Below, one piece after another: positions 1 through 64,000 of a stretch of DNA of 64,000 nucleotides. This DNA comes from Bacteroidales bacterium (GTDB taxonomy: Bacteria; Bacteroidota; Bacteroidia; Bacteroidales; Tenuifilaceae). Position numbers and translations under genes: made by a program. The notes beneath the pieces are model-generated. The model worked only from the letters and a program-made list of their open reading frames with translations. It searched no databases and was not told the origin of the DNA. The stretch covers positions 1-64,000 of the forward strand of contig JAFGDZ010000053.1 of the NCBI GenBank assembly GCA_016931855.1, written 5' to 3'. Each line of letters opens with the position of its first letter. Within the stretch, counting starts at the first letter, position 1.

Positions 1-88
1 TAACACCATTTATAATACATTAGCAATTACTGATTGTTTACCCATAAAACAAGGGGACAAAAGCATTAAATAACCTAAATAATATTTT

Positions 89-847
89 ATGAAAAGGATA
101 GGCCTTCTTTTTGTCATTCTGCCTGTGTTGGCGCTTTTTTCTTGTGGAAATAGTGGTTCGTCAACCGAGGTAAATGGCTCTACTACCGCTGATGATGTGG
201 CGGTTTGCATTTGGGACAACATTTCGCTTAGAGACGCCCCAACCGAATCGGGGAAATGGCTTTCAGCGCTTAGCATTGGTGAGACGGTAGAGTACCTAAA
301 CGAAACTGAAGTTGACGAGACTCCAAAAACCCCAATTACCTATTACAAAATTCGTCTTAAAGATGATAAAGAGGGTTGGGTACGTAGCGATTTCATTGTT
401 ATTGCCAGTGAACCAGCAACTTTTACCAACGACTGCCCAATATACTCACGTCCCGACTTGCTTAACAAAACCGACAAGCAGTTTAGCGCTATGGATATTG
501 TTGCTGTAAAATCGGAAAGTAATGGTTTTCTTGAGGTAACAGGCAAACGCTCCGATGGCAAATGGGTAGAAACTGGCTGGGTAAAAGATCAAGCCCTTAC
601 CTATACTGATGTGGATATAGCCGTTGCAAAGTTCATTCGCAAGGCCATGGAACTAACCGATGAGGCAAAAAAGGCCGAAGCCATTAAGGAGATAGTTGAG
701 AATCCCGACTTTAAAGAGTCCGTTTTTGTTTCTCGACTTGCCAGCGCACAAGAAGAGGCCGTTGAGGAGATAACCACCGAAGTTGAAGAGGTTATTGCAG
801 AACCTAACACCGAGGATATTGCTACCGACACCATTGATGTTGAGTAA
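89..847 (+). CDS. SH3-type domain lipoprotein
   Basis: The 252-residue product begins with a short positive N-terminus, a hydrophobic stretch and a lipobox-like LALFSC, so Cys19 is the probable lipidated residue. Residues about 38-100 (CIWDNISLRDAPTESGKWL, then GWVRSDFI) look like a bacterial SH3 domain, a fold that often binds cell-wall peptides. A second copy may follow at about residues 110-170 (CPIYSRPD... GWVKDQAL). The C-terminal 50 residues are Glu-rich and low in complexity. The gene stands alone, with a terminator 25 bases downstream. Envelope location is inferred; substrate and partner are unknown. Confidence 0.75.
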   Translation: MKRIGLLFVILPVLALFSCGNSGSSTEVNGSTTADDVAVCIWDNISLRDAPTESGKWLSALSIGETVEYLNETEVDETPKTPITYYKIRLKDDKEGWVRSDFIVIASEPATFTNDCPIYSRPDLLNKTDKQFSAMDIVAVKSESNGFLEVTGKRSDGKWVETGWVKDQALTYTDVDIAVAKFIRKAMELTDEAKKAEAIKEIVENPDFKESVFVSRLASAQEEAVEEITTEVEEVIAEPNTEDIATDTIDVE

Positions 848-871
848 CATCATACTTTCAATAGATACAAC

Positions 872-897
872 AAGGGGAGGCTGCTGCTTCCCCTTTT
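872..897 (+). terminator. Rho-independent terminator after the SH3 lipoprotein gene
   Basis: AAGGGGA (872-878) pairs with TCCCCTT (889-895), extended by two further pairs (one a G-T wobble) around a six-base loop and followed by TTTT. Confidence 0.7.
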
Positions 898-955
898 GTG
901 TATTAGCCCTACTAACAATTCACACATTTTAACCCCCTCCTTTCGTACAAAACAC

Positions 956-963
956 TATTTTTG
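956..963 (+). promoter_or_regulatory. Candidate Bacteroidota -7 element for the ABC exporter operon
   Basis: TATTTTTG matches TAnnTTTG and lies 28 bases before the start codon of the ABC ATPase. No convincing TTTG -33 element sits at the usual 19-21 base spacing. Confidence 0.35.
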
Positions 964-990
964 ATATCCCTAAATAATCATCTGTAAACT

Positions 991-1767
991 ATGGATTCAA
1001 GCAAAGTGAGCATCTCCATTAAGGGGTTGCAGAAGTCGTATGGCACACACCACGTACTAAAGGGCATTGACCTTGAGGTGGAATCGGGTTCTATTATAGG
1101 CTACATTGGGCCAAACGGTGCGGGCAAGAGCACCACCATTAAGATTCTATGCGGCATTACCTCCGATTTTGAGGGACAGGTAACCGTAAACGGCATAGAC
1201 CTTAGGTCTAACCCGCTTGAGGTGAAGCGCCAAATTGGCTATATACCAGAGAAGGCTGCACTTTACGCAACCCTAACCCCCATGGAGTACCTTGAGTTTG
1301 TGGGACAGCTATACGGGCTAAACCGCGATACTATTGCCGATAAATCGCTGCGCTTGCTTGAGCTTTTTGATATGAAAGGGGTTGCCTACAACCGCATGGA
1401 CACCTTCTCCAAAGGAATGCAGCAAAAGGTGCTAATAATATCGGGGCTAATAAACAACCCAAAAATTCTGTTCCTAGATGAGCCGCTATCGGGGCTAGAT
1501 GCCAACTCTGTAATTATTGTTAAGGAGATGCTGCTACAGCTGGCACGCGAGGGCAAAACCATTTTCTACAGCTCGCACCTTATGGATGTTGTTGAGAAGA
1601 TATCCAACCGCATTGTGCTAATTGACAAGGGCGTGGTGGTTGCCGATGGTAGTTTTGAGTCGCTAAACCAAGGCCGTGGCGAATCGCTGGAGAAGCTGTT
1701 TGCCGAGCTAACCGGCGAGAAAGGGCTAACCGACAGGGCCGAGAAGATTGTTCAAGCATTTGAGTAG
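991..1767 (+). CDS. ABC transporter ATP-binding protein
   Basis: This is a complete 258-residue ABC ATPase. Walker A is GPNGAGKST (residues 40-48), the signature loop is SKGMQQ (140-145), Walker B is ILFLDE (159-164) and a switch His lies in YSSHLMD. The sequence resembles the CcmA/NatA-like ATPases that drive ABC-2 exporters. The next gene starts eight bases downstream and encodes the membrane partner, so the pair almost certainly forms one exporter. The cargo cannot be deduced. Confidence 0.9.
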   Translation: MDSSKVSISIKGLQKSYGTHHVLKGIDLEVESGSIIGYIGPNGAGKSTTIKILCGITSDFEGQVTVNGIDLRSNPLEVKRQIGYIPEKAALYATLTPMEYLEFVGQLYGLNRDTIADKSLRLLELFDMKGVAYNRMDTFSKGMQQKVLIISGLINNPKILFLDEPLSGLDANSVIIVKEMLLQLAREGKTIFYSSHLMDVVEKISNRIVLIDKGVVVADGSFESLNQGRGESLEKLFAELTGEKGLTDRAEKIVQAFE

Positions 1768-1775
1768 CCTAGGAG

Positions 1776-3422
1776 ATGGAAAAAATTGCACTTTTTATAC
1801 TTAGACCCTTTAAGGGGTTTATAACCGCATCGGGCGTAAACTACGAGCAGCTTACGGCCATACTCCGCGTTAAGCTGATGATGGATAACCGTAGGCCAAC
1901 CGCCCTATCGGGAATGCAGAAAAAGAAGAACGGCCTATTCCTTCAAATGTTCGTTTTTGGAATTATGGGGCTTATGGGCGGCATGTCCATACTCCAACTA
2001 AACGACGAGGTTACTGCATATACCGTTGTGTTCTCTTTTATAATGATAATTATTGCCATGACCATGGTTGGTGAGTTCTCCACCGTGCTGTTTGATACCA
2101 CCGATAACTACATTCTGCTCCCCCGCCCCATAAACAGCAAAACCATATACCTTGCAAAGGGCATTCATATTGCCTTTTACCTTTTGGGCATTGCCATTCC
2201 CCTAGCCATATTCCCACTGGCATTCACCTTTGGCAAATACGGTTTGACGGCAGGATTGCTATTCCTGCTTGGGGTGTTCCTTATTACGCTGTTTACCATT
2301 TTCTTTACCAACATACTCTACCTTTTGCTAATGAACTGGCTAAGCGCAGAGAGGCTAAAAGATGTGATATCGTACTTCCAAATTGGTATTGCCATTGTTA
2401 TGTTTGGCGCCTACCAGCTCCTTCCAAAGATTATAGAGATGGAGGCCGTTGAGAACGCCACGCTAACCATTAACTGGTGGATATACCTTATTCCCCCCGT
2501 ATGGATTGCTGGCTTTATAAAGGCGTGCCACACTCTTACTTTCGATTTTTTTGGAATAGTAACCACTACGCTTGCCCTTACCGTTCCATTCCTAAGCATT
2601 TGGTTTGTAACCAAGTATTTGGCGAGCTACTTTACAAACAAGCTATCGCAGCTTGATGTGGCCGAGTCGGGCGAAAAAAGCTCCGCATCGCGTAAGGTAA
2701 AAACCCGCTGGGATGGGCTGCTAACCAGCTCATCGGAGGAGCAGGCTGCATATCGCTTTGCGATAAGGCAAACCTCGCGTAACCGTAAGTTTAAAATATC
2801 GGTTTACCCTGCTTTGGGCTACGTGTTGGTTCTTATTATTGTGCTTATTAAGCCCGATTTTAAGGATTTGGCAGGTTCCATAGCAAACCTTGCCGACTCG
2901 CGCAGCTACATAACCATGCTTTACGCCCCGCTGCTGCTAGCATTTACTGTGGTGCAAATGGTAAACTACTCCGATACCCCTGAGGCATCGTGGATTTTTA
3001 GCGTTGTTCCCGTGGATAAACCTGGAACCATTATATCTGGAATAGTAAAGGCACTATACGTAAACTACATTCTTCCTGCCCTGCTGTTTTGTAGCGCAAT
3101 TGTGCTTGCCATTTGGGGTGTTACTGCTGCATTCCATATTGTTATTGCACTGGTAATGAGCGTGCTGTTCTGTGGAGTTCTGGTGAAAACCATTGGGGAA
3201 AAGCTACCCTTTAGCCAGTCGTACGACATGCAGAACAAGGGCAATAACATGGCTCGGAACTTTTTAGCCATTTTTTCTATTGTTGGATTTGGCCTTGCGC
3301 ACTACGGAATTACCTTTTTGCCGCTTATTGGGCAAATTGTATGCTTTGCCCTTGTAGTGGGAACTGCATGGCTAGTGCTGGGCTCTATAAAGCAAATAAG
3401 CTGGAGCAAGATAAAAAGCTAA
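1776..3422 (+). CDS. ABC-2 type membrane permease
   Basis: The 548-residue protein has many hydrophobic segments, with about five near residues 60-290 and about six near 340-540, separated by a charged cytoplasmic-looking region around 295-335. It is the membrane half of the exporter encoded with the preceding ATPase; AGGAG lies just before the ATG. It is longer than simple six-helix ABC-2 permeases, which suggests two permease units in one chain. Substrate is unknown. A strong hairpin terminator follows. Confidence 0.85.
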   Translation: MEKIALFILRPFKGFITASGVNYEQLTAILRVKLMMDNRRPTALSGMQKKKNGLFLQMFVFGIMGLMGGMSILQLNDEVTAYTVVFSFIMIIIAMTMVGEFSTVLFDTTDNYILLPRPINSKTIYLAKGIHIAFYLLGIAIPLAIFPLAFTFGKYGLTAGLLFLLGVFLITLFTIFFTNILYLLLMNWLSAERLKDVISYFQIGIAIVMFGAYQLLPKIIEMEAVENATLTINWWIYLIPPVWIAGFIKACHTLTFDFFGIVTTTLALTVPFLSIWFVTKYLASYFTNKLSQLDVAESGEKSSASRKVKTRWDGLLTSSSEEQAAYRFAIRQTSRNRKFKISVYPALGYVLVLIIVLIKPDFKDLAGSIANLADSRSYITMLYAPLLLAFTVVQMVNYSDTPEASWIFSVVPVDKPGTIISGIVKALYVNYILPALLFCSAIVLAIWGVTAAFHIVIALVMSVLFCGVLVKTIGEKLPFSQSYDMQNKGNNMARNFLAIFSIVGFGLAHYGITFLPLIGQIVCFALVVGTAWLVLGSIKQISWSKIKS

Positions 3423-3454
3423 ACCTGCACAGCAGGCCAATACCGCTTAAAATA

Positions 3455-3489
3455 AGAAACCCCAAGGATTGCTCCTTGGGGTTTCTTTT
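3455..3489. terminator. Bidirectional terminator
   Basis: A perfect 14-bp stem, AGAAACCCCAAGGA (3455-3468) with TCCTTGGGGTTTCT (3473-3486), closes a TTGC loop. It has T-runs on both strands and lies between the convergent permease and NYN genes. Confidence 0.9.
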
Positions 3490-3510
3490 GCTGATGCTAG
3501 TATCAAAACA

Positions 3511-4443
3511 CTAGTACCTATTAAAATCTTCGGGTTCAACCTTGTGAACGTTCTTAGCCACATCCTGGCCGCGCTCGTTCTTCTCAATGGTGAACTCAAC
3601 CCAATCGCCCTCCTCAATATCGCTAAAATCGCAATCAACAACATCAAGGTAGTGGAAAAATAGGTTGTTTGGAGGGAACTGAATAAAACCGTAGCCGCTG
3701 TTCATGTTCATGGTACGGCCACGCTTAACAGATCCATCTGGCTCGGCAGAAACAGCAGGACTTGCAGCCGGTGCTGGCATAGAGTACTCCTGCGTTTCAA
3801 AAAGATTAATAACAACAGGATCGTTTGCTTTAAGCCCATTATTAATAATCTCGTGCATTGGAATTGGGTAGGTAACCTCCTGAATAAGATCCTGCGATGT
3901 TCTGGTGACAATATCGCGGCCCATATCATCGGTGTACTCAAAGTCCCAACTAACCACCATTACTTTTGTACCAATGGAGTTAAGCTTACGAATAAGCGGA
4001 ACATAATCGCCATCGGATGTGATAAGCACTAGTACATCAAAACGTTTGTAAAATGTTTGCTCAAAAGCCTCAAGAGCTAACCAAACATCTATACCTTTCT
4101 CCTCTTTCTTTCCGCTCCTAGTTCTTAGGGGTAAGTAATGGGTAATAACGCCTTCGGACATAAGAATGTCGTCGAATACACGGTCATTGTAAAGCTGATT
4201 CCCACGTTGGCTAGCTTCTTGTGCGCTAAGCCTTCCACGGAAATAGTGCGCTTCAGTAACCTGACAGTAACGCGTTTCAGTCCCCTCTTCCCTTGCAATT
4301 AAGTTCCTAATGAACTTATGCATTCCACCAATGTTTAGGCGCTTTCTGCGAGAATGAACGTAATTGTAATAGTTACTTACATGAAGGAAGTAGTTTCCAT
4401 CGTAGAATACTCCAATTCTTACGATGTTTTTAGGTGAACTCAT
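3511..4443 (-). CDS. NYN domain (LabA/DUF88-type) protein with C-terminal cold-shock-like domain
   Basis: The 310-residue protein joins two nucleic-acid modules. Residues about 7-200 form a NYN/PIN-like nuclease domain: VFYDGN at the N-terminal beta strand, KGIDVWLALEAF and ITSDGDYVPLI supply the conserved acidic residues expected to bind metal. Residues about 240-300 match a cold-shock (OB-fold) domain, with GYGFIQF resembling RNP1 and LFFHYLDV resembling RNP2. The likely role is RNA cleavage or RNA binding in the cytoplasm. NYN proteins are established as a nuclease family, but the target here is unknown. The gene is transcribed alone from a promoter about 100 bases upstream. Confidence 0.85.
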   Translation of the reverse strand: MSSPKNIVRIGVFYDGNYFLHVSNYYNYVHSRRKRLNIGGMHKFIRNLIAREEGTETRYCQVTEAHYFRGRLSAQEASQRGNQLYNDRVFDDILMSEGVITHYLPLRTRSGKKEEKGIDVWLALEAFEQTFYKRFDVLVLITSDGDYVPLIRKLNSIGTKVMVVSWDFEYTDDMGRDIVTRTSQDLIQEVTYPIPMHEIINNGLKANDPVVINLFETQEYSMPAPAASPAVSAEPDGSVKRGRTMNMNSGYGFIQFPPNNLFFHYLDVVDCDFSDIEEGDWVEFTIEKNERGQDVAKNVHKVEPEDFNRY

Positions 4444-4545
4444 AGAATTACGGGTTTGTTGTTTTTGGGATCAATTATTTTTTTGTATTTGCTAGTTTCA
4501 AATCCACTCTTTACTCTTCAAGTTACAAAGAAATATGAGAGATTG

Positions 4546-4575
4546 CAAAGATACTTATTTACAAAACGTTTCAAA
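4546..4575 (-). promoter_or_regulatory. Promoter of the NYN/cold-shock gene
   Basis: On the minus strand TTTG (4572-4575) and TATCTTTG (4546-4553) are separated by 18 bases, close to the Bacteroidota TTTG-N19-TAnnTTTG consensus. The predicted 5' leader is about 95 bases. The rest of the gene-free stretch 4576-4865 shows no other feature I can support. Confidence 0.5.
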
Positions 4576-4865
4576 ATGAACAATTGTTTACTTTACATAT
4601 AATACGCATGAATAGGGATGCATTCACTTTTCTGTTACAACTATCTATACTACTCTATATGTAGGTGTTTGCGGCTAAATAGCCTGAGTAGAATTATAGA
4701 TGGACGGCTCATATTTTTTGATAAACCGTTTAATAATTTGTCGAAATATTTTTTTGATGCTATTGATATTTCCCCACTGCCAACACATGGCAGTAAGCAG
4801 TGCTACTCTTAGCCTTTTTGAATATACATATGACTGTTAGTCAAAAATATAGTTCCTGCGGAGCA

Positions 4866-4902
4866 CAAAAACGAATAGCCAACACTAAATCGGCTATTCG
4901 TT
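4866..4902 (-). terminator. Terminator of the DUF4139 gene
   Basis: AACGAATAGCC (4870-4880) pairs perfectly with GGCTATTCGTT (4892-4902) around an 11-base loop. On the minus strand it is followed by TTTT, 24 bases after the stop codon. Confidence 0.8.
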
Positions 4903-4925
4903 CATCTTTATTTTAGTGCCTATTG

Positions 4926-6797
4926 CTACTCTAATCCAACGCTTTGATTTTTGGGCGACTCAACTGCATAGCCAAACTTAAGCGTCTTGTTTTCGGCTGG
5001 ATTCACGGTTAGCGTCCAATCTATTAACCCATTCTCCGCGTTACGCTGAGCACCGTTAACATTAACGTCCTTAATCTTTATCTCCTCGTTTGTTGATACG
5101 GGTATTTGGTCGCTAATCTTAATTTTGATTGGCTGCTTCTTACCGTTGCGAATGGCAATCTCAAACTCGCGCCTATCGGTAGCTCTGTTGCCAATAAAGT
5201 TCTTCTCGCGGAAGCTCTCCGTCTTTGTTCGCTTAATGCTTATGCTCTCGTCCTTACCAAGTGAAAGGGACAGGGTATCGCCAGCATTCTTTACCTCAAA
5301 AAGGGTACGACCAATGTACTTATCCTCAAAGTAGAGGTTAGCCTCTCCATCAATCAGATTGTGCTTTTGCCAATCGGTTATGCTGGCCATAAGGTACGCT
5401 GCAGGTGTAACCTTTGGAGCGGCAATGTACTGGTAATCGGCAGTAAGCTCTATTTGGTTAAGGGTAACCTGTACTGACCTACCTGTAGAGGGCACATCGT
5501 ATGGTATATCAATTTGGAAGTTAACCGATGTTGAGTACTCAACTTGCGTTGTGGCAACGGGCTTAGGCCTTGGTGCGGCCTTTGCTTTGGGAGCAGACTC
5601 ACGCTTCCTACTGTCGGTACCATATGCCATTACTACTACCTCATCTAGCTGCACATTATCGTACTCCATCCTAAAATCTATACGAGGGGATGCTATTGGC
5701 AGGGTTTGGGTTTTCATTCCAATGAATGACGCTTGAAGGTATCCAGAACCTCTGGGAACTGTCACCCTGTACTCTCCATCAATATTCGTTACGCATCCAA
5801 TGCTTGTTCCGGGAAAGGTTAGCGTAACACCAGGTATAGGTTCACCATCATCGGCACTAACAATACGACCAGAAATACTAGTTATATTGTAGTTTGGCGA
5901 TGCCGTGCTTGATACTGACGATAATCCTCTAATCCTTATATTATTGTACCCCAAGTACCAAGGCAGCAGCTGGGGGTAAATGTTACCATCCTGCGGATTG
6001 CCCGATGATATGGAGAGCTTTATCTTATTCCAATCCTCGCCCGTTGACTGGTACACGTTGGCCTTAAAGGTTAAGTCGATGGGCTGCTCAACGCTCTCCA
6101 CACGGATATCGTATAGCGGGAACCACCCAGCCTGATTAATGAAGTACGATAGGGTTGCCGGTACGCTGGCTGGCTTTTCGGAATCGAGCACAACGGTTAG
6201 CTCACCCGACTCCTTTTTCTCGCCCTTCATAATGTCGCGCATCTGGTTTCCCACCACAGATAGCTCCGTTTGCAGCTTGGCAACCACCTTGTTTTTCTCC
6301 AGCTTCTCGGTCTCAAGAGCACGGAGCTTATCGCGGAAGTAGGCCATGGCTATCTTCAAATCCTCTGGTTTAACGCCCTGCTGGCCGCTAATGTCCTTGT
6401 TTGCCAAAAGCATCTCCTTCTCAGTATCGATACTACCCAACAGCGTACGCTCAAGGCTTATCCGCTCCTGCAGCTCCTCGCTACGTTTCTTTAGGGCGAT
6501 ATAGCTGGGGCTTAGTTCTGTACCATCGGTGCGGTTTATGGTAAAATCAATGGAAATAATGGTAGCATCGCCGCAGGTAAGCTGTATGGACTGCTGGTCC
6601 AACCCAACGGGAAGGTTGGTAAATACCAGCTTATTCTCGCCCTTGGCAAGGGCAAGGGTTGCCTCGCGCTTAACCTGCGCGCCGCTGGTAAACACGGTTA
6701 CCTCCTTTAGCTTTGTATCCAGCTTTTGCTGATTTTGCCCTACGCTAACGCCTATGGCTATCGCTACGGACAGTAGTGTGATAAACGCTTTTTTCAT
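4926..6797 (-). CDS. MuiA-like DUF4139 protein with inserted SusC-type regulatory domain
   Basis: The 623-residue exported protein has a signal peptide (residues 1-20). Its N-terminal part matches the DUF4140 region of mucoidy-inhibitor MuiA-like proteins, including a long charged helix at about 100-190. The C-terminal half matches DUF4139 (FQIDIPYDVPSTGRS, then ENKTLKFGYAVE). Between them, at about residues 305-395, lies a carboxypeptidase-regulatory-like beta-sandwich (ISGRIVSADDGEPIPGVTL, then a G-Y/F-R core) ending in LDEVVVMAYG, the stretch that precedes the plug in SusC receptors. Molecular function is not established for the family; surface or periplasmic location is inferred. The gene is monocistronic. 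Confidence 0.85.
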   Translation of the reverse strand: MKKAFITLLSVAIAIGVSVGQNQQKLDTKLKEVTVFTSGAQVKREATLALAKGENKLVFTNLPVGLDQQSIQLTCGDATIISIDFTINRTDGTELSPSYIALKKRSEELQERISLERTLLGSIDTEKEMLLANKDISGQQGVKPEDLKIAMAYFRDKLRALETEKLEKNKVVAKLQTELSVVGNQMRDIMKGEKKESGELTVVLDSEKPASVPATLSYFINQAGWFPLYDIRVESVEQPIDLTFKANVYQSTGEDWNKIKLSISSGNPQDGNIYPQLLPWYLGYNNIRIRGLSSVSSTASPNYNITSISGRIVSADDGEPIPGVTLTFPGTSIGCVTNIDGEYRVTVPRGSGYLQASFIGMKTQTLPIASPRIDFRMEYDNVQLDEVVVMAYGTDSRKRESAPKAKAAPRPKPVATTQVEYSTSVNFQIDIPYDVPSTGRSVQVTLNQIELTADYQYIAAPKVTPAAYLMASITDWQKHNLIDGEANLYFEDKYIGRTLFEVKNAGDTLSLSLGKDESISIKRTKTESFREKNFIGNRATDRREFEIAIRNGKKQPIKIKISDQIPVSTNEEIKIKDVNVNGAQRNAENGLIDWTLTVNPAENKTLKFGYAVESPKNQSVGLE

Positions 6798-6842
6798 GGG
6801 GGATGGTATTTAATTCTGTTGATGCATAAGTCAATCCTACAC

Positions 6843-6850
6843 CAAATATA
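6843..6850 (-). promoter_or_regulatory. Candidate -7 element of the DUF4139 gene
   Basis: On the minus strand TATATTTG matches TAnnTTTG, 45 bases before the start codon. No clear -33 element was found. Confidence 0.4.
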
Positions 6851-7151
6851 GAAATAAGCGTAACGATAATGGCTATGAGATGTCCACTTTGTTCTGCAGC
6901 ATTAGAAATAGAGGAAAGCAGTGCTGATAGAATAATCCAATGCCTTATCTCTATCAATTCGCTTCAAATTGAAGTTTGCGATTCAATGTCGTTTAGTCCG
7001 CAATAATTGCCTTAGCACCCATGCTCCCAATGCCACCCCAACCTTCCTTGCCCTCCATTCTTTCTGCCTTGGAAGGGCAAAATCTGAATAACCGTGGGTG
7101 TAAGCTGAGGAACGAAGCTAAGCCCACAGAAAATCGAGAGGTAGGGAGCAA

Positions 7152-7273
7152 GCCCTGAAGGGGCGAAACTTTAACTAAGAGGTTAGACCCCTTTGGGGCC
7201 AAGGCAGTTCTACTTGTTAGCCTTGGGCTGCTTCGCTACGCCCAAGGTTACTAAGATTACGCCACTTTGTGGC
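7152..7273. repeat. Cluster of short non-coding hairpins
   Basis: Four inverted repeats follow one another in 120 bases: GCCC/GGGC (7152-7164), CCCC/GGGG (7188-7198), CCTTGGGC/GCCCAAGG (7221-7228 with 7240-7247) and GCCAC/GTGGC (7261-7273). No plausible gene covers the 6798-7428 interval. The arrangement resembles palindromic-repeat clusters found between genes in Bacteroidota, but membership of a genome-wide repeat family cannot be tested from one copy. Confidence 0.45.
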
Positions 7274-7367
7274 TGATGCCGATTCCTGTCTTTTTACGAT
7301 GGTTTTCATCTTTGCCCATTAAATAAACAGAAGAAGCATACTGTTCAATAAACTTTTTCACCAATCA

Positions 7368-7383
7368 CCTAAATCGATTTAGG
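7368..7383. promoter_or_regulatory. Operator for the LacI-family repressor
   Basis: CCTAAATCGATTTAGG is a perfect 16-bp palindrome with the central CG typical of LacI-family operators. It ends eight bases before a TAnnTTTG -7 box and 45 bases before the LacI gene start, so a bound repressor would cover the promoter. No second copy was noticed in the window. Confidence 0.8.
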
Positions 7384-7390
7384 AAATTTT

Positions 7391-7398
7391 TATATTTG
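7391..7398 (+). promoter_or_regulatory. -7 element of the N-glycan sugar operon
   Basis: TATATTTG matches TAnnTTTG. The region where the -33 element should lie overlaps the LacI operator, which supports simple repression of the whole six-gene operon. The predicted leader is about 25 bases. Confidence 0.6.
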
Positions 7399-7428
7399 CC
7401 TTTGTGGATTGTTTAAGAAGACTTTGGG

Positions 7429-8466
7429 ATGAAACAGAAAAATGTATCGCTAAACGATATTGCCAAAAGCCTTGGCGTATCGCGCGCCTTGGTATCGCTG
7501 GTGCTTAACGGAAAGGCAGCAGAACATGGGATTGCCGAAAGCACCTGCCAGCGCGTACTTGCAAAAGCCAGTGAGCTTAACTATAAGCCTAACCAGCTGG
7601 CACGTAGCTTAAGGCTGGGGCGCTCATTCACCATTGGGCTGGTGGTTTCCGATATATCCAACATATTCTACTCAAAGCTTGCGCGAGCCGTTGAGGACTT
7701 AGCCGAGAGAGCAGGCTTTAGCCTAGTAATTTGCAGTACCGATGAGCAGGTTGACAAGGAGCAAAAGCTACTACGGCTACTACAGAACCGTCAGGTGGAG
7801 GGTATTATCCTCTCCTCGTCGCAAGCCGATTGCGACGACCTAACCCGCCTAAAAAACGATGGCGTTCCCCTTGTGCTTATAGACCGAAAGCTGGACTGTA
7901 AGCAGCTTAGCACTGTGGTATCGAACAACCGCTTGGGCGGAGAAATAGGCACCAAGCACCTTATAGATTCTGGCTACAAGCGTCCGCTGGCACTGGCCAT
8001 TACGCCTGCTCACATATCAACCATTAGCGAAAGGGTTAAGGGCTACACCAATGCTGTAACCGAAGTTGGAATAGCCCCTTGGGTAGCCGAAGTGCCCTTT
8101 GAGGAGGTTCCTTCTTACGTTGAAGCGCTTATTGGTAGGCTAAAGGCTGAGAATAGGCTACCCGATAGCATTTTTGCGCTTAACAACAGCGTTACCTCTG
8201 CTGCACTAGTTGCCCTAAAAAAGCATGGGCTTGATGTTCCTGCTAGTGTTGGGCTAATTAGCTTTGACGATATTCCCTACTTTGAGTTTATGAACCCTGC
8301 CATTAGCGCCGTTGAGCAGCCTATTGCCAAACTTGCCGAGGTTGCCTTTGGCCGGTTAATGGACCAGATTAACGGCTCCAGCGCAACGGCATACGAATCG
8401 CTTACCGTTGAGCTTCCTGTAAACCTTATTGTGCGAGAATCAACCACCAAACAGCAACCAAACTAA
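7429..8466 (+). CDS. LacI-family transcriptional repressor
   Basis: The 345-residue protein has the N-terminal LacI helix-turn-helix (residues about 4-25, LNDIAKSLGVSRALVSLVLN) with the hinge helix near YKPNQLARSLR. A periplasmic-binding-protein-like sensor domain follows (about 62-335; TIGLVVSDISNIFYSKL, ALNNSVTSAALVALKKHG, GLISFDD). It is the first gene of an operon for mannosidases, a hexosaminidase, a sugar transporter and a kinase. It therefore probably represses its own operon and is released by a liberated sugar such as mannose or GlcNAc, or a phosphorylated form. The effector is inferred; the autoregulatory operator is visible directly upstream. Confidence 0.92.
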   Translation: MKQKNVSLNDIAKSLGVSRALVSLVLNGKAAEHGIAESTCQRVLAKASELNYKPNQLARSLRLGRSFTIGLVVSDISNIFYSKLARAVEDLAERAGFSLVICSTDEQVDKEQKLLRLLQNRQVEGIILSSSQADCDDLTRLKNDGVPLVLIDRKLDCKQLSTVVSNNRLGGEIGTKHLIDSGYKRPLALAITPAHISTISERVKGYTNAVTEVGIAPWVAEVPFEEVPSYVEALIGRLKAENRLPDSIFALNNSVTSAALVALKKHGLDVPASVGLISFDDIPYFEFMNPAISAVEQPIAKLAEVAFGRLMDQINGSSATAYESLTVELPVNLIVRESTTKQQPN

Positions 8467-8477
8467 CCCCTATACCT

Positions 8478-9620
8478 ATGAACCGTAAAACATTCCCTAT
8501 TCTACTCGCCTTCCTTTGCATGGGATTTGGCGATGCTGTTGGCCCATTTGTTGGCCTTGCTAAGGAGCAGTTTGCCCTATCAAACTTTGAGGCGCAGCTC
8601 ATTGCCTTTATGGGCTTTATCATGTTCGGGCTACTATCTGTCCCCATGGGGATTGTGCAGGATAGAACCAGTAAAAAGCGCGTGCTGATGATTGGTTTGG
8701 CCGTTGCCCTTGTGGGCTTGGTGCTTCCGCTTGTTGGGCTAAACACCTACGCGCTATTCCTGCTAACCATACTAATGCTAGGTGCAGGAGCAGCACTGCT
8801 TCAGGTGGCTGGAAACCCCATTATGCGCGATGTTTCTGCCGAAGGGAAGTACTCACGTAACCTTAGCTTTGGCCAGTTTATAAAGGCCATTGGCTCGCTA
8901 TCGGGCTCGCTAATCCCCTTTGCTGCGGCAAAATGGTTTGGTGCCAGCTGGAGCGTTCTGTTCCCAATATACGCAGCATCGCTACTGCTAACCCTTGTAA
9001 TTATTGGGCTTACCCGTATCGAGGAGCAAAAAAACGAGAAGGCTCCCGCAAGCCTATCAAGCACCTTCTCCCTGCTAAGCAATAAGTTTGTGCTAAGCAT
9101 GGTATTGGGTATCTTTATTTATGTGGGTATAGAGATTTGCCTAAGTACAGGTGTTCCCATCCTTTTGAATAGCCGCTTTGGGATTGATATTAAAACATGG
9201 GGACTACTGGGCAATGCGTTCTTCTTCATCGCCATTCTAACTGGCCGATTCTTTGGCTCCATAATCCTAAACTGGATAAAGCCCGCAGCCTTTTTCCGTG
9301 CAACAGTAGTAGCATCGGCAGTGGGTATTGCGCTAATCTTTGTTAACAACCAAGCAGTTACCCTTGCGGGGATATTCATCACAGGGCTGGGCTTTGCCAA
9401 TATCTTCCCGCTGATATTCTCCCTTGCCGTTGATACCCTACCCAAGCGCTCCAACGAGATATCGGGGCTAATGGTAACGGCCATTGCTGGTGGTGCGTTT
9501 ATTCCTCCAATAATGGGTGCTGTTGCCGATAGCACATCGGTGGTAATGGGCTTTGCAGTTCCTTTAGTGGGACTGGTTTACCTAGCGTTCCTATCATTCC
9601 GTAACGTATCAAAAGCTTAA
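8478..9620 (+). CDS. Sugar MFS transporter (fucose permease-like)
   Basis: The 380-residue protein has about 12 predicted transmembrane helices. The MFS loop motif GIVQDRTSKKR follows helix 2, and a second half begins after a central charged linker (TRIEEQKNEKAP). Features such as GDAVGPFVGLAKEQF and LGAGAALLQVAGNPIMRD are typical of the FHS sugar:proton symporters (FucP/GlcP/NagP-like). It starts 11 bases after the LacI gene and overlaps none of its neighbours. In this operon the most likely substrate is mannose, GlcNAc or a related hexose freed outside the inner membrane; the exact sugar is inferred. Confidence 0.85.
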   Translation: MNRKTFPILLAFLCMGFGDAVGPFVGLAKEQFALSNFEAQLIAFMGFIMFGLLSVPMGIVQDRTSKKRVLMIGLAVALVGLVLPLVGLNTYALFLLTILMLGAGAALLQVAGNPIMRDVSAEGKYSRNLSFGQFIKAIGSLSGSLIPFAAAKWFGASWSVLFPIYAASLLLTLVIIGLTRIEEQKNEKAPASLSSTFSLLSNKFVLSMVLGIFIYVGIEICLSTGVPILLNSRFGIDIKTWGLLGNAFFFIAILTGRFFGSIILNWIKPAAFFRATVVASAVGIALIFVNNQAVTLAGIFITGLGFANIFPLIFSLAVDTLPKRSNEISGLMVTAIAGGAFIPPIMGAVADSTSVVMGFAVPLVGLVYLAFLSFRNVSKA

Positions 9621-9624
9621 GCCG

Positions 9625-10716
9625 ATGTTTGCAAACGATAATAGAGTTGTGCTTACCCTTGATGCAGGCGGAACAAACTTTGTTTTCACCGCAATACAAG
9701 GGCTAAAGCCCATTGGCACTCCGGTTACGCTACCCAGCAACGCCGATAATCTGGACAAGTGCCTTAGCAATATAGTAGAGGGCTTCAAAACCCTAAAATC
9801 GAGTATCGATGAGGAACCCGTAGCCATTAGCTTTGCCTTTCCCGGGCCTGCCGATTATCCCAATGGCATTATTGGCGATTTGGGCAATCTGCCTGCCTTT
9901 AGGGGTGGCGTGGCGCTTGGGCCAATGCTTCAGGAGATTTTTGGCATTCCCGTATTCATTAACAACGATGGCGACCTGTTTGCCTACGGCGAGGCCATTG
10001 CCGGCCTCCTTCCTCAGGTAAATGAGGAGTTGATAAAGGCCAACTCTCCGCGCCAGTTCCACAACCTACTTGGCGTTACGCTTGGAACCGGCTTTGGTGC
10101 TGGCTTTGTGTGCAACGGGCAGCTATTTATTGGCGACAACTCTGCTGGTGCCGAGATATGGCTAACCCGCAGCCTGCTACACCCACTTTGCTTTGCTGAG
10201 GAGGGCGTGAGCATACGTGCCATTCTGCGCGAGTACGCACGTCAAACCAACGAGAACGCCGAGCATCTAACCCCAAAGGATATTTTTGACATTGCCGAGG
10301 GCACAAAGGAGGGCGACCCAATGGCTGCCCGCTTTGCCTTTGAACGGCTGGGATTAGAGCTGGGTAACGCATTGGCAAACGCCATTACCCTACTCGATTG
10401 CCTTGTGGTTGTGGGCGGAGGCCTATCCAACGCATGGAAATACATAGCCCCAGCGGTTCTGGCGCAGCTAAACGGTACGCTATCGTCGGTATCGGGCGCT
10501 ACGGTTGATAGGCTAGAGATTAAGGCATTTAATCTGGATGATTCCGAGCAAATGGCTAAATTTACAAAGGGTAATGCGCAAACCGTAAAGGTGCCAATGA
10601 GCAGTAAGACCGTTACTTACGACCCGCTTAAGCGCACCGGAATTGGATTATCGCGCTTAGGGACTAGTAACGCTGTTGCCATTGGCGCATACGCTTACGC
10701 ACTAAGCAAGCTGTAG
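9625..10716 (+). CDS. ROK-family sugar kinase
   Basis: The 363-residue protein has the phosphate-binding LDAGGTNFVF at residues 12-21, a sugar-binding and catalytic-base segment FINNDGDLFAYGEA (about 112-125), LGVTLGTGFGAGFV (about 150-163) and the C-terminal LVVVGGGLSNAW. The Cys-rich zinc motif of many ROK proteins is absent. The gene begins four bases after the transporter stop, so the kinase probably phosphorylates the imported hexose in the cytoplasm. Mannose, GlcNAc or glucose kinase activity would fit the pathway; sequence alone does not choose between them. Confidence 0.88.
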   Translation: MFANDNRVVLTLDAGGTNFVFTAIQGLKPIGTPVTLPSNADNLDKCLSNIVEGFKTLKSSIDEEPVAISFAFPGPADYPNGIIGDLGNLPAFRGGVALGPMLQEIFGIPVFINNDGDLFAYGEAIAGLLPQVNEELIKANSPRQFHNLLGVTLGTGFGAGFVCNGQLFIGDNSAGAEIWLTRSLLHPLCFAEEGVSIRAILREYARQTNENAEHLTPKDIFDIAEGTKEGDPMAARFAFERLGLELGNALANAITLLDCLVVVGGGLSNAWKYIAPAVLAQLNGTLSSVSGATVDRLEIKAFNLDDSEQMAKFTKGNAQTVKVPMSSKTVTYDPLKRTGIGLSRLGTSNAVAIGAYAYALSKL

Positions 10717-10752
10717 CCCAAACTCACTTTTACTGATAATACCAAAATCGCC

Positions 10753-12783
10753 ATGATAAAAAAGCTAACCTTCCTACTCACCCTAATGCTTGTGGTTACA
10801 GGCATTAGCGCACAGCAATGGAATCTTATGCCCATGCCCAAAAGCATTGAGGCTGCCGATGGTGCCTATCGCATCCAAAGCGAAGGGGTAACGGTAACAC
10901 TACAGGGCAACTACCACCAACGATTACCCATGAATGCCGCATGGTTCCTAACCCGATTGGGTAAACGCACCACCATACCCATGCTTCCCAAGCAGGGCAA
11001 GGAGATTGTGGTTAAGGTGAACAGGGCAGGAACGGTTAAGCTGGGCGAGAACGAGTCGTATCAGCTTAAAGTAACCCCAACCGAGGTAACCATTGAGGCC
11101 GAAACCGACCTTGGCGCCATTTACGCCATGGAAACGCTGCTACAGCTAGTAAATAGGGATGCGCAGGGCTTTTACATTCCTGCGGTAACCATTGCCGACT
11201 CACCCCGATTCCCTTGGCGTGGGCTAATGATTGATGCTGGGCGCCACTTTATGCCTGTTGATGTTATTAAGCGCAATATTGATGCTATGGCGGCGGTAAA
11301 GCTAAACGTGCTTCACTTCCACCTAACCGAGGACCAAGGCTTCCGCATAGAGTGCAAAACCTTCCCTAAATTGCACCAGTTGGGCTCAAATGGCGAGTAC
11401 TACACTCAGGAGCAGATTAAGGAGATTATTGCCTACGCCAATCTGCGCGGTATTAGGGTTATGCCCGAGTTTGATATGCCAGGCCACACCACCGCTTGGA
11501 TGCCCGGCGCACCTGAGATAGCATCGGCACCCGGCCCGTACGAGATTGAGAAGCGCTTTGGGGTGTTTGGTGCAACCATGAATCCCACATCGGAAAAAAC
11601 CTACAAGTTCCTCGATAAGTTCTTTAAGGAGATGGCGGCTCTTTTCCCCGATGAGTACATGCACATTGGTGGCGATGAGAATAACGGCGAGCAGTGGAAC
11701 GCCAACCCCGCCATTCAGAAGTTTATGAAGGAGAAGGGTATAAAGGATAACCATCAGCTACAGGCGCATTTCAACAAGCGCTTGCTAAAGATTTTGCAAA
11801 AGCATAAGAAGAAGATGATGGGATGGGACGAGATATTCCAACCCGATTTGCCACAAAGCATCGTAATTCACAGCTGGCGAGGCAGACAGTACATGGACGA
11901 GGCCGCCCAGAAGGGTTACCAAAGCGTACTTTCCAATGGGTACTACATAGACCTATCGTTCAACGCCCGCAAGCACTACATGGTTGACCCGCTACCCGAT
12001 ACAACGCATCTAACCGCCGAGCAGCAAAAGCGCATACTTGGTGGCGAAGCGCCCATGTGGGCCGAGCTGGTTACGCTAGAGAACGTAGAATCGCGCATTT
12101 GGCCACGCACCGCAGCTATTGCTGAGAGGTTGTGGAGCCCTAACCCAGCAGCGCCAATAGACGATATGTACCGCCGCCTAATGGTAGTTAGCCAACGGCT
12201 AGAGGAGACGGGCTCAAGGCACATGGCCAACCGCGAACCCATGATGCGCCGCCTAGCTGGCACTAGCAACATTCAACCGCTAATGCTGCTTACCAATGCC
12301 GCCGAGCCCATTGAGGGGTACAAGCGCCACGGTAGCCAGAAGTACACCACCTACCATCCGCTTAGTCGTTTTGTTGATGTCACCATGCCCGATGCGCCCG
12401 ATGCCATTGAGTTCAGCCTGCTGCTAAATCGCTTTATCGAGAGCAAAAGCAGCGATACCTACGTTGAGCTAAGTAAAATGCTCACCCGCTGGGAGATGAA
12501 CCATCAGCAGTTTGCCGTTATTGCCAAGGAGAATCCACTTTTAACCGAGGTTGAACCGCTATCCATTAACCTTGCCATGCTAGCTGCAACAACCAACGTT
12601 ATGCTAAAGCAGCTGTACTACGGCAAGATGCTTACTAAGGATGATGCCGCAAAAATGGAGCGCGTTATTATTGAGCTAGCTAAGCCTGTTGCAGAGATGA
12701 ACCTGCCACTTGCCGACGATGCCAAGCGCATTCTAGAACTTGTAACCGATAGCACCAACACCCTACCCTCAACCGAAGAGTAG
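10753..12783 (+). CDS. Beta-N-acetylhexosaminidase (GH20)
   Basis: The 676-residue enzyme has a signal peptide (residues 1-20, ending ISAQ). An N-terminal GH20b-type domain (about 25-145) leads into the catalytic barrel (about 150-490). The catalytic Asp-Glu pair lies in HIGGDENNGEQW. The sugar-binding segment MIDAGRHFMPVDVIKR, FHLTEDQGFR and the aromatic motif HSWRG are also typical. It removes terminal beta-linked GlcNAc or GalNAc, here plausibly the chitobiose core or antennary GlcNAc of N-glycans, in the periplasm or outside. The last 180 residues are a less conserved helical extension. The gene is fourth in the LacI-controlled operon. Confidence 0.93.
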   Translation: MIKKLTFLLTLMLVVTGISAQQWNLMPMPKSIEAADGAYRIQSEGVTVTLQGNYHQRLPMNAAWFLTRLGKRTTIPMLPKQGKEIVVKVNRAGTVKLGENESYQLKVTPTEVTIEAETDLGAIYAMETLLQLVNRDAQGFYIPAVTIADSPRFPWRGLMIDAGRHFMPVDVIKRNIDAMAAVKLNVLHFHLTEDQGFRIECKTFPKLHQLGSNGEYYTQEQIKEIIAYANLRGIRVMPEFDMPGHTTAWMPGAPEIASAPGPYEIEKRFGVFGATMNPTSEKTYKFLDKFFKEMAALFPDEYMHIGGDENNGEQWNANPAIQKFMKEKGIKDNHQLQAHFNKRLLKILQKHKKKMMGWDEIFQPDLPQSIVIHSWRGRQYMDEAAQKGYQSVLSNGYYIDLSFNARKHYMVDPLPDTTHLTAEQQKRILGGEAPMWAELVTLENVESRIWPRTAAIAERLWSPNPAAPIDDMYRRLMVVSQRLEETGSRHMANREPMMRRLAGTSNIQPLMLLTNAAEPIEGYKRHGSQKYTTYHPLSRFVDVTMPDAPDAIEFSLLLNRFIESKSSDTYVELSKMLTRWEMNHQQFAVIAKENPLLTEVEPLSINLAMLAATTNVMLKQLYYGKMLTKDDAAKMERVIIELAKPVAEMNLPLADDAKRILELVTDSTNTLPSTEE

Positions 12784-12837
12784 GGTGCATAAACAGAACC
12801 GTTTCTCCCTAATGTTTAACTCTTACGCGTCAAACCT

Positions 12838-15333
12838 ATGCGCAGAATAGCCTCAATCACAGCAACCTTGCTACTACTAGTAGCCATTGCGCAACCAGCA
12901 TTAGCACAGCGATACCCGCTTACCGAGGGCTGGACCTTTCGCAATGCGGATAGCACCGACCAGTGGATGCAAGCCACCGTTCCCGGAACGGTTCACTCCG
13001 ACCTTAACGGCAACGGAATGATTGGCGACCCGCTAAGGAGCTGCACCCATAAGGATTTGCAGTGGATTGAGGAGACCGATTGGGAGTACACCCAAACCTT
13101 TACGCTGCCCCAAAACATCAGCAACAAAAATCTTGAGCTGGTTTTTGAGGGGCTCGATACCTATGCGCAGGTTCTACTCAATGGCACGCCCATTCTTGAG
13201 GCCAATAACATGTTCCGCACCTGGCGCATAGACGTAAGCGGAAAGGTTGCACCGGGAAGCAACACCCTGCTGGTAAAGTTTTTTAGCGCAAAGCGATATG
13301 CCAGCGAACAGGCCGCTAAGCTTCCCTTTGCGCTACCCGGCGGCGAGTGGGCGCATATCCGCAAGGCTGCGTACCACTTTGGTTGGGACTGGGCACCACG
13401 ACTGGTTACAGCGGGTATTTGGAAACCCGTTTACATTGATGTGGTTGAGCCTATCCGCCTAGCATCGGCGTGGGTTAAAACGGTATCGGCCGATAGCAAA
13501 GAGGCTACCCTTAGCGCCGATTTCACCATTAGCTCCAGCGCAAGCACCACGGCCACCATCCGCATTTTCGATATGGATGAGCGAGAAACCCTTTATCGCG
13601 AAAGCGTTAACGTATCAAAGGGAAACAATATCTACACACCAACATTCAGCATAAAGAAACCCCTTTTGTGGTGGCCCAACGGAATGGGCGAGCAAAACCT
13701 TTACAACCTTGCTCTTATTGTTGATACCGATGATGGCAAAGAGCTTATCCAAACCCAGAAGCTGGGCATAAGAACCATTGAGTGGGTTAACCAGCCCGAT
13801 AGCCTTGGCGAATCGTTCTACGCTAAGGTTAACGGCATGCCCGTTTTTGCTATGGGAGCAAACCTAGTGCCTCCGCACAGCCTTCTGCCCCTTGCCGATA
13901 AGGAGTGGACACGCCTTGTTGCAGATGCCAAGGAGAGCAACATGAACATGCTCCGCGTTTGGGGCGGCGGCGTTTACCCTCCCAACAGCTTCTTTAACGC
14001 TTGCGATAGCCTGGGCATAATGGTTTGGCAAGATTTTATGTTTGCTTGTAGCATGTACCCTTGGGATAAGGATTTTCTGGCCAACGTGCGGCAGGAGGCC
14101 GTTGACCAAATACAGCGCCTAAGACCACACGCAAGCCTTGCCATGTGGTGCGGCAACAACGAGGTTGACGAGGGGTGGCACAACTGGGGCTGGCAAAAGG
14201 CCTTTGCCACCGATACTACCATTGCCAAGCAAATTTGGGCGGGCTACAACGCGCTCTTTAATCAGCTCCTTCCCGATGTGGTAGCAAAGGAGGATAACGG
14301 CCGCTTTTACTGGCAATCGTCGCCTAAGTACGGCTGGGGAAAGAAGGAGAGCATAACCCACGGCGACTCCCACTACTGGGGCGTTTGGTGGGGAAAGGAG
14401 CCCTTTGAGAAGTACAAGCAAAAAGTTCCGCGCTTTATGAGCGAGTACGGGTTCCAATCGTACCCCGTACTATCAACCCTAAAGAACTTTGGAAACGGAG
14501 CCGATATTCCCGATACCAGCCTTATAAACTGCCACCAGAAGCACCCCGAAGGGTTCGATATTATTGATAAGTACATAAAGGACGAAGGGTTTAGATTCAA
14601 AACCATTGAGCAGAAGCTATACGTAAGCCAAATAGTACAGGCCATTGGCTACCAAACCGCCATTGAGGCGCACCGCTTTGCATCGCCAAGCTGCATGGGC
14701 TCACTCTACTGGCAAATGAACGATTGCTGGCCCGCGGTATCGTGGAGCAGCATCGACTTCTTTGGGCGCTGGAAAGCCGTGCAGCACAGGGTTAAGCAGC
14801 TGTACCAACCCGTTTACGTGGCACCCGTTTTTGATGGGAAGCGATTAAAAATCAACCTAGTATCATCGTTACCATACGAGTTTGAGGCCGATATAATTAT
14901 GCACCTCTACGGTGCCGATGGCACCAAAATGGGCGTTTGGAAAGACTTTTTTGAGGTATTACCCAACAAAGCCTTTACTCCTCTTGATATTGAGATTACC
15001 GACCCCGGCATTCGCAGCCTTAACCTTGTGGCCATTGTTGAGGTTAAGATGGGACGCAAGCACCTGGTAACCACCATGGGCGTTAACAAGCCTTGGGGCA
15101 AGTTTAGAGCGGTTAACCCGCAAATTGAGATGACCACCGTAACCGAAAAGGGCAAGCAGTACATAAAGCTAAAAGCTAAGTACCCAGCCTTTTTTGTTGA
15201 TGTTTACAACACAACCGACGACCTAGTGCTAAAGGACAACTTCATCCACATGCTCCCCAATGAGGAGTATAAGATTGAGGTTATTAGCGGCGAGGCCAAG
15301 GGGTTAAAGGTTAGGTCTATTTGGAATTTCTAG
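12838..15333 (+). CDS. Beta-mannosidase (GH2)
   Basis: The 831-residue enzyme carries a signal peptide (1-23) and the GH2 order of domains: a jelly-roll (about 28-200), an immunoglobulin-like domain (about 205-305), a TIM barrel (about 310-660) and C-terminal beta domains. The acid/base Glu is in MWCGNNEVDEGW and the nucleophile Glu in RFMSEYGFQSYP. The motif ITHGDSHYWGVWWGKEP is characteristic of beta-mannosidases rather than beta-galactosidases. It would hydrolyse the single beta-mannose that links the N-glycan core to GlcNAc, which fits its place between the GH20 and GH92 genes. Confidence 0.92.
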   Translation: MRRIASITATLLLLVAIAQPALAQRYPLTEGWTFRNADSTDQWMQATVPGTVHSDLNGNGMIGDPLRSCTHKDLQWIEETDWEYTQTFTLPQNISNKNLELVFEGLDTYAQVLLNGTPILEANNMFRTWRIDVSGKVAPGSNTLLVKFFSAKRYASEQAAKLPFALPGGEWAHIRKAAYHFGWDWAPRLVTAGIWKPVYIDVVEPIRLASAWVKTVSADSKEATLSADFTISSSASTTATIRIFDMDERETLYRESVNVSKGNNIYTPTFSIKKPLLWWPNGMGEQNLYNLALIVDTDDGKELIQTQKLGIRTIEWVNQPDSLGESFYAKVNGMPVFAMGANLVPPHSLLPLADKEWTRLVADAKESNMNMLRVWGGGVYPPNSFFNACDSLGIMVWQDFMFACSMYPWDKDFLANVRQEAVDQIQRLRPHASLAMWCGNNEVDEGWHNWGWQKAFATDTTIAKQIWAGYNALFNQLLPDVVAKEDNGRFYWQSSPKYGWGKKESITHGDSHYWGVWWGKEPFEKYKQKVPRFMSEYGFQSYPVLSTLKNFGNGADIPDTSLINCHQKHPEGFDIIDKYIKDEGFRFKTIEQKLYVSQIVQAIGYQTAIEAHRFASPSCMGSLYWQMNDCWPAVSWSSIDFFGRWKAVQHRVKQLYQPVYVAPVFDGKRLKINLVSSLPYEFEADIIMHLYGADGTKMGVWKDFFEVLPNKAFTPLDIEITDPGIRSLNLVAIVEVKMGRKHLVTTMGVNKPWGKFRAVNPQIEMTTVTEKGKQYIKLKAKYPAFFVDVYNTTDDLVLKDNFIHMLPNEEYKIEVISGEAKGLKVRSIWNF

Positions 15334-15352
15334 TCAGTAAAAATCATTTACA

Positions 15353-18313
15353 ATGATATCAAAACGCATTCTCACAGTACTACTCATTGCAGCCTCAACC
15401 GTTGCAATAGCGCAGGTAAAGGATAATGCCCGCCACGTGAACCCCTTTATTGGTACCGATTTTCACGGGCACACCTTTCCCGGAGCAACGCTCCCCTTTG
15501 GGATGGTACAGCTTAGCCCCGATACCCGCCTTACGGGTTGGGATGGCTGCTCGGGTTATCACTACAGCGACTCGGTAGTTTACGGATTCTCGCACACGCA
15601 CCTTAGCGGAACAGGCGTTTCCGACTATGGCGATATTCTGCTTGCTCCCACCGTTGGCGCAGCAAAGTTTAGTAATAGCGAGTACTCATCGCCATTCCGC
15701 AAATCAACAGAAAAAGCCACACCAGGCTACTACGCTGTTAAGCTTGATAAGCCCAACGTGCTGGCCGAGTTAACCGCCACCCAACGCGTGGGAATGCACC
15801 GCTACACCTTCCCCGCAACCGACTCGGCCAACATCCTGCTCGATTTGGAGCATCGCGATGAGGTAATTGCATCGGGCGTAACCTTTGTTAGCTCAACCGA
15901 GATTCGCGGGTTTAGGCAGTCCAAGGCATGGGCAACCAATCAGCACGTTTACTTTGTAATGCGCTTTAGTAAGCCCTACGCAGGTATCAACATACAAAAC
16001 GCTGGCCCCGATAGCCTCACCAAAAGCCTAAAGGCATTCCTGCGCGGCGAAGGGCAATCAGTTAAGATTGATGGCAAAAAGGTTAAGGTTAACTTCCGCT
16101 TTGTTAGCAACGGCGAACCCATCCTTGTAAAGGTTGGTATATCGGCCGTTAGCGAGGAAGGCGCGCTAAAGAACCTTGAAGCCGAACTTCCCGGTTGGGA
16201 TTTTGACGCTACGCGCCAACTAGCCTATAACACGTGGAACAAGGAGCTGGGCAAGATTGATGCTGAAGGCGGAACGCCAGAGCAGCTAACCGTTTTTTAC
16301 AGCGCGCTGTACCACTGCTTTATCCACCCAAACATTTTTAGCGATGTTGATGGGAGCTACCGTGCGGCCAACCAAACCATTCGCCAAACCAATGGGTACA
16401 ACCACTACACCGTATTCTCGCTCTGGGATACCTACCGCACGCTGCATCCGCTGCTAACCATTATCGATACCAAGCGCACCACCCATTTTGTGCAAACCTT
16501 CCTATCCATGTACCAAGCTGGTGGCTTACTGCCCGTTTGGGAGCTGGCAGCCAACGAAACCTTTTGCATGATTGGCTACCACAGCGTATCGGTTATTGCC
16601 GATGCCTGGGCCAAGGGAATACGTGGGTTTGATGCAAACCTTGCCCTGGAGGCCATGCAAACCAGCGCCAACAAGAACCACTTTGGGCTAAACCTGTACC
16701 GCAAGTACGGCCTGCTTGCTGGCGATATGGAGCACGAGGGCGTTTCTAAAACCCTTGAGTACGCTTACGATGACTGGTGCATTGCAACCTTTGCTAAGGG
16801 GCTGGGCAAAACCAACGATTACAACACCTATATCCGCCGCGCGCAGTACTACAAGAACATCTTTGATGCCGAAACGGGCTTTATGCGCCCCCGCATGAAC
16901 GGTGGATGGAAAATCCCATTTGACCCCACCGAGGTGGACTTCAACTTTACCGAGGCCAACAGCTGGCAGTACAGCTTCTACGCACCCCACGATGTATCGG
17001 GGCTAATTGGGCTACACGGCAGTAAGGCCAACTTTGAGCGCAAGCTCGATGAGCTCTTCTCAACCCAAATGCAGCTTAGCGGCCGCCATCAGGTTGATAT
17101 CACCGGACTTATTGGTCAGTATGCCCACGGCAACGAGCCAAGCCACCACATGGCCTACCTCTACAGCTTTGTGAACCGCCCATGGAAAACGCAGCAGCGC
17201 ATTCGCCAGATTATGGACGAGCTGTACACCCACAAACCCGATGGCCTATCGGGTAACGAGGATTGCGGACAAATGAGCGCATGGCTTGTAATGAGCGCAA
17301 TGGGCTTCTACCCCGTAACCCCCGGCGATGCCACCTACACCATTGGCACACCTTGGTTCCCAAAGGTTACCATCAACTTGGAGAATGGGAAATCCTTCCA
17401 GATTATTGCGCCTAAGGTGAGCAAGCAGAACTTCTACATCCAATCGGCTAAGCTAAACGGGAAAAAGTACACCAAGGGTTACATTACCCATACTGATATT
17501 GCCAATGGAGGAACGATTGAGTTTGATATGGGTGCAAAGCCCAACACCAAGTGGGCTGTAGCCGATAGCGATATCCCCTCAACAGCAATAACGCAGAATC
17601 TTATCACCATTGTTCCGCAAATTATTGCCCCATCCAAAACCTTTGCCGATGAGGTTACCGTTGAGCTGCGCACCATACAGGGTGGCGCTAAGGTTTACTA
17701 CACCACCGACGGTAGCGAGCCAACAGCCAAATCAACCCTATACAAACAGCCCATTAAGCTAACTGCATCAACCACTATAAAGGCTGTGGCCATTAGTCCG
17801 CTTAGTGAGGCCAGCCACATGGTGGAAGGGAGCTTCTTCAAAATCAACCTAAGCTGGAATATCGATATTAAGAGCAATTGCAGCCGCCAGTACACAGCCG
17901 GTGGCCCCGAAGGGCTTATTGATGGTATTCGTGGGGCAGCCAACTTCCGCTTGGGCGGATGGCAGGGTTACCAGAATCAGGATTTTGAGGCAGTGGTTGA
18001 TTTGGGCAGCATACAACCCATTAACCGCCTAGCGGCTGGGTTCCATCAGGATGCCCGCTCGTGGATTATGATGCCCAAGTGCGTTGAGTTCTGGGTTTCC
18101 CACGATGGCCAGCAGTTTACCCTTGCCGCAACAGTTGGGCATACCGTTGCCGATAATAATATGGAGCCCGTATCGGCCGACCTATCGGCTAACGTTACCA
18201 GCAGCGGTCGCTACGTAAAAGTAGTGGCACGCCACTACGGCGCGCTGCCCCAGTGGCACTTGGGTGCAGGTTTCCCTGCGTTTATATTTATTGATGAGAT
18301 AATGGTAGAGTAA
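15353..18313 (+). CDS. GH92 alpha-mannosidase with chitobiase-type and F5/8-type C-terminal domains
   Basis: The 986-residue enzyme has a signal peptide (1-20). Its N-terminal GH92 beta domain starts at VNPFIGTDFHGHTFPGA, and the (alpha/alpha)6 catalytic domain spans about residues 265-730 with SLWDTYRTLHPL, GYHSVSVIADAW and GLSGNEDCGQMSAW. GH92 enzymes are calcium-dependent exo-alpha-mannosidases. Two extra modules follow: a chitobiase/hexosaminidase C-terminal-like domain (VYYTTDGSEPT, about 760-830) and a discoidin F5/8-like carbohydrate-binding domain (about 850-985). It is the last gene of the operon and would trim alpha-mannose from high-mannose glycans. The linkage preference cannot be read from sequence. 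Confidence 0.93.
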   Translation: MISKRILTVLLIAASTVAIAQVKDNARHVNPFIGTDFHGHTFPGATLPFGMVQLSPDTRLTGWDGCSGYHYSDSVVYGFSHTHLSGTGVSDYGDILLAPTVGAAKFSNSEYSSPFRKSTEKATPGYYAVKLDKPNVLAELTATQRVGMHRYTFPATDSANILLDLEHRDEVIASGVTFVSSTEIRGFRQSKAWATNQHVYFVMRFSKPYAGINIQNAGPDSLTKSLKAFLRGEGQSVKIDGKKVKVNFRFVSNGEPILVKVGISAVSEEGALKNLEAELPGWDFDATRQLAYNTWNKELGKIDAEGGTPEQLTVFYSALYHCFIHPNIFSDVDGSYRAANQTIRQTNGYNHYTVFSLWDTYRTLHPLLTIIDTKRTTHFVQTFLSMYQAGGLLPVWELAANETFCMIGYHSVSVIADAWAKGIRGFDANLALEAMQTSANKNHFGLNLYRKYGLLAGDMEHEGVSKTLEYAYDDWCIATFAKGLGKTNDYNTYIRRAQYYKNIFDAETGFMRPRMNGGWKIPFDPTEVDFNFTEANSWQYSFYAPHDVSGLIGLHGSKANFERKLDELFSTQMQLSGRHQVDITGLIGQYAHGNEPSHHMAYLYSFVNRPWKTQQRIRQIMDELYTHKPDGLSGNEDCGQMSAWLVMSAMGFYPVTPGDATYTIGTPWFPKVTINLENGKSFQIIAPKVSKQNFYIQSAKLNGKKYTKGYITHTDIANGGTIEFDMGAKPNTKWAVADSDIPSTAITQNLITIVPQIIAPSKTFADEVTVELRTIQGGAKVYYTTDGSEPTAKSTLYKQPIKLTASTTIKAVAISPLSEASHMVEGSFFKINLSWNIDIKSNCSRQYTAGGPEGLIDGIRGAANFRLGGWQGYQNQDFEAVVDLGSIQPINRLAAGFHQDARSWIMMPKCVEFWVSHDGQQFTLAATVGHTVADNNMEPVSADLSANVTSSGRYVKVVARHYGALPQWHLGAGFPAFIFIDEIMVE

Positions 18314-18317
18314 AAAG

Positions 18318-18351
18318 AGAAAGGCTCAGGATTATTACCTGAGCCTTTTCT
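18318..18351. terminator. Bidirectional terminator
   Basis: AAAGGCTCAGG (18320-18330) pairs with CCTGAGCCTTT (18338-18348) around a seven-base loop, with T-rich flanks on both strands. It ends the glycan operon and the oppositely oriented response regulator gene. Confidence 0.85.
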
Positions 18352-18714
18352 TTATTTTAGATGAATGCTTATTTTCTCAAGCAGCGTATCCTTCTTTAGC
18401 GGTTTGTGGATAATATCCGTAGCTCCAGCCTTTAAGCAGCGCTGTATGGTATCCCTATCCTCAAGAGCAGTAAAAATTATAATGGGAATTAGCTTTAAGC
18501 TATCCCTCTCCCTAAGCATCTCAGTAACCTTAATGCCATCGCTTCCGGGCATCATAATATCAAGAATCACCAAATCGGGATTAATATCAATGGCCTTAGC
18601 ATAGGCCTCATCGCCATCAACAGCAAAATGAAGATCAATTTCTATGTTAGAAAGAAATGCTTCAATAATTTGGCGGCTAAGAGGTGAGTCTTCTGCTACT
18701 AAAACCTTTTTCAT
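18352..18714 (-). CDS. Single-domain CheY-like response regulator
   Basis: The 120-residue protein is only a receiver domain. The acidic pair is Glu8-Asp9, the phospho-acceptor is Asp52 in DLVILDIMMPG, the switch Thr lies in IIIFTALED and the conserved Lys in IIHKPLKK. It has no DNA-binding or enzymatic output domain, so it must act by protein contact or in a phosphorelay. No histidine kinase gene is adjacent. A -7 element lies about 65 bases upstream. Target unknown. Confidence 0.93.
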   Translation of the reverse strand: MKKVLVAEDSPLSRQIIEAFLSNIEIDLHFAVDGDEAYAKAIDINPDLVILDIMMPGSDGIKVTEMLRERDSLKLIPIIIFTALEDRDTIQRCLKAGATDIIHKPLKKDTLLEKISIHLK

Positions 18715-18776
18715 GAGCGGGGGCTTCTTAAAAGTGATATATTTTGAATCGTGACAACATAAGGCAATTCAAAGTA

Positions 18777-18784
18777 CAAATATA
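18777..18784 (-). promoter_or_regulatory. Candidate -7 element of the response regulator gene
   Basis: On the minus strand TATATTTG matches TAnnTTTG, giving a leader of roughly 55 bases. No clear -33 element. Confidence 0.4.
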
Positions 18785-18885
18785 CTCCTTTGTTAGCTAT
18801 ATTGCACATTGCTCCAAAAAGAGTTAAAAGCAACGCTATAACTAGATGGTTTTATTTTGTTGATAACCCTGAAACAAAAATCGGC

Positions 18886-21800
18886 ATGAACCAAAGTACA
18901 CTAAAATCGGTAATGCGACTGTTTGCTTTGGCCAAGCAATTTAGCTCCAACGAGAACAAAAACAACGAGGTTAAGGCAATTGTTGAGAATTACGTTCTTG
19001 AGTACACGGGCATAGCAGAGGCCGAGGACTACATAACCATATTCAACTACCATAACCTACAGTTTGATAAGCGCGAACGGAACAGCAAGCGACAATCGCT
19101 CTACTCCGTAAAGTCCACTATAATTATTAACGAGGTAGCCAATGAGGTATCTCGGGTTAACCGCATACACCTAGCCCTAGTTATTCTGGATGTACTAACA
19201 GTAGGAGGCGGATTACTGGATAACTCGCTGGACTTTTTCCGCACTATATGTACCACGTTTAAGTTTAACGCCGAGGAGCAGTCCGATTTTCTTGCTTTCT
19301 ACTCAATATCACCAACCTATACTGGCCAAAATATTATAGTTGTATCGCAAGCAGAGAATCAGGAATCTGGGAAGAGAATAATTTACGATAAGCTGGTTCA
19401 AGGCGAGGTTCACTTCCTACTTAACAGGTCAACAAACACTATCATTTTTAGGATACTTAGCGATGGGGAGATATTCCTTCGCGATGGCAACATAATTAAC
19501 CCCAAGCGCAACTACTTTTTGCCCCGCGGAAGCGTTATTGAGAACTATAAAATTAGGCCGCTTTACCACAGCCACATTCTTGCCGAATTTACCCGATCCC
19601 ACTTTAGCGCCGAGCTGGAGCTTGTGGCCCAAAACGTATCGCACAAATTTGCCGATGGGGGAACCGCATTTTATCCTCTAAGCTTTGCCATAAAATCGGG
19701 CGAGATGATTGGCATAATGGGCAACAGCGGAACAGGCAAAACCACCCTGCTAAACCTTCTAGCAGGTTATATAAAGCCCACAACGGGCAGTATTCACCTC
19801 AACGGAAAGAACTGGTTTGAGCTTGGAGCGTATCGTAATGCTGTGCTAGGTTATATTCCACAGGACGACATCCTGAAAAAGGAGCTAACCGTTTACCAGA
19901 ACCTATACCTCACGGCAAGGCTTTGCTTTGGGCATCTATCTAAAATCCAAACGGCCCGACTGGTTCTTGAAACCCTTGACGAGCTAGGCCTTAACGAGAT
20001 AAAGCGGCTTAAAATAGGAACGCCCGAGAAAAGTATCATATCGGGCGGACAACGTAAACGCCTCAACTTAGCACTAGAGCTAATACGCAAGCCTAAAGTT
20101 CTGTTTATTGATGAGCCCACATCGGGGCTGTCGTCATCGGATTCGGAGCGCATTATCGGCATAATAAAAACCCAAACGCAGCAGGGAAATATGGCGCTGG
20201 TAAACATACACCAGCCATCGTCGAACATTTTTAAGATGTTCGACAAAATTATGCTGCTGGATCAAGGCGGGCACGCGGTGTACTTTGGGAATCCCGTTGA
20301 CGCCATAATCTACCTAAAGGCGGCAACGCAAAAAGTAAAGGCTAACGAGCGCGAGTGCTACAACTGCGGCAACGTTAACCCCGACCAAATGTTTGAGATT
20401 ATAGAGGAGAAAAAGCTCAAAGCCGATGGAAAAATATCGGAACAGCGCAAGCACTCCCCAAAGGATTGGTACAACCGATTTATAGAATCCACAGCAAAAA
20501 CAATACACACCACCGTTACCAGCTCCTTGCCTAGCACCAGCGTGAATGTGGCGCCTCCAAAAAGACAGCTATCGCTGTTCATCATCAGGAACTTTTTGGA
20601 GATGGTTGCCGATAAGCAGTTTCTGTACATATCGCTATCCGAGGCGCCTTTACTTGCCTTTATGCTATCGTACATAGCAAAATACTTTGGCGATACTATA
20701 AACGGAAAGGAGTACTCCTTTTTTAGTAACGTTAACATCCCTGCATTTCTGCTAATGTCCATTATTGTTGCCATGTTTTTTGGGCTAATGGTTAGCGCAG
20801 AGCGTATTATTAGGGACAAAAACATAATTCGGCGCGAGAGGGCAATAGGCCTTAGTCGCTCTGCATACCTCAACTCAAAGCTGTTAAGTCTGTTTGTGCT
20901 GCTCTCCGTTCAGGTAACACTTTACCTGGCCATTAGCTCATGGATGCTAGAGATTAAAGGCGTAACCTTTGGCTTTTGGGTTGTACTTATGAGCATAGCC
21001 ATTAACGCCGGAGTACTAGGGCTAAACCTATCTGCTGGACTTAGAACCACCGTAGCCATTTACATTACCATTCCCATTTTGCTCATGCCGCAGCTGCTGC
21101 TTAACGGCTCGCTAATTCACTTTGATAAGGTGCACAAGAACATCGCCTCCGATGAGCGTGTTCCTTGGGTTGGCGGACTGGTTGTGAGCCGATGGGGCTA
21201 CGAGGCGCTGCTGGTTCACCAGTACTCAGCAAACAAGTTCCAGCGTAACTTTATGCAGGTAGATGCCAAAGAGAGCTTTTTACAGTTTACCCAAGGATAC
21301 CTTGTTCCAGAGATGGAGCAAATACTACGAGCCATTGAGCACGATGTTGAGCAAGGCCAATCCACCGTTAAAAGCAGCTACATTGCCCAGCTTAGCAGTG
21401 CGGCTCGCGAAATGGGCAATCCCCCAAAAATAACCCAACACATAGCCAAAATCCCCATGGATTTTGAGTTCTGCGACTCATTGCAGTACGAACTAGACAT
21501 GGTGAGGCGCTATATATCTCAACAACTGGGCGTTATTGAATCTCATCGCGATATGCTACTCGACTCTCTTGCTAAACACCATGGCGGCACACATAACCTT
21601 GTAACCCTAAAAAGGGCACAAACCAACGAGGCCATTACCGACCTAGTACTTGGACGTAGCGAGAAGCAGAAGCTAATTAAAACCCCAAATGCCATAATAC
21701 GAAACTTTGAGCCAATTTACCGGTCGCCCAAAAGGAAGAACGGCGTTTCGCACTTCTTTAGCGCAACAAAACGTCTAGGAGCATTGCAAATACCCACAAT

Positions 21801-21906
21801 ATGGTTTAACGTTTTAATAATCTGGGTAATTTCAGGACTTTTGTACATTGCGCTCTATTTCGATTGTCTTAAAAGATTGCTACACTATTTAAAAAGACTA
21901 GGATAG
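18886..21906 (+). CDS. ABCG-type ABC exporter (ATPase-permease fusion) with extra N- and C-terminal regions
   Basis: The ATG at 18886 is preferred over an upstream TTG at 18790 because the extra 32 residues look untranslated; this gives 1006 residues. Residues about 1-130 form a helical acidic domain that may be related to TerB. A beta-rich stretch (about 150-245) follows, then an ABC ATPase with GNSGTGKTT (about 280-288), ISGGQRKR (about 384) and VLFIDEPTSGLS (about 404). From about 560 to 780 lie ABC-2-type transmembrane helices. A long helical insert precedes one last membrane helix at the C-terminus. The ATPase-then-membrane order is that of ABCG/white-type transporters. Cargo is unknown; two small exported-protein genes follow directly. 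Confidence 0.85.
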   Translation: MNQSTLKSVMRLFALAKQFSSNENKNNEVKAIVENYVLEYTGIAEAEDYITIFNYHNLQFDKRERNSKRQSLYSVKSTIIINEVANEVSRVNRIHLALVILDVLTVGGGLLDNSLDFFRTICTTFKFNAEEQSDFLAFYSISPTYTGQNIIVVSQAENQESGKRIIYDKLVQGEVHFLLNRSTNTIIFRILSDGEIFLRDGNIINPKRNYFLPRGSVIENYKIRPLYHSHILAEFTRSHFSAELELVAQNVSHKFADGGTAFYPLSFAIKSGEMIGIMGNSGTGKTTLLNLLAGYIKPTTGSIHLNGKNWFELGAYRNAVLGYIPQDDILKKELTVYQNLYLTARLCFGHLSKIQTARLVLETLDELGLNEIKRLKIGTPEKSIISGGQRKRLNLALELIRKPKVLFIDEPTSGLSSSDSERIIGIIKTQTQQGNMALVNIHQPSSNIFKMFDKIMLLDQGGHAVYFGNPVDAIIYLKAATQKVKANERECYNCGNVNPDQMFEIIEEKKLKADGKISEQRKHSPKDWYNRFIESTAKTIHTTVTSSLPSTSVNVAPPKRQLSLFIIRNFLEMVADKQFLYISLSEAPLLAFMLSYIAKYFGDTINGKEYSFFSNVNIPAFLLMSIIVAMFFGLMVSAERIIRDKNIIRRERAIGLSRSAYLNSKLLSLFVLLSVQVTLYLAISSWMLEIKGVTFGFWVVLMSIAINAGVLGLNLSAGLRTTVAIYITIPILLMPQLLLNGSLIHFDKVHKNIASDERVPWVGGLVVSRWGYEALLVHQYSANKFQRNFMQVDAKESFLQFTQGYLVPEMEQILRAIEHDVEQGQSTVKSSYIAQLSSAAREMGNPPKITQHIAKIPMDFEFCDSLQYELDMVRRYISQQLGVIESHRDMLLDSLAKHHGGTHNLVTLKRAQTNEAITDLVLGRSEKQKLIKTPNAIIRNFEPIYRSPKRKNGVSHFFSATKRLGALQIPTIWFNVLIIWVISGLLYIALYFDCLKRLLHYLKRLG

Positions 21907-21934
21907 TTCATACTTTTGACGCTTTGTAAACACT

Positions 21935-22402
21935 ATGGATTTTATACAGAGACTGGTATTTACGTTGTTCATCTTTGGAGGTGTTGCTAGTGCTAGGGGA
22001 CAAAGCTGCCTAGACTTTCATACGCGCACCTGTCCTATTCCTGATTTTTCCTATTACTACGACCAGCAATCGGCCAGCTTCTCCATGAAAGTGGCCGATA
22101 CCACGGAGCTTAGGGCAATTGTCTTTGAAAAGTCCGATTACTACGTCTCCGTATGCGCACACAAAAAAATTAAGCGGATAACCCTTAATATATACGAGGA
22201 TACGCCCGAGCGAAAGCTTTTGTACAGCAACTCGGCCAATGCCTATTCCGATAGCGTAAAGTTTTCCAACGATTTAACTCAACAGGTAATATTTGAGGTT
22301 AGCATCCCCGTACAGGGCAACGACAAGGACGATAAGCGTGAGCGCTGTGTAGGGGTACTTATTGCCAAACGAATTAGGGTTGAAGCACTAAAAATAGACT
22401 AG
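21935..22402 (+). CDS. Exported protein of unknown function
   Basis: The 155-residue product has a signal peptide (about 1-23, MDFIQRLVFTLFIFGGVASA...). The mature part contains several Cys residues (SCLDFHTRTCPIP, VCAHKK, ERCVGV), which would allow disulfides in the periplasm, and a predicted beta-rich core. I recognise no family. It starts 28 bases after the ABCG-type transporter gene and ends one base before the next gene, so the three are probably cotranscribed. Confidence 0.7.
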   Translation: MDFIQRLVFTLFIFGGVASARGQSCLDFHTRTCPIPDFSYYYDQQSASFSMKVADTTELRAIVFEKSDYYVSVCAHKKIKRITLNIYEDTPERKLLYSNSANAYSDSVKFSNDLTQQVIFEVSIPVQGNDKDDKRERCVGVLIAKRIRVEALKID

Positions 22403-22403
22403 C

Positions 22404-23309
22404 ATGAGAAGGTTATATGCACAAATACTTATCCTTTCCGTTAGCCTAGTGGTTTCGTGCCAACAAGGAGCAAAGGAACCAGAGCAATCGGTTGTAAACC
22501 TAAGCGATATTGAAGTTACAACACAAATTGGAAGGCGCAAAATTTACTACCGCTTCCCTTCGCCCAACGATTTAATAAGCTACATAAAATCGGAGCAGCT
22601 GGTTTATAGTGAGCTGTTTCTTAACCCTACCGATAATGCCGATAGGTATTTAGGCTCGCGCCTTCAGCTTTTCAACCTTGGCGTTTTCTCTGCCGACTTT
22701 GCTTTTATCACCGTTTTCAAAAACCTTAGCCACGCCGCCAAATACTTTGGCGCAGTTGAGAAAATAGCATACAAAAACGGATTGTCGCCCGTATTTAATG
22801 AGTCGTTGCGCGCAAAGGTACAGCGCAACCAGAACAATATGGACTCGCTAAGCGCCATTGCGAGAGATTCCTATGTTGATATGGTAAACCACCTTACCCT
22901 CTCTGGCCGAGAAAAGCAGCTGGCCATTATCTCTGCTGGCGGCTACGTTGAGGTGCTTCACCTCTCTGTTGTTCAAATTGATAATACCACCGACAAGCAG
23001 CCCATTCTTGCCCGAGTGTACGATCAGCGATTGGGACTTGAGAATCTAATCAGGTTTATGAATGATTACACTACCGACGACAACTGGGTGCTTGAGCTCC
23101 AAAACGACCTAAAAGAGCTACTTGCCGCCATAAGATTAGGAGAAAGCGAGCCCACACAAACAGAAACCAAAGAGGTTAGCGCTGGGGAGTTTACCGTTAC
23201 GGCTCAAGTTAAACCTGTAGTTTATAGTGCAGAGAGCTACACCAAACTAAAAACCACCATTCTTAAAATCAGGAATAAGTACACCAACCCGTTCCTACAA
23301 GAACGATAA
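22404..23309 (+). CDS. Lipoprotein of unknown function
   Basis: The 301-residue product starts with a lipoprotein signal: a hydrophobic stretch then LVVSCQQ, with Cys19 as the probable lipid site. The mature region is largely helical (NLSHAAKYFGAVEKIAYKNG; LIRFMNDYTTDDNWVLELQND). No family recognised. It follows the preceding exported-protein gene by one base and is probably its functional partner in an envelope assembly with the ABCG-type transporter. In the same frame, the reading continues for 39 more sense codons after the TAA stop, so the annotated C-terminus may be a recent truncation. Confidence 0.7.
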   Translation: MRRLYAQILILSVSLVVSCQQGAKEPEQSVVNLSDIEVTTQIGRRKIYYRFPSPNDLISYIKSEQLVYSELFLNPTDNADRYLGSRLQLFNLGVFSADFAFITVFKNLSHAAKYFGAVEKIAYKNGLSPVFNESLRAKVQRNQNNMDSLSAIARDSYVDMVNHLTLSGREKQLAIISAGGYVEVLHLSVVQIDNTTDKQPILARVYDQRLGLENLIRFMNDYTTDDNWVLELQNDLKELLAAIRLGESEPTQTETKEVSAGEFTVTAQVKPVVYSAESYTKLKTTILKIRNKYTNPFLQER

Positions 23310-23429
23310 GTACAAAGCAATGAGACCACCATTCCTGCTTCACTAAATACTAAGGTAGATGGAGCCCCCATGGCTCGTTTTGTAAAAGATTTGGCAAAAA
23401 GCATTGAATCTGCCAACGAATTGCTGTAA
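23310..23429 (+). other. In-frame open extension after a TAA stop
   Basis: Directly after the lipoprotein stop codon the same frame stays open for 39 codons to a second TAA. The codons look like normal coding sequence for this genome and the translated end (MARFVKDLAKSIESANELL) is a plausible amphipathic helix. A point mutation, a sequencing error or readthrough could explain it; so could chance, because 39 codons is short. Confidence 0.4.
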
Positions 23430-23458
23430 AAAGCCCATTCCAAGATTACGCTGGTAAA

Positions 23459-23866
23459 CTAAATTAGCATCTCCCCCCTTCTGGAGAATCGCTTGGCTAG
23501 GTATGCATCAAAAAGGAACAAGCCTATGCCCATAATCATAAGTATAATAACTAGGCTAAATATGTTTTTGCTTTGAAGGAAAAGCTCACCCAGCATTCCA
23601 GTAAACGTTTGTAGAACCTTGTTTGAAGGAGCTACATCACCAAAAACGCCTGCCATTACTGCCACCGATGAGCACACCATAGCCACCGTAGCCGCAATGT
23701 ACAAAAACATAGGCGACGGGTTAAACCGTGCTGCTGGGGCTGGTTTTACCTCCGCTAGCACATTAGCAGTAAATCCTTTTGAGGGTTGCATTTGTGTTGA
23801 TTTAAGGAGCTGCCTTAAGCGCTCGTCATCAAATGCATTGCGTACTGTATTGTTATGTGTTTCCAT
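23459..23866 (-). CDS. Small two-helix membrane protein, possible anti-sigma factor
   Basis: The ATG at 23866 is preferred over an in-frame TTG six codons upstream, giving 135 residues. The N-terminal 45 residues are soluble and charged (FDDERLRQLLKSTQ), followed by membrane segments at about 56-78 and 103-122. The gene lies 10 bases after an ECF sigma factor gene, and this arrangement of a soluble N-terminus plus membrane helices suits an anti-sigma factor. No zinc-binding His-Cys-Cys motif is visible, so that role is inferred from context only. Confidence 0.65.
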   Translation of the reverse strand: METHNNTVRNAFDDERLRQLLKSTQMQPSKGFTANVLAEVKPAPAARFNPSPMFLYIAATVAMVCSSVAVMAGVFGDVAPSNKVLQTFTGMLGELFLQSKNIFSLVIILMIMGIGLFLFDAYLAKRFSRRGEMLI

Positions 23867-23876
23867 GGCTTTGCTG

Positions 23877-24452
23877 CTATACAAGACTGGCTGTCTCGTG
23901 TTTCAAAATATCTTCCAAATATACTAAAAGCCTTTTACGCCCCCTAAAAAGCTTAACCTTCACGTTTCCTTCCGTTATTGCTGTAACCTCGGCAATTTCG
24001 GCAATGGGCATATCATCCATGTAAAAAAGGGTAATTATGGTTGCCTCGTCGGGAGGTAGCTTGGCCATAGCGGCGTTAATAAACTCAACCCTATCCTTAT
24101 GCTCTAGCTCATCAAAAACCGACTCGGCAAAAGCGCTCTCCTTAGCCAAATAGTCGGCATTATCGGGTGTGGGTGCTTTCCTTAGTCGGGTAAGGCAGGT
24201 GTTATAGCAAATGCGGTAGAGCCAAGTAGCAAACTGGCTATCGGCTCTAAAGGATTGTAACGATCGGAACGCCTTAACAAAAGCATCCTGAGCGGCCTCT
24301 TCGGCATCGTGATGATTTTGTAGCAAACGAAAGGCTAGGGTAAAAACCATTCCCTTGTGCCGCTCAATAAGCTCAGCAACAGCAGGGGAATGGTCTTTAA
24401 CCGCTAACGCAACAAGTTCGTTGTCCGATAGCTTACTTAGCCTTCTTAGCAT
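23877..24452 (-). CDS. ECF-type RNA polymerase sigma factor
   Basis: The 191-residue protein begins at ATG 24452, one codon inside an in-frame GTG. Region 2 is at about residues 20-95 (LIERHKGMVFTLAFRLL, AEEAAQDAFVKAFRSL, FATWLYRICYNTCL). Region 4 is at about 125-185 (LPPDEATIITLFYMDDMPIAEIAE, then GNVKVKLFRGRKRL). It is a typical RpoE-like group 4 sigma factor. It overlaps the end of the upstream DUF6249 gene by 20 bases and precedes a small membrane protein, so the three genes form one transcription unit that probably answers envelope or stress signals. Confidence 0.92.
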   Translation of the reverse strand: MLRRLSKLSDNELVALAVKDHSPAVAELIERHKGMVFTLAFRLLQNHHDAEEAAQDAFVKAFRSLQSFRADSQFATWLYRICYNTCLTRLRKAPTPDNADYLAKESAFAESVFDELEHKDRVEFINAAMAKLPPDEATIITLFYMDDMPIAEIAEVTAITEGNVKVKLFRGRKRLLVYLEDILKHETASLV

Positions 24453-24798
24453 CACGTTTTTCCATGATCAGGTAGTACGCAAGCAATCCAAGCCCACCAA
24501 AAAGGAAGATACCGCCAAAGTAAAGCGGTGGCTCAGGGATATGACTTGGGATGGAAAGATCAATGAAAAAGGCCACAAGAAGTCCCAACGATAAACCCAT
24601 TAGTAATAAACCGTATTTAAGAGCGTTAGCACGTGTTGATTCTGGCTTCTTTACCAACAGCGTTGCATCAATTCCCTTCTCGAGCATGGTCATCCGCTCG
24701 CGATGGCGGTTACGCATGTAAATAAAGAATAGTCCAAATACCAAACCGTGGGTAACCAAAAGCGCAAAAAACGCTACAAAAGCTTCTGTTCCTGTCAT
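24433..24798 (-). CDS. DUF6249-like small membrane protein
   Basis: The 121-residue protein has a membrane helix at about 8-27, a charged segment RNRHRERMTMLEKGIDATLL, and two more helices at about 62-85 and 92-110. The pattern of one helix, then RxxxxxxMxEKGxD, then two helices matches small membrane proteins often encoded next to ECF sigma factors in Bacteroidota. It overlaps the start of the sigma factor gene, which suggests translational coupling and a role in controlling or sensing for it. The molecular role is unknown. Confidence 0.75.
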   Translation of the reverse strand: MTGTEAFVAFFALLVTHGLVFGLFFIYMRNRHRERMTMLEKGIDATLLVKKPESTRANALKYGLLLMGLSLGLLVAFFIDLSIPSHIPEPPLYFGGIFLFGGLGLLAYYLIMEKRDAKKAK

Positions 24799-24839
24799 AA
24801 TTTCATTTTTTGGTGTTTGCTTATATAGACAACCCCCTC

Positions 24840-24847
24840 CAAAGTTA
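24840..24847 (-). promoter_or_regulatory. Candidate -7 element of the sigma factor operon
   Basis: On the minus strand TAACTTTG matches TAnnTTTG, 41 bases before the DUF6249-like start codon. The -33 region is not convincing. Confidence 0.4.
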
Positions 24848-24863
24848 GGTTACAAAATGGCAC

Positions 24864-24889
24864 AAAAAAAGCCGGGACTCACCGGCTTT
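24864..24889 (-). terminator. Terminator of the gene ending at 24909
   Basis: AAAGCCGG (24868-24875) pairs with CCGGCTTT (24882-24889) around a six-base loop, and on the minus strand it is followed by a run of T residues. Confidence 0.75.
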
Positions 24890-24908
24890 ATATCTCTACT
24901 ACAAAATG

Positions 24909-25751
24909 TTACATGTTGTAATTTTTTACCACATCTTCGGCAAACCTATCTATTGTTTTGGAATCGGTAGCGCCATAAAAATCGTAGTAGTACTCAATTA
25001 AGTACTTTTTAATCTCATCGTCGCCCATTTTTTGACGCTTAAGTATTGGGATAATGGTTCCAAACTCCGATTTAAGGTCGGCCTCATCAACAAACACAAG
25101 AGTAAAACGGGTAACCTCCTCGCTATTACGGGTTGTGGCCTCGTACTTGTACACCGAAAGGTTGGGTATTTCGCTGCCACTTACCGTTCCATAGCTGTTG
25201 GAAACTATCTGATCCTTGTTAATCTTAATAGTCTGATTTTCAAAACCCAACTTCTTAGATACGGGCTTGTTATCGAAACGGTAGTAGAACACAATAAACC
25301 GATCGGCCGTTAGCGGGTACTTCTGAGAATTAAGGGCAATTTCAACCGTTTCGCCAATAACGGAAAACTTATCGGTACCAAAGTAGGTTCTAAGGTCGGC
25401 CACCTCTTTTTCCTGAGGGTTAAAGCGTGCAAGCATTAAGCTGCGGCTCTTGGTTGGCATGGCAATTTCCGACACACGGGCAGTTAGTATGCTTGTAGGT
25501 TCTGGAGCAGGAGGATCTAGCAGCTTTATTTTAAAGCGCCCCATGCTCTCGCCAATGGCAATGGCATAGGTATCAAAAGTTTCAAAGGCTAACTGATCGT
25601 CGGATTGTAGTATATCACCAGCAACCACTTCGGCACCAGTTCTTAGGTTTGTTATTTTTCCCGATACACGGGTAACGGTAAACACTCCTTGACCAAGGGT
25701 TATTACCGAAACAAAGAGAAGTGCCGCGAATAGAATTAGCTTAGTTCTCAT
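24909..25751 (-). CDS. Exported protein of unknown function
   Basis: The 280-residue product has a signal peptide (1-20, ending TLGQ). The first 60 mature residues (VTRVSGKITNLRTGAEVVAGDIL, SDDQLAFET) resemble the beta-strand pattern of FecR-like domains. The rest (about 100-280) is mixed alpha/beta with an acidic helical C-terminus and matches nothing I know. It is flanked by its own terminator and a -7-like element, so it is probably transcribed alone. Periplasmic or surface location is inferred. Confidence 0.7.
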   Translation of the reverse strand: MRTKLILFAALLFVSVITLGQGVFTVTRVSGKITNLRTGAEVVAGDILQSDDQLAFETFDTYAIAIGESMGRFKIKLLDPPAPEPTSILTARVSEIAMPTKSRSLMLARFNPQEKEVADLRTYFGTDKFSVIGETVEIALNSQKYPLTADRFIVFYYRFDNKPVSKKLGFENQTIKINKDQIVSNSYGTVSGSEIPNLSVYKYEATTRNSEEVTRFTLVFVDEADLKSEFGTIIPILKRQKMGDDEIKKYLIEYYYDFYGATDSKTIDRFAEDVVKNYNM

Positions 25752-25798
25752 GATGTTATGCGTTTAGATTGTTTGCTGTTTGTAATCAACTACTATAC

Positions 25799-25806
25799 CA
25801 AAGGTA
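25799..25806 (-). promoter_or_regulatory. Candidate -7 element of the exported-protein gene
   Basis: On the minus strand TACCTTTG matches TAnnTTTG, 47 bases before the start codon. No -33 match at the proper distance. Confidence 0.35.
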
Positions 25807-25935
25807 TGTAAAAAAGTGCTACATGTAGTATTGAATATGACAAAGCAGTATATATTGTTGATATTGTGCTGGTTTATCATATATAGGCATTGCGTGAGCT
25901 GGAGGTTACGCTAAATTACATATAAAGAGTTGAGC

Positions 25936-26289
25936 CTACATTTGGTTAATCTCCCGTTGCCTAACCTTAGGTAGCGACTCAAGTACCAGCTTATACGACA
26001 GGTCTATCCACGCCTTAATTAACGGGTCGGGGATTGTGCCATCTAGCATAACGGTATTCCAGTGCTGCTTATTCATGTGGTAACCTGGCGTAACCGATGT
26101 GTAGCGCTCACGCAGCTCAACAGCCAGCTCTGGGTCGCACTTAAGGTTTACCGATGGTTCTCCATCCAGATTGGCTAGGGCAAACATCTTTCCGCCAACC
26201 TTAAGTACAAGGGTTACCTCGTCAAAAGGGAATCCCTCTGTAACCCCCTTTTTGCTAATGCAGTACTCTCTTAGCTCTTCTATGTTCAT
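25936..26289 (-). CDS. MmcQ/YjbR-family protein
   Basis: The 117-residue protein matches the YjbR/MmcQ family along its whole length: YCISKKGVTEGFPFDEVTLVLKVGGKMFAL near the start, NLKCDPELAVELRERY in the middle and PGYHMNKQHWNTVML near the end. These are small cytoplasmic proteins with a fold like a DNA-binding module; the physiological role is not settled. The gene stands between two unrelated genes on the same strand. Confidence 0.92.
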   Translation of the reverse strand: MNIEELREYCISKKGVTEGFPFDEVTLVLKVGGKMFALANLDGEPSVNLKCDPELAVELRERYTSVTPGYHMNKQHWNTVMLDGTIPDPLIKAWIDLSYKLVLESLPKVRQREINQM

Positions 26290-26314
26290 GGGGAAATGTA
26301 GTTTCTAGTGTGTG

Positions 26315-26334
26315 GTGTTTCGTGTTTCGTGTTT
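26315..26334. repeat. Short 7-base tandem repeat
   Basis: GTGTTTC is repeated almost three times in the gap between the YjbR and YraN genes. It is too short to assign a role and is a possible slippage site. Confidence 0.5.
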
Positions 26335-26366
26335 AGTTATTTTAATCTGTAGCCTTTAGCTAACAC

Positions 26367-26729
26367 TTATAGCGTTGGGAAAAAGGCATCGGGTATATGC
26401 TCCAGCTCATGCGATTTGCCCCTAAATATAATAGATATTACATCAAACTGAACCTCTAAATCCAAATCAAACTCCCTAACGTAAGCATCGGCAGCCTCAA
26501 CAATATTGCGCTGTTTACGGCGGGTTACAGCATCCTTTGGATCCTCCCAGTGGTCGCCAAAGCGCGTTTTTACCTCGCACACAATAAGCATGTTGTCCTT
26601 TTGTGCAACAATATCCAGCTCCTTATGCCCAAAGTGCCAGTTGGTATTGCGAATGGTGTAACCATTTCGCCTAAGATAGTTGCAAGCCAACGCTTCCCCT
26701 TCTTTCCCTAATTCTTGCCGTTGATCCAT
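26367..26729 (-). CDS. YraN family (UPF0102) nuclease-like protein
   Basis: The ATG at 26729 gives 120 residues, the normal family length; the longer TTG-started form is unlikely. The typical signature is present: GKEGEALACNYLRRNGY, WHFGHKELDIVAQ and CEVKTR, which supply the Glu-Asp-Glu-Lys residues of a restriction-endonuclease-like fold. The conserved acidic residues suggest metal binding. The cellular role of YraN is unclear, although Holliday-junction or replication-linked functions have been considered for the fold. Confidence 0.92.
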   Translation of the reverse strand: MDQRQELGKEGEALACNYLRRNGYTIRNTNWHFGHKELDIVAQKDNMLIVCEVKTRFGDHWEDPKDAVTRRKQRNIVEAADAYVREFDLDLEVQFDVISIIFRGKSHELEHIPDAFFPTL

Positions 26730-26817
26730 ATCATCATAAATAATGTCAGAATAGCGAAACCTTACGTCCAATTTTTCCGATTATTGTAGTTGTATAGCCA
26801 TCCTATAAACTTAAGAA

Positions 26818-27471
26818 ATGCATAGACTTTATACCCTACTTGCTGTAATAGTACTATTTGTTGGAAAAGGTGTTGCTGCCCCCAATATAAATAAATTTGA
26901 GGGAACCATCAACTTGGTGAAGCACACCGTTTTTGACACATCGTATATATCGGTATCGGTAAAGGGCGACATGATTCGACTAGAGCAGAGGGACAAGAAC
27001 AAAAGGATTACTACCACCTACATTATTGATGTTAACAAAGAGATTGTTTTGGCGCTATCGCCTCAGAGGAAAATGTTTACGCAGGTGAGAGTAGGCAACA
27101 CCCATGCTGCTACTGGAGGAAATATTGAAGTGATTAAAACAGAGAATAGCATGGCGATAAATGGCGTAACCTGCTACCAGTGGCGTGTTAAGGATAGGGC
27201 AAGAAACACAGAGGTTGCCTACTGGGTTGCCAATAAGAACTATGCTTTTTTTGAGAAGCTGGTTAGGCTACTTGCCCGCACCGAGGATAGCTTCAACCTT
27301 TTTGCCCTTATTCCCAATAACACAGGGTTTTTTCCTCTTCTCACAGTAGAAAGAACTCATCTAAGAAAGGAGAAGCTAAGGGTTTCCGTTACAGGAATTA
27401 AGTCAGCCAAGCTTAACGATAACCTGTTTAGAGTTCCGTATGGGTACGAGGAGGTAAAGAGAACCTCTTAG
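26818..27471 (+). CDS. Exported DUF4412-like protein
   Basis: The 217-residue product has a signal peptide (1-20, ending GVAA). The mature chain begins FEGTINLVKHT and runs through regular beta strands (YISVSVKGDMIRLEQ, TTTYIIDVNKEIVLALSPQRKMFTQV), the pattern of DUF4412 proteins related to LolA-like lipid-binding folds. The family function is not established. It is divergent from yraN and ends four bases before the convergent ldcA gene. Confidence 0.7.
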   Translation: MHRLYTLLAVIVLFVGKGVAAPNINKFEGTINLVKHTVFDTSYISVSVKGDMIRLEQRDKNKRITTTYIIDVNKEIVLALSPQRKMFTQVRVGNTHAATGGNIEVIKTENSMAINGVTCYQWRVKDRARNTEVAYWVANKNYAFFEKLVRLLARTEDSFNLFALIPNNTGFFPLLTVERTHLRKEKLRVSVTGIKSAKLNDNLFRVPYGYEEVKRTS

Positions 27472-27475
27472 AGTG

Positions 27476-28396
27476 CTAATCGGAGTCAAGAAACTCCAAT
27501 CGTCCACCCTTATCGTTTACTGTTAGGCTCACCTTTCGTCCCATTATTAGCGCTAAATTGGGCTCTTGGTGCCCAACAGGAAATCCATAACAAACGGGAA
27601 AATCGTACTCCCTAACAATGCTGTGAATTATTGCCTCGGCATTACAGCCAAATGGGATCAAGTTATCCCTCATATCCGATAGGCCGCCAACAATTAGCCC
27701 AGCCAGATGCTTAAGCTTACCGCTGCGCTTTAGGTTCATCATCATCCTATCGATATGGTACAGGTACTCATCCAAATCCTCAAGCACAAGAATACGACCA
27801 TCGGTGTAGATGTCGGCATCGGAGCCTGAGAGGCTGCAGAGTACCGAGAGGTTCCCCCCAGTTAGCCTACCTACACCAGCCCCCTGCTGGTTTATTGCAA
27901 GTGGCTCTGAGAAGTACGTTGGGTTGTCGCCAAAAAGTACACGCCGTAAGCTCTCCGTTGACTCATTGCCAACCAAATCCTTTGGAAAATTAATGGGCAT
28001 TGTACCGTGAATGGTTTCAATATTGAACCACATGTTTAGGTAGCTATGCAGAACGGTAATATCGGAGTAGCCTACAATCCACTTAGGATTAAATTGCAGC
28101 TGATTAAAGTTTACATGCTCCAGAATCCTAACAGTTCCGTATCCTCCTCTAGCACAAAGAATAGCCTTTATTTCTGGGCTATCTATCATATCCTGAAAAT
28201 CGGTGGCACGCATCAAATCGTTGCCAGCAAACTGGTGGTACTCATTAAAAAGATTTTTCCCAAGAACAACCTTAAGTCCCCACGACTCAAGCATGGCAAC
28301 TGCTGGATTCACCTCATCGAGTGAAATTTTTCGAGCAGGGGCAACAATTCCAACTGTATCACCCACCTTTAATGGTGGCGGAGAGATTATTCGCAT
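27476..28396 (-). CDS. ldcA: LD-carboxypeptidase (S66 family)
   Basis: The 306-residue enzyme matches the S66 muramoyl-tetrapeptide carboxypeptidases. Evidence: PPPLKVGDTVGIVAPA at the start, CARGGYGTVRIL and WIVGYSDITVLH (the latter with the nucleophile Ser), and the acid/His part of the triad in LEDLDEYLYHIDRMM and FPVGHQEPN. It removes the terminal D-Ala from muropeptide tetrapeptides during peptidoglycan recycling. The S66 family has no signal peptide here, so it acts in the cytoplasm. It is divergent from metG. Confidence 0.93.
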   Translation of the reverse strand: MRIISPPPLKVGDTVGIVAPARKISLDEVNPAVAMLESWGLKVVLGKNLFNEYHQFAGNDLMRATDFQDMIDSPEIKAILCARGGYGTVRILEHVNFNQLQFNPKWIVGYSDITVLHSYLNMWFNIETIHGTMPINFPKDLVGNESTESLRRVLFGDNPTYFSEPLAINQQGAGVGRLTGGNLSVLCSLSGSDADIYTDGRILVLEDLDEYLYHIDRMMMNLKRSGKLKHLAGLIVGGLSDMRDNLIPFGCNAEAIIHSIVREYDFPVCYGFPVGHQEPNLALIMGRKVSLTVNDKGGRLEFLDSD

Positions 28397-28418
28397 CTAT
28401 ATCGATAAAAATTGTTAG

Positions 28419-28426
28419 TATATTTG
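28419..28426 (+). promoter_or_regulatory. Candidate -7 element of metG
   Basis: TATATTTG matches TAnnTTTG about 120 bases upstream of the metG start. Without a -33 match the assignment is weak. Confidence 0.3.
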
Positions 28427-28462
28427 CAGGGTAGATAAAGGTAGGAATTACTTTATGGTTTG

Positions 28463-28470
28463 CAAAAGTA
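28463..28470 (-). promoter_or_regulatory. Candidate -7 element of ldcA
   Basis: On the minus strand TACTTTTG matches TAnnTTTG, 67 bases before the ldcA start. No -33 match. Confidence 0.3.
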
Positions 28471-28545
28471 AAACTACAAAAGCCTTACAGGGGCTTATTT
28501 TTTTGTCAAAATATTCATTCTTTAACCAAAAACAGACGAAACACC

Positions 28546-30579
28546 ATGAAAAGTTTCAAACGCTACCTGATTACATCGGCTCTGCCCTATGCTAACGGGC
28601 CGGTTCACATTGGTCATCTTGCCGGTGTGTACATTCCGTCGGATATTTACACCAGGTACTTGCGAATGAAGGGCATGGATGTAATCTCTGTTTGCGGATC
28701 GGATGAGCACGGGGTGCCCATTACCATAAAGGCACGCCAAGAAGGTATTTCACCTCAGGATGTGGTGGATAAGTACAACGCCATTATAAAAGATGCCTTT
28801 GCGCGCTTTGGCATTGCCTTCGATATTTACTCACGCACCTCATCAAAGGTTCACTACCAAACAGCCTCTGAGTTTTTCAGAAAGCTATACGATGCGGGCG
28901 AGTTTATTGAGAAAACCACAGAGCAGTACTACGATGCTGAGGTTAACCAGTTCCTTGCCGATAGGTACATTACGGGTACCTGTCCACACTGCTCCAACGA
29001 GAATGCCTATGGAGACCAGTGCGAGAAGTGCGGAACCAGCCTTAACGCTACCGACCTTATCAACCCAAAATCGACCTTAAGCGGAACAAAACCTGTGCTA
29101 CGCGAGACCAAGCACTGGTTTCTGCCTCTTGATAAGTACCAACCATTCCTTGAGAAGTGGATTCTTGAGGAGCATAAGGAGTGGAAAGCCAACGTTTACG
29201 GACAGTGCAAGAGCTGGCTTGACCAAGGCCTACAGCCCCGCGCCGTGAGCCGTGACCTTGACTGGGGCGTTCCTGTTCCCGTTGAAGGTGCCGAAGGCAA
29301 AGTGCTTTACGTTTGGTTCGATGCGCCTATTGGCTACATATCGGCCACCAAGGAGCTTACCCCAGAGTGGGAAAAGTACTGGAAGGATGAGGAAACCCGC
29401 ATGATTCACTTTATTGGCAAGGACAATATTGTGTTCCACTGCATTGTGTTCCCAACCATGCTAAAGGCCGAGGGTAGCTACATTCTGCCAGAGAACGTTC
29501 CTGCCAACGAGTTTCTAAACCTTGAGGGCGACAAGATATCAACATCGCGCAACTGGGCAGTGTGGTTGCACGAGTATCTTGATGAGTTCCCTGGCAAGCA
29601 GGATGTGCTACGCTACACCCTTACCGCTAACATGCCCGAAACCAAGGATAACGACTTTACCTGGAAAGATTTTCAGGCACGCAATAACAATGAGCTAGTT
29701 GCCATTCTTGGCAACTTTGTAAACCGCGCATTGGTGCTAACCCAGAAGTACTATGAGGGTAAGGTACCTGCTGCTGGTGCACTTACCGATTTTGATAAGG
29801 AGACCATTGCCGAGCTGCCTAGGCTAAAAGAGGCTATTGAGAGCAACCTTGAGGTGTTCCGCTTTAGGGAGGCACTAAAGGAGGCCATGAACGTTGCGCG
29901 CCTAGGTAATAAGTACCTTGCCGACACCGAGCCTTGGAAGCTTATTAAAACCGACCCAGAGCGTGTTGCTACCATCATGAACATTGCCCTTGAGATTACG
30001 GCTAACCTATCGGTGCTATTTGAGCCATTCCTACCATTTGCTGCCGAGAAAATTCGCAAAATGCTTAACATTGAGCGTATTGAGTGGGCAAACGCAGGAA
30101 GCATTAACCTTATTGCCGCAGGACACGCTACGGGTAGCCCAGAGCTTCTGTTCGATAAGATTGAGGATGAGGTTATTGAGGCACAACTAGCTAAGCTAAA
30201 AGCAACCAAGGAGGCCAACGAGCGTAAGAACCGCACCGTTACCCCACAAAAGGCCAACGTTAGCTACGAGGAGTTCTCTAAAATGGATATCCGCACGGGT
30301 ACCGTTCTTGAGGCCGAGCGCGTTCCTAAAACCCAGAAACTGCTTAAGATGACCATTGATACGGGAATTGATAAGCGAACCGTTGTTTCTGGTATTGCCG
30401 AGTACTTTACTCCAGAGGAGATGGTTGGCAAACAGGTAAGCATGCTTGTAAACCTTGAGCCCCGCAAAATTAAGGGTATTGAGAGCCAAGGAATGATTCT
30501 TATGGCCGAGGATGCCGATGGCAAGCTGGTTCTTGTTCAGCCAGCCGCTAAGGTTGAGAACGGAAGTGAGATAAAATAG
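28546..30579 (+). CDS. metG: Methionine--tRNA ligase
   Basis: The 677-residue enzyme has the class I signature HIGH at residues 21-24 and the second signature as KISTS near residue 331. A zinc knuckle with Cys146, Cys149, Cys159 and Cys162 interrupts the catalytic domain. From about residue 575 there is a C-terminal OB-fold tRNA-binding domain ([26 protein letters not shown]). The length and domain order are those of the long bacterial form that dimerises through the C-terminal domain. It charges initiator and elongator tRNA-Met. Transcription ends at a terminator about 110 bases downstream. Confidence 0.98.
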
Positions 30580-30601
30580 GAAGAAGAGGAAGTTTGAGGG
30601 A

Positions 30602-30637
30602 GTGGATGAAGTGGATGAAGTGGATGAAGTGGAAGAA
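30602..30637. repeat. 9-base tandem repeat downstream of metG
   Basis: Three exact copies of GTGGATGAA and one variant GTGGAAGAA follow each other in a purine-rich stretch that starts at the metG stop codon. It is not part of a plausible gene. Confidence 0.85.
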
Positions 30638-30689
30638 GGAAGAGGAAGGGTCCAAAACGTTACTCAAAACTAGTCCTTAACAATTATAC

Positions 30690-30730
30690 AAAACCTGTTT
30701 GGAGCAAAGCCTCCCGACAGGTTTTTTCTT
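30690..30730 (+). terminator. Terminator after metG
   Basis: AAAACCTGT (30690-30698) pairs with ACAGGTTTT (30717-30725) around an 18-base loop, followed by TTCTTTTG. Confidence 0.7.
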
Positions 30731-30797
30731 TTGTCCCATTTAGTAATTGGGAATATGATTACTTTTATTTAAGCATTAACAGTAAAGTTTATTAGCT

Positions 30798-32324
30798 ATG
30801 ATACCAAAATCATCAAAAAAAATCCTCTTTTACTTAGGAGTTGTAGTTGCCAGCACACTATGCGCAAAGGCACAAGTTAGCCCAATTGATGTGGCCAAAC
30901 AGATAACCCCAGAGCGCATGCGCCAGCACATTGAGTTTCTGGCATCGGATAGCCTTGAGGGACGCGAAACGGGTAAGCCAGGACAACGACTAGCGGCCAA
31001 TTACATTCAGAACATTTTTAGGGATATAGCGCTAATCCCCTACAACCCACAACTAGACTCGGCCGCATACTATCAGCCGTTTATGCTACATAGCCGCATA
31101 ATACTATCAAAAGTTGATTGCAGGCTAAACGATACCACCAGTAAAGCCTATAAGTTGGACTACTATACAAAACCAAAATCCAATAAGCAAACCAACATAT
31201 CGTTTGCCACAGAAAAGGCTTCGGGGAAAGGGCTCTTTCTTAGCGAAACGCAGCTAGGTGATGCCATAGAAACCATGGCCAAGCACGTAAAAGAGGACTC
31301 CATAAAACAGTTTGCCCTAGCGCTTCCTAAAAAGGAGTACAAGCAACTTAAGCGCAGCCAGCGCTACATTTTTGGAACCCAACTTACTCTTGAGAAAGAT
31401 GGAGCGCTGTACTACAAACGCCCATTTGCTAGGGAGCGAAACGCAGAGGATTTTAGCTACAAGTTACTAGATGATTTCCGCGAAAAGAATCCCGACGTAA
31501 CAGTGCTGATTGTTAATCAGAACAAAGCGAAGCTTCTATTTACAAAAGATCAGCAAAAACAGCTTAAAGCAGGAGCAAAAGCAGAAACAAAGCAGCTATA
31601 CATCTCGGGGTTATCAGTTGCCACAAAAGAGTACATACCAACAGAGAACGTAATTGGCTACATTGAGGGAACCAGCCTTAAGGATGAGGCCGTTATTGTT
31701 TGCGGACACTATGACCATGTTGGAAAAATATACTTTAATAGAGAGACGAAAAAGGCTCAAAGTGAGATTTGCAATGGAGCCGACGATAACGCCTCGGGCA
31801 CAGCGGCCGTTATTGAGGTTGCACGCTGCTTTGCCAAGTTGGCTCAGGATGGCGTAAAACCCAAACGTAGCATTGTTTTTATAGCCTTCTCGGCCGAGGA
31901 GAAAGGGCTATACGGATCGGAGTACTACGTTCGCAACCCGCTCTTCCCCCTAAACAAAACCGCAGCCGTGATTAACATGGATATGATAGGCCGCACCGAT
32001 AAGCGGCACACAGAAAAGGACACCTACGTTTACGCCATAAACCGCAAGGATCATAATAAGCTAAAGCGCGCCAACAAGCAAAACGGCAAAGAACTTGGTG
32101 TTGATGTTGATTTTACCCCAGGGCTAGGCAAGCGGCTAGTGCTTAACCTTGCATCGGATCACAGGCCATTTGTAGTGCGAGATGTGCCAAGCATGATACT
32201 TACCACTGGCGACCATCCCGATTACCACACCCCTGCCGACGATGCCCATAAGATTAGCTATAACCGAGCCGCAGCAATAGCTCGCCTTGCCTTTCTAAAT
32301 GCATGGACACTAGCAAATGAGTAA
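30798..32324 (+). CDS. M28-family metallopeptidase
   Basis: The 508-residue protein has a signal peptide (1-25). The M28 domain (about 260-505) shows all metal-site residues: His and Asp in CGHYDHVG, the bridging Asp in NGADDNASG, Glu-Glu in AFSAEEKGLYG, Asp in INMDMIGR and the last His in HPDYHTPADD. It is a di-zinc aminopeptidase-type exopeptidase acting outside the cytoplasm. The N-terminal half contains a protease-associated-like insertion (about 60-250) that is less conserved. No T9SS C-terminal domain is evident. It is probably transcribed alone. Confidence 0.92.
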   Translation: MIPKSSKKILFYLGVVVASTLCAKAQVSPIDVAKQITPERMRQHIEFLASDSLEGRETGKPGQRLAANYIQNIFRDIALIPYNPQLDSAAYYQPFMLHSRIILSKVDCRLNDTTSKAYKLDYYTKPKSNKQTNISFATEKASGKGLFLSETQLGDAIETMAKHVKEDSIKQFALALPKKEYKQLKRSQRYIFGTQLTLEKDGALYYKRPFARERNAEDFSYKLLDDFREKNPDVTVLIVNQNKAKLLFTKDQQKQLKAGAKAETKQLYISGLSVATKEYIPTENVIGYIEGTSLKDEAVIVCGHYDHVGKIYFNRETKKAQSEICNGADDNASGTAAVIEVARCFAKLAQDGVKPKRSIVFIAFSAEEKGLYGSEYYVRNPLFPLNKTAAVINMDMIGRTDKRHTEKDTYVYAINRKDHNKLKRANKQNGKELGVDVDFTPGLGKRLVLNLASDHRPFVVRDVPSMILTTGDHPDYHTPADDAHKISYNRAAAIARLAFLNAWTLANE

Positions 32325-32458
32325 CATTATTAACCTTTACATCAAAATCAATCGTCCCATTACAACCAGTAACAGAAAAATAACGTCCATACAGCAACGT
32401 AGCATACATAAAAGTTTAGCCCAATATCAACCAAATAAAAAATAATCAACCGAAAATT

Positions 32459-32962
32459 ATGGCACGTAAAATTCTAATTGTAGCAATGCTGTTTGCCCTA
32501 GCAGGACTAATGGCATTTGATGAGGTTCCACCAAGGGAGTACACCCCAGTGCTCCTCTCGCGCGAAGACCTTTCGCGCAGCGTGTTCAACCAAGCACCAC
32601 AGGAGTACACCTCTCCGGGAAAAATATACGTTTACAACAGCCTCATTCTTATTGTTGATAAGTACAAAGGGGTACACGTTATTAACAACAGCGTACCTGC
32701 AACACCCGTAAAAATGGGGTTTATACACATTCCTGGTTGTATGGACGTAGCCGTTAAGGAGGGCGTTCTGTTTGCCGATAATGCAATAGACCTTGTTTCT
32801 GTTGATATTAGAACCTACCCCGAAATTACCATCCTAGATAGGGTTCTTAACACCTTTCCCGAGCCAACCCCTCCGGGCATGAGCTACATCCCATCGGAGT
32901 ACTCCCGCTGGAACCGCCCTAGGAACACCATTATTGTTGGCTGGGAAAACATTAACAACTAG
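32459..32962 (+). CDS. Exported LVIVD-repeat protein
   Basis: The 167-residue product has an N-terminal signal segment (1-19) and an LVIVD-type beta-propeller repeat region: KIYVYNSLILIVDKYKGVHVINNS and PVKMGFIHIPGCMDVAVKEGVLFADN. The short length suggests only two to three blades, so it may pair with the next protein or be a fragment. It opens a four-gene run separated by 21, 21 and 8 bases. Function unknown; surface location is inferred. Confidence 0.7.
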   Translation: MARKILIVAMLFALAGLMAFDEVPPREYTPVLLSREDLSRSVFNQAPQEYTSPGKIYVYNSLILIVDKYKGVHVINNSVPATPVKMGFIHIPGCMDVAVKEGVLFADNAIDLVSVDIRTYPEITILDRVLNTFPEPTPPGMSYIPSEYSRWNRPRNTIIVGWENINN

Positions 32963-32983
32963 CACCTTATCAAACAAAAAATC

Positions 32984-33709
32984 ATGAAAAAGCTTCTATT
33001 TATACTTCTAGGGGTGGCTGCACTATCGTCGTGCGAGTTCGACTCCGATAACACTTCGTCCGAAACAGGAACAGGCGGCTCATTAGCCCGCTTCACCATA
33101 AAGGGGGACTACCTGTACGCTGTTGATTACAGCAACCTTTCAACCTACAATATTGCAGACCCAACCAGTATAACCCTGTCGGAGAAAACAAACGTTGGCT
33201 TTGGCGTAGAAACCATATTCCCCTACAACGACCTGCTATTCCTTGGTGCCGAGAATGGGATGTACATTTACAGCCTCTCTAACATGGCATCGCCAAGCCA
33301 AGTAAGCTTTACATCGCACATCAGAAGCTACGACCCGGTTGTTGTGCAGGGCGATTATGCATACGTAACCCTTAGGAGTAACGATGGCTGGTGGAGCAGC
33401 CGTAACGAGCTGCAGATATACAATATCAGCAACCCTAACTCGCCATCGCTCCTAAAAACCTACCCTATGGATGGACCTCAAGGCTTAGGAATTAGCGGCA
33501 ATAAGCTCTTTGTGTGCGACAATGGCCTTAAGGTGTTTAGCATAACCGATGGCATATACCTAGACCTCATAAAGTACTTCTCCGTTGATGCCATAGACGT
33601 AATACCACAGGAGCAGCATCTGTACGTTATTGCCAGCAATGGGCTATATCAGTATGAGTATAGCAATGATAACATCACAGAGATTAGCAGGTTAATACTT
33701 ACTAACTAG
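32984..33709 (+). CDS. LVIVD-repeat lipoprotein
   Basis: The 241-residue product has a lipoprotein signal with ALSSC (Cys17 predicted as lipid site), a Ser/Thr/Gly-rich linker, and then repeated units of the LVIVD type (ARFTIKGDYLYAVDYSNLSTYNIADP, PVVVQGDYAYVTLRSN, ELQIYNISNPNSPSLLKTYP, GLGISGNKLFVCDNGLKVFSI). The repeats probably form a beta-propeller on the cell envelope. It is the second gene of the four-gene exported-protein operon; partner and ligand are unknown. Confidence 0.8.
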   Translation: MKKLLFILLGVAALSSCEFDSDNTSSETGTGGSLARFTIKGDYLYAVDYSNLSTYNIADPTSITLSEKTNVGFGVETIFPYNDLLFLGAENGMYIYSLSNMASPSQVSFTSHIRSYDPVVVQGDYAYVTLRSNDGWWSSRNELQIYNISNPNSPSLLKTYPMDGPQGLGISGNKLFVCDNGLKVFSITDGIYLDLIKYFSVDAIDVIPQEQHLYVIASNGLYQYEYSNDNITEISRLILTN

Positions 33710-33730
33710 ACGTGCAAATACCGTAATCCG

Positions 33731-34396
33731 ATGAAATGTAAACCAATAATTGCGGCAAGCATAGTGAGTATAGCAATGCTTTTAGCCTGTACCAGTACGT
33801 TTGGCCAGCAATCCGATACCGCACCCGATTCCCTAAGAGCATCATCAATGATAAGCTTTGTACCCCAATATCTTATAAACAATGGGATTAGAGTTGATTA
33901 CGATGTGCGCCTTAGCGGCAACAAGTGGCTACAGCTAGCCCCCCAGTTCTACTTACGCGAGGAGGGCTCCGATGCCATAACTCAAAACGATGAGGACTAT
34001 TACAACCTGATTGGTACGGGGCTACATGTATATTACAAGAATATTCCCAATATCGATTTTAAAAGAACCAATGCCTACATAAGCTATGGTGTAGCATGGC
34101 AGCTGTTTAGGCTAGAGCATAACGAGAGAGTTAACGACTTTGTTACGCCTTGCAACACTACCATAAACAAGGTTGGCGCCGAGGTTACCGTTGGCCTGCT
34201 AACCACATTAGGACAAAATGTTGGTATCGACTTTTATGCGGGGCTAGGCTTTAGACACTCGTTCTACACCTCCAATGCCAATAGCATTAGCCGCTTTAAG
34301 GGTGGCTATTTAGATTACGGCTATACTGGGAATATAATATTGCTGGGTGTTAGGCTATCGTTTATAAAACAAAAACCCATAACCCATAAAGAATAG
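33731..34396 (+). CDS. Outer-membrane-barrel-like protein, paralogue A
   Basis: The 221-residue product has an N-terminal signal with LLACTS (possible lipid Cys20). The mature chain alternates polar and hydrophobic residues and ends in DYGYTGNIILLGVRLSF, the kind of strand seen at the end of outer-membrane barrels. It is clearly related to the next gene: compare VPQYLINNGIRVDYD, KWLQLAPQFY and LDYGYTG with VPQHILNNSVRIEID, KWLTLAPQLY and FDYGYTG. Function unknown; probably an outer-membrane partner of the LVIVD proteins. Confidence 0.7.
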   Translation: MKCKPIIAASIVSIAMLLACTSTFGQQSDTAPDSLRASSMISFVPQYLINNGIRVDYDVRLSGNKWLQLAPQFYLREEGSDAITQNDEDYYNLIGTGLHVYYKNIPNIDFKRTNAYISYGVAWQLFRLEHNERVNDFVTPCNTTINKVGAEVTVGLLTTLGQNVGIDFYAGLGFRHSFYTSNANSISRFKGGYLDYGYTGNIILLGVRLSFIKQKPITHKE

Positions 34397-34404
34397 TAAC
34401 CGCT

Positions 34405-35046
34405 ATGAACAAACTACTTACAACAATAATTGTTCTTTGCACCTTCTCCCTATTGGGATTTGCACAGGAGAAGAGCTACAGGTATATGGTTATGGGCGTT
34501 CCGCAGCACATCCTTAACAACTCTGTACGCATTGAGATAGACCTTGCGCAAAAGAACAGCAGAAAATGGCTAACGCTTGCTCCGCAGCTTTACTATGCTG
34601 GCGAAGACTCTAACAATAACCTCAGCACCCAGGACTACGAATCGCTTAAAGGAGCCGGACTAGAACTGCTATCCCGAACCTTTCTCACGGGCAAAAACCA
34701 CGGTGAGGGCATTTACCTCTCGTGGGGTGGCGGTTACCGTTTTGTTTCCATTGGTATTGACGATTACATTTGGAAACCATACACCGAGAATGGGCTTACC
34801 TTTTACAGGCAGCAACAAGCAAAACTAAACATTAATACGCACGGATTATCGGGTAGAGTTACTGCTGGTTACCAGTTTAGCCTATCCGATATTATGTATG
34901 CCGACATTTTTGTGGGTTTTGGCATAAAGTACACCCTGTACGATAGGCCGCAAGGCAGCTACCACACCTTTAACCAGAACTCGTTTGACTATGGCTACAC
35001 CGGAACCCTTTTTGTGGGTGGATTTAGGTTGGGAGTTGCACTATAA
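34405..35046 (+). CDS. Outer-membrane-barrel-like protein, paralogue B
   Basis: The 213-residue product has a cleavable-type signal peptide (1-20, ending GFAQ). It is a tandem paralogue of the preceding gene and shares the VPQ-N-start, KWL-LAPQ-Y and DYGYTG landmarks. Beta-rich amphipathic strands and a C-terminal GGFRLGVAL support an outer-membrane barrel. It closes the four-gene operon; a perfect 10-bp terminator stem follows 31 bases after the stop. Confidence 0.7.
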   Translation: MNKLLTTIIVLCTFSLLGFAQEKSYRYMVMGVPQHILNNSVRIEIDLAQKNSRKWLTLAPQLYYAGEDSNNNLSTQDYESLKGAGLELLSRTFLTGKNHGEGIYLSWGGGYRFVSIGIDDYIWKPYTENGLTFYRQQQAKLNINTHGLSGRVTAGYQFSLSDIMYADIFVGFGIKYTLYDRPQGSYHTFNQNSFDYGYTGTLFVGGFRLGVAL

Positions 35047-35076
35047 ATTTTGCTATACAAAATAGCTATAACCGAT

Positions 35077-35106
35077 AAGGAGAGGACGTTATCCTCTCCT
35101 TGTTTA
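35077..35106 (+). terminator. Terminator of the LVIVD/barrel operon
   Basis: AAGGAGAGGA (35077-35086) pairs perfectly with TCCTCTCCTT (35092-35101) around a five-base loop and is followed by GTTTATT. Confidence 0.75.
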
Positions 35107-35535
35107 TTATATCGGGACTCCTACCCATCCGCTGACACATCTGCTTGTTAACTGTTGGTATATTAATTTCTTGAGTTCATAATTTGTACTCCGTCCTACT
35201 GCTAATTCTTTTTGTAGAATGTTCTTGTTTATCAAATCATTAAACTACTTCATCATTATTCCATGTGAAATTAGACCCGTTTTCGTTTTGATGAATAAAT
35301 ACACTCATTCGTTGCATGTTTTGCATCAAATAGAAGAAATATTCGTCGCACAAGAAATTATTCGTTGCACAATACCTTTTGGTTACCAGACAACGAGCGC
35401 ATGTATTAAATGTTTGGGGTTTGCGGGCTCGTCACTGTCAACCGTTACAAAAACTGATGCGGGCAGAATGTTTTATGTATCCACTTAAACACCAATATTT
35501 TATATATGATACTATGCACGGTAAATTATAGATAT
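35107..35535. other. AT-rich gene-free stretch
   Basis: I see no convincing gene, RNA or terminator here. Base composition is markedly more AT-rich than the genes to the left, and the change continues into the M23 peptidase gene. A short segment (about 35391-35440) contains CAACGAGCGC and GTTTGGGGTTTGCGGGC, which look unlike the surroundings. A possible 89-codon reading frame on the plus strand has no family resemblance and is not annotated. Confidence 0.4.
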
Positions 35536-36285
35536 TCAATCAAATGTCATCCCATTTTGCGTAAATATTAGTCTCAAGTCTGCTTCGCTAAACCTGTTAA
35601 AAGTTGCAAAAATCGGATTAACTGGCTCATTATTTATCAAAATTTCATAATGCAGATGGTTTTTTACAGACAATCCAGTATTGCCGACTTTTCCAATTAT
35701 ATCTCCTTTATTTACATAATCACCTGTCTTAACATAGATAGAATCTAAATGAGCGAATATTACTTTCACGTTATCATTAGATTTCAAAATCACATGTTTA
35801 CCATGTCCAGATTGTGATTCCTTCGCTAATTCAACTTGTCCAGATAAAGTCGCTTTTACAGGAGTTCCTTTCTCAGCTTGAATATCAATGCCGTTATGAA
35901 ATTTTTGAATCTTGTAAATTGGATGAATTTTTTGCCCAAATCCAATTATTAAATGATTTTGAATACTATCAATTGGCAGGTCGTTTGGAAAGTTGCTGGA
36001 AATAATAATATCTTGATATTGGTTATCAAATTTTCTCTTTGCGTGAAGTATCTCTTGGTAGTTAAAATCACTACTAGTACTTACAATTGGTTTTGTTAAA
36101 GACAAATATATTGAATCGCTACTTTTATCTAGGGAGTCTATAAGTTTTTGTAATGAATCCATTTTCTGAAAATTCTTAGCGAGTTGAATCATTAAAATAG
36201 AATCATTACCAGTCAATAAAATCGTATCCTGTGACAATGCGACCATTGGTTTTAATAATATCAATATTAGCAGTATGTTTCTCAT
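35536..36285 (-). CDS. M23-family peptidoglycan endopeptidase-like protein
   Basis: The ATG at 36285 gives 249 residues with a signal peptide (1-19); a GTG six codons upstream is less likely. A helical region (about 30-70) precedes the LytM/M23 domain (about 115-235). The zinc residues are visible: His and Asp in FHNGID and the HxH motif in NHLHYE; GKHVILKSNDNVKVIFAHL and GDIIGKVGNTG are the usual core. It would cut peptide crosslinks in peptidoglycan. Codon use is far more AT-rich than in neighbouring genes, which suggests acquisition. It starts 23 bases after the sugar transferase stop. Confidence 0.9.
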   Translation of the reverse strand: MRNILLILILLKPMVALSQDTILLTGNDSILMIQLAKNFQKMDSLQKLIDSLDKSSDSIYLSLTKPIVSTSSDFNYQEILHAKRKFDNQYQDIIISSNFPNDLPIDSIQNHLIIGFGQKIHPIYKIQKFHNGIDIQAEKGTPVKATLSGQVELAKESQSGHGKHVILKSNDNVKVIFAHLDSIYVKTGDYVNKGDIIGKVGNTGLSVKNHLHYEILINNEPVNPIFATFNRFSEADLRLIFTQNGMTFD

Positions 36286-36308
36286 TTTCTTTTTACTGTG
36301 CACAACTA

Positions 36309-36866
36309 TTATATAAAGCCCCCCATCTTAACACTCTGCCAAAGAATCTGCAAATCTAGCAGTGGGCTCCAGGTATCAATGTACTTAATGTCTAGCTCAA
36401 GGTGCTGGTTAAACTGCAGCTTCTGTTTTGGCGATAAAAGCTGCCTAATACAGGTTAAACCAGGCTTTACCTTTAAGCGGTTACGCTGCCAAGGTAAATA
36501 CTGTGCAACATGCTCCGGTACATGAGGCCTAGGGCCAACAATAGCCATTTGCCCTAGAACAATGTTTAGTAGCTGCGGCAGCTCATCAACATGAATCAAC
36601 CTAAAACTTTGGCATAGTTTGGGTATGGGCAGTCCCTCCTGCGATGGAACGGTTCTAACCTTATACACACGGAACAGCCTGCCATTTAGCCCCACCCGTT
36701 GCTGTGAGAAGAAGGGCTGCTCGCCAAGGGTTATCCATGATGCAATGTACAAAGCCACCAAAACCGGTAGCAGCAACACCAGTATTAGCAGGGCTACAAC
36801 CCGTCCTGCTGCATAGCAAAAGACCAGCACCAGCTGTTGCAGCGATTTGTTTAAGCGCATTCCCAT
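36309..36866 (-). CDS. Initiating sugar transferase (WcaJ/WbaP-type, short form)
   Basis: The ATG at 36866 gives 185 residues. A single hydrophobic segment lies at about 22-45, followed by the catalytic domain: QQRVGLNGRLFRVYKVRTV, the Asp-Glu pair in IHVDELPQLLNIVLG and VGPRPHVPEH. It belongs to the monotopic phosphoglycosyl transferases, which move a sugar-1-phosphate to undecaprenyl phosphate and start a surface polysaccharide. The usual KxRxM appears as KVRTV. It follows the Wzi-like gene by about 21 bases. The sugar is unknown. Confidence 0.87.
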   Translation of the reverse strand: MGMRLNKSLQQLVLVFCYAAGRVVALLILVLLLPVLVALYIASWITLGEQPFFSQQRVGLNGRLFRVYKVRTVPSQEGLPIPKLCQSFRLIHVDELPQLLNIVLGQMAIVGPRPHVPEHVAQYLPWQRNRLKVKPGLTCIRQLLSPKQKLQFNQHLELDIKYIDTWSPLLDLQILWQSVKMGGFI

Positions 36867-36887
36867 TATCCTAGCATATATCAACCA

Positions 36888-38480
36888 TTAAAAACCAATT
36901 GCTCCCCCAAAAGTAATGTTTAGCTGCTTGCCAGCCTTAAACTGCGGGGTAAAGGTTTTAACATCGCCAGTGTAATCGCTTTGCGATACGCCTAAAAACA
37001 AGTACCCATCGTTTAGCACCTCGTAGCGTATATCTAGGGCAATTGTGCTCGATTCCCACACAACGCTCTCCATAAAGGGTAAACCACGGCGGGTGCTGTT
37101 GGGATCATCGTAGGCAGGGCCCTTTCGGCACTTTGTGTACGACATATTTACCAGCAATCCACGGTAGGGCTTTACGGCAAGCGATAGGTACACCTCATCG
37201 GAGTTATCGGTTAGGTAGTGGCCAAGGTTATACTTGTTACTCTCAAAGGTAGTGGTGTTAACAATGTGCTTGTAAACCTCGGGGTTGGTGCGTGTGTACT
37301 CGCCTGTTATGAATACGTTGCGAAACGGCAAGTTGCTTAGCCGCATTCCCGCTTTTATGCTGAGGTAGTTGGATTGGTTCTCCTTATCGAACATATCGGC
37401 AAGAGCCAGCTCATCCAAGAATAGGGTTGAGTACAGGTGAACCCGGTTGAAGGGGTACACCGATAAATCGAAGAACATCTGGGAATTTTGCCCTGTTTGG
37501 TTAGACATTCCATTAAGGTGATGATCTACCGATTTGTAGAAAAAGAACGGGGTAAGGTATGCGGGTTGTACCTCAATGTCGGAGTAAATGATGGAGTTCC
37601 CCACCGACACCCTAAATCGCTTTGTGGGGGTAAAGGTTAAAAAGTTGGCTGCGATGTACTTTGGGTGGTAGGTTTTTCGGGTTGTACGCCCAGCATAGTA
37701 CGTTCTGTTGGTATCAACCACCTCCGATACTAACCAGCCGTGAATGTAGTTTAACTCGGCCCACTTTACGGGTGCTATGCGCAGCTTTATCATGGCAAAC
37801 GAAGGTGTGCGACCGCTTAAAATGTTGGTTCCATTGTAACCGCTACCCCACGATAGGTGATCCTTAACCACTCCAAATGAACCCCATCGCCACGAGTAGG
37901 TTACACCGCCACGCATATCGCTAAACTCGCCACCCTTGCCGTTAATTTTATAGTTACCACCCTGCTCCTGCACCAGATATTCTGGGCGTGTGAATAGCTG
38001 GTTCTCGGAAAAATCGCGTAAGCTGGCATAAAATCCCCAGCCCTTACCAATATAACCATACGCCTCGGCACCAACCCAGCGGCGGTAAACAAGGCCGCTA
38101 TCGTTACTATTGCCCATTACGCCCATAATGGGATTAATGGTAATAGAGAAAAGGGAGTCCTTGTAGTAAAACGCATCGAGCCTACGTTTAAAGTTCTTGT
38201 TGGGATTAAGTTCCTTGCCAAAATCCTTTAGGTAAAAGTCCACCTCGGCCTGTTGACGTGGAGTAAGCTGCTCAAATTGCTCCTTGGCCAGCTTAAGGCT
38301 TTGCGCAATAAACATGCGGGAATAAGGCTTAACCGATGCGTTAACGTGTATCACGCCGGCACTTGCCAGCTCATCGAGCAGGTTGTAAACACCCTTGTTG
38401 CTAATATGCTGGTAAACCTCCTGCGACTTAGCCGTAACAGAAAGTACGATTAGCGTTATTGCTACTATTAGTTTGCGCAT
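36888..38480 (-). CDS. Wzi-like capsule assembly family outer-membrane protein
   Basis: The 530-residue protein has a signal peptide (1-19, ending AKSQ). A short helical region (about 25-90) with VYNLLDELASAGVI and LTPRQQAEVDFYLKDF is followed by a long series of amphipathic beta strands up to the terminal phenylalanine (ITFGGAIGF). This layout fits the Wzi-like barrels that tether or organise capsule at the outer membrane in Bacteroidota. It lies just upstream of an initiating sugar transferase, which supports a polysaccharide role. Ligand not known. Confidence 0.8.
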   Translation of the reverse strand: MRKLIVAITLIVLSVTAKSQEVYQHISNKGVYNLLDELASAGVIHVNASVKPYSRMFIAQSLKLAKEQFEQLTPRQQAEVDFYLKDFGKELNPNKNFKRRLDAFYYKDSLFSITINPIMGVMGNSNDSGLVYRRWVGAEAYGYIGKGWGFYASLRDFSENQLFTRPEYLVQEQGGNYKINGKGGEFSDMRGGVTYSWRWGSFGVVKDHLSWGSGYNGTNILSGRTPSFAMIKLRIAPVKWAELNYIHGWLVSEVVDTNRTYYAGRTTRKTYHPKYIAANFLTFTPTKRFRVSVGNSIIYSDIEVQPAYLTPFFFYKSVDHHLNGMSNQTGQNSQMFFDLSVYPFNRVHLYSTLFLDELALADMFDKENQSNYLSIKAGMRLSNLPFRNVFITGEYTRTNPEVYKHIVNTTTFESNKYNLGHYLTDNSDEVYLSLAVKPYRGLLVNMSYTKCRKGPAYDDPNSTRRGLPFMESVVWESSTIALDIRYEVLNDGYLFLGVSQSDYTGDVKTFTPQFKAGKQLNITFGGAIGF

Positions 38481-38725
38481 AAGCGTTGTTTTATCTATCT
38501 AAATTAGTGTAAAAATAGGAAGCAAATTGAAGAAAGGGACAACGGAAACAAGAAAAGGTTTGCCAAATAGTAACAATAGCCTTTATTCAATCTCCATCGG
38601 AGCAGTAACGCATCAATGTATCAATCGTTATAATTCGAATTTGAAGTCCAAATAAACGTTCACCATCTGCAAACTAACATTGATGTACACATTGTAAATT
38701 AGCGCGCAAGCATCCATTTTTTTAG

Positions 38726-38733
38726 TAGGTTTG
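38726..38733 (+). promoter_or_regulatory. Candidate -7 element of gldA
   Basis: TAGGTTTG matches TAnnTTTG and lies 24 bases before the gldA start codon. No -33 element at the usual spacing. Confidence 0.45.
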
Positions 38734-38757
38734 TATTTTAAACAGATAAGGTGCAGC

Positions 38758-39678
38758 ATGTCCATTACGGTATCGAATATCACAAAAATTTACGGTGAGC
38801 AAAAGGCGTTAAACGGAGTATCGTTTAGCATAAACACTGGACAAGTGGTTGGATTTCTGGGGCCTAATGGCGCGGGAAAATCAACCATGATGAAAATAAT
38901 CTCGGGGTTTATCCCTCCCACTACAGGCGAAGTTCTTGTAAGTGGCACGAGTATTTTTTCAAGCGATTACGATTTCCGCCGCAATGTTGGCTATCTGCCA
39001 GAGAACAATCCGCTCTACACAGATATGTACGTTAAGGAGTATCTACTTTTTGTGGCACGCATATACGGCTTAGGCTCAAAATCGAACCAAAGGGTAAAGG
39101 AGCTAATTGACCTAACGGGAATTGGCTACGAGCAGAACAAGCGCATAGGATCGCTATCGAAAGGATATAGGCAGCGGGTTGGCATGGCGCAAGCACTTAT
39201 GCACGACCCTGAAGTCTTGATACTTGACGAGCCAACATCGGGACTAGACCCCAACCAAATTGTTGAGATACGAAGGCTTATTACCGAAGTGGGCCGTGAG
39301 AAAACGGTTATGCTATCCACCCATATCATGCAGGAGGTTGAGGCCATTTGCCAGCGAATAATCATAATAAACAGAGGAAACCTAATAGCCGACGGTAGCA
39401 ACAGCGAGATTCTTGCACTCTCCAGTTCAAAGGGACAATCGGTACAGGTTGAGTTTACTCAGGATATAGATTTTGATACGCTAAAAGGCATTGCAGGGGT
39501 AAGCTACGTAAAAGCTATAAACGCAAAGTCGGCAATAGTTAGTAGCCAGTTAGGCGCCGATATCCGCCCAAACATCTTTAACTTTGCGGTTGCAAAAGGG
39601 TTAACACTAGTACACCTAGAAGAAAAAGGAACCCATTTAGAGGATATTTTTCAAACCCTCACAATGCAACCAGAGTAA
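38758..39678 (+). CDS. gldA: Gliding-motility-type ABC transporter ATP-binding protein GldA
   Basis: The ATG at 38758 gives 306 residues; a TTG at 38731 would overlap the promoter. Walker A is GPNGAGKST (35-43), signature LSKGYRQ (133-139), Walker B VLILDEP (153-159), and STHIMQEVEAIC holds the switch His. The overall sequence fits the GldA branch, including the C-terminal regulatory part (about 220-306). GldA works with GldF and GldG membrane proteins in Flavobacteria, where it is needed for gliding; neither gene is adjacent here. The assignment within ABC-2-linked ATPases is good but not certain. Confidence 0.8.
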   Translation: MSITVSNITKIYGEQKALNGVSFSINTGQVVGFLGPNGAGKSTMMKIISGFIPPTTGEVLVSGTSIFSSDYDFRRNVGYLPENNPLYTDMYVKEYLLFVARIYGLGSKSNQRVKELIDLTGIGYEQNKRIGSLSKGYRQRVGMAQALMHDPEVLILDEPTSGLDPNQIVEIRRLITEVGREKTVMLSTHIMQEVEAICQRIIIINRGNLIADGSNSEILALSSSKGQSVQVEFTQDIDFDTLKGIAGVSYVKAINAKSAIVSSQLGADIRPNIFNFAVAKGLTLVHLEEKGTHLEDIFQTLTMQPE

Positions 39679-39717
39679 TTTACGTTAAAAAGGAAACCAC
39701 AACACGAAAAATAGATT

Positions 39718-40623
39718 ATGGAGAATAAACCAGCAAACGTAGAGGGAACAGGAAAGTCGAAGATTGTTCCGTTCCTTGCCGCGCTAATTATTGTACTAGG
39801 AATTATAGTTGTTGCGCTAGGATACCTATTTTATGCGCAGCAGGAGGAATCAAAGGAAATACAGAGTCAGCTTAACGCCGAAAAGGACTCAATATCCAAC
39901 AACCTCAAAAACATAATGGTGGGGTACGATTCTCTGCAAATAAACAACGACTCATTAAACACCAAGCTACTGGCAGAGCAGGAACGCGTTAAGCAAATGT
40001 ACGATGAGCTCCAAAAGGTTAAGCGCGTTAGCTACTCTAAAATTAAGGAGTACCAAAAGGAACTGGGTACACTTAGAGCTATTATGAAGGATTTGCTGCA
40101 AGATATTGACTCCTTAAACACCCTTAACCAGGAACTTATTGCCGAGAACATAAAGGTTAAGCAAGACTATAGTACCGCCAAGCAAACGGTTGCCGAGCTG
40201 GAAACCAAAACAGAGGAGCTAAGCTCCCAGGTTGAGAAGGGCTCTGTGATAAAGGCTCGCGATATTGTTGCCATGGCAATAAACCGTAGAGGAAATGAGG
40301 TTACCCGCGCTCGACGCGTTGAAAAAATAAGGGTTTGCTTTACTCTTAACGAGAATTCCATTGCGAAGGCAGGTAACAGAGAGGTGTTCCTTCGGATAAC
40401 TGGCCCCGATGAGTATATCCTTGCCAAATCGGAAACAGACCTGTTCAACTTCGAGGGACAAATGATTGTATTCTCGGCTAAACGTGAGGTTGATTACCAA
40501 AATCAGGACGTGGAGATGTGTATATTCTACGATAATAATGGTGAGCTGCTTAAAGGTGTATATAAAGCTGCCCTATACATGGATGGGAATCTTATTGGCA
40601 ACACCGAATTTACTTTGAAGTAA
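39718..40623 (+). CDS. Membrane-anchored coiled-coil protein of unknown function
   Basis: The 301-residue protein has one N-terminal membrane helix (about 16-38), a long coiled coil (about 42-175) and a compact beta-rich C-terminal domain (about 180-301; VCFTLNENSIAKAGNREVFLRITGPDEY and YKAALYMDGNLIGNTEFTLK). The C-terminal domain would lie in the periplasm on a stalk. It follows gldA by 39 bases and ends in a good terminator, so the two are probably cotranscribed. Function unknown; a scaffold in envelope transport is a reasonable guess. Confidence 0.75.
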   Translation: MENKPANVEGTGKSKIVPFLAALIIVLGIIVVALGYLFYAQQEESKEIQSQLNAEKDSISNNLKNIMVGYDSLQINNDSLNTKLLAEQERVKQMYDELQKVKRVSYSKIKEYQKELGTLRAIMKDLLQDIDSLNTLNQELIAENIKVKQDYSTAKQTVAELETKTEELSSQVEKGSVIKARDIVAMAINRRGNEVTRARRVEKIRVCFTLNENSIAKAGNREVFLRITGPDEYILAKSETDLFNFEGQMIVFSAKREVDYQNQDVEMCIFYDNNGELLKGVYKAALYMDGNLIGNTEFTLK

Positions 40624-40646
40624 CAGTACTTACTTCCAACTAACAG

Positions 40647-40673
40647 AAAGGGCGATTTACATCGCCCTTTTTT
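40647..40673 (+). terminator. Terminator of the gldA operon
   Basis: AAAGGGCGAT (40647-40656) pairs perfectly with ATCGCCCTTT (40661-40670) around TTAC and is followed by more T residues. Confidence 0.85.
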
Positions 40674-40693
40674 GTTCTGTATAAATACGGTTT

Positions 40694-41311
40694 CTACTTC
40701 TCATTCTTTCCTATAACCACAATTTTATAGCTTTTGCGAGCAGTGCTATCGGCTACTTCGGTTTTAGTCCCATGCGAGTATGCCTTAAAATTTCCGCTTT
40801 CCGAGTTGCTCTTTGCCGACAATCCGTGGTTCTCAGGCTTAAACGTTCCCTCCTCAAGCTCCTCTAGTATTTTCTCCCAGTCCCTATCGGCTTTCGCCTC
40901 CTCCTCAAAAAAGTAAAAGTCTGGAAATGGAGGTATCTTTATCTCTAAAGTACCATCGTTACGCTTTGCCCATAAGTAATCGTCGTCAAAACTAGACTCT
41001 ACCCTAACCTTAGGAAGGTTCTGTGTCATTGAGTCGAGCGATAACGCTAGGCTCTCAAATGCCTGCTGCAGCGATTTTCCTATGGCATCAATATCAATTA
41101 TTATGGAGCTATTGTCCCTATCAACGCTAACCTTATCGGTTTTGCTATTTAGTTCAATCTCCTTAATAACTCGTTCCCCGGTGCTATCGGCTTCAATAAT
41201 TCTAACTATTCTCTTGGAATCGGTGTTCTGTGCCTTTAATCCGCCAGCTGTAGCAAAAAGCATGACTACAGTAAAAAGGGCGGTACCAAAACTTGTAATA
41301 TACTTACTCAT
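40694..41311 (-). CDS. Exported protein of unknown function
   Basis: The ATG at 41311 gives 205 residues with a signal peptide (about 1-27, ending LKAQ); the longer TTG-started frame is unlikely. The mature protein is acidic, with a helical middle (AIGKSLQQAFESLALSLDSM) and a low-complexity, Ser/Glu-rich C-terminus. No family recognised. It lies 125 bases after the long sugar transferase gene on the same strand and may be cotranscribed with it. Confidence 0.65.
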   Translation of the reverse strand: MSKYITSFGTALFTVVMLFATAGGLKAQNTDSKRIVRIIEADSTGERVIKEIELNSKTDKVSVDRDNSSIIIDIDAIGKSLQQAFESLALSLDSMTQNLPKVRVESSFDDDYLWAKRNDGTLEIKIPPFPDFYFFEEEAKADRDWEKILEELEEGTFKPENHGLSAKSNSESGNFKAYSHGTKTEVADSTARKSYKIVVIGKNEK

Positions 41312-41436
41312 GGTAATTAAATTTAGGGTTAAAGTAACGGCTAGGTGCCTTAGGGCACAAAACCAAAAGTAAGGCAAACAGGTTATACTAGAGGAGTATA
41401 GCACGTTAAAAACAGCTAACCCGATGTGCTAAAAAG

Positions 41437-42975
41437 CTAATTGCTACGGTAATGTTTAATTACAATATTATAGATAGCCAGGAAGAAGTACTTGATATCG
41501 GTTCTAAACGGGTGTTTCTCGTACTGCTCTAAGTACTTCCTTTCCGATTCCATTATCTCCTCTAGCGTTTTGGGGTTATCCACATAAAAAGGAGGTATTA
41601 AACCTGGCTTATGCTTAATACGTAACTGCTGCAGTTCTGGAGTATAAAGGCTAAAGTAGTGCTGGCTAAGCGGGCGTACGCCCACAATTTTTACATCGCC
41701 CTTAAAAAGGTTAATAAACATGGGGAGCTCATCGAGCCAGAGCTTACGCATTATCTTGCCTATTGTTGATACCCTAAAATCGTTTTTAAATTTACCCCCA
41801 TCCTGCAACGCGTTTTTCTCAAATACATACTCCTGAAGGTACTCCGCATAAGGATGCATGGTTCGCATCTTATAAACCTTAATTGTTTTCCCGTCCTTAC
41901 CCACTCGCTTAAGCTTAATAAGCGGGCCGTAAGTGGGCTCTAGGTCAAACGCTGGCTGCTTTTGCTTTACCGCCAAAACATAGTACGACCCATTAATAAA
42001 AACATCCTTTGCTACCCCAAACCCGCAGGAGTATAGCCTACCCAAAAGCTCGGCACGACTAATAACCCTATTCTCTCCACGGGTTAAAAAGAAGTAGATC
42101 CCCTTGGTTGGGCCAAACTTGGGGAATACGCGCTTTATAATATAATCGAAGGTGTAGTATATGTAGTTTAGCACTGGAGGGAACTTTGATAGAATCCTTT
42201 TCTTCCGCAAATCCTTGGTCTCAACTCTACACAAAAAGAATCCACCCTTGGGAATTTTTGAGTTTACAGCCTCAAAGAACTTGTTAATATAGCGTATGTC
42301 GTTAACTCTTTTTATGTTAACAATGGCGTTATACCGCTTGTTAGGCTGGCTCTCAATATTAAAGAGTGTGGTGGTTGATATAACAAGCGTTGACTCTACA
42401 AAGAGGTCAACACTTTCGCTAACAAAACAAAACCCATCGCGCCCCAGCTCCTCTATAATTGCCCGCTTAATAAATAGCTCCTGGCTCTTGGTGTGAGGTT
42501 TTGCTGCTGTGGTAGCCTCTGGTTCGGCGTGCGCTGCCTTCTCCTTCTGCCTTTTGCGCAAAAGGCTTCTCGGCATAGGAGCCTGCTCCTCAATGGTTAT
42601 TGTTTTTACAAAAACCCTAAGAAGAAACCCAATGCCCAGCTCTACAGCTGTGGCTATAGTAAACGTTCCAAACAGAACGGTTCTTGAGAAACGGAATTCC
42701 CGAAGCAAGTACATTAGAATTACAACGGCAGAGAGGGTTATAAGATTTGCTATAAAAATATCGCGTGCAATAAACCTAAACCGCTTATCTTCAAAAATGT
42801 ACTTATCAAGGGCAAATGAGCTTACAACCCATATAGAGGAGAAGATTATAAGTGGGTAGGCATAATTATCGAGATAGGATCTTATCAATGACCCTTTAAG
42901 GAGAATTGCCGTACAAAATGATAGGAATAAAACTACTAGGTCAAGCGTAGCGCGAACCCACAACCTTTTTTGCAT
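41437..42975 (-). CDS. Sugar transferase with an inserted Rossmann-like domain
   Basis: The 512-residue protein starts with about four membrane helices (10-125), then a charged linker. A middle region (about 165-365) reads like a degenerate SAM-methyltransferase fold (YNAIVNIKRVNDIRYINKFF, GGFFLCRVE, LLGRLYSCGFGV) without the glycine-rich cofactor loop. The C-terminal part (about 375-512) is a phosphoglycosyl transferase: KVYKMRTMHP, the Asp-Glu pair in LWLDELPMF and GVRPLS. Standard polytopic members have a different middle domain. Likely role: first step of a lipid-linked surface glycan at the inner membrane. Sugar unknown. Confidence 0.8.
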   Translation of the reverse strand: MQKRLWVRATLDLVVLFLSFCTAILLKGSLIRSYLDNYAYPLIIFSSIWVVSSFALDKYIFEDKRFRFIARDIFIANLITLSAVVILMYLLREFRFSRTVLFGTFTIATAVELGIGFLLRVFVKTITIEEQAPMPRSLLRKRQKEKAAHAEPEATTAAKPHTKSQELFIKRAIIEELGRDGFCFVSESVDLFVESTLVISTTTLFNIESQPNKRYNAIVNIKRVNDIRYINKFFEAVNSKIPKGGFFLCRVETKDLRKKRILSKFPPVLNYIYYTFDYIIKRVFPKFGPTKGIYFFLTRGENRVISRAELLGRLYSCGFGVAKDVFINGSYYVLAVKQKQPAFDLEPTYGPLIKLKRVGKDGKTIKVYKMRTMHPYAEYLQEYVFEKNALQDGGKFKNDFRVSTIGKIMRKLWLDELPMFINLFKGDVKIVGVRPLSQHYFSLYTPELQQLRIKHKPGLIPPFYVDNPKTLEEIMESERKYLEQYEKHPFRTDIKYFFLAIYNIVIKHYRSN

Positions 42976-43239
42976 TATTGCTTAATTTGAATGTGCAAGT
43001 TACCAACAAGGGGAATGGACAACAACCATTTTGCTACAAAAAAAACTAATGCTGTTGTAAATCATCTTTAAAGCCACCCACAACCACTGGTTAACATACT
43101 TGTTATTAATGAGTTTAATTTTATTAAATATGTTGTAAAGATACACATTAAACTACCATACAATTTGGTGGGTTTGTTATTCCGTTGTAACATTGCACCG
43201 AATTTAATATTCATTTTTTAATAGATTGGGGAGGGTAGT

Positions 43240-44445
43240 ATGTTATCGATTCGGGAGATTTTTAAGTTTGGTTACGGGCCATCGAGCAGCCACACCATTG
43301 GCCCTGTTAGAGCGGCAGACATGTTTGCAAAACGTAACCCCGATATTCACAAGTTTAGGGTTACGCTATATGGAAGCTTAGCATTAACAGGTAAGGGCCA
43401 CCACACTGATATTGCATTGCAAAAAAGCTTTTTACCCAATGATGTTGAGATTGTTTGGCAACCCGATATAGCTCTTCCCTTGCATCCCAACGGGTTGCTG
43501 TTTGAAGCCCTTGCTGGCGAGCCCGAAAAGGTGATTGACACCTGGGAGGTTTACAGCATTGGAGGTGGCGACCTTCGCGATAAGAATGGCATTCTTAACA
43601 ACAACGAGATATATAGCCTCGATAACATGTCCGATATCCTTCACTGGTGTAAGCGTGAGGGCAAAACCCTTTGGGAGTTTGTTGAGGATAACGAGGGCCC
43701 CGAGATTTGGGATTTTCTGCACGATGTGTGGTCAACCATGAAGGATACCATTAAGCGCGGTATCGATAACGAGGGCGTGCTGCCTGGCCCCATTAAGCTT
43801 GCCCGAAGGGCATCAACCCAATACACAAAGGCTATGAACAGCCACGGAACCATTAAGAACGTGGGGCTGCTATTTGCCTTTGCTCTTGCCGTTTCTGAAG
43901 AGAACGCCTCAGGAGGACGCATTGTTACTGCGCCAACGTGTGGATCATCGGGGGTGCTGCCTGGGGTTCTGTTCTACCTAAACCGAGAGGAGCAGCTTAG
44001 CGAGGGAAAAATTCTTCGCGGATTGGCTACGGCTGGCTTAATTGGAAACCTAACCAAAAAGAACGCCTCTATTTCTGGTGCCGAGGTTGGGTGCCAGGGC
44101 GAGATTGGTACTGCTTGCGCAATGGCCTCTGCTGCAATGGCACAAATTCTTGGCGGATCACCAAACCAAATTGAGTACGCTGCCGAGATGGGTATGGAGC
44201 ACAACCTTGGCCTAACCTGCGACCCCGTGCTGGGCTACGTTCAAATTCCATGCATTGAGCGCAACGCCATTGCTGCCAACAAGGCCTACTCTTGTGCTGT
44301 TTATGCACTTTCATCGGATGGGGGACACAAAATATCGTTTGATAAGGCCGTAAAAACAATGGCCGAAACGGGTAGGGACATTCAGGTTGCCTACCGCGAA
44401 ACAGGAATTGGTGGATTAGCGAAAAACTGGGAGCCTTTTGGTTAA
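43240..44445 (+). CDS. sdaA: L-serine dehydratase (single-chain, iron-sulfur type)
   Basis: The 401-residue enzyme fuses the beta and alpha parts in one chain. The N-terminal domain begins IFKFGYGPSSSHTIGPVRAADMF and the C-terminal domain contains GGRIVTAPTCGSSGVLPGV, then LTCDPVLGYVQIPCIERN and KAYSCAVYAL, supplying the cysteines of the 4Fe-4S cluster. It converts L-serine to pyruvate and ammonia in the cytoplasm and is oxygen sensitive. The length is slightly short for the family but all key parts are present. It stands alone with its own terminator. Confidence 0.93.
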   Translation: MLSIREIFKFGYGPSSSHTIGPVRAADMFAKRNPDIHKFRVTLYGSLALTGKGHHTDIALQKSFLPNDVEIVWQPDIALPLHPNGLLFEALAGEPEKVIDTWEVYSIGGGDLRDKNGILNNNEIYSLDNMSDILHWCKREGKTLWEFVEDNEGPEIWDFLHDVWSTMKDTIKRGIDNEGVLPGPIKLARRASTQYTKAMNSHGTIKNVGLLFAFALAVSEENASGGRIVTAPTCGSSGVLPGVLFYLNREEQLSEGKILRGLATAGLIGNLTKKNASISGAEVGCQGEIGTACAMASAAMAQILGGSPNQIEYAAEMGMEHNLGLTCDPVLGYVQIPCIERNAIAANKAYSCAVYALSSDGGHKISFDKAVKTMAETGRDIQVAYRETGIGGLAKNWEPFG

Positions 44446-44508
44446 TAGCGTTCTGCTGAATAAAAAGCCCTTGCTTGCCAACTTGTAAGTGTGGTGCTAT
44501 AAATAATT

Positions 44509-44550
44509 ATCAGCCTATCCCGCTAAGCGCCGTGGTAGGCTGATTGTTTT
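44509..44550 (+). terminator. Terminator after sdaA
   Basis: ATCAGCCTA (44509-44517) pairs perfectly with TAGGCTGAT (44536-44544) around an 18-base GC-rich loop, followed by TGTTTT. Confidence 0.7.
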
Positions 44551-44585
44551 CTACAGCTACTCATTAACCATTTTAGTCCATTTTT

Positions 44586-44618
44586 TTTGGGTAGCCCTCA
44601 ATAATCCTCTTATTTTTG
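44586..44618 (+). promoter_or_regulatory. Promoter of the large envelope-protein gene
   Basis: TTTG (44586-44589) and TATTTTTG (44611-44618) are separated by 21 bases, close to the Bacteroidota consensus. The predicted leader is about 115 bases. Confidence 0.5.
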
Positions 44619-44738
44619 TAGTATTGTGTTTACCAACAAAGAAAAAGCCTGTTTTTACAAGGTTTTTAGCCCACAAAAGCAATCCTTGAGTAAACCATTC
44701 ATGCAAATAATCAGCTAACCTAGGTGTTTAAATAAACT

Positions 44739-47522
44739 ATGGGAATCAAAAGAATTGTAATACTCATCATTCTTGCAATAACTATTCTTGCAACTGGGTT
44801 AATATCCCTATTTTTCTGGCTTAACACAAAAAAGGATGCGCGCACCAATCCCCTTTACGCAATCCCTATTGATGCAGCCATTATTGCAAAAATTGAGAAG
44901 TACCACTCCTTTTCTTCGGCACTAAAAGAGAACAACAAGGTTTGGGAAACACTTATTAGCGTTAGCGCAGCAAACAGCGCCAACCAGTTTCTAGTCAGCA
45001 TCGATACACTAGCCAAACGCTCATCGGGATTTAATCAGCTATTACAGAATAACCCCATCTACCTATCTGTTCACCAGGAGGGGAAAGAGAGCCTTGGCAC
45101 ACTAGCCGCTGCCGCACTGCCTGTGGAGTTCTCAAAATCGGACCTAGCGGAGCTTATTAAGTCGCTTACCGTTGGCAGCTACCTTATTGATGACATCGGC
45201 TACTCTGGCGCAGCATTTTACCATGTTAGCAAGGGCGACTCAGCTAGTAACCATGAGTTTTACATTGCCTACCAAAAGGGCATTGTGCTATGCAGCAACA
45301 GCAAACTTATTGCGCAAGCATCAATACGACAGCTAAACGAAGGCGCGTCGCTGCAAAGCAATCCCAGCTTTATGGCCATTGCCAAAACAATGGGAAGCCG
45401 CGTTGATGGCAACATCTTTATCAACACCAAAAAGTTCCCCAAAACATTTGGGTTCCTGGCCTCGGGCAATTACAAAAAGGCCTTTGCCGAACAATCCGAT
45501 TTGGCAAACTGGATTGAACTGGATTTGTTCCTTAAAAGCGATGCCGTTCTGCTTAACGGCTTTGCCCAAGCCCCTGACTCTCTTAACGCCTTTCTAAGGG
45601 TGTTCTCCCGGCAAAGAACTGTCTCTACAAACTTCCATAGCGTTGTGCCTACGCAGGTTGGAGCCTTTGCCTTTATGGGTATAAGTAATTTGGATTACTA
45701 CCTAAGCGACTACCGTGCGTACTTAGACCGGCAGGGCAAGCTCAGCAGCTATTCAGCGGCAATATCAAAGCTAAACCGCGAACTTGGTACCGATGCACAG
45801 GAGCTGGTTTCATCGTTCTTTGGAAAGGAACTTGCCCTTGTTTACGTTCCGTTTGAGGGGCTAAGCTACGCCGATTGCTGGTTTGTGGTAGCCCAAGCAC
45901 GAAGCAAAAGCCTAGCGCAGCAAACCCTTTCTGGTGCAGCTAACGCTTATGCGCAAAAGCAGGGTATAAATGGCTCATCGTATCGGAATACGTTTAGGGT
46001 TGATAGAGAAAAGAACATCGATATTTATAAATTCCCTGTTGATGGGCTTTTTAACACACTATTCGGATCCCTTTTTAGCCAAGTGTCAGCAACCAGCTAC
46101 ACATTTATCGACGATTTTGTGGTGTTTGGCTCCTCGTTCGAGGCAATATCCCGCTTTGTACTATCCAACGTACATAACAAGCAACTTGCTTCTGATAACC
46201 TGTACAAAGAGTTTAGCGAGCTGCTATCGGCAGAGTCCAACTTTTTCCTGTACCTAAATCCTATCCGCGCACAAGCTGTATTTAACGAGTTCCTATCGCC
46301 CAAATACGCCAAAGAGCTGGCAGATAATAGCCAAGCGCTGGCAAACCTACAGGGCATTGCCTTTCAGCTAAACGGCGGCAGCGACATGGTTTTTACCAAC
46401 ATTGCCACGCGGTTCTCATCGGAGCAGGTTGACCACCCGCAAACGGTTTGGGAAACTCGTCTCGACACATCGTTTGCCATGAAACCGCAACTTGTAGTAA
46501 ACCACAATACCAACAATAGGGAGATTTTTGTTCAGGATCTGCATAACAATATTTACCTTATTAACGATGTGGGTCGCGTTCTTTGGAAACGCAAGCTCCC
46601 CGAGTCCATAATGGGCGAGGTTAACCAGCTGGATCTGTACAAGAATGGCAAGCTGCAACTGGTGTTTAACACCGCATCGTACCTTTGGGCTGTTGACCGT
46701 AACGGGAACGATGTTGAGGGATTCCCCGTTAAGCTTCGCTCCGAGGCTGCCAACGCCATTGCTGTGTTCGATTACGAGGGAACCCGGGATTACCGCATAT
46801 TTGTTGCTAGTGCCGATAGGCGCGTTTATGCCTACGATGGCAAGGGTCGCTTGGTAACAGGCTGGAAATTTGACAAGAGCGAACGCATTGTTACCGAGCA
46901 AATACAACACTTTAGGGATAAGGGGAAGGACTATATTGTGTTTGCCGACGATAATAGGCCCTACATTCTCGACAGGCAGGGCGACGAGCGCGTAAAGCCC
47001 AGCCGCTTTTTTAGCAAGGCTAAGTCTAGCAGCTTTGTACTTGAAAATGGATCGGAAAGAACCCCTGCACGACTAGTTACAACTGATACCCTAGGTGTAG
47101 TTAAGTTTATTTACTTTGATGGACAGGTTGACGATCTTCCCCTTAAAGCCTTCTCCGCAAAGCACTTTTTCGATTACCAGGATGTTAATGCCGATGGCCG
47201 AAAGGACTTTATATTTCTCGATAATAAAAAGCTATGCGTTTTTGGAAGTAACCAAAAGCCGCTTTTCGATATTGGGTTCGATAGCGAGCCGCTACCCAAG
47301 GTTATCTACTTTAACTTTGGTGGAAGGGATCGTAAGCTTGGCATTACCTGTAACAGAGAGAGTAAAATATACCTGGTAAACGGTAGTGGCTCCATTTATG
47401 AGGGATTCCCGCTACGGGGCGATACTCCGTTTAGCATAGGGCAGTTTGCCAATACGCGTAGTAAGTTTAATTTGGTAGCAGGTTCTCCTTCGGGATTACT
47501 GCTTAACTATGCGGTACAGTAA
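44739..47522 (+). CDS. Large membrane-anchored protein with DUF3352-like and propeller-like halves
   Basis: The 927-residue protein has one N-terminal membrane helix (about 6-29), so the rest probably lies in the periplasm. Residues about 40-560 form a repetitive alpha/beta region rich in 'self-inhibitory' patterns such as SAEQ/TKKFPKTFGF; it distantly resembles DUF3352-type proteins. Residues about 580-925 carry propeller-like blades (REIFVQDLHNNIYLINDVGRVLWKRKL, RIFVASADRRVYAYDGKGRLVTGW, DVNADGRKDFIFLDNKKLCVFGS), similar to PQQ/FG-GAP repeats. Function unknown. It is followed 53 bases later by a small DUF4834-like gene. Confidence 0.75.
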   Translation: MGIKRIVILIILAITILATGLISLFFWLNTKKDARTNPLYAIPIDAAIIAKIEKYHSFSSALKENNKVWETLISVSAANSANQFLVSIDTLAKRSSGFNQLLQNNPIYLSVHQEGKESLGTLAAAALPVEFSKSDLAELIKSLTVGSYLIDDIGYSGAAFYHVSKGDSASNHEFYIAYQKGIVLCSNSKLIAQASIRQLNEGASLQSNPSFMAIAKTMGSRVDGNIFINTKKFPKTFGFLASGNYKKAFAEQSDLANWIELDLFLKSDAVLLNGFAQAPDSLNAFLRVFSRQRTVSTNFHSVVPTQVGAFAFMGISNLDYYLSDYRAYLDRQGKLSSYSAAISKLNRELGTDAQELVSSFFGKELALVYVPFEGLSYADCWFVVAQARSKSLAQQTLSGAANAYAQKQGINGSSYRNTFRVDREKNIDIYKFPVDGLFNTLFGSLFSQVSATSYTFIDDFVVFGSSFEAISRFVLSNVHNKQLASDNLYKEFSELLSAESNFFLYLNPIRAQAVFNEFLSPKYAKELADNSQALANLQGIAFQLNGGSDMVFTNIATRFSSEQVDHPQTVWETRLDTSFAMKPQLVVNHNTNNREIFVQDLHNNIYLINDVGRVLWKRKLPESIMGEVNQLDLYKNGKLQLVFNTASYLWAVDRNGNDVEGFPVKLRSEAANAIAVFDYEGTRDYRIFVASADRRVYAYDGKGRLVTGWKFDKSERIVTEQIQHFRDKGKDYIVFADDNRPYILDRQGDERVKPSRFFSKAKSSSFVLENGSERTPARLVTTDTLGVVKFIYFDGQVDDLPLKAFSAKHFFDYQDVNADGRKDFIFLDNKKLCVFGSNQKPLFDIGFDSEPLPKVIYFNFGGRDRKLGITCNRESKIYLVNGSGSIYEGFPLRGDTPFSIGQFANTRSKFNLVAGSPSGLLLNYAVQ

Positions 47523-47575
47523 CCAACCGTTTTTTATTTAACATCGCAAGTCTAACCGTTTAATTCACAAATAAC

Positions 47576-47812
47576 ATGGCCATACTTAAATTCCTTGCCA
47601 TTCTTTTTATAATCTTTGCGCTGCTAGGAATCTTTAGCCGATTCCTTTTGGCATACCTGCTTAAACGACTAGGCCGTAGGTTTGAGCAGCAACAAAAGGG
47701 CTATGGCAAGCCTAAGAATGAGGGGGAAATAACCGTTGAGGGGCAACCCGATAACAGCAAAATGGTTTCGAAGGATCTTGGTGAGTATGTAGATTACGAA
47801 GAGGTTGACTAA
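47576..47812 (+). CDS. DUF4834-like small membrane protein
   Basis: The 78-residue protein has one N-terminal membrane helix (about 3-25) with a Phe/Leu-rich core and then a basic segment LLKRLGRRFEQQQKG and an acidic tail ending DYEEVD. The pattern matches the DUF4834 family of short Bacteroidota membrane proteins. Function unknown. It is probably cotranscribed with the preceding gene and ends at a very strong terminator. Confidence 0.75.
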   Translation: MAILKFLAILFIIFALLGIFSRFLLAYLLKRLGRRFEQQQKGYGKPKNEGEITVEGQPDNSKMVSKDLGEYVDYEEVD

Positions 47813-47841
47813 TACCTATCGCACGTAACATATCAACATGT

Positions 47842-47889
47842 AAAAGAGAAGGCTGCCCCAATGGAAACAAGGGCAGCCTTCTCTTTTTG
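47842..47889. terminator. Bidirectional terminator between the DUF4834 and sulfur operons
   Basis: AGAGAAGGCTGCCC (47845-47858) pairs perfectly with GGGCAGCCTTCTCT (47871-47884), extended by AAA/TTT pairs, with T-runs on both strands. Confidence 0.92.
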
Positions 47890-47929
47890 TGCCACACCTA
47901 GTAAGTGTTAGGCTTAATAAAAAACTTTG

Positions 47930-48526
47930 CTAGCAACCACCACGGGGCTTATTGCTTATATCTACAACCTTATCGGCAGCAACATGTGGCGCTTCCGTAC
48001 TTGGGCCAACCTTAAATAGCGACTTGTAGTTGTAACGCATTTTCTCATCGTTGCTATACCAAGCCGATGGATTTTGGGTATCAATAAGGCTACTCTGGGC
48101 TATTGGGTAACCACCTGTTAGCACAATAAAGTTGGGATACCCCTCATGCATTAGCATAACAAGTGCCTTTACGGCATCGGCTTCCGAGGCGGCATAAAGA
48201 ATTTTACGGGAGATATTGGACTCCCGTATATCAGCATAATCGGCGCTAAATAGCTCCGAAATGGGTAGGTTAACCGCATTGGGCAGCCTTCCCTTCTTGT
48301 ACTCGGTAGAGTCCCTTACATCAATTAGCAAGTGCTGCTCGCCGCTGGTTATTAGCGCATGTAATTGGGCTATGTTAATGAACCGTTGCTCACTAGTTAG
48401 CTCCTTGGCAATATTCGTGGCCGATTGCTTGTACCCGCTTGTTAGCACCGCCTTTCCAATGATCCCTATTAGGAAAAAACCTGTAAAAACAAGTACTATT
48501 ATGGTTAGCGTTTTGCTGCTTTTCAT
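47930..48526 (-). CDS. Membrane-anchored rhodanese-like protein with RGGC tail and no catalytic Cys
   Basis: The 198-residue protein has one membrane helix (about 8-28) and a rhodanese domain (about 48-145) that should lie in the periplasm. LLIDVRDSTEYKKGRLPNAVNLP is the normal CH2A part, but the active loop reads ILYAASEAD, with Ala112 where the persulfide cysteine belongs. The only Cys is the last residue, in NKPRGGC. It is the last gene of the sulfur operon, 60 bases after the previous one. I infer a sulfur-carrier or docking role through the tail; a structural role is possible. Confidence 0.88.
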   Translation of the reverse strand: MKSSKTLTIIVLVFTGFFLIGIIGKAVLTSGYKQSATNIAKELTSEQRFINIAQLHALITSGEQHLLIDVRDSTEYKKGRLPNAVNLPISELFSADYADIRESNISRKILYAASEADAVKALVMLMHEGYPNFIVLTGGYPIAQSSLIDTQNPSAWYSNDEKMRYNYKSLFKVGPSTEAPHVAADKVVDISNKPRGGC

Positions 48527-48586
48527 CTGAGAAATATTTGTGTTTATACTACCGTTTCCGGCTTATGCGTGCTTACCTAAACTTGG

Positions 48587-49807
48587 TTAACAACCGCCAC
48601 GGCTTGCAACCTTAACCTCCGATTTAGGACTTACAGATGGCACCGTTGCCTGCTTTCTGGTTGCAATGTCAGCCTTGCCCTCTTTAAATATTGTCCTAAC
48701 CCTCTCCCTAAATGCATAGGCCGATTGCGCCTCCATTTTATAGGTTTTGGGTTTCGGGTTTTGGGTTAGGTTGTCGAAAAAGCCATTTAAACCGCCCTTA
48801 AGCACGTAAACATTATCGTAGCCCAGCCTCACTGCCATCATCCAGGCTTTCTCGGCTAAAACGGTTCCGTTTGAGTAAAGCACAACCTTTTGCTCCTTGT
48901 TGCTTAGCGCCGTTTGCCAAGCCCTGCTGGTAACTTGGTTAGCAGGGATGTTTATGGAGCCTGGCAGGGTAAACTCTGCAAAGTCGGCTGCATCGCGAAC
49001 GTCAACAAGCACTATAGGATGATAATCGTAAATAAGCTTATAAGCAACCTCATCGGGGGTAATGTAATGCTTACCAGACATCACAACCTCGTTAAACTCG
49101 ATCTTTGGCAGCTCTTTAATAGATGTTACCCTCTCGTAAGGAATAAAAATTAGCATTACACCCACAATAAGCGCAATGGTTACAGGTAACACGTAGCTCA
49201 TACCCTTTGCATCCTCAAGCGCATTCTCCTTATTCACCTTTTGCTCAATTGCAGCCGTAATGCCAAAAGCAGCCAGCGCCACAGCAATTAGAATAAATGC
49301 AAACCATCCGGCCGATATCCCAAGCGATTCAAACACCAGAATTGGCCCTAAGCTAGAGCCGTTGTATAGCGCTTCAAACATAGGGAATGCCTCTCCAAAA
49401 ATTAGAATACCTATGCCTATTCCAAGCAGGAAAGCCCATGCGTCAATTTTACCTATTGCCGCTGCGGTTACGCTAGTTCCTGGGCAAAATCCACCCAGAA
49501 TAAAGCCCACGCCCATAATTGCACCCCCAACTATTGCCGACCATAAAAAGGTGGGGTTAATGTAAACAAGGCTAATATCAATCATCCCCAGATGATTCAT
49601 TAAGAGTAGCCCCGTCATGGCCGTGATGGCTGCGGTAAAGAACACCCTAAGCACAACAAAATCGTAGCCATAAAAAACGCCAGCCAGCTTACGCGATGAT
49701 GAGAATCCAGCCTGTTCAAGTACATAGCCAAATGCTATTCCAATGAAGAAGGCGAAAAACAGATCCCACTCCATTCCAACAATTCCTGTAGGTATTAATG
49801 GTCCCAT
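48587..49807 (-). CDS. YeeE/YedE-type transporter half fused to a Cys-less rhodanese with RGGC tail
   Basis: The ATG at 49807 gives 406 residues (a TTG at 49825 adds six). Residues about 10-235 hold around eight membrane helices of the YeeE/YedE family, including GFILGGFCPGTSV with Cys108, a residue of the kind that relays thiosulfate in YeeE. A periplasmic or cytoplasmic rhodanese domain follows (about 240-345), but its loop reads VVLYSNGT with Ser312 in place of Cys. A linker (AYAFRERVRTIFKEGKADIA) leads to the C-terminal VASRGGC. It forms one half of a split transporter with the preceding gene. Substrate is inferred. Confidence 0.88.
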   Translation of the reverse strand: MGPLIPTGIVGMEWDLFFAFFIGIAFGYVLEQAGFSSSRKLAGVFYGYDFVVLRVFFTAAITAMTGLLLMNHLGMIDISLVYINPTFLWSAIVGGAIMGVGFILGGFCPGTSVTAAAIGKIDAWAFLLGIGIGILIFGEAFPMFEALYNGSSLGPILVFESLGISAGWFAFILIAVALAAFGITAAIEQKVNKENALEDAKGMSYVLPVTIALIVGVMLIFIPYERVTSIKELPKIEFNEVVMSGKHYITPDEVAYKLIYDYHPIVLVDVRDAADFAEFTLPGSINIPANQVTSRAWQTALSNKEQKVVLYSNGTVLAEKAWMMAVRLGYDNVYVLKGGLNGFFDNLTQNPKPKTYKMEAQSAYAFRERVRTIFKEGKADIATRKQATVPSVSPKSEVKVASRGGC

Positions 49808-49828
49808 AATAATATCGTTTAGCAATTA

Positions 49829-50344
49829 CTATATCCAGAGCTTTCTAAAGAAGTAGGCAACAAGGTATCCAGTGCCAAAAATCGCCATCATGGTAATAAA
49901 ACCTGCCGACGATAGCACCGCCATGCCGCTAAGAGCCGCACCGCTGGTACAGCCGCGACCAAGCTGAGCGCCCAATCCAAACAGAATTCCTCCCAGTATG
50001 GCAAACACAATGCGGGTTGATGAGGTTATTCGAGGCCCTTTATCAACGGTAATTTTTAGCCGCCCCGATAGCGCACCTGAAATAAAGCCGCCAATTAACA
50101 CCCCTAGCACCTCTAGTGCCAACCAAGACTTAAGCGGATGCTCACCCTGGCTAACACGGCTTGCCCAGTATGGCGTTTCGGCTACATGACTTGGCGCAAC
50201 CTTATTTAGCGTTGCCGTTACAACATCTTTAAATGCTCCACTAGCCCCCAACCCTCGGCCAGAGACATAAATTGCACCCAAAAGCACTAAGCCTAGTAAA
50301 ACTCCGGCTACGTATGGATTTAGATATTTGCTCTTTGTTTCCAT
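49829..50344 (-). CDS. YeeE/YedE-type transporter, first half
   Basis: The 171-residue protein has about four membrane helices and the family landmark GAQLGRGCTSGAALSG, with Cys132. Full YeeE/YedE proteins are a pseudo-symmetric pair of such halves, each contributing a Cys to the thiosulfate path. Here the halves are encoded separately: this gene and the next (stop and next ATG are 21 bases apart). It lies 12 bases after the two-domain rhodanese gene. The probable role is uptake of thiosulfate or another sulfur compound across the inner membrane. Confidence 0.9.
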   Translation of the reverse strand: METKSKYLNPYVAGVLLGLVLLGAIYVSGRGLGASGAFKDVVTATLNKVAPSHVAETPYWASRVSQGEHPLKSWLALEVLGVLIGGFISGALSGRLKITVDKGPRITSSTRIVFAILGGILFGLGAQLGRGCTSGAALSGMAVLSSAGFITMMAIFGTGYLVAYFFRKLWI

Positions 50345-50356
50345 TTTTTTGATGAT

Positions 50357-51415
50357 TTAGCAGCCACCACGTGGTTTCTCTACAACATTAACTTGGGGTT
50401 CTAGCGCTTTTGCTACACTGCCGTTACTCCCTGCAACAACGGGGAAGTTAACAATCTCGGCAGGAGTAAATGCGCTATGGATATGCGCCTTTAGCATGAG
50501 CCCATTCATAAAGCCGTTGGCTCCAAACGATAGCGATTTGGCATCGTACCCAAGCACCCTTAGGTAAGCCGTTACAAAGGCGCTATGCTGCCCTGTATAG
50601 CAGTAAACCGCAATGGGGCTATCGGCTGGAAGGGTGCTTAGCTGGGTTGAGCGCTTTAAGCTGCTTTTAGGTTGATAGCGAACTGCACCAGGAATATGGC
50701 CAACCATATAATCAGGTTTAGGCCAGTAGTTTACCACATAAAAACCGTGATTAGGAGCAAAGAGCGTATCGGGTTTTATGTTGGCAACATCGTAACCATC
50801 GGCCAAAACCTGCTGCACACGTTCCCTAAGTATGCTATAGCCCGTGCGGTTTTTAACCAGCAGCCCAGGGAATTTTCCTGCAGGATTCTGCATATTATCC
50901 GTTTGCTCTACCAAGGGCTCGTAGCGGCTCGATATGCGCTTTGCCCAAACGGAGCCATCCTCGGTCCAGCCTCCCATACCCCACTTTAAGGCGTAAACGT
51001 TGCTGTATCCTAACAAACGAATTAAAGAGGTTGCATACGAGGCGGTTTGCCCTGAGTAACAAGTAATTGCTATTTTCTTAAATCCATTCGCATCAACCCT
51101 ATTCTCAAAAAAGTGGAGAAGCCCTTCAAGGGGCACGTTCACTGCATTCTCAATGTGTGCTGCGGCAAACGCCTCCTCATTGCGTATATCAACAACTAAA
51201 TAGCCGCTATCTAGATGCGTGTAAAGCTCCTGTGCCGACATTAGAGCCGGTGTGCTAGGGCCGTTAATAATATCGCCGCTCCTTTCAATATATGTAATTA
51301 ACGAGTCGAATGCCGCTTCATCAGAAATTGATGCACTAGGAGTAACCGCTGGCTTACACATGGTAAGGCCAACCGCAACAAAGCCAAATAAAATGAGAGG
51401 TAGTAGTCTTTTCAT
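50357..51415 (-). CDS. Two-domain rhodanese lipoprotein with RGGC tail
   Basis: The 352-residue protein has a signal with GLTMC (Cys20 is the possible lipid site, although Met at -1 is unusual). It carries two rhodanese domains (about 55-155 and 215-310). Both active loops keep their cysteine: Cys119 in ITCYSGQTAS and Cys272 in VYCYTGQHSA. Between them is a segment GYSILRERVQQVLADGYDVA, which also occurs in the neighbouring YeeE-rhodanese. The protein ends in EKPRGGC. It probably transfers sulfane sulfur in the periplasm, possibly onto the terminal cysteine of itself or the other tailed proteins. Confidence 0.92.
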   Translation of the reverse strand: MKRLLPLILFGFVAVGLTMCKPAVTPSASISDEAAFDSLITYIERSGDIINGPSTPALMSAQELYTHLDSGYLVVDIRNEEAFAAAHIENAVNVPLEGLLHFFENRVDANGFKKIAITCYSGQTASYATSLIRLLGYSNVYALKWGMGGWTEDGSVWAKRISSRYEPLVEQTDNMQNPAGKFPGLLVKNRTGYSILRERVQQVLADGYDVANIKPDTLFAPNHGFYVVNYWPKPDYMVGHIPGAVRYQPKSSLKRSTQLSTLPADSPIAVYCYTGQHSAFVTAYLRVLGYDAKSLSFGANGFMNGLMLKAHIHSAFTPAEIVNFPVVAGSNGSVAKALEPQVNVVEKPRGGC

Positions 51416-51421
51416 AGCGTT

Positions 51422-52075
51422 CTATTTTCTTTCAGCATTAGCCCCATTGCTCAATGATTCCTCTTCATCGTGCTCAAGCTCTTCCCAGCCAGTAATCATT
51501 GCTTTAATAGACTCTAGCGGGGTTTTGCCCGTTGTGGTTAGGTAAACGTGTGCAATAACAAACGCCACAAGGGCAAATGCACCAATGGTATGCACAATGG
51601 CTATAATCTCAAGTCCATCAACATTAATAATCTCTATTTTACCTCCTTGCGGATATCGGTAAAACATATAAAGGATACCCGTTACCACCTGAACTGGAAT
51701 AACTAACACTTTAAGCCCAAGGTATATAATCCGCTGAAGCGGGTTAAACTTATTGTACACCGATTTTTTGGTTGGATGCGGTGCATTCTTAAAAATACCT
51801 GTAATGTAATAGCGAATCTGGTCTCTAATAAAGGCTTTTGTGGGAATGTACTGCCGCCACTCACCAGTAGTAAAGTGCCAAAATATTGCAAAAATGATAA
51901 GCACAATTAACGCCCAGCTGGCAAAGTTGTGCCAGTAAACGGCACTTTCAAAGCCCATTAATGAGAATGAGCTATGAATTTCGAACCCCGTTAGCGCCAA
52001 AAAGAGGATTAGAAAGGCTTGCGTCCAGTGCCAAAACCTCTCAAAAATCTTGTATATATATGTTTTTGTGGCCAT
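51422..52075 (-). CDS. Di-haem b-type cytochrome membrane subunit
   Basis: The 217-residue protein has four membrane helices (about 17-37, 49-69, 120-142 and 159-181) and histidines suited to haem binding: RFWHW, YWHNFASW, FWHF, IVHTIGAF and IAHVYL. It belongs to the cytochrome b561/formate-dehydrogenase-gamma type. It lies 11 bases after the octaheme cytochrome gene and is its likely membrane partner, taking electrons from menaquinol and passing them to the octaheme protein. The acidic C-terminal tail is cytoplasmic or periplasmic; I cannot decide which. Confidence 0.9.
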   Translation of the reverse strand: MATKTYIYKIFERFWHWTQAFLILFLALTGFEIHSSFSLMGFESAVYWHNFASWALIVLIIFAIFWHFTTGEWRQYIPTKAFIRDQIRYYITGIFKNAPHPTKKSVYNKFNPLQRIIYLGLKVLVIPVQVVTGILYMFYRYPQGGKIEIINVDGLEIIAIVHTIGAFALVAFVIAHVYLTTTGKTPLESIKAMITGWEELEHDEEESLSNGANAERK

Positions 52076-52086
52076 AAACTATTCTC

Positions 52087-53682
52087 CTATAAGTTCTGTT
52101 GTTGTTCTTTTCGCTTTTTCGATGCCAGTACTCGCAGCGCACCATGCCCCATTACACCTAGCATAGATAGAACGATGATTAGCGTTCCAGCTAAATCAAC
52201 GGTTTTATTCCTATCGCGTCCAGGCAAATAGAAATCGGTGAGCCCAGCAAGGCGTGAGTTCTCTCTGGTATGGCACTCGTTGCAGCTAACCGTACTCTCC
52301 TTTGGCGATACCATGTGGCTAATTGGTAGGTACATCTCTGTTTCTACAAACTCCCACTCGCCACTATAAGGTACCTCTATGTACTCCATGCCTTCTTTTA
52401 GCGCTTCTTCCCAGTTAAAATCAACCCATAAGGCACCCTTGTTCTTCTCGTCATCCCAGAGCTTTGCTTGGAGCAAACGCTTGTAGTTCTTGTCCATGGG
52501 CTGCTTTCCACGGTGAATCTTTACTGGCCAAATCTTTGCCGTAGGATCGTTGTACTCACCATAAAGGGTGTTTATTTTAACGGGGAACTCTGTTAGGGAA
52601 TCGGTAATAAGCGTGTGATTAGCCTGACCATTAAACCAAGCATACTCTGGTTTAACATTGTTTGCCCATTGAGCCGTTCCTTTAATGGACTGATAGGTTT
52701 TATTACCCAACGAGTCTGTTTCCTCATAGGGTTGCCCGTCTCTCATGCCTGTTGCAGTGGACCAATCCCAGTACATTTTGGTTGAGTTCACCTTAGCATA
52801 TACTGGGATATGGCAGGCTTGGCAGGTTACTTTTATGCTATGCTCATTAAGGATGCTCTTTTCGTGAGGGAAATCGCCATGGCACTGCTCACAGGTAGCC
52901 CTATTGTAGTCGTTAGAGGCGGTTCCGTAGTAACGGCCATTCATCACATGGTTTTTGGTCTCATGGCAATCGGTACAGCTCATATCCATACCCTCAGTGG
53001 TCATATGCACATCAACATCGCGGCTACAGTCAAGTAAAGCCTCCTCTAGGTGCCCGTGTTTAATGTTATTTCCTCCTGCACTATAGAAATGGCAATACCC
53101 GCAGTTGTACTTTGTAGGTTTACCTATATTAGCTGTAATGTGCTTATAATCGGGCTTAAGCGGCCCTTCCATGTATGGGTAGCCAGAGCCTCCCGAGGCT
53201 TTCTCGTAAGTCTCGGTATTGTCGTGACAAACAATACAATCCACATTAAGCTCATTGGTAAAATCGAAGGACTTATCGCCCCAACCAAAGCCAGCGTGGC
53301 ACTTGTTACAGCTTCCCTCGCTACTCCGTATTCCTGTACAGTAGTTGTTTAGCAGGTTCTTTTTCCCAAGAGACACAACCCCTCTGCCCTCAATAAACGA
53401 TTCCCGCTCCCACAACCAGTGATGTGTGGACATTACCTCTTTTGCCCTACCCGTATGGCAGGCCAAGCAAGCGGCAGTAACCTCTTGTGGGGTTTTAAAG
53501 TCCTTGTGCAACTCGGCAAATTGACCATGGTCAACCGCTTTTTGGGGTTTAGAAAGAACCCGTTGCTTTAGCTCCTCTATTTGCGTTGCTCCATCACCAT
53601 CCGATTTGCTCAAAATAGCGATGGCCAGAAATATCTGAGGGACTATAACAATAATTAAGAATGGTATTAGTTTGCGCCTCAT
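52087..53682 (-). CDS. Tetrathionate reductase-family octaheme cytochrome c
   Basis: The 531-residue protein has an N-terminal signal or anchor (about 5-24) and eight CxxCH haem sites, with cysteines starting at residues 72, 125, 149, 194, 236, 264, 287 and 467. The spacing and the long gap before the last site follow the octaheme tetrathionate reductase (OTR) family. Unlike soluble Shewanella OTR it has a C-terminal membrane helix (about 496-516). The family can reduce tetrathionate and also nitrite or hydroxylamine in vitro. The rhodanese and YeeE genes downstream make a sulfur substrate the better inference here. It is the first gene of the operon. Confidence 0.93.
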   Translation of the reverse strand: MRRKLIPFLIIVIVPQIFLAIAILSKSDGDGATQIEELKQRVLSKPQKAVDHGQFAELHKDFKTPQEVTAACLACHTGRAKEVMSTHHWLWERESFIEGRGVVSLGKKNLLNNYCTGIRSSEGSCNKCHAGFGWGDKSFDFTNELNVDCIVCHDNTETYEKASGGSGYPYMEGPLKPDYKHITANIGKPTKYNCGYCHFYSAGGNNIKHGHLEEALLDCSRDVDVHMTTEGMDMSCTDCHETKNHVMNGRYYGTASNDYNRATCEQCHGDFPHEKSILNEHSIKVTCQACHIPVYAKVNSTKMYWDWSTATGMRDGQPYEETDSLGNKTYQSIKGTAQWANNVKPEYAWFNGQANHTLITDSLTEFPVKINTLYGEYNDPTAKIWPVKIHRGKQPMDKNYKRLLQAKLWDDEKNKGALWVDFNWEEALKEGMEYIEVPYSGEWEFVETEMYLPISHMVSPKESTVSCNECHTRENSRLAGLTDFYLPGRDRNKTVDLAGTLIIVLSMLGVMGHGALRVLASKKRKEQQQNL

Positions 53683-53733
53683 AGTAAAACATTTGATTTA
53701 CTTGACATTAGCAATATTTCACATATACTTATT

Positions 53734-53749
53734 CATATATAAATATATG
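53734..53749. promoter_or_regulatory. AT-rich inverted repeat upstream of the sulfur operon
   Basis: CATATAT and ATATATG flank a central AA, 52 bases before the octaheme cytochrome start. It could be a regulator site, but short palindromes arise easily in such AT-rich DNA. No TAnnTTTG element was found in this 309-base gap (53683-53991). Confidence 0.3.
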
Positions 53750-53933
53750 CGTAACCATTTAAATCAAAAAGGGAAAGAATAATTTATACTAATTATAAGT
53801 AGCTGCCTCGCACAACAAAACCTCCAAAAGGGCTAGGAAAACGGCAGCTCTGCTAATATTCAAACACAATCAAGTTACAACAAACCGCCCCAAGTAGCAA
53901 GGGTTTATTCAGGAAAACATGGTTTAATAAACT

Positions 53934-53960
53934 AAAAAAGCACCGGTTGAAAACCGATGC
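53934..53960 (-). terminator. Terminator of the Mla operon
   Basis: GCACCGGTT (53940-53948) pairs with AACCGATGC (53952-53960), with one mismatch, around GAA; on the minus strand it is followed by six T residues. It ends the mlaE-mlaF pair. Confidence 0.75.
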
Positions 53961-53991
53961 TTATAAGGAGTATTGTATCCTAAATCAAGGT

Positions 53992-54744
53992 CTAATCGCC
54001 GTATCTAAGCCTTTTGGCCAGCTTTGAAGCAAATACAAAATCGTTAAGCTCAACATTATCGCTTTGCAGAATCTCCTCTTTTGTTCCTTCCCACCACTTT
54101 TTCCCTTGGTATATGTATATGATTTTATCGCCAATCCCCATTACCGAGTTCATATCGTGGGTATTAACAATTGTGGTCATGCAGTACTCCTCAGTAATTT
54201 CCTTAATCAGATTATCAATAACAATTGAGGTTCGTGGGTCTAATCCAGAATTGGGCTCATCGCAAAAGAGGTACTTCGGATTAAGGGCAATGGCGCGCGC
54301 AATAGCAACACGTTTTTGCATTCCCCCACTAATTTCCGAAGGGTAAAGGTTATTGGCATTTACAATATTTACCCGCTTAAGGCAGATGTTTGCCCGCTCG
54401 CGCATCTCATCCTCACTCATATCGGTAAACATCTCCAACGGATACATTACATTCTCCTCAACAGTAGCAGAATCGAAAAGAGCCCCCCCTTGGAAAAGCA
54501 TTCCCACCTGCTTGCGTAGCGCTTTTTTCTCCCTAAAATCAAGCTTGTTAAAAAGAATGTCGTCGTAATATATTAACCCCTCATCAACAGCGTGTAGCCC
54601 AACTATTGATTTTAGCAAAACGGTCTTTCCCGAACCACTCTGACCAATAATCAGGTTAGTTTTACCAGGCTCAAAAACAGCAGATATATCATCAAGCACA
54701 ACGCGGCCATCAAACGACTTTAGAATGTGGTCAACCCTTATCAT
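53992..54744 (-). CDS. mlaF: Mla-type ABC transporter ATP-binding protein
   Basis: The 250-residue ATPase has GQSGSGKT (34-41), the signature ISGGMQKR (about 138-145) and Walker B YLFCDEPNSGLDP (about 158-170). The DEPNSGLDP form and the match to MlaF/Mkl-like proteins mark the family that moves phospholipids between membranes with an MCE-domain protein. The start codon overlaps the stop of the permease gene (ATGA). No MCE-protein gene is in the window, so the third component must lie elsewhere. Confidence 0.9.
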   Translation of the reverse strand: MIRVDHILKSFDGRVVLDDISAVFEPGKTNLIIGQSGSGKTVLLKSIVGLHAVDEGLIYYDDILFNKLDFREKKALRKQVGMLFQGGALFDSATVEENVMYPLEMFTDMSEDEMRERANICLKRVNIVNANNLYPSEISGGMQKRVAIARAIALNPKYLFCDEPNSGLDPRTSIVIDNLIKEITEEYCMTTIVNTHDMNSVMGIGDKIIYIYQGKKWWEGTKEEILQSDNVELNDFVFASKLAKRLRYGD

Positions 54745-55496
54745 GAGAGTAGCATTTGGGTAAGTATCAGGTTAAACAGTAGAATTACAACGCTACTTGA
54801 TACTACTGCTTTAGTGCTAAACTTGCCAACCTCCAATGAGCCGCCCGTTACACTGTAACCGTAATAAGATGACACCGATGTAATTATAAAGGCAAAAACC
54901 TCTGTTTTTATAATAGCGTACAGTATGTAGTAGGGAATAAAAGCGTATTGAATTCCGTTAATATACTCTTGCGAAGAAACAACACCTGCAGCAACTCCAG
55001 CAATCCACCCACCTAAAACGCCAACAATCATACTTAGCATGCACAAAAATGGGTTAAAAAGTAGTGCTGCCACAATCTTAGGGAGTATAAGGTAACTTGC
55101 GGAGTTAACGCCCATTATTTCAAGGGCATCAATCTGCTCCGTTACGCGCATTGTACCCAGCTCAGAGGCAATCTGCGATCCAACCTTACCCGCTAGTATT
55201 AGCGCAACAATTGTTGATGAGAACTCCAGCAGAATGCTATCGCGAGCAGCTAACCCAATTAGGTAAGAAGGCAGAAGAGGATTCTCTGTATTATAGGCTG
55301 TTTGAATAGTTATAACAGCCCCCATAAAAAAAGAAATTATAGCTACAATCCCAATGGAATTAAGGCCTAAGTTCTCTATCTCCTTTACAACCTGCTTATA
55401 ATAGATCTTCTTTTTCTCGGGACGGGCAAAAACTTTCCCCAGCAAGAGGATGTAAGAGCCCAACGTATTAAAGAATCGCATAGTGTACATAGTCAT
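54741..55496 (-). CDS. mlaE: Mla-type ABC transporter permease
   Basis: The 251-residue permease has about five hydrophobic segments and family landmarks VVKEIENLGLNSIGIVAIISFFMGAV, GKVGSQIASELGTMRVTEQIDALEIMGVNS and a C-terminal SYYGYSVTGGSLEVGKFSTKAVVSS. These match MlaE, the inner-membrane core of the lipid-asymmetry transporter. Translational coupling to the ATPase gene supports a shared complex. Lipid direction cannot be told from sequence. Confidence 0.92.
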   Translation of the reverse strand: MTMYTMRFFNTLGSYILLLGKVFARPEKKKIYYKQVVKEIENLGLNSIGIVAIISFFMGAVITIQTAYNTENPLLPSYLIGLAARDSILLEFSSTIVALILAGKVGSQIASELGTMRVTEQIDALEIMGVNSASYLILPKIVAALLFNPFLCMLSMIVGVLGGWIAGVAAGVVSSQEYINGIQYAFIPYYILYAIIKTEVFAFIITSVSSYYGYSVTGGSLEVGKFSTKAVVSSSVVILLFNLILTQMLLS

Positions 55497-55526
55497 TATC
55501 GTTTTTTCCCAAACCCAATTTCAGTA

Positions 55527-55534
55527 CAAATATA
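55527..55534 (-). promoter_or_regulatory. Candidate -7 element of the Mla operon
   Basis: On the minus strand TATATTTG matches TAnnTTTG, 30 bases before the mlaE start codon. Confidence 0.45.
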
Positions 55535-55584
55535 GGAAACCCAAACGATTTAAGTTTTTTTACTTAACCTCTTGTTTTGTTTGC

Positions 55585-55592
55585 TAAATTTG
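55585..55592 (+). promoter_or_regulatory. Candidate -7 element of the mannose-1-phosphate guanylyltransferase gene
   Basis: TAAATTTG matches TAnnTTTG, about 95 bases before the start codon, so a leader of roughly 90 bases is predicted. Confidence 0.4.
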
Positions 55593-55687
55593 TAACAGCT
55601 ATTCCATGTAGGGGAATAACCCTAAAAGGCATATTACATAAGCCATACAACGGAAATAAGCTATAACCATTATACTAAAGATTTATC

Positions 55688-56782
55688 ATGATAGAAAGAA
55701 AGAACATTTACTGCGTTATTATGGCTGGAGGCATCGGCAGCAGATTCTGGCCTCTAAGCCGCAATAACAGGCCCAAGCAGTTCTTAGATATTTTGGGTAC
55801 AGGACAATCTCTTATTCAGCAAACTTTTGCAAGAATGACAAGGATTTGCCCTGCCGAGAATATTCTAATTGTAACCAGTTCTATTTACAAGGATCAGGTT
55901 AGGGAGCACCTGCCCCAAATATCCGACTCACAAATTCTGCTCGAACCAATGCGCAGAAATACCGCCCCGTGTATTGCGTTTGCAAACTATAAAATTAAAC
56001 AAAGAAACCCCAATGCAGTTGTTGTTGTGGCTCCTAGCGACCACCTAATAATGAACGAGGATGAGTTTGTTGAGGTTCTTGACTCGGGAATTACGTTTGC
56101 AACCCAACATGATGCCCTATTAACACTAGGCATTAAACCCGACAGGCCAGAAACAGGGTACGGCTATATTCAGGCATGCAAAAAACCTGAGGCGGGTATA
56201 AAGAACCTATTTAAGGTAAAGACTTTTACCGAAAAACCGAACCATGAACTTGCTAAGGTATTCTTTGAGAGTGGTGAGTTTTTCTGGAATTCAGGAATAT
56301 TTATTTGGTCCTTAAAATCTATTGTTAGCTCTTTTGAGGCGCATCTCCCTGAGGTAAACACACTCTTTGCCGAAGCAGCCAAGAGTTTTGACTCCGAAAC
56401 TGAATCAGCAATAATAGAGTCTGTTTATTCAGAGTGTCGTAATGTGTCCATCGACTACGGTGTTATGGAGAAAGCGGATAATGTATTTGTTATATGCTCA
56501 GATTTTGGATGGTCCGATTTGGGAACATGGGGGTCTCTTTATGCTCACTCTAAAAAAGATCTAGCGGGAAATTGCATAACAGGTAATAATGTTCTAACCT
56601 ACAACCTAAAAAATACGCTAGTTAATGTTCCAAAAGATAAACTTGTTGTTCTACATGGGCTAGAGGATTACATTGTGGTGGAATCCGATAATATTCTACT
56701 GGTATGCAAAAAATCGGACGAGCAAGAGATAAAGAAATTTGTTAACGATGTACTTGTAGAAAAGGGAGAACGATACACATAA
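55688..56782 (+). CDS. manC: Mannose-1-phosphate guanylyltransferase
   Basis: The 364-residue enzyme begins with the nucleotidyltransferase signature MAGGIGSRFWPLSRNNRPKQF (about residues 12-32), followed by VVVAPSDHLI (about 110), GYGYIQ, FTEKP and FWNSGIFIW. These are the landmarks of GDP-mannose pyrophosphorylases; the fused isomerase domain of ManC/AlgA-type proteins is absent. It makes GDP-mannose from mannose-1-phosphate and GTP for surface glycans, and could consume mannose recovered by the operon at 7.4-18.3 kb. Confidence 0.92.
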   Translation: MIERKNIYCVIMAGGIGSRFWPLSRNNRPKQFLDILGTGQSLIQQTFARMTRICPAENILIVTSSIYKDQVREHLPQISDSQILLEPMRRNTAPCIAFANYKIKQRNPNAVVVVAPSDHLIMNEDEFVEVLDSGITFATQHDALLTLGIKPDRPETGYGYIQACKKPEAGIKNLFKVKTFTEKPNHELAKVFFESGEFFWNSGIFIWSLKSIVSSFEAHLPEVNTLFAEAAKSFDSETESAIIESVYSECRNVSIDYGVMEKADNVFVICSDFGWSDLGTWGSLYAHSKKDLAGNCITGNNVLTYNLKNTLVNVPKDKLVVLHGLEDYIVVESDNILLVCKKSDEQEIKKFVNDVLVEKGERYT

Positions 56783-56799
56783 ACCGATGTTCACACTAC

Positions 56800-56831
56800 A
56801 AAAAAAGGCAGCTTAACGGCTGCCTTTTTTG
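56800..56831. terminator. Bidirectional terminator
   Basis: AAAAAAGGCAGC (56801-56812) pairs with GCTGCCTTTTTT (56819-56830) around TTAACG. It separates the convergent manC and gldN genes. Confidence 0.9.
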
Positions 56832-56843
56832 TAATAGTTATGG

Positions 56844-57731
56844 CTAGTACTCCCAAAGATCGTGTTCAAAATTAAATATCTCGGTTTTAATTCTTTCAGA
56901 CTCCTGCATATTTGGAATTCCACCAATTGTGTAATCAGAAATCAAACGATTATTATGAACGTTAGACTCTCTTATAATGTACGAGTTAAACCTACGCTTA
57001 AAGAATAAATCATCAAAAGAAACCCTTTGCGCATCATTATACTCATTAAATACCGCAGTATTAGCAAGAATAGTACGTGCTTCATCAAAATTTACCCAAA
57101 AAAGTTGAGCACGGTTAATCTTGCCACCAATATCAGTATCCTCATCTCCAGTAGAGAGTACATCTAAGTAAACCCTAATTGGGCAAATACCAATAATCCT
57201 AGACTGAAGTGTAGAGTGCTGCTTATCAAAAAACCACTCCTCCTTAATTAGAAGTTGTGTAACCTCTTGCCAACGAAACTCACCAGGAATTACAATTGTT
57301 GTATCTAACCCTGTTGTTAAGCTCTCCTGCACAACCTCCCTATCAACAGCACCAAAATTACTCACAACCTGATCATAAGACAGCAGGGTTGTAAACTCGT
57401 CATCAACTGGGTCGTAAGCAGTAATTTCATTGTACTTGATAGCATCAACAAGGCGTTGAACTAAGCTTATTCTATCCTGCATACGAGATGTTGGATAGTA
57501 AAGTGGATGGTTAATCTTTTGCTTTAAATCAATGATTCTCCATACCCTTTTAGTCCACAGCATATCAGATTCCCTTAAATGAGGATAAGGTATTGGTACA
57601 CGCTGGGGAATGGTTTCCCTAACATAAATGCCATCAAGTTTCTTGCTATTCACCGTTACATCTTGCCCAATTGCATTAAATGCTTGAAGCAATAGAACCG
57701 AAGCAAAGCCTGCTAAAAATATCTTTCTCAT
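56844..57731 (-). CDS. gldN: Type IX secretion system protein GldN/PorN
   Basis: The 295-residue protein has a signal peptide (1-22). The mature part matches GldN/PorN: RVWRIIDLKQKINHPLYYP near the start, ITAYDPVDDEFTT in the middle, and ICPIRVYLD, QLFWVNFDEAR and VSFDDLFFKRRFNSYI later. GldN binds GldK to form the periplasmic ring at the outer membrane. It is the last gene of the porP-gldKLMN operon, 12 bases after gldM. Confidence 0.95.
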   Translation of the reverse strand: MRKIFLAGFASVLLLQAFNAIGQDVTVNSKKLDGIYVRETIPQRVPIPYPHLRESDMLWTKRVWRIIDLKQKINHPLYYPTSRMQDRISLVQRLVDAIKYNEITAYDPVDDEFTTLLSYDQVVSNFGAVDREVVQESLTTGLDTTIVIPGEFRWQEVTQLLIKEEWFFDKQHSTLQSRIIGICPIRVYLDVLSTGDEDTDIGGKINRAQLFWVNFDEARTILANTAVFNEYNDAQRVSFDDLFFKRRFNSYIIRESNVHNNRLISDYTIGGIPNMQESERIKTEIFNFEHDLWEY

Positions 57732-57743
57732 AAGGCAATCCTT

Positions 57744-59375
57744 TTATCTAATCTTGTACACTAAGTCGTTCAGATCCTTTACAATACCATCGTTACCAAC
57801 GGCTTTAATATTCGTGATGGTCAAGTTATCGCCAGATTTTAATCCATTCATAATCCGCTTCTGCCCATCAGTAAACATCTGTCCCTTTGCAGTCTCTTCC
57901 CTAGTAAATCCACCAATTGCTGCCGATATTGTAAAAGTAGTTACAGTATATTTCATGTCAAAGTCAAAATCTGGAGGCATTTGAGCTACAACACCAAGAG
58001 CATTTGCCACAACGTTTTTGTCAACCATCTTTCCTGTAACACCACTAATAGAAGGCAGCGGCGCAGGTACTGTTTTAATACGGAACTCTTTGCTTCCCAT
58101 ATTTTTCTTTACACCATCGATGTCAGCAAAAACGGTTATTGAGCAGTTATTAGCACCCTGAGATGGCGTTGCAATAAAGGTCTCCCCAACACGTGTTATA
58201 CGCCCTCGGCTAATTTGAGCAGATATTTGGTTAGAAGCAATTCCCGATATAGATATCTCCACAGGATTATCAACACCAAGATATAGTACATTCATCTTAG
58301 AAGGAGAAACAACTACATTTGGAGGTGCCACTTGGTATGCATACCTAAACGGTTTCCTAAATACTCCTCCGGAAGGATCCTTCATCTCAATAAGTCCAGA
58401 CCACCTACTTATTCCAACCTGTGATGCTCTTTGGCGATAAACACCTCTGCCATTAATAACTGGGATAGTGTCATAAGAGCCTACCATTTCATATTGGTAA
58501 GAGCCATCGTCGTTTCTAATAGAATCGTAACGACCTATGTAAATTTTAGGGCGCTGAGTTGTGTCTGAGGCTGCAATAAATACCTGAGCGTTAAACTCAT
58601 TGTCCTTAATAATATAGTTTGAGTTTGGAATAACAACTGCATCCAGCTTATTAAACTTAAAGTCGCCAGCATCAACCTGCTGCAAAAGGTAAGTAACAAC
58701 CTCTGCCTCGGTATTCAGAACATCAACCTGCACCTTTGTTAGCTGAGGAATAACCGAAACTAGTGGAATGTGCTCAAATCTATAGCTCTCCCAAGTATGG
58801 ATTGTTCCATCGGGCTTTGCTGGAGGATTCTCTGTTGTTAGTATGCTAGTAATAGACTCTACCAACTGAGGCGCTTGTTGTTCATCAATAATGCTAACCA
58901 AAAAATTTCTATACTCCTCCAACATCTTTTTCAAGTCAGATGCACGACCGTTCCTGTCTGGACCAATAAGAATATTAGATCCAACATTAGTATCACTCTT
59001 ATTCTGAATATGTTCCGCATCTATCTCCTTGTCCTCCAATATAGCCTCAGAGCCTTCGCCTTCAGAGGCTAAAACAACCTGATGCTTAAGGTCTTGAACA
59101 AAAACAATAAGTTCGTTCGCCATCCGCTTTACCTCATCAGCCTTTTCCTTCCAAGGCTTCACCTTTACTTCGTTAATCAGCATCTGACTCTCGAACTGGT
59201 TATAAAGCTTCTCGTTCTTAACTCGATAGTTCTTTGTAGTTTGACTCAATCCGTTCTCAACCAAAACAAATGCATCAAGCACCTCTGCTGATACGTTGAG
59301 CGCAAGCATGGCTGTCAGCACGAGGTACATCATGCCGATCATTTTTTGCCTGGGGGTTTCTTTTCCGTGACCCAT
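57744..59375 (-). CDS. gldM: Type IX secretion system motor protein GldM/PorM
   Basis: The 543-residue protein has a cytoplasmic start with Arg and Lys residues, one membrane helix (about 11-31; KMIGMMYLVLTAMLALNVSAEV), a helical D1-like region to about 220 and then beta-rich periplasmic domains (about 225-543). GldM spans the periplasm and, together with GldL, couples the proton gradient to secretion and gliding. Domain order and length match the family. Next to gldL (19 bases) and gldN (12 bases). Confidence 0.95.
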   Translation of the reverse strand: MGHGKETPRQKMIGMMYLVLTAMLALNVSAEVLDAFVLVENGLSQTTKNYRVKNEKLYNQFESQMLINEVKVKPWKEKADEVKRMANELIVFVQDLKHQVVLASEGEGSEAILEDKEIDAEHIQNKSDTNVGSNILIGPDRNGRASDLKKMLEEYRNFLVSIIDEQQAPQLVESITSILTTENPPAKPDGTIHTWESYRFEHIPLVSVIPQLTKVQVDVLNTEAEVVTYLLQQVDAGDFKFNKLDAVVIPNSNYIIKDNEFNAQVFIAASDTTQRPKIYIGRYDSIRNDDGSYQYEMVGSYDTIPVINGRGVYRQRASQVGISRWSGLIEMKDPSGGVFRKPFRYAYQVAPPNVVVSPSKMNVLYLGVDNPVEISISGIASNQISAQISRGRITRVGETFIATPSQGANNCSITVFADIDGVKKNMGSKEFRIKTVPAPLPSISGVTGKMVDKNVVANALGVVAQMPPDFDFDMKYTVTTFTISAAIGGFTREETAKGQMFTDGQKRIMNGLKSGDNLTITNIKAVGNDGIVKDLNDLVYKIR

Positions 59376-59394
59376 TGGTGCTTATATACTTTAG

Positions 59395-60636
59395 TTATTT
59401 TCCGTTTGAGATAACATTCATTGCAGAAAGCATGTTGCCGTACACTGCATTCAGAGCTGCGATATTCTGGTTAAGCTGAGATACAGATTGTGCATACATC
59501 TCAGTTTCGCTCATAGAACCCTTCAGTGTCTTCATCATTTTTTCTACACCTGCATAAACCTCTTCCGATTGTTTTAACTTATCTGAGGTAACACTTAGGT
59601 GAAGCTCATGTGCAGCATTCAATGCTGACATGTTCTTATTTAGCTTATTCAGCTGCTCGTGGTAATTCTGGCTCCCGTCATTTAAAATCTCGCCATTTGC
59701 TTTCATGGCCTCTGCAAGTTGCTGGTATGTTGTAACAAAACCTTGAGCTGCATTTGAAAGTTGACCTGCAACCTGCGAACCTGATTCAACAATTTTACCC
59801 TTCACTGCATCACCAGCGCTTGATAACTGCTGTTCAAGGCTAGATACAGAGCTCTTTATTCCTGAAGCAAAGGTACTGCCAGACTCGCCAATAACGCTTG
59901 CCACTTTCTGATAACTTTCGGAAAGGATATTCACAGATTCTGATAGAACTTGACCTGATTTTGAGTATGAGTCCGACAAGCCAGAAACAGCATCCGATGC
60001 TTTACGCATTTTGTCAGAAAACTCATTACTTGCAGCTGCTGCATTAGAGATATCGGCAAGTTTTGCAGATGTATCACCTAGTTTAGATAAGCCTCTGCTA
60101 ACCTTTTCAAAAAGATCGGGACCAATCTCCGCATTCTCAAGCATCTTATTAAACTTTTCAGTAAAAATAAGAGCCCCAGATGCTCCACCAGAAGAAACAG
60201 TAGCGTGATGAACGGCTTGAGGTTGAACTGCAACAGGTTGAGCCGAAGGTGCTACAACTGAAGCGCCTCCAGCAGAAGCACCTTGGCTATTTGCAGCCAG
60301 AACACTTCCTAGAACTTCTTTAAGAGTCTCGGCATCTAATCCGCTATTTCTACCGCTGCTACGATACTGCTTTAGCTCTTCCTCATCAGACATACCTGCC
60401 AATTCTGGATAAACCAGAGTCCAGTCAACCTCTTCATGAATCGGCTCAAAGGCGGAAAAGAAGAAGATAACAGCCTCAACGGTCATACCAATGGTAAGCA
60501 TGATACCCGCACCTGGCCAGTGCATCAGTTTAAACAATGCTCCAACAATTACTGCAGCAGCACCCCATCCGTAGAGGTACTTCATAAAGTTTTTCCAGCC
60601 AGAGCCTTGTACTATTTCTGAAATATTGAATCCCAT
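59395..60636 (-). CDS. gldL: Type IX secretion system motor protein GldL/PorL, long form
   Basis: The 413-residue protein starts with two membrane helices (about 20-38 and 44-62), containing KLMHWPGAG and Glu54 in MTVEAVIFFFSAFEP, the acidic residue expected in the proton path. The rest is cytoplasmic: a low-complexity Gly/Ala/Ser/Val-Gln linker (about 110-155) and a long coiled coil (about 160-410). Most GldL proteins are 200-310 residues, so this one is clearly extended. It works with GldM as the energising motor. Confidence 0.93.
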   Translation of the reverse strand: MGFNISEIVQGSGWKNFMKYLYGWGAAAVIVGALFKLMHWPGAGIMLTIGMTVEAVIFFFSAFEPIHEEVDWTLVYPELAGMSDEEELKQYRSSGRNSGLDAETLKEVLGSVLAANSQGASAGGASVVAPSAQPVAVQPQAVHHATVSSGGASGALIFTEKFNKMLENAEIGPDLFEKVSRGLSKLGDTSAKLADISNAAAASNEFSDKMRKASDAVSGLSDSYSKSGQVLSESVNILSESYQKVASVIGESGSTFASGIKSSVSSLEQQLSSAGDAVKGKIVESGSQVAGQLSNAAQGFVTTYQQLAEAMKANGEILNDGSQNYHEQLNKLNKNMSALNAAHELHLSVTSDKLKQSEEVYAGVEKMMKTLKGSMSETEMYAQSVSQLNQNIAALNAVYGNMLSAMNVISNGK

Positions 60637-60680
60637 GGTGGTTAAGGTTAATTGGGTCTGTGCCCGTTAAATATAAATCA

Positions 60681-62012
60681 TTACTTTCCGCCTAGGTACG
60701 ACTTCACATTTCTGAAGCCTATGTATGACTTAGCGGTATCTTGATATTCAAAAGTACGTGTTCCAATTTGTAGAAAATATCCAATATCCTTCCATGAACC
60801 ACCACGAATAACCTTACGTTTAAGTGCTGGGGGATCATTAGGCTTTGCATTATACTTGTAATCAGGATTCATGTCGTGCATAAATGAATACGCACTTTCG
60901 TCAAATGCATTAGCCGTCCATTCAGCCACATTCCCAGACATATCATACAAACCATAATCATTAGGTTCATATGTACCAACAGCTACAGTTATGTAACCAC
61001 CATCGTCGGTATAATTTCCGCGTAATGGCTTGAAGTTGGCAAGGAAACAACCTTCTTTATTCCTTGTATAAGGCCCTCCCCAAGGGTACATGTTATGATC
61101 TAAACCACCACGAGCAGCATACTCCCACTCTGCCTCAGTTGGCAAACGAAAATCGTTAGAAAAGGAAGATCCCTGTGATGCTAGGAACTTATTATACATC
61201 TGTGTTCTCCAAATAGAGAAGGCAAAGGCTTGTTTCCATGAAACACCGACTACAGGATAATTATCGTATGAGGGATGCCAGAAATAGCTGGTAGTGTAAG
61301 GTTCGTTAAATGCATAGGTAAAATCGCTAATCCAAGCCAATGTATCAGGGTAAACGTTAACCCTATCGTTAAGGATAAAGGCACGTCTATCAGTTACTTT
61401 TACGGGTACACCCATAATGTTAACAACCTCGCCTGTGTCGTATGACTTGGTATTAAAGTTATAGCGATTCTTCTTTTGCGCTGCCTGCTTATAATCTATC
61501 CACCAGTACTCAAAGTCAAGCTTTCTTGTATCAATCTCTTTACGACCATAAAAGGTTTCGTCCTTTGAATAGTACATGTCACTAAGAATCTCAGCTTGTT
61601 CTTCGTCCATTGGATCCATAGGGACATCCCAATCTAAGACACTAGGGTCTATTGGATTACCAAATTCATCCTCAGATATTGCAAAATCATCAATTTGCTC
61701 TGCAAGTTTTCTACGTGCAATAGAATCGCGCACATAAAAGACAAACTGGCGATACTGATTATTGGTTATCTCAGTTTGATCCATCCAGAAGGCATCTACA
61801 GACACCGTTCTGGTAGGTGAATTAATTGCCCAAGCAACATCCTGATCATTGCCACCCATGTTAAATGACCCCATTGGTACAAACACCATGTTGTACGGAA
61901 TGGGTTCAGCATAACTTTTGCGACCAGGAACACCGGTCAGCTCACCGTTTTGCTGAGAGCCACAACTGCTTAAAAAGGCAATTATAACGCTGAGAACAAG
62001 AAGTTTTTTCAT
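60681..62012 (-). CDS. gldK: Type IX secretion system lipoprotein GldK/PorK
   Basis: The 443-residue protein has the lipoprotein signal FLSSC (Cys17). A sulfatase-modifying-enzyme-like (FGE) fold covers most of the mature chain: VPMGSFNMGGNDQD at the start, WMDQTEITNNQYRQF, then RLPTEAEWEYAARGG, DMSGNVAEWTANAF and KVIRGGSWKD near the end. GldK/PorK keeps this fold without known catalysis and forms the outer-membrane ring with GldN. A large insert at about 105-210 is typical of the family. Confidence 0.96.
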   Translation of the reverse strand: MKKLLVLSVIIAFLSSCGSQQNGELTGVPGRKSYAEPIPYNMVFVPMGSFNMGGNDQDVAWAINSPTRTVSVDAFWMDQTEITNNQYRQFVFYVRDSIARRKLAEQIDDFAISEDEFGNPIDPSVLDWDVPMDPMDEEQAEILSDMYYSKDETFYGRKEIDTRKLDFEYWWIDYKQAAQKKNRYNFNTKSYDTGEVVNIMGVPVKVTDRRAFILNDRVNVYPDTLAWISDFTYAFNEPYTTSYFWHPSYDNYPVVGVSWKQAFAFSIWRTQMYNKFLASQGSSFSNDFRLPTEAEWEYAARGGLDHNMYPWGGPYTRNKEGCFLANFKPLRGNYTDDGGYITVAVGTYEPNDYGLYDMSGNVAEWTANAFDESAYSFMHDMNPDYKYNAKPNDPPALKRKVIRGGSWKDIGYFLQIGTRTFEYQDTAKSYIGFRNVKSYLGGK

Positions 62013-62069
62013 AACACTCCGATTATATTATGCAAATAACGTAAAATATTTTTAATTCGGTTTCACCGA

Positions 62070-62996
62070 CTACAAAAATCTGATGCTTTTGTATTGCTGG
62101 GGAGGTCTCTCCTTACGCAATGAAAAACTATACCCTAACAAGAACTCGTGAGATCCATCGTTATAGCTGCCAACCCTTGATAATGCATAGTCGTATGCGT
62201 AGCCTACACGAAGCCCATTGAAAAGTTCAATACCAACCATTCCAACCACAGCTTCCCCTATACGATAGGAAACGCCTCCCCAGAACTTTTTATTGTAGTG
62301 GAGAGCAGCAGAAAGACTAAATTGCGATACAACTAAGTCTGTTCCTATGTGAACGGAAGGAGCAAAATCCCAACTAGGGTTAATCTCTAACCTGTACCCT
62401 CCTGAAACATAGTAGTGCCTACTATAGTGGGCTGGATTAATGGCCTTTGTTCTTTGTGTTTCGTTTAGGTGTGTTGCAGAAAGCCCAAAGTACATGCTTT
62501 CGGTATTGTAAAAAAGGCCAAATCCTAAATCTAGGTTTATGCTACTCTCTTTTTTTGTTGGGATGGAGGGATCGTCTGAGTTTGGGATATTCCATGTTGG
62601 ATCTAAGGCGTTATTAATAAATCCACCGCTTAGGCCAACTCCCAGTTTACCCTTTCCCACATTAAAACGGGCAGCATAGGTAAGATTTAATCCTAGGTTT
62701 TTATCAAAGCCGATATTATCGTTCAAAATGCTTAGCCCAATACCACTAGAGAAACCAAATGGCTTAATGGCCGCATCAACGCTAACTGATGTTGTGTTAT
62801 TTGCTCCATCAATGAAGCCAACCCATTGCTGGCGGTTTAATGCAGTAACGTTTATCATGTTACTACTGCCTGCATAACCAGGATTAATTGCCATGTGGCT
62901 AAACATGGTATGGCTAAATTGAGGATCTTGCTGCCCAAAAGCAGCTATAGAGAGCATTGCGAATGTGAAAAATAAATGGCGTTTTTTACTGCTCAT
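62070..62996 (-). CDS. porP: PorP/SprF-family type IX secretion outer-membrane protein
   Basis: The ATG at 62996 gives 308 residues with a signal peptide (about 1-20, ending AFGQ); a TTG five codons upstream is unlikely. The mature start QDPQFSHTMFSHMAINPGYAGSS is the family signature, and the remainder is a barrel of alternating strands (VGMVGIELFNGLRVGYAYDYAL). It is an outer-membrane component of type IX secretion, as in P. gingivalis where porP precedes porKLMN. The same order here supports that subtype rather than a distant SprF paralogue. Confidence 0.92.
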   Translation of the reverse strand: MSSKKRHLFFTFAMLSIAAFGQQDPQFSHTMFSHMAINPGYAGSSNMINVTALNRQQWVGFIDGANNTTSVSVDAAIKPFGFSSGIGLSILNDNIGFDKNLGLNLTYAARFNVGKGKLGVGLSGGFINNALDPTWNIPNSDDPSIPTKKESSINLDLGFGLFYNTESMYFGLSATHLNETQRTKAINPAHYSRHYYVSGGYRLEINPSWDFAPSVHIGTDLVVSQFSLSAALHYNKKFWGGVSYRIGEAVVGMVGIELFNGLRVGYAYDYALSRVGSYNDGSHEFLLGYSFSLRKERPPQQYKSIRFL

Positions 62997-63074
62997 TTCC
63001 CGTGTCCTCAATTAATAGTATAGGTTCAACCGAAAAGTAAAGTAAACAAAAAATTAATTCTCGTACAAATTTTG

Positions 63075-63092
63075 TCAACAAGAAAATGTTGA
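63075..63092 (-). other. Small hairpin in the porP leader
   Basis: TCAACA (63075-63080) and TGTTGA (63087-63092) form a six-pair stem with a six-base loop in the predicted 5' leader. A regulatory role is uncertain. Confidence 0.3.
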
Positions 63093-63102
63093 TAAAATCA
63101 GG

Positions 63103-63133
63103 CAAACGTAATGGCTTATACTGAGAATTGAAA
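63103..63133 (-). promoter_or_regulatory. Promoter of the porP-gldKLMN operon
   Basis: On the minus strand TTTC (63130-63133) is followed after exactly 19 bases by TACGTTTG (63103-63110), a full TAnnTTTG match. The predicted leader is about 100 bases. Confidence 0.55.
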
Positions 63134-63227
63134 CTGAATGTTTCCACCTATCTCTAAAAAATTTTATTGTCTATGTAATTATTCGTAACATTCATCCTAA
63201 CGGACAGATTCTTACATGGGCAATGAG

Positions 63228-64000
63228 TTACATCAACTTCTTGTAAAAATGCATCCATCTATCGGGTAGTTCCTGCTTACTGGCGGCAACATAGTCGGTG
63301 TAGGAGCAAGCAATGGTAATCTTATCATCAGGAAAAAGATTAGGTATTCCAGAGGGTATTTCTACCCACCAATTGTCTGAAACGATGCTTCTATAAAAAA
63401 CTAAATCGACACCAGGAGTACTTGTTCCCACAATAAACTTTTTAAGTTCCTTAGCGCGATGGTAAGGGTACTCGCCCTTGCGTTGCCCGTGTCCCTCTAC
63501 GAAGTGCCAAACAAGCTGCGCAGCAAGGTGAGCACTTTGCCCACTAGGGTCGGCCGATGTAGCCAACTCGTATATTCCAAAAACACTTGTTCTATCGCTT
63601 AAGCCGGCATACCGGGTTAGCTGGCAAGCCTCCTCGGCATACAATCCATTTGGAGATGGATGCAAAACCCCGGGGCAATCGGATTGCCGAATGGCCGCCA
63701 TATCAAAGCTAACTATGTCGGAATCCCTTAGTATGGGTTCTACCTCTTTAAAGTGACCGCGTACAGCGCCCAACCTAACGAGCTCTAGGTTAGCCGTTTT
63801 AAGACGTTCTATATGGTTTTGGGCAACAAGATATCCTTGATATCCCAATACGCTAAGATTTAAGAGGCTAACAATTGGTTCTTTTAAAAAGGAGTCGTAA
63901 AAGCACGTTGAGCCAAAGTCGCTTTCGTCGAAGCCCAAATCTACCCTTGAATCAATAATGGACACACCTATGTTTTCTCTAAGCTCTTTTACGCCCTGGT
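63228..64000 (-). CDS. Formimidoylglutamase-like arginase-family protein (N-terminus outside window)
   Basis: The frame is open through the right edge, so the first part of the gene is missing; about 257 residues are present. The segment SFDMAAIRQSDCPG is the second metal-binding region of the arginase/agmatinase/formimidoylglutamase superfamily in the form common in Bacteroidota, followed by PNGLYAEEACQLTRYAG. The classical SFDxDxxDP is altered, so some metal residues are changed. The family hydrolyses guanidino or formimino groups, and a histidine-degradation role is plausible. It is upstream of the porP operon on the same strand but has a separate promoter between them. Confidence 0.75.
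   Translation of the reverse strand, partial: QGVKELRENIGVSIIDSRVDLGFDESDFGSTCFYDSFLKEPIVSLLNLSVLGYQGYLVAQNHIERLKTANLELVRLGAVRGHFKEVEPILRDSDIVSFDMAAIRQSDCPGVLHPSPNGLYAEEACQLTRYAGLSDRTSVFGIYELATSADPSGQSAHLAAQLVWHFVEGHGQRKGEYPYHRAKELKKFIVGTSTPGVDLVFYRSIVSDNWWVEIPSGIPNLFPDDKITIACSYTDYVAASKQELPDRWMHFYKKLM

Follow-up and report, generated by a model that had tools for sequence, protein, structure and literature searches.

SoxY ends in SGGCGG. In the part of PMC11237559 available to us, GGC is named as the functional motif of SoxY, and a soxY-S3 gene with soxZ is placed beside otr, which puts a true GGC carrier in a slot similar to the one considered here. The available portion of PMC11582611 describes PmpAB as two half-size YeeE proteins, and reports pmpAB near a SoxYZ fusion gene, again a true GGC carrier in a similar slot, although the cluster is assigned there to alcohol catabolism. 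Rhodaneses are encoded next to Psr-type enzymes in Desulfurivibrio (PMC12142623) and in Caldithrix (PMC5317091), and the available parts of these two papers mention no tail on them. We analysed a window of 64,000 nucleotides (the whole stretch of DNA under study, positions 1 to 64,000 of contig JAFGDZ010000053.1, Bacteroidales assembly GCA_016931855.1) and found an operon of six genes, all on the minus strand, in which three products are rhodanese-domain proteins with a C-terminal tail (R1, YR and RR). The features are, in window coordinates:

47930..48526, minus strand, R1, membrane-anchored rhodanese, 198 aa (PF00581, E 8.8e-13)
47933..47944, minus strand, RGGC tail codons of R1 (from sequence)
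48587..49825, minus strand, YR, PmpB-like YeeE half fused to a rhodanese domain, 412 aa (PF04143 and PF00581)
48590..48601, minus strand, RGGC tail codons of YR (from sequence)
49829..50344, minus strand, YE, PmpA-like YeeE half with Cys132 (PF04143, E 6.6e-21)
50357..51415, minus strand, RR, two-domain rhodanese, predicted lipoprotein, 352 aa (PF00581)
50360..50371, minus strand, RGGC tail codons of RR (from sequence)
51422..52075, minus strand, cytochrome b561 type membrane subunit (PF01292, E 1.8e-27)
52087..53682, minus strand, OTR, octaheme tetrathionate reductase family cytochrome c, 531 aa, eight CXXCH motifs

OTR scores 536.6 bits against TIGR04315 (cut-off 375), which places it in the family, and matches the Shewanella OTR structure (PDB 1sp3) with E 2.9e-111; its N-terminus reads as a hydrophobic stretch. 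The cytochrome b561 subunit is presumed to be the quinol-to-OTR electron link. The YeeE protein is split, with YE covering PF04143 profile positions 174-309 of 310 and the YeeE half of YR covering 10-190, each with a single Cys (Cys132 and Cys114). R1, YR and RR all match PF00581 in the Pfam scan, predicting a rhodanese fold for each. R1 has one predicted transmembrane segment (residues 6-24) and only one Cys, Cys198, the last residue of its tail, while YR has only Cys114 and Cys412. The Cys residues of RR are Cys20, which lies in a lipobox-like site (LTMC), the catalytic Cys119 and Cys272, both kept in the loops CYSGQ and CYTGQ, and the terminal Cys352.

Re-reading of the DNA confirmed that the three rhodaneses stop exactly at Arg-Gly-Gly-Cys, as a preliminary description of this operon had it: R1 ends NKPRGGC (CGT GGT GGT TGC TAG), YR ends VASRGGC (CGT GGC GGT TGT TAA) and RR ends EKPRGGC (CGT GGT GGC TGC TAA). 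The codon sets differ among the three tails as listed there, and this difference, with the persistence of the tail among relatives, upholds its claim that the likeness lies at the protein level and is not a recent copy. Across the genome there are 59 occurrences of the DNA pattern GGNGGNTGYTRR and 52 of the reversed control pattern. Among ORFs of at least 60 aa with a real stop, four in the 4.08 Mb assembly end in GGC; three are R1, YR and RR, and the fourth is a basic, lipoprotein-like protein of 127 aa. Chance or recent copying as the origin of the tail is ruled out by this count of ORF ends together with the counts in relatives and the codon differences.

Homologues lacking the tail, on which the preliminary description had staked its reading, were looked for, and the tail proved to be kept: a GGC end followed by zero to two residues is present in 164 of the 178 rhodaneses encoded no more than 5 kb from this YeeE family in the fetched loci, the YeeE loci being those nearest the family (best 80 of 575 in a contig search with alignment A1). 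The same end is found in 8 of 73 other rhodaneses, a control set that is not random, being drawn from loci among the matches listed, from 40 hand-picked regions (about the first ten chosen for looking like sulfur clusters) and from rhodaneses more than 5 kb from YeeE in the remaining loci; it is found in 0 of 1788 non-rhodanese ORFs of at least 100 aa in the fetched loci. The tail and Cys counts are not phylogenetically independent, and the tail counts leave out duplicates or near-duplicates (L058, L060, L061, L091, L124), L056 (a fragment), L057 (of its two tailed proteins only one re-enters, via L147, and the one at 5283 stays out), ORFs cut by a contig end and ORFs with identical last 70 aa. 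The tailed loci carry six phylum labels. Among YeeE-rhodanese fused proteins the tail is present in 75 of 79, and in an alignment of 70 of them, picked for having the tail, the only invariant columns in the rhodanese half are P288, G410, G411 and C412; Cys114 of YR is invariant in the same rows. The residues ahead of GGC vary among relatives and GGC is constant. The 14 untailed proteins near YeeE comprise eight two-domain proteins (L040, L055, two each in L131, L136 and L137; 8 of the 26 two-domain rhodaneses beside YeeE), L126 (ending VGPL), L086 (LVGC), L246 (GGLCS), the fused protein of L040 (GGVKR), a single-domain protein of L055 with no tail, and the ORF of L095, which is 91 aa long and has a catalytic Cys. 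Outside all counts stand two plasmid records that have a YE-like gene: that of Sulfuricella has a YeeE pair and no detected rhodanese, and that of Gemmatirosa a Cys-less rhodanese ending RRRGC.

The preliminary description, exact on the tails, was incomplete in that it missed the absence of a catalytic rhodanese Cys from R1 and YR. The catalytic position is occupied by Ala in R1 (loop ILYAASEA) and by Ser in YR (loop VVLYSNGT); both are rhodanese folds and not canonical sulfurtransferases, and the two-domain lipoprotein RR retains its two catalytic Cys in addition to the tail. Beside YeeE, the catalytic Cys is absent from 145 of 146 tailed single-domain proteins (replaced by A 54, S 53, G 33, D 3, H 1 and Y 1; n=145); of 48 untailed single-domain rhodaneses located away from YeeE, 45 retain it. 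Because the single-domain tailed proteins have lost this residue, the tail Cys is often the sole one: 56 of 75 fused proteins have no other Cys in their last 190 aa, and 45 of 71 unfused single-domain proteins have no other beyond residue 40. In single-domain proteins this Cys takes the place of the rhodanese active site and is not an extra beside it. Seven single-domain proteins combine the GGC(+0-2) end with a catalytic Cys, and the tail can therefore be present without loss of that residue. With 292 rhodanese domains on 103 columns, a tree proved too poorly resolved for counting independent tail gains, with only 8 independent pairs differing in the tail on supported branches; the catalytic Cys is the same within about 7 of these 8, which leaves those pairs silent on a link between the two features.

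The same tails might instead form a redox latch, in which their thiols disulfide-bond with each other or with YeeE to gate the channel or assemble a complex, with no sulfur carried. At least two tailed proteins are encoded in 38 of 107 tailed loci, making tail-to-tail disulfides possible, and YR tethers one tail to the channel. We nevertheless consider a latch unlikely, as the other 69 of the 107 loci encode a single counted tailed protein, arguing that no partner tail is needed, the genes adjoin sulfur reductases, and the absent catalytic Cys would be left unexplained.

Among tailed proteins near YeeE, a hydrophobic stretch at the N-terminus or a lipobox-like site is present in 70 of the 71 unfused single-domain ones and in 16 of the 18 with two domains, from which an extracytoplasmic position of the tails is predicted. 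Structure models of YR and R1 show a confident rhodanese fold followed by a tail of low confidence, lowest in YR (pLDDT < 50 at 402-412, compared with about 56-65 over the last 30 residues of R1), and the closest solved structures to the R1 fold are rhodaneses. As far as models can indicate, such tails fit a mobile arm. The arm that the preliminary description had proposed as common to the three proteins thus gains from its retention in homologues and from the models, and is corrected in that it replaces the active site in single-domain proteins. The strict position of the Cys, directly before the stop in 130 of the 146 tailed single-domain proteins beside YeeE, could also reflect a signal for sorting or covalent anchoring, read by an enzyme that processes the C-terminus or transfers lipid to it. 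This is improbable, given that the N-terminal features just described are already in place, that the Cys may precede S, E, G, A, T or GG, and that none of the 1788 non-rhodanese ORFs counted shares this end.

Of the 95 loci with the module, 84 also encode parts of a reductase: 55 have OTR, its cytochrome b or the two together, 32 have a subunit of a Psr-like molybdoenzyme, and 3 belong to both groups. In an OTR-centred set not chosen by YeeE (40 of the 43 OTR matches above cut-off outside the genome studied), the YeeE-rhodanese fusion is found in 23 of 40 loci, and all 23 fusions keep a near-terminal Cys, 22 of them as GGC(+0-1). No YeeE, rhodanese or GGC-ended neighbour is found in 17 of the 40, and OTR therefore does not need the module; none was flagged beside two Pseudomonadota plasmid OTRs. 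The co-occurrence of GGC ends with octaheme cytochromes, put forward for testing in the preliminary description, is thus real and not exclusive, and an octaheme-specific system is too narrow a description, given the Psr-like loci (32 of 95) and the OTR loci lacking the module. No TusA-like ORF was found in the 95 loci (ORFs from 50 aa, two TusA seeds from the same genome), and these clusters therefore do not include the acceptor in the cytoplasm that a role in import would call for.

A metal site, with the Lys-rich linker and GGC binding a soft metal (Cu, Hg or Cd) and the proteins acting as metal chaperones, is quite improbable in this setting of sulfur enzymes: single-Cys tails can bind soft metals, and Cys-rich tails do occur on other rhodaneses of the same genomes (L006, L183, L190, L197, L206; L006 and L183 contribute two of the 8 tailed proteins found elsewhere than beside YeeE), but the tail Cys near YeeE is mostly the sole extracytoplasmic Cys, in the 56 fused and 45 unfused proteins counted above. 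That the tail is a functionless relic copied along with its genes we regard as very improbable, for although the R1-like and YR-like domains both belong to PF00581 and could share tail ancestry (which the tree does not resolve), GGC persists as the preceding residues diverge, tails are also present on two-domain proteins and in other clusters, and the three codon sets differ.

Our preferred reading, to which we assign a probability of about 0.7, is that the GGC tails are extracytoplasmic sulfur-carrying arms on rhodanese folds, the active thiol apparently having moved onto a SoxY-like swinging arm of a dead rhodanese fold. R1 and the rhodanese half of YR, their catalytic Cys lost, would carry the working thiol at the end of a C-terminal extension of 39-70 residues, often Lys-rich and predicted to be partly disordered. 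Cytochrome b561 would hand electrons of the quinol pool to OTR, with PsrBC serving PsrA in loci that have Psr instead, and OTR or PsrA would reduce an S-S bond in the periplasm. RR, with its two catalytic Cys, would load or unload sulfane sulfur, and the GGC arms would ferry it, bound in the form of Cys-SSH or Cys-S-SO3, among RR, the reductase and the mouth of the split channel formed by YeeE halves (YE Cys132, YR Cys114); via YR one arm would be tethered to this channel. We infer both this sulfur chemistry on the arms and the direction of flow, and the terminal Cys would accordingly bear a persulfide or a thiosulfonate. A more tentative extension, which we think somewhat doubtful, is a respiration of protein-bound sulfur, in which OTR (or the Psr-like enzyme) of these bacteria has as its true substrate a sulfane or thiosulfonate group on the GGC arm of a rhodanese without catalytic activity. 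The system would then mirror the Sox cycle in the reductive direction, its carrier having been invented independently by moving the rhodanese active thiol to the tail.

If true, the sulfur-carrying arm would add to the protein-bound sulfur carriers of the periplasm a second kind that evolved independently, would account for rhodaneses without a catalytic Cys in these sulfur-respiration clusters, and would give octaheme tetrathionate reductase a testable physiological setting. A rhodanese that ends exactly in GGC and is encoded beside a split YeeE provides a simple sequence mark for the module, usable in Bacteroidota, Ignavibacteriota, Acidobacteriota, Fidelibacterota and other genomes. The preliminary description knew of no account of such a system, and we likewise found no description of the tailed rhodaneses in the literature searched.

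Among known systems, the arm most resembles SoxY/SoxYZ, also an extracytoplasmic protein with a C-terminal GGC arm: R1, YR and RR share the C-terminal GGC, many tailed rhodaneses have no other extracytoplasmic Cys, and some rhodaneses of other clusters end SGGCGG. They differ in having a rhodanese fold and no SoxY domain (no match to PF13501 in R1, YR or RR in the Pfam scan, E 0.001), SoxY being unrelated, and in being fused to or beside YeeE with partner enzymes of reductase families. A SoxY search of the same genome gave no match, which does not show absence because the control genomes gave none either. R1, YR and RR gave no Pfam or NCBIfam match to the DsrC domain (E 0.001), and membership in SoxY or DsrC is therefore rejected; of the likeness to SoxY and DsrC/TusE first suggested, the SoxY-type GGC stands and a shared domain does not. 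Nor are they ubiquitin-like carriers (ThiS/MoaD/QbsE type, beta-grasp with C-terminal GG), having a rhodanese fold and an N-terminal anchor and matching no domain of that kind. With rhodanese sulfurtransferases the tailed proteins share the fold and the D-x-R residues, and with Psr-linked periplasmic rhodaneses the adjoining Psr-type genes, whereas here the thiol sits on a C-terminal tail and the catalytic Cys is nearly always absent from tailed single-domain proteins near YeeE. In comparison with the YeeE transporters PmpA/PmpB (split) and TsuA/SoxT, two half-size YeeE proteins match the two family halves as they do in PmpAB, here with one Cys per YeeE part, but the PmpB-like half bears a C-terminal rhodanese with a GGC arm. 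OTR resembles the Shewanella enzyme (1sp3) in its eight CXXCH motifs and a family match far over cut-off; we know of no report of that enzyme working on a protein-bound substrate, and in the operon described here a putative carrier module is co-encoded with the reductase.

Between 53682 and 47930 the minus strand carries six genes, separated by 3 to 60 bases, in the following order:

52087..53682 (-), octaheme tetrathionate reductase family cytochrome c (OTR)
51422..52075 (-), cytochrome b561
50357..51415 (-), two-domain rhodanese (RR)
49829..50344 (-), PmpA-like YeeE half (YE)
48587..49825 (-), PmpB-like YeeE half fused to a rhodanese (YR)
47930..48526 (-), membrane-anchored rhodanese (R1)

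OTR carries eight CXXCH motifs, scores far over the cut-off of TIGR04315 and also matches PDB 1sp3. RR, YR and R1 share an exact RGGC C-terminus, encoded by three codon sets that all differ, which bears out the preliminary description of three Arg-Gly-Gly-Cys ends with differing codons. Just upstream of the operon (window 53992-55496) lie ATP-binding and permease genes, presumably of the Mla/YrbE type. Across the assembly from which the window derives, the pattern GGNGGNTGYTRR occurs 59 times versus 52 for the reversed control, and examination of all pattern matches with a real stop left four ORFs of at least 60 aa ending in GGC: RR, YR, R1 and a very basic, lipoprotein-like ORF of 127 aa (L261 1129-1512, ending KKGKGGC), for which no convincing Pfam match was found. 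The RGGC end is absent from the other rhodaneses of this genome, which end in NLFI (a protein we take to be CoA-disulfide-reductase-like), EGKEKS (MnmH-like, by resemblance) and, in a small one, a Cys-rich GGCC.

A search with YR gave matches in 25 of the 60 genomes searched as relatives, and a wider sample was drawn with a profile from 19 aligned YeeE halves against genome contigs, taking the best 80 of at least 575 relatives. Among the matches listed, a tail (C-terminal GGC followed by zero to two residues) is present in 164 of 178 rhodaneses within 5 kb of a YeeE of the same family versus 8 of 73 away from one (Fisher 7e-37, a value that ignores shared ancestry), so that the GGC end, which was to be looked for in rhodanese and YeeE homologues, is indeed retained near YeeE; two of the eight distant cases are Cys-rich GGCC ends. 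At least one tail is found in 107/110 loci with a complete rhodanese near YeeE (matches listed plus OTR-centred loci), and every counted rhodanese is tailed in 35 of the 41 loci with at least two near YeeE. No such end occurs among the 1788 other ORFs of at least 100 aa in the fetched loci. Tail-bearing loci are labelled Bacteroidota, Ignavibacteriota, Fidelibacterota, Acidobacteriota, candidate division LCP-89 and Armatimonadota, the last label resting on one bin that is possibly misassigned.

Several loci depart from this arrangement. L131, L136 and L137 each have two extra untailed two-domain rhodaneses beside the YeeE pair, with both catalytic (active-loop) Cys kept. In L151 and L176 the two-domain rhodaneses combine catalytic Cys with a GGC tail (EEGGC, QQGGC), and neither a YeeE of the same family nor YedE was detected in the stretches read. 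On a Gemmatirosa plasmid (L250 9000-9660), a YeeE pair accompanies a Cys-less rhodanese (loop VLYSEGG) ending RRRGC, possibly a one-Gly tail variant in Gemmatimonadota.

Between the end of the domain and the C terminus lie 39 to 70 linker residues, with a median of 53. Lys is found most often from position -10 to -5 relative to the tail Cys, the residues preceding GGC vary, and zero or one residue follows the Cys in the near-YeeE set. In a 70-row alignment of fused proteins, picked for having the tail (75 of 79 fused proteins have one), the rhodanese half is invariant only at P288, G410, G411 and C412, and the YeeE half at C114. The invariant columns of R1 (33 rows, tail-selected) are M1, G129, G196, G197 and C198. 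AlphaFold predicts a confident rhodanese domain in both YR and R1, with a low-confidence tail in YR (<50 at 402-412) and a moderate one in R1 (56-67 from about residue 151); the best fold matches of R1 are rhodaneses.

The catalytic position was located with a rhodanese HMM, to which the proteins were aligned with the CYSGQ loop of RR as anchor. Only 1 of 146 tailed single-domain proteins beside YeeE has Cys there, the remainder having Ala (54), Ser (53), Gly (33), Asp (3), His (1) or Tyr (1), while at least one catalytic Cys remains in all 18 tailed two-domain proteins near YeeE, and both remain in 15. Counted over all single-domain rhodaneses, 145 have the tail and no Cys, 7 both, 8 neither and 46 Cys without the tail. 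Within the module of split YeeE and GGC-tailed rhodanese, absence of the loop Cys thus goes with the tail, an association whose independent occurrences the tree does not count. The tail also occurs with putatively active rhodaneses, since seven tailed proteins retain the loop Cys: four small lipoprotein-like proteins (L147, L153 and L168, ending SGGCGG, and L167, ending SSGGGC), two with Cys-rich GGCC ends (L006, L183), and L054, the only one belonging to the module.

L057/L147, L153, L168 and L167 represent another cluster type with several rhodaneses, those beside the tailed ones being untailed; full-length YedE is encoded in the L147 cluster (as L057) and in that of L153/L168 but was not detected in the stretch of L167, and the L057 cluster includes a porin. 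The small rhodaneses of L006 (268-699), L183, L190, L197 and L206 show no evident signal peptide; their C-terminal tails are rich in Cys (CGCCSGGCC and similar) and may bind metal or relay sulfur.

A single membrane helix spans residues 6-24 of R1, and the start of RR resembles that of a lipoprotein. Near YeeE, a simple hydropathy rule finds either a hydrophobic stretch or a lipobox-like site at the N terminus of 70 of 71 tailed single-domain proteins without the fusion and of 16 of 18 tailed two-domain proteins; L040_9214, L064_1 (which reaches the contig end) and L065_7328 are the exceptions. These features place the rhodanese parts and tails putatively outside; the YR rhodanese would lie there too, because its sixth predicted helix is equivalent to the anchor seen in unfused proteins. 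OTR is expected outside from its c-type hemes, and the Psr-like enzyme (molybdoenzyme subunits) from a sequence motif RR near the N terminus, found in 22 of 27 Psr-like proteins >600 aa.

The 95 YeeE-centred loci, some on short contigs, contain OTR and/or its cytochrome b in 55 cases and a Psr-like subunit in 32, with both in 3 and neither in 11. YeeE and rhodanese are fused in 54/54 OTR/cytochrome b loci with a counted rhodanese (one more had none) and separate in 28/28 Psr-only loci (again, one more had none), a split that may reflect lineage. OTR is found in 42 of 296 genomes of the host phylum. Among 40 OTR loci read without selection by YeeE, 23 have YE and YR, with YR ending in GGC(+0-1) in 22 and GGLCS in one, and 17 have no YeeE, rhodanese or GGC-ended neighbor of at least 80 aa within about 7 kb. 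The suggested co-occurrence with octaheme cytochromes therefore holds for the 55 loci but is not exclusive, given these 17 OTR loci and the loci that have Psr-like subunits instead. Two Pseudomonadota plasmid OTRs showed just OTR and cytochrome b in the neighborhood scan. A search of the 95 loci gave no TusA-like ORF; the host genome has two TusA matches elsewhere, one inside the CoA-disulfide-reductase-like protein.

We consider it about 70% probable that the GGC end acts as a swinging arm for sulfur, mounted on a rhodanese scaffold that is itself dead. The arm, carrying sulfur, would feed or drain the split YeeE channel, which would work next to a periplasmic sulfur reductase. We infer both persulfidation of the arm and the direction of sulfur, into or out of the cell. 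The module joins two known kinds of element, the GGC sulfur carrier and the rhodanese; no description of a GGC-ended or thiol-relocated rhodanese was found in the titles, abstract starts and passages listed from a full-text collection that covers a minority of subscription papers. Rhodanese and YeeE proteins do figure as selenoproteins in two reviews, with Sec placed at different motifs (PMC13188914, PMC9312934).

The swinging-arm reading draws support from published accounts. Tetrathionate raised otr transcription 36-fold in a microcosm of Acidobacteriota (PMC8528874), secreted rhodaneses of Desulfurivibrio are assumed to serve Psr (PMC12142623), and Psr of Caldithrix lies near two single-domain sulfurtransferases (PMC5317091). 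The otr gene of lucinid symbionts has soxY-S3 and soxZ as neighbors (PMC11237559). In Hyphomicrobium a SoxYZ fusion gene is found close to pmpAB, although the authors assign this cluster to alcohol catabolism (PMC11582611). A GGC carrier therefore recurs beside both OTR and split YeeE, as SoxY in some bacteria and as tailed rhodaneses here. The module thus resembles SoxY in placing a GGC carrier beside OTR or split YeeE, the carrier here being a tailed rhodanese, and its split YeeE halves are of the PmpA/PmpB type, in which each half has a single conserved Cys (PMC11582611).
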